From: a bacterium
Lineage (GTDB): Bacteria > Verrucomicrobiota > Verrucomicrobiia > Opitutales > Opitutaceae
NCBI GenBank assembly: GCA_021782105.1
Contig: JAJXVO010000008.1
Coordinates: 1-34,573 of the forward strand
Length of the DNA stretch: 34,573 nucleotides
Reading direction: 5' to 3'
This document shows, piece by piece, positions 1-34,573 of this stretch; position 1 is the first letter of the stretch, and every line of letters starts with the position of its first letter. A program made the position numbers and the translations under genes. The notes under the pieces are model-generated. The model made no database searches. It was not told where the DNA came from and worked only from the letters and a program-made list of their open reading frames with translations.

Positions 1-1164
1 CACGTGCGCGTCAAGATGAGCCGCCGCTACATCCTCGCCATCGGGCGCAGCCGGCTGGGCATCCGGCACGACGGTTCCATCGAGGAAGAGCGCGTCCGGC
101 TCATATTCATGCTGATCGCGGGCGAACAGGCCCGCGACTATCTTCAGGTGCTCGCCTGCATCGCCCGCCTCCTCAAGGAGCAGGAGCTGGTCGAGGCGCT
201 CGCCTCGGCTCCCGACCTCGACGCCCTTCAGGAACGCCTCGTCAACAGCCTCGGCGGCATCCGCCCCGTGCAGGCCCTTCACAACAAGGTCAACCGCCTG
301 ATGCAGCGAGAGGCCGAACGCGTCGCCAAGGGCACCGACTGCCGCTACCTGATGGTTTTTGGCGACACTTTCATTGGCGGGGTCGAACCCGGCGCGTTGG
401 TCTCGTCGATGCGGACAATTCTGGTCACGCGCAATCCCGTCGAACCGTCCGTCGACGATTCGAAATCGGATTGGATTGCCACGATCAGGGTCCGTTCCTT
501 CTCCCGCCAGCGGCTGGCCCAGCTCCGAAGCGCGCTGCTGGTCGCGCTGATGAGGGGCGCCGTGAATTTCAACGATCGCATCTGCTGTCTGGGAGGAATC
601 ACGGGGAGCAACCAGTTCGACACGCTTGTCGTGGTCGACGTCGAGCGGGAATTCCAGACGCTTTTGACGGGCAGCACCGATTTGCTGCCGCCGGATGTCA
701 CACCCGAGGTTCTTGAGCGAGCGGTGGCCGTCGCGACTGAACTCGCGGTCGAGGGACGCGAGGGGCGCCCGATTGGCTGCCTGATGGTCCTGGGCGATCA
801 CGAGAAGGTGGAGAAGCTGACCAAGCCCCTCGTCTTGAATCCATTTTATGGTTACAAGGAGGAGGATCGCAACATCCTCAATCCCTTCATGGACGAGACC
901 ATCAAGGAATTCTCGTCGCTCGACGGAGCCTTCATCATCCGTGGGGACGGCGTCGTGGTGTCGGCGGGAAGCCTAATCCAGGCCACTGACGTTGAGCACA
1001 ACCTGCCGAGCGGTCTGGGCTCCCGGCATGCGGCTGCGGCTGCGATCTCGATGGTGACACGCTGCATTGCCATCGTGGTGTCGTCGAGCACGGGCCAGGT
1101 GACGCTTTTTCGCCGCGGGGTCATGCTGCCTCTTACGGAAAAGAAGATGTCGGCCAACGCCTGA
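1..1164 (+). CDS. PTS EIIA-type domain / pyruvate-kinase-C-like segment / diadenylate cyclase (DAC, DisA_N-like) fusion protein, 5'-truncated by the window edge
   Basis: The frame is open to base 1. The first codon (cac, His) followed by VRVKMSRRYILAIGRSRLGIR...VRLIFMLIAG...YLQVLACIARLLKEQELVEAL matches the C-terminal part of type-2 EIIA domains. The C-terminus DGAFIIRGDGVVVSAG...LPSGLGSRHAAAAAIS carries DAC-type DGA and G(T/S)RHxxA motifs. The track's GTG start at 4 is probably an edge artefact. Confidence 0.82.
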   Translation, partial: HVRVKMSRRYILAIGRSRLGIRHDGSIEEERVRLIFMLIAGEQARDYLQVLACIARLLKEQELVEALASAPDLDALQERLVNSLGGIRPVQALHNKVNRLMQREAERVAKGTDCRYLMVFGDTFIGGVEPGALVSSMRTILVTRNPVEPSVDDSKSDWIATIRVRSFSRQRLAQLRSALLVALMRGAVNFNDRICCLGGITGSNQFDTLVVVDVEREFQTLLTGSTDLLPPDVTPEVLERAVAVATELAVEGREGRPIGCLMVLGDHEKVEKLTKPLVLNPFYGYKEEDRNILNPFMDETIKEFSSLDGAFIIRGDGVVVSAGSLIQATDVEHNLPSGLGSRHAAAAAISMVTRCIAIVVSSSTGQVTLFRRGVMLPLTEKKMSANA

Positions 1165-1242
1165 GCGACGCACCGGACGCCAAAACTTAAGCTTGCGCTC
1201 CCTGCGCGAGCTCTCTTTTTTCAACCTTTCAACCTTTTTCCC

Positions 1243-1407
1243 ATGCAAGAACTCGTCACCCTGGAATGCACCGAAGCCCGCAAGGAGGGCAAGCCCGTCT
1301 CTCGTTATCTCACTTGGAGGAACAAGAAGACCGTCACGGAGCGCATCGAAAAGAAGAAGTACAATCCCTTCCTCAAGCGCCATACCCTCCATAAGGAAAT
1401 CAAGTAA
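1243..1407 (+). CDS. rpmG: 50S ribosomal protein L33 (form without zinc-ribbon CxxC pairs)
   Basis: Manual translation: [54 protein letters not shown] (54 aa), a typical L33 with [15 protein letters not shown] ending. Not in the ORF track because of its length. Confidence 0.93.
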
Positions 1408-1437
1408 AGGGGTTTCCTCCTATCATTTTACACAACA

Positions 1438-1468
1438 AGGCCGGGGTTAATCCCCGGCCTTTGTTTTT
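1438..1468 (+). terminator. Rho-independent terminator of rpmG
   Basis: Perfect 9-bp stem AGGCCGGGG/CCCCGGCCT with loop TTAAT, followed by TTGTTTTTT. Confidence 0.9.
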
Positions 1469-1500
1469 TCCACTTTCCCCAACGGAGGGGGAGGGCGATC

Positions 1501-1827
1501 TTAGGTAGTTCGGAGCTCCTGGGAGACGGGTTTCCCGGGTCTCGCGGGCGATGGAGGGGAAGGCGGGGTGATCAATGAAGCGCCCGATTGAGAGCCAGTT
1601 GCCGGAGGTGTCCCGAGTTGGGCCCTGCGGGCCGCACGCCACCCCTCGCGGTGCTTGCGGATCCAGTCCAGCAGTGCGCGCTCGAAGCCAATATCATAGC
1701 CAAGCCGTTCCGACTCCAGCCACTTATGGCGGAGTATCTCCTCACGTTCGGCGAGAAACTCCTGATAGAGAGTCGATTGTTTGACGAACTCTCGGGAGTG
1801 CTCGAAATCTTTCTGCGGCAGACTCAT
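1501..1827 (-). CDS. Small conserved hypothetical protein (EILRHKWLESERLGYDIGFERALLDWIRKHREGWR core)
   Basis: 108-aa ORF with charged, helix-like composition and a motif-like core; Pro-rich C-terminus. Confidence 0.6.
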   Translation of the reverse strand: MSLPQKDFEHSREFVKQSTLYQEFLAEREEILRHKWLESERLGYDIGFERALLDWIRKHREGWRAARRAQLGTPPATGSQSGASLITPPSPPSPARPGKPVSQELRTT

Positions 1828-1918
1828 TAGGGAAGCCCTGAAGCTGCTCCAAAGAGATCTCTCCGGAACGGCTTGTCAATGTCGGGCATTGCCCTCCTTC
1901 AATTGCGTATTAGATGCA

Positions 1919-2995
1919 CTAAGCAGTTTTCGATTTGAGGCGATGGAGAACTGATTCGGCGATGGAGCGGAAGGTTGTGGCGGCAACGCCCTCTGGGTCC
2001 GAGGCTACGATGGGTTCGCCTCGATCGCCACCAAGGCGAATTTCTGGCAGCAGCGGAACTTCTCCCAGCATGATCGTGCCGAGTTTTTCAGCGACTTCGG
2101 CTCCGCCACCCTGGCCGAAGAGATAGTGCTTCGCACCGCTTGGATCCTGGAAATAGCTCATGTTTTCGGCCACGCCGAGCAGGGGCACGTTGACCTTCTG
2201 GAACATCAGCCCGCCTTTGCGCGCGATATTCGTGGCGGCCACCTGGGGAGTCGTAACGAGCACGGCTCCGTCGAGGGGAAGGGTTTGAACGAGGGAAAGC
2301 TGGGCATCGCCGGTGCCCGGAGGCAAATCGACGAGGAGGACGTCGAGTTCGCCCCAGCGCACGTTTTGAACGAACTGCTGAATGGTCTTCATGATCATCG
2401 GGCCGCGCCAGACGACGGGGGTGTTGTCGTCAACGAGAAATCCCATGCTCATCACTTTCACCCCATGGCGCTCCATCGGAATGATCTGGGCGTCGGCACC
2501 TTCGCCCTCGACGAGGGGGCGGCCGGAGAGGCCGATCATCAGGGGAACACTCGGCCCATAGATGTCGCAATCCATGAGCCCGACCCGGCCGGGTCGACCC
2601 GCCGCCGTGAGGATCTGGGCGAGCGCGACGGCGAGGTTTACCGAGAAGGTGCTCTTGCCGACCCCTCCCTTGCCCGAAGCGATAGCCACGGCGTAGCGGA
2701 TGCTTTTTTCGCCATCGGCGCCAGCCGCGGTTGGGCTTTGTGAGGCGGCTTTTGCCACCTGGACTGCGATTTCGACCTCGACGGAGCGCACATCGGGGAG
2801 CGCCAGCAGGCAGGCTTCGATCTCCTTTTTGAGGAAGGTCGGTACTTTGGGGTCGCTGGTGGTCAGTCCAAGCGAGACGTGAGCCTTGCCTCCCTCAAAC
2901 GAGGTCGAGCGGACAAGTCCGAACGAGACGATGTCCCGGCTGAAGCCCGGGTATTTCACATTCTTCAGTTGTTCTTTGATATCGGAGGCAGTCAC
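1919..2995 (-). CDS. Mrp/NBP35 (ApbC)-family P-loop ATPase, iron-sulfur cluster carrier
   Basis: N-terminal DUF59-like region, AIASGKGGVGKSTFSVNLA Walker A, DVLLVDLPPGTGDAQLSL. The GTG start at 2995 (VTASDIKEQL) is preferred; the track's 288-nt N-terminal extension is not protein-like. Confidence 0.9.
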   Translation of the reverse strand: MTASDIKEQLKNVKYPGFSRDIVSFGLVRSTSFEGGKAHVSLGLTTSDPKVPTFLKKEIEACLLALPDVRSVEVEIAVQVAKAASQSPTAAGADGEKSIRYAVAIASGKGGVGKSTFSVNLAVALAQILTAAGRPGRVGLMDCDIYGPSVPLMIGLSGRPLVEGEGADAQIIPMERHGVKVMSMGFLVDDNTPVVWRGPMIMKTIQQFVQNVRWGELDVLLVDLPPGTGDAQLSLVQTLPLDGAVLVTTPQVAATNIARKGGLMFQKVNVPLLGVAENMSYFQDPSGAKHYLFGQGGGAEVAEKLGTIMLGEVPLLPEIRLGGDRGEPIVASDPEGVAATTFRSIAESVLHRLKSKTA

Positions 2996-3270
2996 GGTGA
3001 CGTGAAAAGAACGCGATGATCTGAGAACTTCAAGCGCGCTTCCCCAAGACAAGGGCCACGGATTGCGCCAGCTCCGAGTTGAAAAGCCGGGAATGCGGCT
3101 GACTCTGTGGGCCTTGGCGAGAAAAGAAGGGAACCAGAGGGTCGGCTTCTTTTTCGTTGTGAAGCGAACAGAGCCTGTAAAAAGAACGTGGTCCGACTTG
3201 AGCGGCTGTTGGCGGCCAAATCGCCGATGGTCCGGGCGGGTCGAACGTTTTTCCCTTTCAGTCCCAATCC

Positions 3271-4473
3271 ATGAAAAAGGCATTTCTCATTCTCACGGCC
3301 TGTCTTGCGGCGGGTCTGGTGAATCAAGCGCGCGCTGCGCGTAATATCGGCGACGTCACGGTCGGCGTCGACGCTCGCATGTTGAGCGTTCACGTCTCGG
3401 CGAATACGCCGGAGCTGAACGCCCTGGCCCTCGAGGCCTTTGGCTCGCACGGCCGGTATCACCTCGTGTACGGGCCGGGCCAGTTCAACATCCGCTTCAC
3501 ACTCGTCGCTCCGCGCGAGGTTCGAGTGGACATCACGAAGGGCGCGTCCGGCGCTCCCGTTCATTCGCAAACCGTGACTGGCACGAGCGACCGCAATGCG
3601 CTGTTGAAGGCGGCGGACGTGGCGGTCGAGCGGACGAACCTGCAGGGCTTAAAGGGGTATTTCGCCTCGAAGATTGCCTTCATTTCCGAGCGCACCGGCA
3701 AGCGCGAGGTGTACGTGAGCGATCTGTTTTTTGGCGACGTGCAGGAGATCACCCACGATCGTGCGCTGGCGCTGAGCCCCCGGTGGTACCCCGACGGTTC
3801 GCGAATTGTTTACACGAGCTATTTCCATTCGGGGTTTCCGGACATATTTGAAATCAATCTGCGCACCTACCAGCGCACGACGTTCGCGAGTTTTCGCGGA
3901 ACGAACACCGGCGCGCGTTTCAGCCCGAATGGGCTGATGGTGGCGGAGATCCTGAGCGGTGCGGGCAATCCGGACCTGTACGTTGGAAACTCCCAGGGTC
4001 AGCGCCTCCGGCAGCTTACCCATACCGATGCGGTCGAGGCGTCGCCGTGTTTTTCACCTGACAGCAGCCGCATCGTGTACACGAGCGACGCGGCGGGTGG
4101 TCCGCAGCTTTACGTGATGTCGGCGCGGGGTGGAGCGGCGACCCGGCTGCCCACGGCGATCAGCAACTACTGCGCGGAGCCCGACTGGAGTCGTGGGGAT
4201 CCGAACAAGATCGCCTTCACGATCCGGATCGGCCGTGGCTATCAGATCGCGGTGTACGACATGCGCGAACGCCGGAGCAAGCAGGTGTCGCGGGCGCCCT
4301 ACGACGGCGTGGAACCGGCATGGCTGGCCGACGGACGTCATCTGCTCTACACGGCGCGCACTCCGCAGGAGAGCCGCATTTGTCTATTGGATACGGAAAC
4401 CGGCAAGACGACCGTGATCTCTCCGGCGGCGCTCGGTTCGGTATCGGCCGTGAGCGTGCTGGATCCGCGCTGA
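3271..4473 (+). CDS. TolB-like periplasmic beta-propeller protein with signal peptide
   Basis: MKKAFLILTACLAAGLVNQARA signal; repeated blades such as SPRWYPDGSRIVYTS, CFSPDSSRIVYTSD and AWLADGRHLLYT. Confidence 0.85.
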   Translation: MKKAFLILTACLAAGLVNQARAARNIGDVTVGVDARMLSVHVSANTPELNALALEAFGSHGRYHLVYGPGQFNIRFTLVAPREVRVDITKGASGAPVHSQTVTGTSDRNALLKAADVAVERTNLQGLKGYFASKIAFISERTGKREVYVSDLFFGDVQEITHDRALALSPRWYPDGSRIVYTSYFHSGFPDIFEINLRTYQRTTFASFRGTNTGARFSPNGLMVAEILSGAGNPDLYVGNSQGQRLRQLTHTDAVEASPCFSPDSSRIVYTSDAAGGPQLYVMSARGGAATRLPTAISNYCAEPDWSRGDPNKIAFTIRIGRGYQIAVYDMRERRSKQVSRAPYDGVEPAWLADGRHLLYTARTPQESRICLLDTETGKTTVISPAALGSVSAVSVLDPR

Positions 4474-4503
4474 GTTTCGTTTTCCAATCTTCCCATAAAC
4501 CCA

Positions 4504-4528
4504 AAGGGCCGGCCGTAAGCCGGCCCTT
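4504..4528 (+). terminator. Hairpin terminator for the tolB-like gene
   Basis: 10-bp perfect stem AAGGGCCGGC/GCCGGCCCTT with loop CGTAA, 30 bp after the stop codon. The T-tract is short, so efficiency is uncertain. Confidence 0.65.
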
Positions 4529-4547
4529 CTCATTGGCGCGTGTAGGT

Positions 4548-4579
4548 AAAAAAAGGGGCTTCCCGCGAAGGAAGCCCCT
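4548..4579 (-). terminator. Rho-independent terminator for the alpha-galactosidase gene
   Basis: 10-bp stem AGGGGCTTCC/GGAAGCCCCT; on the minus strand it is followed by a run of seven T. Confidence 0.87.
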
Positions 4580-4602
4580 CTGGAGATCTGAAGCTCAAGG
4601 GC

Positions 4603-6165
4603 CTATTTGGCAGTCGTGAGCTTCAGGAGGACGACGTTGTGCGCACCGATCGTGACGGGCATGTCATCGTCGAAGGTGCCCAGGTCCTTCTGACGCCAGA
4701 GATCGCGGGCGTGGATGTTCTTCTGGCCCCAGTAACCGAGACGATCGAGCTTGATCGGGGCGGTGACGGTGTCGTCGCCGCGGTTGAAGAAGGCGAAGGC
4801 GACGCTGCCGTCCTCGAGCTCCTTGCTGTAGACGTCGACGGCTCCGATCGTGTAGACCCGGCGGGCCTGCTTGCCGAGGGCGTCCTGGTCGATGGCGAGA
4901 ACCTCGTCGTTAGTGAGCAGGTTGAGGGTGAACGCGTCCAAGTGCTCTAGATCGCAACCGATGAGCAGGGGGGCGGAGAGCATGCACCAGAGAGTAATGT
5001 GGGTGTATTGCTCCGCGGGCGTCAGACGGGTGACGTGGAGCTGGGGGCCCCAGCCGACCTGGCCTACCACGAGCATATCGGGATCGTTCCAATGGCCGGG
5101 ATGGGCCCAGCGGGTCCAGCGGTCCTGGTTGAATCCGATTTCAGAGATGGAATTTTGATAGGCTCCGGGAGTCGCCCAGGTGTCCCAAATGTCACCGGTG
5201 GTGCGCCAGCAATTGGCGTATTTCGAGAGCTTGGCGATGTCGTCGTAGGGGGTGGAATTCGAGAGGCTGAAGACAATATCGCGGCCGGTGGCGCGTAGGG
5301 CCTCGGACATCATGCGGGTGTGCTTCACGTCATTGGGATTCCAGTCGTATTTGAGGTAGTCGAAGCCCCAGGCGGCGAACTGCTTCGCGTCGTTCTTGGC
5401 GAATGAATACTTCCCGAGGTGATGGTTGACCTGATACTTGTCATAGCCCTCGACCTTGGTCCAGGTGCCCTTGGGGTTGTCGCTGCCGTCGCCGGCGTAA
5501 CCGGCATAACTGGTGATCCAGGGGGTGGAGTAGATGCCCGCCTTGAGTCCCATCGCATGGATCTCGTCGCAGAGCTCCTTCATGTTGGGAAATTTTTCGT
5601 TTCCTTGAAGCGCGTTGAAGGGGCCGCCGCGGGTGCCTTGCCAAGTGTCGTCGATATTGATGTAGGTCCAGCCGTGATTGGCGAGACCGGAGGCGACCAT
5701 GGCCCGCGCCGAGCGGAGCACCTTGTCCTGGGTGACGGCGCCGCCCCAGCAATTCCAGCTATTCCAGCCCATGGGGGGCGTGAGGGCGATGTCGTTGCCG
5801 CAGATGATTCGGAACGCCTTGTCGGCGCTGCCGAGTGCATTCCTTGCGCGCAGGACGACGTGAAATTCGCCGGCTTTTTCGAGACGACCGGTGATATGGC
5901 CGGTTTTGGCGTCAACCGTCAGACCGGCGGGCAAATCGTCGACGGCGTAGGTCATTGGCCTGTCGCCGGTGACAGGGATCGCGTAGAGGAATGGCGATCC
6001 GGGACGGACGCCGAACACAGTGGGACCGTTGATGCGCGGAGTCGCGGGAGCGGGAGGCGTGAGGATCGCGGCCGAATCGTCGGCGGCAGCCAAAGGTGCG
6101 ATCAGGCTCGCGCATCCGAGCCCGAGCATGAGGCGGGAGAGAATGATGAACGTGGATTTGGGCAT
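4603..6165 (-). CDS. GH27-type alpha-galactosidase with signal peptide and N-terminal putative Ig (He_PIG-like) domain
   Basis: MPKSTFIILSRLMLGLGCASLIAPLAAAD signal; DLPAGLTVDAKTGHITGRLEKAGEF Ig-like; TPPMGWNSWNCWGG, YINIDDTWQG, DYLKYDWN, GHWNDPDMLVVG GH27 motifs. Confidence 0.92.
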   Translation of the reverse strand: MPKSTFIILSRLMLGLGCASLIAPLAAADDSAAILTPPAPATPRINGPTVFGVRPGSPFLYAIPVTGDRPMTYAVDDLPAGLTVDAKTGHITGRLEKAGEFHVVLRARNALGSADKAFRIICGNDIALTPPMGWNSWNCWGGAVTQDKVLRSARAMVASGLANHGWTYINIDDTWQGTRGGPFNALQGNEKFPNMKELCDEIHAMGLKAGIYSTPWITSYAGYAGDGSDNPKGTWTKVEGYDKYQVNHHLGKYSFAKNDAKQFAAWGFDYLKYDWNPNDVKHTRMMSEALRATGRDIVFSLSNSTPYDDIAKLSKYANCWRTTGDIWDTWATPGAYQNSISEIGFNQDRWTRWAHPGHWNDPDMLVVGQVGWGPQLHVTRLTPAEQYTHITLWCMLSAPLLIGCDLEHLDAFTLNLLTNDEVLAIDQDALGKQARRVYTIGAVDVYSKELEDGSVAFAFFNRGDDTVTAPIKLDRLGYWGQKNIHARDLWRQKDLGTFDDDMPVTIGAHNVVLLKLTTAK

Positions 6166-6216
6166 AGGGAGGGTTTGGTTGTTCAACCGAGCGTGTCGGC
6201 TGCAAATCAGATAGTC

Positions 6217-6234
6217 GAAACGTTCGGACGTTTC
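6217..6234. promoter_or_regulatory. Perfect inverted repeat GAAACGT-TCGG-ACGTTTC in the divergent alpha-galactosidase/araC gap
   Basis: 7-bp perfect arms with 4-nt spacer, about 50 bp upstream of the alpha-galactosidase start. Confidence 0.6.
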
Positions 6235-6274
6235 CAACGAGACCGCCCATAATAGAGCGGAGAAAAAAGGCCTG

Positions 6275-6302
6275 CAATGGTTAGGTTGCTCGTACAATGG
6301 TT
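6275..6302. promoter_or_regulatory. Direct repeat CAATGGTT (x2), exact 20-bp period, candidate AraC-type half-sites
   Basis: CAATGGTTaggTTG and CAATGGTTgatTTG begin at 6275 and 6295. Confidence 0.5.
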
Positions 6303-6397
6303 GATTTGTGACTCGCCCGCGACTCTGCCTTCAGGATCGATTCTTCCGCACCTTTGGATCGCGTCGAAACGACGGATTCCGGCATCACAGCGGGACG

Positions 6398-7195
6398 ATG
6401 TTGACGCTCGGGTGCGAGACGCGGAGGGATCCGGAGGCCTACCGTTGGGATGGCATGAAGCGGGCGGATACGCGGTCGGAGCCCAAGATCGTGTTCCAGT
6501 GTACCCTGGCGGGCTGGGGGGCTTACGAGAAGGGGGACAGGCGCTGGAGCGTGGGGGCGGAGGAGGCCTTTGTCACGGTGCTGCCGTCGAGGCATGTGTA
6601 TTTTCTGCCGAAGGAAAGCGATGGGTGGAGTTTTTTTTGGTTCAACACGGGGCATTCCTATGTGGTCGAGCGCCTGACGATTGTCTGTGAGCGCTATGGG
6701 CCGGTGATCACGGTGCCTGCGGACTCGCGGCTCATGGCGCGATCGAGGAGACTTTTCGAGGAGACCTGTGGGCAGCAGTTCGATGATGGATTTTCGGAGG
6801 AGGAAGCGCTCCTGGGGTGGATGCTCGAACTGGAGCGGCATGCTCGGGACACGGCGCATCCGAGGAGTCGGCGGGAATCGATGGTTGAGGGGCTCCGCTC
6901 GTACACGCTGGAAAACCTGCACCGCTCGTTTGGCGTTGAGGAGCTGGCGGCCCGGCACGGGCTTTCGCGCAGCCACTACAGCCATTTTTTCCGGAGGGCG
7001 ACGGGGCTGGCTCCCGCGGCCTGCGTGCTGGACGTGCGTCTCAACGAGGTGAGGCGGAGGCTTCGAGAGAGCGGACGGCCTTTGAAGGAGATCGCCGCGG
7101 AAACTGGCTTCGCGGATGCGAACCACCTGTGCAAGGCGTTTCGCCGGCTGTTTCAGATCAGCCCCGGGGCGTATCGGAAGTTGGCGGGAGCGTAG
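6398..7195 (+). CDS. AraC-family transcriptional regulator
   Basis: C-terminal double HTH: FGVEELAARHGLSRSHYSHFFRRATGLAPAACVLDVRLNEVRRRLRESGRPLKEIAAETGFADANHLCKAFRRLFQISPGAYRK. The start is uncertain; the track extends to GTG 6308 through an Arg-rich stretch. Confidence 0.9.
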   Translation: MLTLGCETRRDPEAYRWDGMKRADTRSEPKIVFQCTLAGWGAYEKGDRRWSVGAEEAFVTVLPSRHVYFLPKESDGWSFFWFNTGHSYVVERLTIVCERYGPVITVPADSRLMARSRRLFEETCGQQFDDGFSEEEALLGWMLELERHARDTAHPRSRRESMVEGLRSYTLENLHRSFGVEELAARHGLSRSHYSHFFRRATGLAPAACVLDVRLNEVRRRLRESGRPLKEIAAETGFADANHLCKAFRRLFQISPGAYRKLAGA

Positions 7196-7258
7196 GGGGT
7201 GTGGATCCCGTTGAGGAAATTCTGGATTAATCCGGGCTCCTCGCCATAACCGCTGGCC

Positions 7259-8605
7259 ATGAAGATCACCGGTCTCGCGATCGTGCCTCCCCCCACGGCG
7301 GCGGACATGCCCAAAGTCACGCCCGAACTTCTCGCCTCGGTGCTGGCGCGATACTCCCGGAGCAACGAAGGACTCGGAGCGATCCTGGCGAAGGTGGACC
7401 TGGAGAACCCCGATGCGTCGATCGACAGGATCCTGAAATTTGTCGATTACGGCCACGCCTCAATTGGCGGACTGACGGGCGGGATGGCGATCGCGCTCGA
7501 CGGGGTGTCGATGTGGCTTGCGTACAAAATATTCGAGATCTCCCAAATGGCGGACGGGCAGGAATCGAGCACACGTTACATCACGATGGATCCGGCCAAC
7601 CTTCCGCTGCCCTCGGAGATTGGAATCCCGGACGATTTGGCTCCGCGCTGGCTCGAAGTGATGGCGCGGTGCTATGCGGCCTACGGTGCGGAGTACGGGC
7701 GACTCGATCGATTGGGTGCGACCGAACCCGGGCGAATGCGGATGCCAAAGGATGCAAAACCGGCCGTCGCGGCGCGGATCCGCAAGAACTACGCGCTCGA
7801 CAGGGCCCGATATTTCGTGCCCTTCGCGACGCTGACCAACGTGGGCGTGGTGCAGAGCGCCCGCATGTGGGCGCAGACGGTGAAGCATCTCGATTCGCTG
7901 CCGCAGGCGGAAGCCCGTACCGCGGCGGCGTTGATCCGCGACGAATTGCTGAAGCTGGCGCCGCGCCTGATGCGCCACAGCGGCGCAGAAGCGTCGTACG
8001 CAGAGCAGGCGCGCGAGGACCTTGCGGCCAGCCTGCGACTGGGGCTCGCGCGTTTGTCCGCGACTCCCCTGGCTGATGAGATTTGGGTCCATGTCGATCG
8101 GAGCACGCCGCCGTGGTATCCCGAGGAGCAATCGGTCCAGGAGGCCCTGCGGCACCGGGCGAACCGCTACGGCCAATGTGGAAGCGCGATCCGGCGCATG
8201 AGGGTCACCTTCGCCTGGAACAACATGGCGGTTGCCGAGCTACGCGACCTCAATCGCCATCGTACTGGTAATCGCAGCACGCCGCTGATTCAGGCCGGAA
8301 TTTATCTTCCTCCGGAGATCGACCGCGGTCCCCACGAGCGTCTGCTCGCAGACCAGACTGAGTTGGTGGGAGAGCTGATGAAGCGCGGGAGCGGGGCGTA
8401 TGTTTATGGCTTGGTGCTGGGCAGCCAGACGCCGTTTGAGCACAGCACGCTCGCCGACAAATTTGTCTACGAGGCTGAGCTGCGCACGGGTATGGGGGCA
8501 CATTTTCGCTATGCCGAGCACCTCGGAGCTGCGCTGCGCGAATTTGTCCGCCAAGTGCCCGAGGCGCGCGATTGGGTGGTCGAAGGCACTGCCGAACCGG
8601 AGTGA
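7259..8605 (+). CDS. ThyX-like (FAD-dependent thymidylate synthase) protein with two tandem ThyX-like halves
   Basis: N-half: RYSRSNEGL...FVDYGHASIGG...DGVSMWLAYKIFEISQMADGQESSTRY. C-half: NNMAVAELRDLNRHRTGNRSTP...GIYLPPE...FVYEAELRTGMGAHFRYAEHL. Confidence 0.75.
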   Translation: MKITGLAIVPPPTAADMPKVTPELLASVLARYSRSNEGLGAILAKVDLENPDASIDRILKFVDYGHASIGGLTGGMAIALDGVSMWLAYKIFEISQMADGQESSTRYITMDPANLPLPSEIGIPDDLAPRWLEVMARCYAAYGAEYGRLDRLGATEPGRMRMPKDAKPAVAARIRKNYALDRARYFVPFATLTNVGVVQSARMWAQTVKHLDSLPQAEARTAAALIRDELLKLAPRLMRHSGAEASYAEQAREDLAASLRLGLARLSATPLADEIWVHVDRSTPPWYPEEQSVQEALRHRANRYGQCGSAIRRMRVTFAWNNMAVAELRDLNRHRTGNRSTPLIQAGIYLPPEIDRGPHERLLADQTELVGELMKRGSGAYVYGLVLGSQTPFEHSTLADKFVYEAELRTGMGAHFRYAEHLGAALREFVRQVPEARDWVVEGTAEPE

Positions 8606-8756
8606 GTGGGGTGCTTGGCAGAAGTTGGATCAGAGCGCGGCTTCTTTCGCGGAGGTCGCTCAAAGCGGGAGCCGGGAGGTTGCCTAACCAGCCTTGCGTG
8701 CTAAGATCAATCGATGACCCCATGAACCGGCACTCTTCCGCTCCCCACGCCCCCTC

Positions 8757-9527
8757 ATGAGTGCCTTTCGTGTAGTGCAGTTCAACATGCAGTTCGGGCA
8801 GGTGTGGAACGACGCCGATCCGGATGGAGCGCCGATCAATCTGTTCGAAACCTGCCGGGAGATCAGACGGCACAACGCGGACATCATCCTGCTTCAGGAA
8901 GTCGAACACGTGGGGCCCGACGGTCTGCGGCCGCCGGCGCAGCCCAATTACCAAAGGCTCCAGGGAGCGCTCAAGGGGTACGACAGCGTGCTGGCCTTTC
9001 CCCGTCCCGATTCCCGCGAACTTCCCTTTGGCATCGGACTGGCGATCTTTTCGCGCACGCCCCTGCATGATTTTTTCCGCCAGGTGCTCCCGTCCCCTGT
9101 GCTGCCGTTCCTCTTCAATGGCGAGGAGCGGACACCGACCGACCGGCTGCTGATCGGCGTGGCGACGCGGATTGGCGGAAGGGAACTCCGGATTTTCACG
9201 ACGCACCTGCTCGCCTACTTCATGCTCAACAGTTCGAGCGAACTGCACCCGGAGCAGCGACGGCTTGTCGTGGATACCCTGGGTCGGGTCGAGGGGCCGG
9301 CGCTTATCGGGGGAGATTTTAACGTCAGCAGGCATGAATCCCTGGTGGCCCAGATGGGCGTCGCAGGCTTCTCACCGGTCCAGACGGCGCTTCCGACCTG
9401 GCGCAGGCGGCCATTTGTGCTCGACCACATCTTTCACAATGCGGGGCTGCGGTGCGTATCGCACGCGCTGCACGAAACCGACGCCTCCGATCACCGGGTG
9501 CTCGTTGCCGACCTGGAATTCGTCTGA
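8757..9527 (+). CDS. Endonuclease/exonuclease/phosphatase-family protein
   Basis: RVVQFNMQFG, IILLQEVE, GGDFNVSRHES and DASDHRVLVADLEF are the family motifs. Confidence 0.85.
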   Translation: MSAFRVVQFNMQFGQVWNDADPDGAPINLFETCREIRRHNADIILLQEVEHVGPDGLRPPAQPNYQRLQGALKGYDSVLAFPRPDSRELPFGIGLAIFSRTPLHDFFRQVLPSPVLPFLFNGEERTPTDRLLIGVATRIGGRELRIFTTHLLAYFMLNSSSELHPEQRRLVVDTLGRVEGPALIGGDFNVSRHESLVAQMGVAGFSPVQTALPTWRRRPFVLDHIFHNAGLRCVSHALHETDASDHRVLVADLEFV

Positions 9528-9589
9528 GCGCGGCGCGGGTATCCGGCAGCCGGTATTCGGATTTCCATGATGCGGTCGCGGGACCGGGA

Positions 9590-10516
9590 TCACTTCACCG
9601 CGACTTCGACGATGAAATTTTGCGACTGGCCGGGCTGGACCCAGTGCAGGCCCATTTGGTGTTCCGGGGCGTTTGCCGGCCCCATCCATGGCTCCACGCA
9701 GAAATAGGGCACCTTGTCGTCGGGCGTCCAGGTCACGACGGTTGTGTCCGGGGGAGGCACCTTGGCGTTGCCGATGCGGACGTGGACGTCGCCGGGCCTC
9801 CCCTTCTCGCCGAAGACGACCGAGTTGGTTTTCAGGCCGGTATGAAACACGTTGACGAGGTCGGGATTATTGAGGGGCTCGTCGAGCCTGAGGGCGGGAC
9901 CGGGAAGGAGTCCGCCGGTTTTTTCCATGTCCTGCACGAAGGTCTTGGTGGAGGGGATGCGGATGATGTAATCGGCGCGGGTTGCGCCCTCGCTCCAAGG
10001 GCAGATGAAGTAGAAATGGTGACCCGCGCACCAGGGGATGGGTTGGGTGCCGAGGTTGCGCAGCGTGTATTCGCAGGCCAGGCCGAAGGACTCGAAGCGG
10101 TAGGCAACCTCGAACTCGTAGTCGAAGGGGTAGCACGCCCTGGCCTCCTCGCCGGGCACCATGACCGCTGCGAAACCGCGCGCGTCGAGGCGGGTGACGG
10201 CAAATTCACTCTGGCGTGCGAGCCCGTGGGCGGGCATGGCGCGCCTTTCGCCGTCGGGGCTGCGCCAGTGGTGCACGAGGCCCCGGTCGAAGGTGCGTGC
10301 GCAAAACGGAAACAGGATTGGGTTGCCGCCTCGGACCTTGGCAAACTCGTCGATCGACTTGATCTCCGGCCAGTAGATGACGTCGCGGACAGAGCCGTCG
10401 CCGAGGAGGATGTTCCAGTTCATCAGTCGGGCCCCCCTTTCGGGCAGCGCGAGGAACGTCGACGGGCCGCATTGCCATTTGACGAGAGATTGTCCGAGGT
10501 ACGGAACCTTTTCCAT
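9590..10516 (-). CDS. Aldose 1-epimerase-like protein
   Basis: LPERGARLMNWNI, RGGNPILFPFCAR, MPAHGLARQSEF, AGHHFYF. Start at ATG 10516 is preceded by GGAG; the track's upstream extension is not protein-like. Confidence 0.82.
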   Translation of the reverse strand: MEKVPYLGQSLVKWQCGPSTFLALPERGARLMNWNILLGDGSVRDVIYWPEIKSIDEFAKVRGGNPILFPFCARTFDRGLVHHWRSPDGERRAMPAHGLARQSEFAVTRLDARGFAAVMVPGEEARACYPFDYEFEVAYRFESFGLACEYTLRNLGTQPIPWCAGHHFYFICPWSEGATRADYIIRIPSTKTFVQDMEKTGGLLPGPALRLDEPLNNPDLVNVFHTGLKTNSVVFGEKGRPGDVHVRIGNAKVPPPDTTVVTWTPDDKVPYFCVEPWMGPANAPEHQMGLHWVQPGQSQNFIVEVAVK

Positions 10517-10639
10517 GTGCTCCAAAAAACGCCGTGGCGGTGCGTGTGCAAGCCCGCCGTTCACAAGAGGGCACCGGCGCACAGCGCGGAGCGGACATTT
10601 AACGCGATCGTTTCCCGGGGGGCACCGGGAGGCATCCGT

Positions 10640-10669
10640 TCGTGGAATTTTCGCCCTGGGATTCCACGA
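10640..10669. promoter_or_regulatory. Perfect 9-bp inverted repeat TCGTGGAAT-N12-ATTCCACGA upstream of the nfeD operon
   Basis: Exact arms; ends 33 bp before the proposed nfeD ATG at 10703. Confidence 0.5.
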
Positions 10670-10702
10670 GGACCACGCTTGCAGGTCTGGTTGGGGGGCG
10701 CC

Positions 10703-12178
10703 ATGGTCAATCTTCTGATGCCCAGCCCTCTTCGCCACGTCATTGCATTCAGCCTCGTTTTACTGGGTTTTTTGCCGCTGCGTGCCCTGGTGCTGGCAAA
10801 TCCGGCCCCGGCTGCAGCGCCCGCCGCGACCCCTGGGATGGCACCGGGCAAAAAGGTCTCCGTCGTGGTGATTCCTGTGCACGGGGAAATTGCAGCCCCA
10901 GTGTTCTTTATCATCCGACGCGGCCTCAAGGAAGCGATTGAGGACAAAGCGGACGTGGTAGTGCTCGATGTCAGAACCAAGGGAGGGGCGCTTGCGACGA
11001 CCTTCGACATCATGGACGCCCTGGGCAAGTTTCACGGAGAGACGATTGCCTTCGTGGATTCCGAAGCGATGTCGGCCGGAGCGTTCATATCGGCGACGAC
11101 GAAGGAAATTTGGATGACTCCTGAGGGCATCATTGGCGCCGCGGCACCGGTCAGCTCGACGGGACAGGACATCGAGGCGACAATGAAGGAGAAGCTGGTC
11201 AGCTATCTCACGGCGCGCATGCGGGTGGTATCGGAGGGCAAGGGGTACCGGGGGCAGGTGGTGACCGCGATGATCGATTCCGACTACGAGCTTAAGATTG
11301 GCGACAAGGTGCTCAAACCCAAGGGCAAGCTCCTGTCGTTGACGGCGTTGGAGGCGGCCGCGACCTACGGAAATCCGCCTGAACGGCTATTGTCGGCGGG
11401 CACGGCGAAGAACATCAACGACCTGCTGGTTCAGAAATACGGCGCGGGTAATTTTGTGGTGAGGGAGTTGAAGGCGACGTGGTCGGAGCGGCTGGCGGTC
11501 ATTCTGAATTCAATGTCTCCGGTGCTGATGGGGCTCGGGCTTCTGTCGCTGTTCATTGAATTCAAGACGCCGGGATTCGGTTTTTTCGGGATTGCTGGCA
11601 TCGTCCTTCTGGCAGGGGTGTTTTTCGGAAGTTACGTCGCGGGCCTGTCGGGCCATGAACCGATCCTGTTTTTCGTGGCGGGAGTCCTCCTCGTGCTACT
11701 TGAGGTCCTCTTTTATCCGGGCATTGCGGTGATGGCGTTTTCGGGAATTCTCCTGATGTTCGGATCGCTTTTATGGGCGATGGCCGACATCTGGCCGCGG
11801 CAGCCGATCCAGTGGACTGGAGACGTGTTCGTGGGGCCGCTGATGAACCTCGGGTTGGGCATCGGTCTCGCGGTGGTGCTTGCCGTGCTCCTGGCGCGGT
11901 ATTTGCCGAAAGGCTGGCTTTGGGATCGCATGGTCCTTGAGACCACGGTGTCGTCGTCGGCGCAGACCGGAGGCATGGCCCCTTCCTCGGGCGCGGGCTT
12001 GGACGCGCTGGTGGGGCGGACGGGAGTCGCGGCGACGGCGCTGCATCCGGGCGGGCAGGTCGAGATCGGTGGCAGGCGGTACGAGGCCCGCGTCGAGGTG
12101 GGCACGGTCGATTCGGGTTCGGCTGTGGTCGTGCGGGGGCGCACGGATTTTTCACTGATCGTCGAAAAGGTTTCCTGA
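10703..12178 (+). CDS. NfeD-family membrane-bound ClpP-class serine protease (long form)
   Basis: Signal/TM N-terminus; VDSEAMSAGAFISATTKEIWMTPEGIIGAAAP with the nucleophile serine region; multiple TM segments; C-terminal OB-like LVGRTGVAATALHPGGQVEIGGRRYEARVE. Confidence 0.87.
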   Translation: MVNLLMPSPLRHVIAFSLVLLGFLPLRALVLANPAPAAAPAATPGMAPGKKVSVVVIPVHGEIAAPVFFIIRRGLKEAIEDKADVVVLDVRTKGGALATTFDIMDALGKFHGETIAFVDSEAMSAGAFISATTKEIWMTPEGIIGAAAPVSSTGQDIEATMKEKLVSYLTARMRVVSEGKGYRGQVVTAMIDSDYELKIGDKVLKPKGKLLSLTALEAAATYGNPPERLLSAGTAKNINDLLVQKYGAGNFVVRELKATWSERLAVILNSMSPVLMGLGLLSLFIEFKTPGFGFFGIAGIVLLAGVFFGSYVAGLSGHEPILFFVAGVLLVLLEVLFYPGIAVMAFSGILLMFGSLLWAMADIWPRQPIQWTGDVFVGPLMNLGLGIGLAVVLAVLLARYLPKGWLWDRMVLETTVSSSAQTGGMAPSSGAGLDALVGRTGVAATALHPGGQVEIGGRRYEARVEVGTVDSGSAVVVRGRTDFSLIVEKVS

Positions 12179-12182
12179 CTTC

Positions 12183-12656
12183 ATGATCCTCATCCTTTTT
12201 CTATTTATCGCAGGGATCGTACTGCTCGTGCTCGAGGCGTTGCTGCCCGGGGCTGTGCTGGGCGTGATCGGCGGCATTGCAATGTTTTCCGGGTGTGCGA
12301 TCGCCTTTTCGCGGTTTGGCCTTGGGGGCGGACTTCTGGCCACGCTCCTCGCCCTGGCAATTCTCGGCTTGGCCCTTTTTCTTGAGTTTTATCTCATTCC
12401 CCGGACAAGACTCGGCCGTCAGCTCTTCGTGCACTCCTCGAACACGTCCACCAGTCAGGCTCCGATCGGCACCGAGGAAATCATCGGTCGCGAGGCCGAG
12501 GCCGTGACCACGCTTGCCCCGAGCGGCTATGTGCTGGTCGGTGGAAAGCGTTTTGAAGCATTCTGTGCCTCGGGCCACGCGGCCAAGGGCTCGCGTCTGG
12601 TCGTCTCGGGTCGCGATAATTTCCGCCTAATCGTCAACAAACCCTCCTCATCATGA
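12183..12656 (+). CDS. Short NfeD-like membrane protein (TM segments and C-terminal OB-like domain)
   Basis: Hydrophobic N-half; [51 protein letters not shown]. Confidence 0.8.
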
Positions 12657-13654
12657 ATGGTTATCTCATCCTAGCGATTGTACTCGCGATTCCGATACTC
12701 TTCGTCGTCTTCGTGGCGATCTCGTTCTTCAGCATGTGGCTGAAGGCCTGGCTCAACGGGGCTCCCGTGGGAATGATCAGCCTCCTTGGAATGCGTCTGG
12801 GCGGCGTGCCCTACGGGCTCGTGGTCGAGGCCCGCATCACGGCCGTGAAGGCCGGCATCCCGCTCAACACCGACAAAATCGCCGCGCACTTCCTGGCGGG
12901 CGGCAACGTCGTGCCGACGGTGCAGGCGATCATCGCCGCGCAGAAGGCGGGCATCCAGCTCGACTGGGATCGTGCCTGCGCGATCGATCTCGCGACCAAG
13001 GGCTCGGACAAGAGCGTCGTCGAGGCCGTTCGCACGAGCGTGGACCCGAAGGTCATCGACTGTCCGAATCCCGCGTCGGGACGTCTCACGATCGACGGCG
13101 TGGCCAAGGACGGCATCCAGGTGAAGGTGAAGGCGCGGGTGACCGTGCGTACCAACCTCGACCGTTTTGTCGGCGGCGCGAAAGAAGAGACCATCATCGC
13201 CCGCGTGGGCGAGGGCATCGTGACGACCATCGGCTCCTCCGATTCCTACAAGCACGTGCTCGAGAGTCCTGACAACATTTCGAAGACGGTGCTGGCACGC
13301 GGTCTCGATGTGGGCTCGGCCTTCGAGATCCTGTCGATCGACATCGCGGACGTGGATGTCGGCGAAAACGTCGGCGCGAAACTTCAGGAAGCACAGGCCA
13401 TGGCGAACAAGAACATGGCCCAGGCGCAGGCGGAAATCCGTCGCGCCATGGCGGTGGCGCTCGAGCAGGAAATGAAGGCCAAGGTGCAGGAGATGCAGGC
13501 CAAGGTCGTCGAATCCCAGGCCGAAGTGCCGCGGGCGATGGCGGAGGCGTTCCGCAACGGCCGACTGGGTGTGATGGATTATTACAAGCTCGAGAACATC
13601 CAGTCCGACACGTCGATGCGGACGAGCATCGCCCATCCGGACGTGAAGAAGTGA
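12653..13654 (+). CDS. floA: Flotillin-like protein FloA (SPFH-type, UPF0365-like)
   Basis: N-terminal [99 protein letters not shown] overlaps the upstream stop (ATGA). Confidence 0.92.
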
Positions 13655-13658
13655 CGCC

Positions 13659-14333
13659 ATGGAATGGCTACTCGAACATCCCCAGGTTTTCGTCATCATC
13701 GCCGGCGTGCTGGCCTACATGGTGAGGCGCCGCCGGCCGACGGCTGACGACGAGAAGCCGGGGCAGGCGGCTTCGCAGCAGCCTGCTCGGGGGGCCTTTG
13801 AGCGTGCGAACAGGTCAAGCCAGGAAGATGAGCGCGCGCGGCAAATCCGAGAGGAGATGATTCGCCGCCGCGAACAGCGTACTGGTGTCCCTGTTCCCAG
13901 ACAGGCGACCGTGGTGCCCCGTCCCACTCCGATGGCTCCGCTTGCCCCGCCGCCGCCGCCGATGGTGATGCCCTCAAGACCGATCGAGGCTCCCTCGCCG
14001 GTGTTTCGCGATCCGATGGCGGAAATGATGAAGGAGATCGCGCGACGGTTTCAGCAGGAGGAATCGCCTGAACCGGCCCGTGCGCAGGTGCAGGCGGATG
14101 CCGATGTCCAGGAGAAGCTGAGCCTGCTACAGGCACGGATCACCGTTCTTGAACGCGAGAAGGCGGCTGCCGAGGAACGGGCGAAAGTCTATGGCACTGG
14201 AACAGCCAATCCGGTGGTGTCCCCCGGCGAACTGACGGCCGGTGCAATCATCGATGACCTTGTCAGCAATGTGAGTCTGCGCAGGGCGATCATTCTCAAC
14301 GAAGTCCTGGGCCGGCCGGTCGCGCTGCGTTGA
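13659..14333 (+). CDS. Hypothetical membrane-anchored protein with proline-rich linker and coiled-coil
   Basis: MEWLLEHPQVFVIIAGVLAYMVRRRRP anchor; APPPPPMVMPSRP; LSLLQARITVLEREKAAAEERAKV. Starts 4 bp after floA. Confidence 0.7.
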   Translation: MEWLLEHPQVFVIIAGVLAYMVRRRRPTADDEKPGQAASQQPARGAFERANRSSQEDERARQIREEMIRRREQRTGVPVPRQATVVPRPTPMAPLAPPPPPMVMPSRPIEAPSPVFRDPMAEMMKEIARRFQQEESPEPARAQVQADADVQEKLSLLQARITVLEREKAAAEERAKVYGTGTANPVVSPGELTAGAIIDDLVSNVSLRRAIILNEVLGRPVALR

Positions 14334-14351
14334 AGCCTGCAAGGATTTTTG

Positions 14352-14386
14352 CCGCAGGGCGGGTCTGAAATGATCCGACCTTGCGG
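14352..14386 (+). other. Long RNA hairpin candidate CCGCAGGGCGGGUC-UGAAAU-GAUCCGACCUUGCGG
   Basis: 14 pairs including G-U wobbles with one bulged A; lies in a non-coding gap between convergent genes. Confidence 0.5.
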
Positions 14387-14389
14387 CTC

Positions 14390-14413
14390 CAAGGAGTGAA
14401 AATTCGCTCCTTG
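14390..14413. other. Second adjacent hairpin CAAGGAGTGAA-AA-TTCGCTCCTTG
   Basis: Near-perfect inverted repeat with one G-U position; 3 nt after the first hairpin. Confidence 0.5.
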
Positions 14414-14559
14414 CTTCCTGCAGTTCCCTGGAGGCTGCGTTTACCAGGCCAAAAACGCGAAGTCTGGGAATACCGGAGTTCGAGGATTTGACCGTGGAGC
14501 ACGTGCCGCCGGGCACGCAGGCAGTGATTTGACGAGCGCGGCGGAAGTTGGAGACGCGA

Positions 14560-15408
14560 TCAGGGAATCTCGACGCGATCGTAGCCCTTGTAACCCTGGG
14601 CTCCGATCGACCAACGCTTGCCGTTGTCGATTTGAAAATCGAGATTCTGCAGAGCGGAGGCGGTCAGATACAGGGGACCGTTCTTGGGAAGCGTGCGTGA
14701 TTCACCGCGCATGAGCGTGCCTTGGAAGATCTGCTCGCCCTGATCGTCGTTGGGACTGCGCTTGAGCGAGACCTTGATGCGGACCGTATCCAGGGCAAAG
14801 AGTGTGATGGTGTGCTGGGATTGTGTGGCGGCGACCGTCGCGGCGGGCTTGGAGGTGGCCTTGTCCGAGTGGGAGGCGACAGAACGTATGCCCCAGATGA
14901 CGCCGCTGACGATCAGCAGGCCCACGACAATGGCTCCGGCCTTCCAGATCAGACGCTGATCGATAAAGGGCCCTTCAGGAAGGCTGGTGCCAATACGGGC
15001 AAACTTGCGTATGGTGCTGCCGATTTTCTGGGTAGGCTCGGCGGTGGGCGGGGCTTCGACAGGCTGGGCCTGCGATGCTTCCTTGGCCTTGGCGGCGTTG
15101 GACGAAGCAATCGAAAGATCCATGCGGCCATAGACCTCGCGATTTACCTGACGGGGTTTGGAGCCCTCGCCAACGTGGCTGGTCAACGCATTGAAATCTG
15201 CGACGATTCGTTCGGCGGGAAGTTTTAGAAAGTGGGAGTAAGTGCGGAGGAAGCCGCGCACGTAGATATCGGACAACCCGATGTCGAACTGACTGTTCTC
15301 GAATTTCTGCAGGTAATCGCCGCGGATCTTCGTGGCATCCGCGGCTTCGCGGATGGTAATGCCCTTGCGCTTACGCGCCTCTTCAAGGCGTTCGCCGATG
15401 GTCTGCAT
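14560..15408 (-). CDS. RodZ-like protein: N-terminal HTH, TM segment, C-terminal DUF4115-like domain
   Basis: MQTIGERLEEARKRKGITIREAADATKIRGDYLQKFE; GFLRTYSHFLKL; AGAIVVGLLIVSGVIWGI; ITLFALDTVRIKVSLKR...GESRTLPKNGPLYLTAS. Confidence 0.85.
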   Translation of the reverse strand: MQTIGERLEEARKRKGITIREAADATKIRGDYLQKFENSQFDIGLSDIYVRGFLRTYSHFLKLPAERIVADFNALTSHVGEGSKPRQVNREVYGRMDLSIASSNAAKAKEASQAQPVEAPPTAEPTQKIGSTIRKFARIGTSLPEGPFIDQRLIWKAGAIVVGLLIVSGVIWGIRSVASHSDKATSKPAATVAATQSQHTITLFALDTVRIKVSLKRSPNDDQGEQIFQGTLMRGESRTLPKNGPLYLTASALQNLDFQIDNGKRWSIGAQGYKGYDRVEIP

Positions 15409-15514
15409 GGGGGTCAGTTAGGGGAATTTGTGGGGGAAGGAAAAGAGAGAAAGCGCTGGTGTTCGACGCGGTCTGGCGGGAGCGAGCTTCCGGGGAACGA
15501 TAGATAACGAAGGG

Positions 15515-18151
15515 TCACAGGCTGTCGAGATCGACGAGAATCTCCCGTGGACTGGAGCCGTTTTCCGGGCCGACGATCCCGCGTTCCTCCATGATTTCCA
15601 TGATGCGTGCGGCTCGATTGTAGCCGATGCGGAGGCGTCGCTGGAGCATGGAGGTCGATGCACGCTTGGAGGATTTGAGCACGTCGATGGCCTGCTGATA
15701 CAACTCCTCGTCGTCCCCGAGTTCCCCGTCGTCGTCGCCGCCCTCATCGTCGTCCTCTCGTGCGGCGCGGTCGATATGGGCCTGCACGTCCATGGCATAG
15801 GTGGGGGGGCCGTTGCGTTTGAGGAAATCGACGACGGTGGAGATTTCCTCGTCGCCTACAAAAGCGCCTTGGGCGCGCACGAGGCGGGAGGTTCCCGGAG
15901 GGGTGAAGAGCATGTCGCCGCGACCGATGAGCGTATCGGCGCCCTTGGTGTCGATGATGGTGCGGGAATCGACTTGAGAGGCGACCTGAAAGGCAATGCG
16001 TGAGGGTAGGTTGGCCTTGATCACGCCGGTGATCACGTTCACGGAGGGGCGCTGGGTGGCGATGATGAGGTGGATGCCTGCGGCGCGTGCGAGCTGAGCC
16101 AGGCGTGCGATCGAGGTCTCGATCTCCGCGGGGGCGACCATCATCAGGTCGGCGAGCTCGTCGATGATCGCAACGATATAGGGCAGACGGTCGGGGATTT
16201 CGATTTCGTCGAGAGGGTCGACTCCTGCAAGCGTGGCCTGGGTCTCGGGCGGAGGCGGTGGTTCGTCGACCTTGGGGCCGCGTTTTCGGTTATTGAAGCC
16301 GATGATGTTGCGAACGTTGCTCTTGGCGAAAATCTGGTAGCGTTTCTCCATCTCCTTGAGCAGCCATTTCAGCGCGGCCGGCACCTTCTTGGGTTCGGTG
16401 ACGACCGGGATCAGCATGTGGGGGAGTGCGTTGAATATCTTCAGCTCGACGACCTTGGGGTCGACCATGAGCAGACGCAGATCCTTGGGGCTTTTCGAAT
16501 AGAGGATGGATGCGACGATTGCATTGATGCAGACCGACTTGCCAGAGCCGGTGGCGCCGGCAATGAGCAGATGGGGCATCTTGGTCAGGTCAGAAATGAG
16601 GGGCTTGCCGGAGACGTCCTTACCCAGGGCGATGGGAATCTCCGCTTTGGCGCCGACCCAGTCTTCGCTTTCGAAAATCTCGCGCAGTCCGACGGGAATG
16701 GGGTGTTGGTTGGGAACTTCGACGCCGACGGCGGCCTTGCCGGGAATGGGGGCGAGGATGCGGACCGACTGGGCGCGCATACCCAGGGCGATGTTCTTGT
16801 CGAGTCCCGAGATTTTCTCGACGCGAACGCCGGGGGCGGGTGCGACCTCGTAGCGGGTGATTACGGGACCGACATGGATCTCGCCGAGGGTGACGTCCAC
16901 GCCGAATTCGCTGAGGATTCGGAGGAGGTTCTCGGCGTTGCGGCGATGCTCCTCGAAGGAGTTTTCGGCGGACGGTTTAGCCGGCTCTTTCAGCAGGTTG
17001 AGCGGGGGGAATTCGTAGTCGGAATCCGAACGGTGCTGCGGGGCCAGACCTCGGGCTTTTTTGAGTTCCTCGGGGGTAACGATATTGAGTTCGAGCTTCC
17101 CTCCGGCGTTGACGGCGAGCTCCTTGGTATCGACGGGACACGCCTCGGGCTTTTGTCGCGACTTGGGTGCGGGCTCGTTGGACCCGGGTTTAAGGGCTTC
17201 CTTGACCGAAGCGGCGACCGCCACGGCCTGCTCTTGAGGGGTGTTGATTTTTCCAGCGTTGCGGGGTGGAATTTTACCGGCCAGGGGATCGTCCTGCGTT
17301 TTTGGAAGGCTAAGCTTGGAGGAGGAGGGGCCAACCCCGGCCAGCGGTGAGGTTGCGGCGGGGACGGATTCTTTGGAGGCCGCGGCGGCTGGCGCGGCAG
17401 TGGAGGGTGCTTCGGCGAGCTTGGCGGCGCGCGCGGCGGCGCGATCGCGGATTTCCTGCTCACGGCGGAGCCGGCGTTCTTCGGCGCGCATGGCCTTGAG
17501 TTCCGCCCGGCGGGCCTTCCACTCGCGGAAGGCGATGGCGAGTTTGTCGAGTTCGCTTCCGATGTCCTTGATGAAGATGAATAGGATGCCGATCACGTAG
17601 ACGATCACGAGAATCGAACCCGCGCCGAAGACACCGAACACGCTTCGCAAGATGTCTCGATAGAGCAGGCTTCCGAGCACGCCTCCAGGGCCCTGGGGAA
17701 ACCACTGTTTGTTCATCAGGAACCAGTCCTGCATGGCCCAAAGCCCCGCGCACGATAACACCGAGACGACGGTCATCACGATGCGCGTGCCCGCCAGCCG
17801 TCGCGAGGCACGCAGAGAAAGGTAGGAAAGCCAGAACAGGTAAATGGGTATCAGCCAGGCGCCTCCACCAAAAATCGAGTAGGACCAATACGTGGAGTAC
17901 ACGCCGAACGGACCGACGAGGTTTTCCTTTACCACCTGGATCGACTTGATCGCGACCTGCCCGTTTTCAACGACGCTGGCGGCGCCGGTATTGTTGCCCG
18001 CGTATTGGGAGGGCTCGTAGTCGAAGAAGGCGACGGTGAGGAAAACCGCGAGGACGAAACAGGCAATCGCAGTGCCCCAGCGCTTCTGTGGGCGGGGCGC
18101 CTTGAAGGAAGGGCCGTCTTGGTTTGGGTTTGAACTCTGCGATTTTGGCAT
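15515..18151 (-). CDS. ftsK: DNA translocase FtsK/SpoIIIE
   Basis: N-terminal TM segments, Pro/Ala-rich linker, MPHLLIAGATGSGKSVCIN Walker A, YIVAIIDELADLMM, C-terminal gamma winged helix STSMLQRRLRIGYNRAARIMEIMEERGIVGP. Confidence 0.96.
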   Translation of the reverse strand: MPKSQSSNPNQDGPSFKAPRPQKRWGTAIACFVLAVFLTVAFFDYEPSQYAGNNTGAASVVENGQVAIKSIQVVKENLVGPFGVYSTYWSYSIFGGGAWLIPIYLFWLSYLSLRASRRLAGTRIVMTVVSVLSCAGLWAMQDWFLMNKQWFPQGPGGVLGSLLYRDILRSVFGVFGAGSILVIVYVIGILFIFIKDIGSELDKLAIAFREWKARRAELKAMRAEERRLRREQEIRDRAAARAAKLAEAPSTAAPAAAASKESVPAATSPLAGVGPSSSKLSLPKTQDDPLAGKIPPRNAGKINTPQEQAVAVAASVKEALKPGSNEPAPKSRQKPEACPVDTKELAVNAGGKLELNIVTPEELKKARGLAPQHRSDSDYEFPPLNLLKEPAKPSAENSFEEHRRNAENLLRILSEFGVDVTLGEIHVGPVITRYEVAPAPGVRVEKISGLDKNIALGMRAQSVRILAPIPGKAAVGVEVPNQHPIPVGLREIFESEDWVGAKAEIPIALGKDVSGKPLISDLTKMPHLLIAGATGSGKSVCINAIVASILYSKSPKDLRLLMVDPKVVELKIFNALPHMLIPVVTEPKKVPAALKWLLKEMEKRYQIFAKSNVRNIIGFNNRKRGPKVDEPPPPPETQATLAGVDPLDEIEIPDRLPYIVAIIDELADLMMVAPAEIETSIARLAQLARAAGIHLIIATQRPSVNVITGVIKANLPSRIAFQVASQVDSRTIIDTKGADTLIGRGDMLFTPPGTSRLVRAQGAFVGDEEISTVVDFLKRNGPPTYAMDVQAHIDRAAREDDDEGGDDDGELGDDEELYQQAIDVLKSSKRASTSMLQRRLRIGYNRAARIMEIMEERGIVGPENGSSPREILVDLDSL

Positions 18152-18258
18152 TTGGGTGGTTTACCGTCCGGATCCGTCGCGGATTCACATGCTACCGCTT
18201 AGGGCGGTCAAATGTAAACCCAACCCGTCCCTTTTCATCCTAACCTCATGTTCGCGCT

Positions 18259-19221
18259 ATGAAAGAAGTCATCCGATTCCAGCCTTTGTATCAGGAACGC
18301 GTTTGGGGTGGGCGTGCATTTGCCTCCGCATTGGGGCGTGCGTTGCCGGCGGAGAAACTCATCGGCGAAAGCTGGGAGATTGTGGATCGGGCGGAGGCGC
18401 AGTCCCTCGTGAGGGGGGGGGTGTTTGGCGGCAGCCCGCTTCGTGCCGTCATCGAGAAAAATGGCGCGGAAGTCATGGGCCCCGATTATCCGGCAAAGAA
18501 GCCATTTCCGGTCCTGGTCAAATGGCTCGATTGCCGCGAGCGTCTGAGTCTCCAGGTGCATCCGCCAGTGGCGGTGGCAGCCGAGCTCCAAGGCGAACCC
18601 AAGACAGAAAATTGGTATATCGCCGAGACCTCGCCTGGCGCGCACCTCATCGTCGGTCTCAAGCGCGGAGTGACCCGTGCGCAGTTCGAGAAGGCTCTCG
18701 CCGACAACACGCTTGAGCAGTGCGTCCATCGCTTCCCTGTGGCCCCTGGCGATTCGATTTTCGTCGAGAGCGGGCGCCTCCATGCCATCGACTCCGGCAA
18801 CCTGATCCTGGAGATCCAGCAAAATTCCGACACGACCTACCGCGTCTATGACTGGGGTCGGGTGGGGCTGGATGGCAAGCCGCGCAAGCTCCATGTCGAA
18901 CAATCCCTCAAGTCGATCAAATGGGACGATTTTGAGCCGGCGCCGATGCGTGGAGCGCCCACGTCCGGTGTGCTTGCCGAATGCAGCGATTTCCTGATTC
19001 GCAGGGTGGTACTGGACCGGGGCGAAAAGCTGCACTTCCCTGCGAACGAGCAGCCCCGGATTCTAAGCGTCGTCAGCGGCTCGCTCGTGCAGCATGGGAC
19101 CAGCCGCGGCGCCGAAATCCTGACGAGGGGTGACAATGTGCTTCTGCCGTATTCGGGCGCCTTCACCTTCGATGCCTTCGAGGCGGCAATTTTGCTCGTG
19201 ACCGAAAATTTCAACCACTGA
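18259..19221 (+). CDS. manA: Class I mannose-6-phosphate isomerase
   Basis: FQPLYQERVWGGRAF, IGESWEIVDR, KWLDCRERLSLQVHPP, GDSIFVESGRLHAI, EIQQNSDTTYRVYDWGR. Confidence 0.92.
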   Translation: MKEVIRFQPLYQERVWGGRAFASALGRALPAEKLIGESWEIVDRAEAQSLVRGGVFGGSPLRAVIEKNGAEVMGPDYPAKKPFPVLVKWLDCRERLSLQVHPPVAVAAELQGEPKTENWYIAETSPGAHLIVGLKRGVTRAQFEKALADNTLEQCVHRFPVAPGDSIFVESGRLHAIDSGNLILEIQQNSDTTYRVYDWGRVGLDGKPRKLHVEQSLKSIKWDDFEPAPMRGAPTSGVLAECSDFLIRRVVLDRGEKLHFPANEQPRILSVVSGSLVQHGTSRGAEILTRGDNVLLPYSGAFTFDAFEAAILLVTENFNH

Positions 19222-19225
19222 TCCC

Positions 19226-20014
19226 ATGGCGCGCGCGTCCGAGGCAGGGCAAACCCGGGGAGGCGTTCTCATCAAGCTGCTGCTCGGCGTGGCCGTCGTG
19301 CTCGCCGCGTGTTCGCTCGCGTGGATGCTCCTGCTCCCGGTGGTTGTCGCCAAAGTCGTGTCGAGCCGCACCGGCTTCAACCTGCGCGTCGATTCCCTCG
19401 CCGTGAATCCGTTCTCCGCGTCGGTGAAAATCAAGGGGCTGGTCCTGAGCAATCCTTCGGATTTCCCAATTTCCGACTTCGTGCATGTCCGGTCCTTTGT
19501 CGTCGATGCCGAACCTTCGTCGCTGTGGAGCGACCGCATCGTGATTGACCGGGCCGAACTGGATGTCGCCGAAGTGGCGCTGGTGAAAGACAAGCAGGGC
19601 CGCAGTAATGCCGCACTGTTTCAAGAGCGCCTTGCGGGCCCTGCCGATGCAGCGCCCTCGCCGGCACAGCCCCAGTCTTCGTCGAAATCCAAGGGTTTCC
19701 TTATCAGGCAGCTCGATGTCCGGTTTGATCGTTTGCTCATGGTCGACTATTCGGGCGGCCAGCCGACGACCAAGGAAATGAATCTCGATTATAGGCATAC
19801 CTATCGCGACGTCACCAGTTCGGTGCAGATCGCGGTGCCGATCCTGGGCCGTGTGACCGCTCTGGGCGGGACCTTGGGCGACTTTGCCGGCAAGCTGGGC
19901 GATCAGGCGCGCGATGCGGCAAAACAGGCGAGCCAGCAGCTCCGCGACACCGGAAAGAAGGCCGAGAAGGTGATCAAGGGCCTGTTCGATTCGCTCAGCG
20001 GTCGGGGAAAGTGA
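19226..20014 (+). CDS. AsmA/DUF748-like single-pass membrane protein
   Basis: N-terminal TM followed by SSRTGFNLRVDSLAVNPFSASVKIKGLVLSNPSDF...IDRAELDVAEVALVKDKQGRSN. Confidence 0.7.
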   Translation: MARASEAGQTRGGVLIKLLLGVAVVLAACSLAWMLLLPVVVAKVVSSRTGFNLRVDSLAVNPFSASVKIKGLVLSNPSDFPISDFVHVRSFVVDAEPSSLWSDRIVIDRAELDVAEVALVKDKQGRSNAALFQERLAGPADAAPSPAQPQSSSKSKGFLIRQLDVRFDRLLMVDYSGGQPTTKEMNLDYRHTYRDVTSSVQIAVPILGRVTALGGTLGDFAGKLGDQARDAAKQASQQLRDTGKKAEKVIKGLFDSLSGRGK

Positions 20015-20081
20015 GGGTGGCCTGGGGGCTCGGCAGGGGAGGCCCTGTGAGACACAAACTCCGCGAATTGGCGATGCCCCC

Positions 20082-20109
20082 TTGAATTTTGCCTAGGCTT
20101 TCCTTTTAT
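20082..20109 (+). promoter_or_regulatory. Possible sigma70-like promoter of grpE-dnaJ (TTGAAT-N16-TTTTAT)
   Basis: 4/6 matches to each consensus box, 16-nt spacing, 13 nt before the grpE ATG. Confidence 0.3.
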
Positions 20110-20122
20110 TGGCGGGCTCACC

Positions 20123-20737
20123 ATGACCGATCCCGATACAGCAGAGAACAAGACAGGCGGTGCAAACTCCGAAGTCGGAGCAAATGCCGCCCCGGACGGA
20201 AGCACAGCGGGCGAGTCGTCGGCCCAGGCCGAGGTCTCGTCTGCCGGCACACCTGTCGATCAGCAACTCGCGGCCGCAAAACAGGAGTCAGCTGAGAACT
20301 ATTCCCGTTATCTTCGCGCAGTCGCCGATTTGGAGAATTTTCGCAAACGCACGGTCCGTGAGAAGGACGAACTCCGCCAATACTCCGCAGGCCGGATTCT
20401 CGAAGACCTGCTCCCCGCGATGGATAACCTCGCGCTCGGTTTGTCGGCGGCGAAGCTCCCCAACGCGGATATCAAAACAATCGTGGGTGGCGTCGAGATG
20501 GTGCTCACCCAGCTCAAGTCCGCGTTGTCCTCCCACGGACTCAAGGAGATCAATCCGGCCGGCCAGCCCTTCGACCCGCACCAGCATGAAGCCATCGGCC
20601 ACCAGCCCAGCGCCGAGGTGCCCGCTGAGTCGGTGTTGACCGTGGTTCGCACGGGCTTTGCCCTGAATGGCCGGCTTCTGCGTCCCGCCACGGTGATCCT
20701 CTCGAGCGGGGCCGCCGATGCCCCGGCGAAGAACTGA
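20123..20737 (+). CDS. grpE: Nucleotide exchange factor GrpE
   Basis: [22 protein letters not shown]...[16 protein letters not shown]...[25 protein letters not shown]. Confidence 0.95.
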
Positions 20738-20762
20738 ACAGTACGTCCAACCTCTCACTCTC

Positions 20763-21917
20763 ATGGCCAAGGAAGACTATTACGAGTTGCTGGGCGTCCA
20801 AAAAGGCGCGAGCGACGAGGAGATCAAGAAGGCGTACCGCAAAAAGGCCGTCCAGTATCACCCGGACAAGAACCAGGGCAACAAGGAGGCCGAGGAGATG
20901 TTCAAAAAAGTCTCCGAGGCTTATGAGGTGCTCAAGGATCCCGAAAAGCGGTCCGCCTACGATCGGTACGGCCATGCCGCGTTCGCGGGCCCCGGTGGCA
21001 CGGGCGGTGCCCCAGGAGGGTACAGCCAGGCTGGTGGAGGTTTCCACGATCCCTTCGATATTTTCCGCGAAGTCTTCGGACAGGGTGGCGGCGGCGGAGG
21101 AGGCATTTTTGAGGAAATGTTCGGCGGCGGCAGCAGGGACGGAGGCCGCGACGGCTCCGATCTGCGCTACGATCTTGAGATCTCGCTCGAGGACGCCGCC
21201 AAGGGCGTGGAGCGGGAGATCTCGTTCCGGAAAAACGTCACCTGCGAGCGTTGTGACGGGTCGGGTGCCGAGCCCGGCTCAAAACGCACGACCTGCCCGA
21301 CTTGCCGCGGCGCGGGCCAGGTGCGGCGTTCCGGCGGAATCATCGTGTTCACCCAGACCTGTCCCACCTGCGGTGGGGCGGGCACTCGTGTTGAAAAGGT
21401 CTGCACCGCCTGCCATGGCGAGGGCCGCACCCCCAAGCTCACCAAGCTCAACGTCCGCATTCCCGCGGGCGTGGAGTCAGGTTCGAGGCTGCGTTCGTCG
21501 GGCAATGGCGAAGCCGGTCTCGCGGGAGGTCAGGCCGGCGATCTCTACATCGTGATCACCGTCAAGGAGCACGAGCTCTTCGAGCGCCATGGTGACGATC
21601 TGTTTTGTGAAATCCCGATCAAGTACACCCTCGCCACACTTGGAGGGACGATCGAGATCCCCACCTTGTTTGGAAAGGCATCGGTCAAGATTGGTGCCGG
21701 TACGCAGAGCGCGACGACCTTCCGACTTCGGGGCAAGGGCATGCCGCATCTGCGCGGGTCCGGCCAGGGAGATCAACTGGTGCGTGTGCATGTCGAGGTG
21801 CCCTCGTCCCTGACTTCGGAACAGCGCCGGATTCTTGAGGAGTTTGCACGGGTCTCGGGCGATGCCGACCACCCGGTGGCGAAGAGTTGGTTCGACAAGG
21901 CGAAGAAATTTTTCTGA
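20763..21917 (+). CDS. dnaJ: Molecular chaperone DnaJ
   Basis: [36 protein letters not shown]; Gly-rich region; four zinc motifs [32 protein letters not shown]. Confidence 0.97.
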
Positions 21918-21926
21918 GGGAGACTC

Positions 21927-21943
21927 GCGCCTAGTCGAGGCGC
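21927..21943. terminator. Hairpin GCGCCT-AGTCG-AGGCGC between convergent dnaJ and the oppA-like gene
   Basis: Perfect 6-bp stem; contains the TAG stop of the minus-strand gene. No T-tract. Confidence 0.35.
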
Positions 21944-23559
21944 ACTCCCTTGTAGAAACGGTTCCAGAGGCCGTCCTCGCGCCAGCCCCGGACCTCCGCT
22001 CGCTTGAGGTAAGCGTGCGTATTTGTGTAGAGAGGGGCCACGGGGCAGGCCTGGAGAAGGCGCCGTTCGGCGGCGATAATGGCGCTTCGGCGTTCCGTCG
22101 GATTTGCCGAGCCGCGCGCGCGCAGCACGTCGCGTGAGTAGGAAATGTCGCTCCAATGGGCGTAGTTGCCGGGCGCGCCTGGAAGCAGGTCCGAAAGCGA
22201 GGGCAGGGGATCGGGGACGTCGGGGATGAGGGTGATCAGCCCGATGTCATAGCGGCCGTCACGCAGGGCGGAAATGTGCTCTTTCGCGTCGCGCACCGAG
22301 ATCGCCACGCCGATGCCCAGCACGCGCCTCCATTGCCCCTGGATTGCCTCCAGGAGCGGAAGGTTCGTCCACCCAGTCAGCTCGAGTTCCGGAAATCCGC
22401 GGCCTCCCGGATACCCGGCGTCGGCGAGCGCGCGGCGCGCGGCCTCGGGATTGGCAGCCACGGCGACCGGGCCGAGCTGCGAGAGCGGGGGAGGCAGGAA
22501 GCTGAGCGAGGGGATCTGCCCGCCTTTCAGCACGCGGACCACGAGTTCACTGCGATCGAGGGCCATGCTCAGCGCGCGACGCACGCGCGGGTCGTCGAGC
22601 GGATGTCGGGTGCAGTTGAACGCGAGGTAGCGCGTCTCGATGAGCGGCGCGATTCGCAGCAGGGTGGGCTTTGCAGCCACGTAAGCGTCGAGCTTTGACT
22701 CGGGCACCGCCATCGTCACGTCGAGTTGCCCCGCCCTGAAACTGCGCTCCTCCGCCTCGCCGTTGTCCATCGCGATGAATTCAATCGCCGGCACCTTGAT
22801 CGCGGCGGCGTCCCAATAGTCCGTCCGCCTCCGAACGACGATCCTCTGCCCCGGCGTCCACTCCTCGAGCGTGAACGGACCGTTGCCGACGAAGTTGCCG
22901 GGCAGAGTCCATGCCTTCCCCTTGGAGGCCACGATCGCGGGGTTCACGGGCAGCCAGGGCCCGCTCGCGGCATAATCGAGAAAGTCCGGGCAGGGCCCCC
23001 CGAGCGTCACGACCAGCGTCCTGGGATCCTCCGCCAGGAAGCCGACGCGCGAAAAGTCGCGTATCTTCCCGAGCTTGTACGCCCGAGCGTTGAGAACGGG
23101 ATAAAAGAGTCCGGCCTTGGGCGCCGGAGCCGACGGTTCGAGTATCCGTTTGTAGGATGCGACAAACTGGGCGGCGCTCACGGAATCTCCGTTGGACCAG
23201 CGCCCCTGCGCCCGCAGATGGAAGGTGTAGCGCAGGCCGTCGGCGGAGACATCCCAGGACGAGGCCGCAGCGGGCACCACGCCGTGTCCGTCGGGTGAGG
23301 GTGCAACCAGGCCCTCGCTGAGTGCCCGGCCGATGAAAAATTCGTCGGGCATGGAGGCGAATGCGGGATCGAGATCCGCGGGTTCGTTTCGCTGGCTGAT
23401 CCGAAGCGCGTCCAGGTCGCCGCGTCTCGGTGCGATCGCGGTTTCATCGCGGCGGGAGCAGGCGGCGAGCGCACAAAGCACCGCCGACGCGAGCAGGGCC
23501 GCCGACGCGGAGACCGCGCGGGGCTGGCGGCGCCGCGGTTCAGGGCTTGAGCCACACAT
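21931..23559 (-). CDS. Peptide ABC transporter substrate-binding lipoprotein (OppA-like, copy 2)
   Basis: Lipobox LAAC; SBP_bac_5 pattern RNEPADLDPAFA...GRWSNGDSVSAAQFVASYKRIL...VRRALSMALDRSELV. Confidence 0.87.
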   Translation of the reverse strand: MCGSSPEPRRRQPRAVSASAALLASAVLCALAACSRRDETAIAPRRGDLDALRISQRNEPADLDPAFASMPDEFFIGRALSEGLVAPSPDGHGVVPAAASSWDVSADGLRYTFHLRAQGRWSNGDSVSAAQFVASYKRILEPSAPAPKAGLFYPVLNARAYKLGKIRDFSRVGFLAEDPRTLVVTLGGPCPDFLDYAASGPWLPVNPAIVASKGKAWTLPGNFVGNGPFTLEEWTPGQRIVVRRRTDYWDAAAIKVPAIEFIAMDNGEAEERSFRAGQLDVTMAVPESKLDAYVAAKPTLLRIAPLIETRYLAFNCTRHPLDDPRVRRALSMALDRSELVVRVLKGGQIPSLSFLPPPLSQLGPVAVAANPEAARRALADAGYPGGRGFPELELTGWTNLPLLEAIQGQWRRVLGIGVAISVRDAKEHISALRDGRYDIGLITLIPDVPDPLPSLSDLLPGAPGNYAHWSDISYSRDVLRARGSANPTERRSAIIAAERRLLQACPVAPLYTNTHAYLKRAEVRGWREDGLWNRFYKGVRLD

Positions 23560-25183
23560 ATTTGTACGGGTGGTGGTCCAAAATATTCGGATACCAACCC
23601 TGCACCGACGAGCTCACGAGGTACACGTGGGTGTAGAAATAGAGGGGGATGACGGGGCCGGCCGAGAGCAGGCGCGCCTCGGCCTGGCGGAGCAGGACAA
23701 AACGCGCGGCGTTGTCCGCGCTCGCCGCCGCGCGGTCGATCAGCGCGTCGTAGACGGGGTCCTTCCATCCCGTGAAATTGTTGCCGCTCCCGGCCTCCCA
23801 GATCTCGAGGAAATCCTGGGGGTCTGCGTAGTCGCCGGTCCATGAACTTCGCAGGATCTGGAAACTGCCCGTGCGCCGCGCATCGAGCACGCTGGTCAGC
23901 TCCATGTTGGTGAGATTTGCAGAGATTCCGAGCTGCTTGCGCCACATCTCCTGGATGGCTTCGGCAATCTGCCGGTGGGCTTCGGATGAATTGTACAGGA
24001 TCTCGACGCCGGGAAATCCCTTTCCGCCCGGATAACCTGCTTGGGCGAGAAGACGGCGCGCCTCGACCGGATCGTAATGGGGTCCGTCGGGAGGCTCGTA
24101 GCCCGCGGTGCCCGGGGGCGTGAACGAATGTGCCGGTTTCTGCCCGCCGCGCAGGATTCGGGAGCAGATCGTGTGGCGGTCGATCGCGAGGGCCAGAGCG
24201 CGCCTGACGCGCGGGTCCGACAGGGCGTGCACGCGGGTGTTGATGCGGTAAAAGTAGGTGCCGAGCAGTGGATCGATCCGCAAGACTCGCGGGTCATGCT
24301 GTCGATACCAGTCGACTTTGTCCGGAGGCAGTGCGTCGGTGATGTGGAGCTGCCCGGCTCGGAAAACCCGCTCCTCGGTTTGGATTCCGTAGGGGTAGAA
24401 ATCGATACCACGCAGGCGGACCCTCGCGGCGTCCCAGTACGTCTTGGAACGCGTGACCACGATGCGATGATCGAGACTCCATTCCTTGAGCGTGAACGGC
24501 CCGTCGCCGATGAGCCGCCCGGGCCGAGCCCAGGCGTTTCCTCTCGAGTCGACCGCGCCGGTGCGTGCGATGCTCGCGACGTTCACCGGAAACCACACCG
24601 ACTGGTTGAGCATGCTGAGGAAATAGGGCGTCGGGTGCGCCAGCGTGATGCGCAGCGTGCGCGGGGTGATCGCTTTCACGCCCACCGTGGAAAAATCCTT
24701 CGTCTTCCCCAGGTTGTAGTCTTCGGCGCCCCGGATCACATACATCTGCGATGCGTTGGGCGCAGCCAGGCCCGGAGACAGCACGCGATTGACCGACTCG
24801 ACGAAATCCGACGCGGTCACCGGCTCGCCGTTCGACCAGCGGGCCGTGTTCCGCAGGTGAAAGGTGTAGACGCGCCCGTCTGGAGAGACATCCCAGCGCT
24901 CCGCGACGCCCGGCACGGGATGCAGGTCCACAGGATCCTCGGACACAAGACCCTCGAACAAGGCGCTGAGCACCCTGTAATCGCTGTCCTGCGTTGCAAG
25001 CGCAGGATCGAGATCGTCCAGTTCCTGGCCGATTCCGATATGGAGGATCTCCTCGCGATTACCCTGCTCGACCAGGGTCTCACGGTGCCCGCAACCGGCC
25101 AGTAGCAGCCCGGCCGCGAGCGCGGCGACCGTCAATCCGATCCGCCTGCCAAGGCCGCGGAGCTCGTCCGGAATTTCGCTCAT
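23540..25183 (-). CDS. Peptide ABC transporter substrate-binding lipoprotein (OppA-like, copy 1)
   Basis: Lipobox LAGC; ELDDLDPALATQDSDYRVLSALFEGLVSED...TARWSNGEPVTASDFVESVNRVL...VRRALALAIDRHTIC. Confidence 0.9.
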   Translation of the reverse strand: MSEIPDELRGLGRRIGLTVAALAAGLLLAGCGHRETLVEQGNREEILHIGIGQELDDLDPALATQDSDYRVLSALFEGLVSEDPVDLHPVPGVAERWDVSPDGRVYTFHLRNTARWSNGEPVTASDFVESVNRVLSPGLAAPNASQMYVIRGAEDYNLGKTKDFSTVGVKAITPRTLRITLAHPTPYFLSMLNQSVWFPVNVASIARTGAVDSRGNAWARPGRLIGDGPFTLKEWSLDHRIVVTRSKTYWDAARVRLRGIDFYPYGIQTEERVFRAGQLHITDALPPDKVDWYRQHDPRVLRIDPLLGTYFYRINTRVHALSDPRVRRALALAIDRHTICSRILRGGQKPAHSFTPPGTAGYEPPDGPHYDPVEARRLLAQAGYPGGKGFPGVEILYNSSEAHRQIAEAIQEMWRKQLGISANLTNMELTSVLDARRTGSFQILRSSWTGDYADPQDFLEIWEAGSGNNFTGWKDPVYDALIDRAAASADNAARFVLLRQAEARLLSAGPVIPLYFYTHVYLVSSSVQGWYPNILDHHPYKYVWLKP

Positions 25184-25656
25184 GGTCTCGAGATGAGTAC
25201 GACCGCGTGGGCGGCAATGGCCGCGCCGCGTCCCAATTCGCCGACGCCTTCATTGGTGGTGGCCTTGATGCCGATCGCTCCCGGCTCGAGGCCGGTCGAG
25301 CCCGCCAGCGCGATCTTCATTGCCGCGATCTTGGGATAGATCTTCGGCTTCTCGGCGATGATGCTCAGGTCGACGTTCACCGGCGCGTAACCCCGGGACC
25401 TCAGCTCATCGATCACGCGGCGCAGCAGGATTTGCGAATCGATGTTGCGGTACGCCGGGTCGGTATTGGGAAAAAAATGACCGATGTCGGGAAGTCCTGC
25501 CGCTCCCAGGAGCGCGTCGCAGAGGGCATGGGTCGCGCAGTCCGCGTCCGAGTGACCGTCGAGACCGTAGTCGGTCTCGAAACGCACGCCGCCAAGCACG
25601 AGCGGACGGCCTGCGACGAGGCGGTGGATATCATAGCCGTGGCCGATGCGAAACAT
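25180..25656 (-). CDS. ispF: 2-C-methyl-D-erythritol 2,4-cyclodiphosphate synthase
   Basis: MFRIGHGYDIHRLVAGRPLVLGGVRFETDYGLDGHSDADCATHALCDALLGAAGLPDIGHFFPNTD; IKATTNEGVGELGRGAAIAAHA. Confidence 0.96.
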   Translation of the reverse strand: MFRIGHGYDIHRLVAGRPLVLGGVRFETDYGLDGHSDADCATHALCDALLGAAGLPDIGHFFPNTDPAYRNIDSQILLRRVIDELRSRGYAPVNVDLSIIAEKPKIYPKIAAMKIALAGSTGLEPGAIGIKATTNEGVGELGRGAAIAAHAVVLISRP

Positions 25657-25705
25657 GGCGCACGATGGCATTCCTGTCGTCGCCTTGGCCACGAAAAAGA
25701 CGGAT

Positions 25706-26395
25706 TCAGTCGGCCGTCGGTACGCGCTGCGACAACAGATACTCGAGGTACCCGAGGTCGCCTGGAGTCGTCAGCTTGGGATTGGGGTGCGTGTTTTCCA
25801 GCAGCGCGACCGGATGGCCGAGCGCCTCAACGGCGGCGGCATCATCGGTCACGTGGGCTCCGCGGGCCATCACGCGGGCATAGGCGCGGGTGATCAGCTC
25901 GTAGGAAAAGACCTGGGGGGTCTCCATGGCCCAAAGGCTGCGCCGGTCGATCGTTCGCAGGTTCCCGTCGCCACGGTGCTCCTTGATCGTGTCGGTGACC
26001 CGGTGGGCCAGCACCACGGCATCCTCGCGTCGCACGATCTTGAGCAGCGCGACAAGCTGCTCGGCCTGCACGAAGGGCCGGGCGCAGTCGTGGATGAAAA
26101 CGTATTCGATGCCGGGAGGGATGGTTTCGAGCGCCAGCGCCACGGAGTCCTGGCGATCCTTTCCTCCCTGGACGTAATAGGCGGGGGTGGGCGCGTAGCA
26201 CATCAGTTCATGCAGCTGGGGCGCGTCCCTGTAGACGATGACGTAGTAATCGCCCACACCACTCATCTGGAATGCGGCGACGGAGTGCGCGAAGACCGGT
26301 CGTCCCCCGAGGGGAGTGAGGATCTTGTCGGGCACGGAGCCCTGCATGCGCTTGCTCGAGCCTGCTGCCAGAAGAACGACTGCGGTACGACTCAT
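25706..26395 (-). CDS. ispD: 2-C-methyl-D-erythritol 4-phosphate cytidylyltransferase
   Basis: VVLLAAGSSKRMQGSVPDKILTPLGGRPVFAHSVAAF; YVFIHDCARPFVQ; TPQVFSYELITRAY. Confidence 0.92.
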   Translation of the reverse strand: MSRTAVVLLAAGSSKRMQGSVPDKILTPLGGRPVFAHSVAAFQMSGVGDYYVIVYRDAPQLHELMCYAPTPAYYVQGGKDRQDSVALALETIPPGIEYVFIHDCARPFVQAEQLVALLKIVRREDAVVLAHRVTDTIKEHRGDGNLRTIDRRSLWAMETPQVFSYELITRAYARVMARGAHVTDDAAAVEALGHPVALLENTHPNPKLTTPGDLGYLEYLLSQRVPTAD

Positions 26396-26559
26396 GATTC
26401 GGGTGCTGCCGGGGAGATGGCGGGAATCGCCTTTCCGTTAACATAGCCGCAAATCATCCTTAAAGAAAGCCCAGATCGAAAATGTACCCGTCGGACTGCG
26501 GCCGGTCATGCGCAAACTGGATACGGGCGGGAGCCTGAAAACCGGGCTGCGAGAGCGTT

Positions 26560-27255
26560 TCACCGCCGGCCGATTTCGGCGAGGATGGCTTCGGCCGCGG
26601 CCACGGGATCGGGCGCCTTGAATATCGGCCGTCCCACGACGAGGTAATTGGCGCCGGCCGCCGCGGCCTCGCCGGGAGTCATCACCCGCGTCTGGTCGTC
26701 CAGACTCGCCTCGCGCGGCCGGATTCCGGGGGTCACCAACTGGACCTCCGAGGGAAGCACGCGCCGCAGCGGAGTGATCTCATGGGGCGAACAAACCAGA
26801 CCGCTCAGACCTGCACCGGCAGCGAGCTGGCCAAGACGCGTGACCTGATCGGCGGGGCTTGCAGAGACGCCCACTTCGCGCAGATCCGCCTCGCCCAGGG
26901 ACGTGAGCACGGTGACGCCAAGCAACAGCAGGGAGGGGGCATGTTCGCGCTGAGCCTTGATGGCCCACTGCATCATCTCGCGGCCGCCGCCCGTATGGAG
27001 GGTGAGCATGCCTATCGGCAGCCGGGATGCGGATTCGACGGCCTTCGCCACGGTGTTGGGAATATCATGGAGCTTCAGGTCCAGGAAAACCTTGAACCCC
27101 ATGTCGGCGACTTCGCGCACGCAATCGGGCCCGCAGGCGGTGTACATTTCCAGCCCGACCTTGGCCCAGCGGACCGTGCCGGACAGCCGTTTGAGCGTCG
27201 GGGCGACCGCACGCGGGGTGGGGGCATCGAGAACGAGGATCAGATCGCAGGACAT
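26560..27255 (-). CDS. pyrF: Orotidine 5'-phosphate decarboxylase
   Basis: LILVLDAPTPRAV; KVFLDLKLHDIPNTVAKAV; LVTPGIRP; YLVVGRPIFKAPDPVAAAEAIL. Start at ATG 27255 chosen over the longer track ORF. Confidence 0.93.
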   Translation of the reverse strand: MSCDLILVLDAPTPRAVAPTLKRLSGTVRWAKVGLEMYTACGPDCVREVADMGFKVFLDLKLHDIPNTVAKAVESASRLPIGMLTLHTGGGREMMQWAIKAQREHAPSLLLLGVTVLTSLGEADLREVGVSASPADQVTRLGQLAAGAGLSGLVCSPHEITPLRRVLPSEVQLVTPGIRPREASLDDQTRVMTPGEAAAAGANYLVVGRPIFKAPDPVAAAEAILAEIGRR

Positions 27256-27346
27256 AGGGAACACATGAGTGCACGATTTTCCCGCCCGAGCCCAAGCCAA
27301 ATCCCTCTCGAAAAATCGGCGCAGCCCGTCCATCAAGGAAGTTTCC

Positions 27347-28234
27347 GTGCAATCCATCGCCGCCTTCGCTCCCGCCAAGATCAATCTCTTCCTGGCCGTC
27401 ACGGGTCGCCGCGACGACGGTTATCACAATCTCGTCTCCGTGGTCGCGCCGCTGGATTTCGGGGACTCGCTCCGATTCGAGCCGGATGCAAGCGGCGTCT
27501 GGGCCCTCGAGTGCGATGCCAGGGATATGCCATGCGACGATTCGAATCTGATCATCAGGGCCGCCCGGCTTTTTTGTGCTCGCACGGGTTGGATGGGTGG
27601 CGGCCGGTTTCTGCTTAAGAAACGCATTCCGATGGGCGCCGGGCTTGGCGGGGGAAGCAGTGATGCGGTGGCTGCCCTGCGCGTGGTGAATGTCGCCGCG
27701 GGCCGGTTACTGACGGATGTGCACCTCGCCGAATTGTCTGCGGAGATCGGATCCGACTGCCCCCTGTTTTTCTCGTCCGCACCTGTCGTGATGCGCGGCA
27801 GGGGAGAGCGCATCGAACGACTGCCCTCGGAGGCGGCGCAACGGATCTCCGGGCGGGCCCTGCTCGTGTTCAAGCCCCCCTTTGGAATCAGCACGCCCTG
27901 GGCTTACAGGACGCTCGTGGCCGGTGCGCCCGCGTCCTATTTGCAGGCGGAACTCGCGGAGGCGAAGCTGGCGCGGTGGATGGACGCACCGGACGCGCCG
28001 GTGGAGGCGCTGCTTTTCAATTCCTTTGAGCAACCGGCATTTCACAAATTTCCTGCGTTTCCCGCTCTCCTGGATGAACTTCACCACCGCTTCGGTGCGA
28101 CGTCCCTGATGAGTGGGAGCGGCAGCGCATGCTTTGCGTTTGTGCCGCCGGATGCCGATGTTGCCGCGTGGAGTACGGCGATTCGAAATGCCTGGGGAAG
28201 CGGCGCTTTCGTGCAACACGTGCAGATCGCCTAG
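27347..28234 (+). CDS. ispE: 4-diphosphocytidyl-2-C-methyl-D-erythritol kinase
   Basis: AFAPAKINLFLAVTGRRDDGYHNLVSVV; KKRIPMGAGLGGGSSDAVAAL; MSGSGSACFAF. GTG start preceded by AAGGAAG. Confidence 0.93.
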   Translation: MQSIAAFAPAKINLFLAVTGRRDDGYHNLVSVVAPLDFGDSLRFEPDASGVWALECDARDMPCDDSNLIIRAARLFCARTGWMGGGRFLLKKRIPMGAGLGGGSSDAVAALRVVNVAAGRLLTDVHLAELSAEIGSDCPLFFSSAPVVMRGRGERIERLPSEAAQRISGRALLVFKPPFGISTPWAYRTLVAGAPASYLQAELAEAKLARWMDAPDAPVEALLFNSFEQPAFHKFPAFPALLDELHHRFGATSLMSGSGSACFAFVPPDADVAAWSTAIRNAWGSGAFVQHVQIA

Positions 28235-28329
28235 AATTTTGGGGCATTTGGAGATCAGTGTTGACCCATCTGCGGCCGGGAGCGTTATTCGGCGGCGCCA
28301 GCGAGTCCCGTGTTGGCGTGCCAGATCGT

Positions 28330-30093
28330 ATGGAAGCTCGTAGTCATCAAGAGTTCGTCGTGCAAGGCATCGCCGCCTCAAAGGGGATCGCCTACGGGCA
28401 GGTCTTTGTTTATCTGCAGAGCAATGTCGAGGTGCCCAGTTACGTGGTCGACCCGTCGCGCAAGGAGGAGGAGATCCGGCGCTTTGAAAAGGCGCTCGTC
28501 GTGACGCGCCAGCAGATCCAGAAAATCCAGGAGGAGGTGGCGCGCAACCTCGGGCAGAATGAAGCGGCGATTTTCGATGCCCACCTGCTCGTGCTTGAAG
28601 ATCAGGCGCTGCTCTCCGAGACGATCCGGGCATTTGAGGACTCGGGCAAGAACGTCGAGACCTGCTTCCATTTTGTGGCAAAACGTTACATCGAGGCCTT
28701 TGCCGCAATCGATGACGAATACTTGCGCGAGCGAGCGGCCGACCTGAGGGATGTCACCCAGCGCGTGCTCCAGAACATGCTCGGCCAGTCGACCTCGAGC
28801 CTGAGCCAGCTGGTCGACAAACGCATCGTGGTCGCCAACGACATCAATCCTTCCGACTCGGCGTCGATCGACCGCAGCCAGGCGCTCGCGATCGTTACGG
28901 ACACCGGCAGCAAGACCAGCCACGCGGTCATTGTCGCGCGCTCCATGAAGATCCCCGCCGTCGTGGGCGTCGGCGACCTGACCAGCCGCGTCCAGGAGGG
29001 CGACTGGGCGATCGTCGACGGATACGACGGGGTCATCACCATCAATCCGACGGAGCAGACGCTATTTCGCTACGGCCAGATCCGTATCCAGAAAAACAGT
29101 TTCGAGCAGCGTCTGATCGAGGCGAATACGCAGCCTGCGATCACGCTGGACGGGGTGTCGGTGTCGCTGATGGCGAACATCGAGAAGACCGAGGAGGCCG
29201 TGATGGTGAAGGACTATCGCGCCGAGGGCGTCGGATTGTTTCGGACCGAGTATCTGTACCTCAGCTCCGCGCGCATGCCCAGCGAGCAGGAGCAGTTCAT
29301 CGCGTACAAGTCGGTGATCGACGCGGTCGCGCCGCAACCTGTGGTGATCCGCACGCTCGATCTGGGAGGCGACAAACAGTTCACCGGCAAGAACGACCTG
29401 TTCCCCGAGGAGGACAATCCCTTCATGGGGTTTCGCGCCATCCGCTTTTGCCTGGAAAACGTTCCGATCTTCAAGGAGCAGCTTCGGGCGATCCTCCTTG
29501 CCAGCGCCTTCGGCAAGGTGCGGCTGATGTTCCCGATGATCAGCGGAAGCGAGGAGCTGGCCCGCGCGATCGTGTTGTTGGAGGAATGCAAGGAGGAGCT
29601 CAAAACCCGCGGTCAGGCCTTCGACCGGGAACTCGAGGTGGGAACCATGATCGAGATTCCCAGCGCTGCGATGACGGCCGACATTCTCGCGCAGCAGTGC
29701 GACTTTTTCAGCATCGGCACCAACGATCTCATTCAGTACATGATCGCCATCGACCGCGTGAACAACCGGATCGCGCACCTGTACGAACCGACGCATCCCG
29801 GGGTGGTTCGCATGCTCAAGCGGATCGTGGACGAGGGGCATCGCGCGAAAATTCCGGTGGCGGTCTGCGGGGAGATGGCCGGCGATCCCGTGTTCGTTCC
29901 GCTTTTGCTCGGGCTTGGAGTGGATGAGCTGAGCATGACGCCCCCCTTGATCCCGGCGGTGAAATACTTGGTGCGCTCGATGAGCATGGCCGACGCGGTC
30001 AAACTCGCGGAGAAGGCGCTCACGATGAATTCGGCGAAAGAGATCTTCGCGCTTTGCGACGAATTCTATCGCACGAGGGTGAATGTCGGATGA
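28330..30093 (+). CDS. ptsI: Phosphoenolpyruvate-protein phosphotransferase (PTS enzyme I)
   Basis: GIAASKGIAYGQ; TGSKTSHAVIVARSMKIPAVVG phospho-His region; GVGLFRTEYLYL; IRTLDLGGDKQ; GTMIEIPSAAMTADILAQQCDFFSIGTNDLIQYMIAIDR. Confidence 0.97.
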   Translation: MEARSHQEFVVQGIAASKGIAYGQVFVYLQSNVEVPSYVVDPSRKEEEIRRFEKALVVTRQQIQKIQEEVARNLGQNEAAIFDAHLLVLEDQALLSETIRAFEDSGKNVETCFHFVAKRYIEAFAAIDDEYLRERAADLRDVTQRVLQNMLGQSTSSLSQLVDKRIVVANDINPSDSASIDRSQALAIVTDTGSKTSHAVIVARSMKIPAVVGVGDLTSRVQEGDWAIVDGYDGVITINPTEQTLFRYGQIRIQKNSFEQRLIEANTQPAITLDGVSVSLMANIEKTEEAVMVKDYRAEGVGLFRTEYLYLSSARMPSEQEQFIAYKSVIDAVAPQPVVIRTLDLGGDKQFTGKNDLFPEEDNPFMGFRAIRFCLENVPIFKEQLRAILLASAFGKVRLMFPMISGSEELARAIVLLEECKEELKTRGQAFDRELEVGTMIEIPSAAMTADILAQQCDFFSIGTNDLIQYMIAIDRVNNRIAHLYEPTHPGVVRMLKRIVDEGHRAKIPVAVCGEMAGDPVFVPLLLGLGVDELSMTPPLIPAVKYLVRSMSMADAVKLAEKALTMNSAKEIFALCDEFYRTRVNVG

Positions 30094-30213
30094 ACGCGGG
30101 AGCGGTTTTCGCAGCCCGCTGTATTCACCAGAGTTAACGTGAGCGGCGGATTTTTCCGGAAATTCACGCTTGCACAAAGGTCGATTTCCCTGCTTCTTCT
30201 CGCGCTCCTTCGC

Positions 30214-30290
30214 GCACCCGTAGCTCAATTGGATAGAGCATCTGACTACGGATCAGAAGGTTTGGGGTTCGACTCCCTACGGGTGCGCCA
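30214..30290 (+). tRNA. tRNA-Arg (anticodon ACG), CCA encoded
   Basis: Acceptor GCACCCG/CGGGTGC with discriminator G and CCA; D arm GCTC..GAGC; anticodon arm TCTGA-CTACGGA-TCAGA; T loop TTCGACT. Confidence 0.96.
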
Positions 30291-30302
30291 CTTTCAAAAC
30301 GG

Positions 30303-30334
30303 AAAAGCCCGCCGGGACCGGCGGGCTTTTTCAT
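30303..30334. terminator. Bidirectional terminator between tRNA-Arg (+) and hpf (-)
   Basis: 12-bp perfect stem AAAAGCCCGCCG-GGAC-CGGCGGGCTTTT. Confidence 0.88.
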
Positions 30335-30353
30335 TGAGGTCCTCAGACCCGGC

Positions 30354-30731
30354 TCAGATCACCTTGGGCAGGTCCACGTCCGTCCATTCGACGGGGTGGG
30401 GATGCTTGCGCTTGTCATGCTTCTCATCGGCGCGCCTGCCGAGCATGCGGTCGAGTTTGTCCACCAGGAGGTCGACGGACTTGTAACAGTCGTCGGCAAC
30501 CACGCTCGCGTATCTGTCCGGTCCCTGGATCTCAACATGCCCCTTAGCCGTGAATTTCTGCTCGGGGGCCTGCTTCGGATCGCACTCGAGTTCCACCCGG
30601 ATGCGCACGATGCGCAGCTCGTGGCGAAACAATCGTTCCAGCTTCTCTTGCACGTAGACCTTCATGGATGGGGTAAGGTCGAGATGGATACCGGAAACGA
30701 TCACTTCGTGCGATGAATTGTGGTTGTTCAT
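30354..30731 (-). CDS. hpf: Ribosome hibernation promoting factor, short HPF/RaiA-type
   Basis: VSGIHLDLTPSMKVYVQEKLERLFRH...KFTAKGHVEIQGPDRYASVVADDCYKSVDLLVDKLDRMLGRRADEKHDKRKHP. Start at ATG 30731; the rest of the track ORF is antisense to the SDR gene. Confidence 0.93.
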   Translation of the reverse strand: MNNHNSSHEVIVSGIHLDLTPSMKVYVQEKLERLFRHELRIVRIRVELECDPKQAPEQKFTAKGHVEIQGPDRYASVVADDCYKSVDLLVDKLDRMLGRRADEKHDKRKHPHPVEWTDVDLPKVI

Positions 30732-30786
30732 GGATGTTTTTGGGTTGATTCGGGCGCCAGGCCCGGAAAGTGCAGAGGGCTGCGAC

Positions 30787-31605
30787 ATGAACCCTGAGAA
30801 TATGCTCCGCGCCTTCGGCGCCATTATCATCACTGGCGGCTCCTCCGGTATCGGAAAGGCGTTCCTTGAGCACATCCATACCGTGAACCCGGAACTCCCG
30901 ATTTTCAACCTCTCGAGAACCATTCCGGACTTCCAGGGCATGCCGAAATTGAAGCTTATATTACGCCACGTCCCCTGCGATTTCACGGACCGTGGGCAAT
31001 TGGAGGATGCCTGCGTTTCGCTTGTCGAAACACTCGGGCGTGAGCTGCCGTCAGGGCGCATCTTGCTCATCAACAATAGTGGTTACGGCACATATGGCCC
31101 CTTCCCAAAGCCTGATCTTCCGCGGAATCTCGAAATGTTGGATGTCAATGTGAGGGCGCCAGTTGCACTGACCGGCTTTCTGCTTCCGCTTCTCCGCGAG
31201 CGCGGGGGGGCGATCATCAACGTCGCGTCCACGGCGGCCTTCCAGGCGATCCCCGGGATGGCGAACTACGCGGCCACGAAGGCCTTCCTACTGCACTGGA
31301 GCCTCGCGCTGTCGGTGGAACTCAGGCCGGCGGGAGTGTCGGTGCTCGCCGTGTGCCCGGGACCGACGAGAACGCGATTTTTCGCCAATGCGGGAATGGG
31401 CGACTCCCTGCTCCCGCGTTTTGCCGGACAACAGCCGGACCAGGTGGTGCGGGGCTCCCTGACGGCGCTGGCCAAGGGGCGATCCCTGCACGTCTCCGGC
31501 TGGAAAAACAAACTGACCGTGGCCGCGGTTTCGGTGTTGCCTAAGACGTTCGCCGCTCGCGCGGCCGGCTGGGTGGTCGGTCGCCTCCGGCCAACAGGAG
31601 CCTGA
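30787..31605 (+). CDS. Short-chain dehydrogenase/reductase (SDR) family protein
   Basis: AIIITGGSSGIGKAFLEHI; LLINNSGYGTYG; INVASTAAFQAIPGMANYAATKAFL. Confidence 0.92.
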   Translation: MNPENMLRAFGAIIITGGSSGIGKAFLEHIHTVNPELPIFNLSRTIPDFQGMPKLKLILRHVPCDFTDRGQLEDACVSLVETLGRELPSGRILLINNSGYGTYGPFPKPDLPRNLEMLDVNVRAPVALTGFLLPLLRERGGAIINVASTAAFQAIPGMANYAATKAFLLHWSLALSVELRPAGVSVLAVCPGPTRTRFFANAGMGDSLLPRFAGQQPDQVVRGSLTALAKGRSLHVSGWKNKLTVAAVSVLPKTFAARAAGWVVGRLRPTGA

Positions 31606-31608
31606 ACC

Positions 31609-32424
31609 ATGGGCGATGCGACATCACCGGATTTTGACCCGCGTCGGGCCTGCGCATGGCCGCATCGACTCAAGCAGGGGCCGATCCGCATGATCGCGCC
31701 CGAGGAACTGCGATCCTGGATACTCCTGGAGGACGCGGATCTGATCGTCGTCAACAAGCCAGGAGACACCGTGTGTCATCCCTCGAAGGCGGGTCCGTGG
31801 TCGAGCCTTGTGGGCGCCGTCCGCGAACACGCGTCCCTGGAGGCGGCTCACCTCATCTTCCGCCTTGATCGTGAGACGAGCGGCGTCGTCGTGCTGGCGA
31901 AGTCGTCCGCCATGGCGAGCCGCCTGCAGAAGGCCATGCAGCGGCGGCTCGTGCGGAAGGCCTACTTGGCGGTGCTCACCGGCGTGCTTCCGGGGGAGGT
32001 GACCGTGGACCAGCCCCTGGGGGACGACGAGCACAGCCCGGTCTTTGTGAAGTCCACCGTTCGCCACGACGGACAGCCCTCGGTGACCCGATTCTCGCCT
32101 ATCGTTTTCGGGGGAGGATTCACTCTCGCGCGCGTGGTCACCGAGACGGGCCGCAAACACCAGATCCGCGCCCACGCCCAATGGCTGGGGTATCCACTGG
32201 TTGGAGACAAGATCTACGGACCCGACGACCGGCTGTTCATCGAGTTTCTCGACAACGGCTACACTGCGGAGCTTGCGGCAAGGCTCCTGCTGCCGAGGCA
32301 GGCCCTGCATTGCGCGGAGATCGACCTACGGGAAGCCGGACTCGACCGCGTCTTCCGCGCTCCGCTTGCCCCGGATCTTGCGGCGTTCTGCCGTGCCCAC
32401 GGCATCAACGCCGACGGGCTCTGA
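31609..32424 (+). CDS. RluA-family RNA pseudouridine synthase
   Basis: DLIVVNKPGDTVCHPSKAG; AHLIFRLDRETSGVVVLAKSS; TGRKHQIRAHAQWLGYPLVGDKIYGPD. An alternative start is ATG 31690. Confidence 0.91.
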   Translation: MGDATSPDFDPRRACAWPHRLKQGPIRMIAPEELRSWILLEDADLIVVNKPGDTVCHPSKAGPWSSLVGAVREHASLEAAHLIFRLDRETSGVVVLAKSSAMASRLQKAMQRRLVRKAYLAVLTGVLPGEVTVDQPLGDDEHSPVFVKSTVRHDGQPSVTRFSPIVFGGGFTLARVVTETGRKHQIRAHAQWLGYPLVGDKIYGPDDRLFIEFLDNGYTAELAARLLLPRQALHCAEIDLREAGLDRVFRAPLAPDLAAFCRAHGINADGL

Positions 32425-32439
32425 CACCCCGCGCCCGGA

Positions 32440-33630
32440 TCAGAGGCCGAGTCCGCGTTTAACCATCCGGAATGCGTCGAGCGCCGCGTCGAGGTCGTTG
32501 ATCGAATGCGCAGCGCTGATTTGGGTCCTAATCCGTGCGGAACCCTGTGGGACGACAGGGTAAAAGAAGCCCACCACGTAGACGCCGAGTTCGAGCATGC
32601 GCGCGGCCGCCTTCTGCGAAAGCGCCGCATCGCCGATCATTACCGGCACGATAGGGTGGGGCCCTGGCCGGATATCGAGGCCGGCATCGGCGAGGCCGCG
32701 CCGGAAATGAGCCGTGTTCGACTCCAGTTTCGCCCGTAGCTCGGGGTGTTGGATCACAAGGTCGATTGCGGCGATCGAGGCTGCGGCGACGGAAGGGGCG
32801 AGGGAGTTGGAGAACAGGTAAGGCCGCGAACGCTGGCGAAGGAGGGCGACGATTTGGGCGCGGCTGCTCACGTAGCCGCCGCTTGCCCCTCCGAGCGCCT
32901 TTCCGAGCGTGCCGGTGAGGATGTCGACGCGTCCGGCGACGCCGCAATACTCGGGCGTGCCACGTCCGTTGGGCCCGAAAAAGCCGACCGCGTGGCTGTC
33001 GTCCACGGCGACCATCGCTCCGTGGCGCTCCGCGAGATCGCAGATATCGCCCAGCGGCGCGACATAACCGTCCATCGAGAACACCCCGTCGGTGACCACG
33101 AGCGTGAAGCGAGCACCGGCGTCCCTAGCCGCGCGCAGTTGGGCCGCGAGATCGGCCATGTCGCGGTTTCTGTAGCGGAAGCGGCGCGCCTTGCACAGGC
33201 GGATGCCGTCGATGATCGAGGCGTGATTCAATTCGTCGCTGATAACGGCATCCTGGTCCCCGAGCAGGGCCTCAAACAGTCCGCCGTTTGCGTCGAAACA
33301 GGACGAATACAGGATTGTGTCGTCGGTCCCGAGGAAGGCGCTGAGCTTCCGTTCGAGATCCCGGTGGACTTCCTGGGTGCCGCAGATGAAACGGACTGAG
33401 GACAACCCGAAACCCCAGCGGTCGAGTGCCTCTCGAGCGGCCTGGACCACGGTGGGGTGGTCGGCGAGGCCGAGGTAGTTGTTTGCGCAGAGATTGATGA
33501 CCGATGGGCGCCCAGGGGTGCCGATGTGTGCGCGCTGCGGTGTGGTCATCACGCGCTCGGTCTTGCGAAGGCCGGCGCTGTCGATGGCTGCGAGGGTACT
33601 TTCCAGATGAGCCTGAAACGAAGGAGTCAT
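32440..33630 (-). CDS. kbl: 2-amino-3-ketobutyrate CoA ligase / glycine C-acetyltransferase
   Basis: [101 protein letters not shown]. Confidence 0.95.
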
Positions 33631-33635
33631 GGGGC

Positions 33636-34573
33636 TCAGATTTCCCAGTCTAGGACGATCTTTCCGCTGCGGCCCGACCGCATAAGCTGAAAACCCTGTT
33701 CGAATTCGGTGAATGGAAGGCGGTGGGTGATGACGGGAGTGATGTCGAGGCCGCTCTGGATCAAAGCGGTCATCTTGTACCAGGTCTCGTACATTTCCCG
33801 TCCGTAGATACCGCGGATCGTGAGCATGTTGAAGACGACCTTGTGCCAGTCGACAGACGCGGTGCCAGGCATGATCCCGAGCAGGGCGATGCGCCCGCCG
33901 TGCGTCATGTTGTCGATCATCTCCCGGAGGGCGGCGGGGTTGCCGGACATCTCGAGCCCGACGTCGAAGCCTTCGCGCATGCCGAGTTCGCGCTGGATCT
34001 CGGGCAATTTTTCTCTGCTGACGTCCACGGTGCGTGTTGCGCCCATGCGCTTGGCCAGGGCCAGCCGCGTGGGATTCACGTCGGTGATCACGACCTTGCG
34101 GGCGCCGGATTTGCGGGCGATGGCAACGGCCATGCAGCCGATTGGGCCGGCGCCGGTGATGAGGACATCCTCGCCGACCAGATCCCATTGGAGGGTCGTG
34201 TGGACGGCGTTTCCGAGCGGATCGAAGCACGAGAGCACGTCGAGCGGTATCGCGGGGTCGACCAGGACGGCGTTGCTGGCGGGGATGCAGAGATACTCCG
34301 CGAATGCGCCGTCGCGGTTGACGCCCACGCCTCGCGTATCCTTGCAGAGGTGACGGCGGCCGGCGAGACAGTTGCGGCAGACGCCGCAGACGATATGTCC
34401 TTCTCCGTCGACCAGGTCGCCCGGTTTGAATCCCTTGACGTTGTCGCCGCCCCGGGCGATCTCGCCGACAAACTCGTGTCCGATGACCATCGGTGGCCTG
34501 ATGGTCTCCCTGGCCCAGTCGTCCCAGTTGTAGATGTGGAAATCGGTCCCGCAGATGGAGGTCTTCTTCACAC
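33636..34573 (-). CDS. tdh: L-threonine 3-dehydrogenase, 5' end truncated by the window edge
   Basis: [38 protein letters not shown]; zinc Cys cluster [44 protein letters not shown]. Confidence 0.95.

Follow-up and report, generated by a model that had tools for sequence, protein, structure and literature searches.

An EIIA domain of the phosphotransferase system fused to a DacZ-type diadenylate cyclase in Opitutales: a candidate link between PTS phosphorylation and c-di-AMP

Can the phosphorylation state of the phosphotransferase system (PTS) be passed on directly to the synthesis of c-di-AMP? This question is raised by a gene at the very beginning of a 34,573 nt stretch of DNA from a bacterium of the Opitutaceae (Verrucomicrobiota), which is called the window here. 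To our knowledge, little is settled outside the Firmicutes about the signals that govern c-di-AMP production. PTS-Ntr and c-di-AMP each have a role in regulating K+ homeostasis, and the bacteria concerned have been studied separately.

Positions 1–1164 of the forward strand form an open reading frame of 387 codons that lacks the N-terminus and ends with a TGA stop codon at 1162–1164, so frame and coordinates had been read correctly in the first-pass annotation of this DNA. The source is a draft genome (G000, 4.04 Mb in 431 contigs), and the gene is truncated because the window begins at the first base of contig C80. The missing part is present on contig C178 of the same genome: when this contig is reversed, its terminal 147 bases match the first 147 bases of the window with a single mismatch. 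C178 adds 65 codons 5′ of the His codon that opens the window (1–3, forward strand; His66 of the full protein) and results in the joined context GVALPHVRV. This codon had been proposed to encode the phosphorylated His of the EIIA domain, and both the join with C178, which places it in an LPH motif, and its conservation in the alignment bear this out. The joined frame comprises 452 residues from the first Met and reads MRLDQLI...TTYLGNGVALPHVRVKMSRRY. The complete protein is a soluble protein of about 450 residues with the EIIA domain at its N-terminus. The idea that the part upstream of the window adds a membrane or antiporter module to the same protein had to be given up: the EIIA domain begins at residue 1 in the joined sequence as well as in relatives, which leaves no place for such a module.

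Downstream of the cyclase gene the window contains a ribosomal protein L33-like gene (1243–1407), and this order is kept in many relatives. In two distant members of the order a DUF362-like gene (L022:800–1963, L037:7898–9004) directly precedes the cyclase gene in the same orientation; the DUF362 Pfam match is weak and below the cut-off in both cases. A second copy of the cyclase region is found on contig C373 of the draft genome (L023) and shows 82% DNA identity to C178, which suggests that another related genome is present within the same bin.

Three Pfam domains were detected in the window fragment, all of them above the curated cut-offs. Positions 1–240 (forward strand, residues 1–80) encode the C-terminal half of a PTS_EIIA_2 domain (PF00359, profile positions 63–141 of 144, E 1.2e-7, 32.2 bits versus a cut-off of 27). 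They are followed at 289–660 (forward strand, residues 97–220) by DacZ_P, a probable sensor domain that is PK_C-like (PF21755, E 5.9e-23), and at 745–1122 (forward strand, residues 249–374) by the DAC diadenylate cyclase domain (PF02457, E 8.5e-23, 80.7 bits versus a cut-off of 27). The fusion of an EIIA C-terminal half to a DAC domain was thus recognised correctly from the letters. Lack of a PF00359 match and lack of an IPH context 5′ of base 1 had been named as findings that would speak against it; PF00359 was found, and C178 supplies the motif as LPH. In complete relatives the PTS_EIIA_2 domain is matched over its full length (E 4e-13 to 2e-25, 50–90 bits). The description of the middle region stands in part: it is PK_C-like, but the Pfam family is DacZ_P, and the similarity to PK_C is only remote. 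Foldseek, applied to a predicted model, confirmed the resemblance to DAC and to pyruvate kinase and revealed nothing further. The AlphaFold model itself is weak (pLDDT 63.5, with the EIIA domain as its poorest part), too weak for a coupling interface between EIIA and DAC to be read from it.

A gene that is split over two contigs, in a bin that holds a second related sequence (C373), may be an assembly or binning artefact. However, the junctions between EIIA, DacZ_P and DAC lie inside the window without a change of frame, and relatives, single-contig genomes among them, have this fusion too. A homologue was found in 37 of 38 relatives, mostly as a full-length frame of about 450 residues. Among named genomes 531 relatives were detected; the best 80 of these 531 were all near-complete matches with the same fusion, and the titles of these best 80 refer to Opitutae/Opitutaceae or to unspecified Verrucomicrobia. 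Members across the order have the same three Pfam domains, with DacZ_P below the cut-off in L041. The relatives, including those with single-contig genomes, refute an artefact, and we attribute next to no probability to it.

The arrangement extends beyond the order. In a sample of 390 genomes of the phylum, DacZ_P was detected in 67, mostly from this order. Two families outside the order (f40 and f83) have the EIIA-DacZ_P-DAC arrangement including the phospho-His, with DacZ_P below the cut-off in f83. A tree built from the DacZ_P-DAC part sets the fused proteins apart from the stand-alone ones (support 96/85), and the stand-alone branches are long. L129, a sequence truncated by the end of its contig and not covered in the EIIA part, falls into the fused group. 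Judged from these sequences, a single fusion event appears to be the simplest reading. In G280 a further gene lies 5′ of the EIIA-DacZ gene on the same strand (L131:4258–5001), in which a Zn_ribbon_9 (C4) domain is joined to a second EIIA_2 domain, and the two adjacent EIIA genes could compete for phosphate.

Does the EIIA domain have the features of a phosphate acceptor? The phospho-His in its LPH context is present in 29 of 30 aligned members of the order and in all four fusions outside the order. The remaining member (L039:6524–7882, G027) has Tyr in this position and reads IPY instead of LPH, a natural variant in which His phosphorylation is impossible. Among solved structures the fused EIIA domain is nearest to PtsN/EIIA-Ntr (E 1.9e-15 with a profile). 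These data also bear on the main rival view, in which DacZ_P carries most of the control over the cyclase, through a small metabolite or through oligomerisation, while EIIA is a dock or an oligomerisation module and its phosphorylation is of minor importance for catalysis. Elsewhere in the phylum L126, L127 and L130 are DacZ proteins that have no EIIA, so that DacZ_P-DAC is probably functional by itself; in pyruvate kinase, effectors are bound by the PK_C fold (PMC6741144), and pyruvate kinase was among the Foldseek matches. On the other hand, conservation of the phospho-His within LPH extends to identities as low as 42% and to the distant fusions. A passive dock needs no phospho-His, and its conservation therefore speaks against this explanation, which we regard as rather unlikely.

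The genes for a phosphate relay are present as well. The Enzyme I gene (ptsI) is located at 28129–30093 on the forward strand of the window; the EI domains do not set in before residue 79 of the frame, and the true ptsI start is therefore probably near position 28333. EI was found in all 19 genomes tested and HPr in all 15, and the HPr of the source genome carries the site GIHARPA. The census covered the EIIA_2 and EIIA-man families and, for permeases, PTS_EIIC (PF02378); PTS_EIIC was found in one of 15 genomes and EIIA-man in none of 19. The one genome with EIIC (G009) has EI, HPr and EIIA matches beside EIIC on contigs C17 and C25, and these clusters probably represent a true sugar PTS. The fusion contains the sole EIIA_2 domain of G028 (one contig, 2.6 Mb) and of G159 (two contigs); the source genome has further EIIA_2 domains besides the fusion.

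On the cyclase side, both DAC motifs that had been noted in the fragment are present and intact, DGA at 922–930 (fragment residues 308–310) and GSRH at 1018–1029 (fragment residues 340–343), both on the forward strand. Among the 30 aligned proteins DGA is kept with one DGG and one DGS variant, and GxRH is found in all. A third motif, (V/I)SEE, is known from CdaA, where the second Glu binds the metal and the first contributes through its main chain; in Listeria CdaA the metal is bound by Glu124 of this motif (PMC7288161). The window protein reads VSSS at this position, with SSS in place of SEE at 1081–1089 (forward strand, residues 361–363): the conserved Ser is kept and both Glu are replaced. 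By its sequence the protein is classed under DAC and not under CdaA. SSS or a similar non-acidic form replaces SEE in nearly all Opitutales members. SES was found in the fusions of f40 and f83, in two of three stand-alone DacZ proteins and in an archaeal DacZ (Haladaptatus), indicating that the second Glu is Ser across the DacZ branch. The loss of the first Glu is, as far as the alignment goes, particular to most Opitutales. For DacZ of Haloferax, another archaeon than the one compared here, activity with manganese was reported (PMC6741144), and cyclase activity of the window protein is likely.

A dead DAC domain had been listed as a further point against the proposed function; the intact DGA and GxRH motifs weaken this objection, while the SEE motif does read SSS. 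In its strict form the objection means a degenerate DAC domain with hardly any c-di-AMP synthesis, or none, in a protein that is a PTS-controlled nucleotide-binding regulator. The non-acidic residues that almost all Opitutales members have instead of SEE agree with such a role; the two intact motifs, and the Ser in place of the second Glu in archaeal and stand-alone DacZ as well, do not. Moreover, of 16 genomes of the order, 15 have no DAC protein besides the fusion, the exception being G204, which also has a stand-alone DacZ. Some of the genomes have c-di-AMP riboswitches, and a PgpH-type phosphodiesterase was found in 17 of 19 genomes; in the source genome this protein has 7TMR-HDED, 7TM and HD domains. 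All this is hard to explain without c-di-AMP, and we consider a degenerate cyclase very improbable. The f40 and f83 genomes tested contain a second DAC protein of about 290 residues with a much higher Pfam score, which by its sequence is probably CdaA.

Which processes may respond to c-di-AMP in these bacteria? c-di-AMP riboswitches were found in two of 15 genomes. In G006 the riboswitch precedes the gene for the K+ transporter Kup (kup), and in G023 it precedes kimA, the product of which matches Bacillus KimA (E 1.1e-58). No c-di-AMP riboswitch was found in the window or in the source genome. In the source genome a separate gene for a Na_H_Exchanger protein that carries two TrkA_C (RCK_C) domains lies about 6 kb 5′ of the gene for the cyclase, and such an antiporter gene is found at a distance of 6–7 kb in five relatives (G006, G007, G009, G023 and G053); this linkage is absent in several other members of the family. 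RCK_C domains are established c-di-AMP receptors in KtrA and CpaA (PMC5575661). PgpH, the riboswitches and the nearby RCK_C antiporter are circumstantial pointers to potassium homeostasis.

Taking this together, we lean towards the view that a PTS-phosphorylated EIIA domain tunes the attached cyclase, which is the sole predicted c-di-AMP synthase, with an output on K+ transport. Phosphotransfer, cyclase activity, their coupling and the K+ targets are what we infer here. Phosphate from PEP would pass via Enzyme I and HPr to the EIIA residue His66. As there are few PTS sugar permeases that could accept the phosphate, or none at all, EIIA would act in signalling. The phosphorylation state of EIIA would then raise or lower c-di-AMP synthesis by the attached DAC domain, and DacZ_P could contribute a second input by binding a metabolite. 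A PgpH-type phosphodiesterase would remove c-di-AMP; the messenger may affect K+ transport by way of RCK_C proteins and, in part of the relatives, also by riboswitches. Our guess, weakly held, is that the cyclase is more active when the protein is unphosphorylated. Precedents exist: in E. coli the phosphorylation state of PtsN controls a K+/H+ antiporter (PMC11808508), and in Vibrio the phosphorylation of EIIA-Glc controls a c-di-GMP phosphodiesterase (PMC8846402).

Several observations count against tuning of the cyclase by EIIA phosphorylation. VSSS stands for VSEE, an argument softened by the Ser that DacZ-type proteins including the archaeal one also have there. One member has Tyr for the phospho-His, and G204 has a stand-alone DacZ besides the fusion. 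The other EIIA_2 domains of the source genome could be the main phosphate acceptors. Finally, riboswitches occur in just the two genomes, the source genome not being among them, and the linkage to the antiporter is patchy.

How does the fusion relate to known systems? We take the DacD class of diadenylate cyclases to carry an EIIA domain, and published surveys of DAC proteins reportedly draw such a domain. DacD belongs to the scheme of Corrigan and Gruendling (2013) as used in PMC6741144, where the representatives listed come from Lacunisphaera, Coraliomargarita, Puniceicoccaceae and Opitutae, the same group as the fusion; the fusion is likened to DacD by this shared taxonomic group and not by sequence comparison. 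Like the fusion, archaeal DacZ/CdaZ (e.g., DacZ of Haloferax volcanii) has a DacZ-type DAC with a PK_C-like N-terminal region. The NCBIfam equivalog for archaeal DacZ (NF041371) gave E 4e-32, but with 111.5 bits versus a cut-off of 430 the fusion falls outside it, and in the archaeal DacZ that was compared Pfam finds DACZ_N and, unlike in the fusion, no EIIA. With EIIA-Ntr/PtsN the fusion shares an EIIA domain of type 2, the phospho-His in LPH/IPH, a permease-poor relay and a link to K+ (PMC11808508). PtsN, however, is a separate protein that binds its targets, whereas the EIIA domain of the fusion is covalently joined to the cyclase, and a full-length relative scored 43.9 bits versus the PtsN equivalog cut-off of 138.7. 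The Vibrio EIIA-Glc/PdeS pair resembles the fusion in that the phosphorylation state of EIIA controls a cyclic dinucleotide enzyme (PMC8846402), but it involves another EIIA family, another messenger, a complex instead of a fusion and a phosphodiesterase instead of a cyclase.

In the literature accessible to us, searches for EIIA or PTS together with diadenylate cyclase returned no experimental study, and no DacD member was found described as biochemically tested. This kind of protein is already catalogued, because the DacD name covers Opitutae proteins and Pfam has DacZ_P. The fusion is accordingly a member of a catalogued kind, with a putative mechanism that is attractive.

The fusion joins PTS-Ntr-like and c-di-AMP regulation covalently in one protein, and a path from carbon and energy status to c-di-AMP becomes directly testable with this single protein. 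In some Opitutales the entire PTS may even be a signalling line with one output, in which a single EIIA domain within the only c-di-AMP synthase sets c-di-AMP; this is a tentative reading that we find possible but doubtful. If it is true, a PEP-driven phosphorelay would set c-di-AMP and so K+ uptake and efflux directly, and the permease-poor PTS of Verrucomicrobiota would have a role. Throughout one group of the Verrucomicrobiota, the fusion may be the place at which a PTS relay sets the messenger and, through it, the K+ balance.
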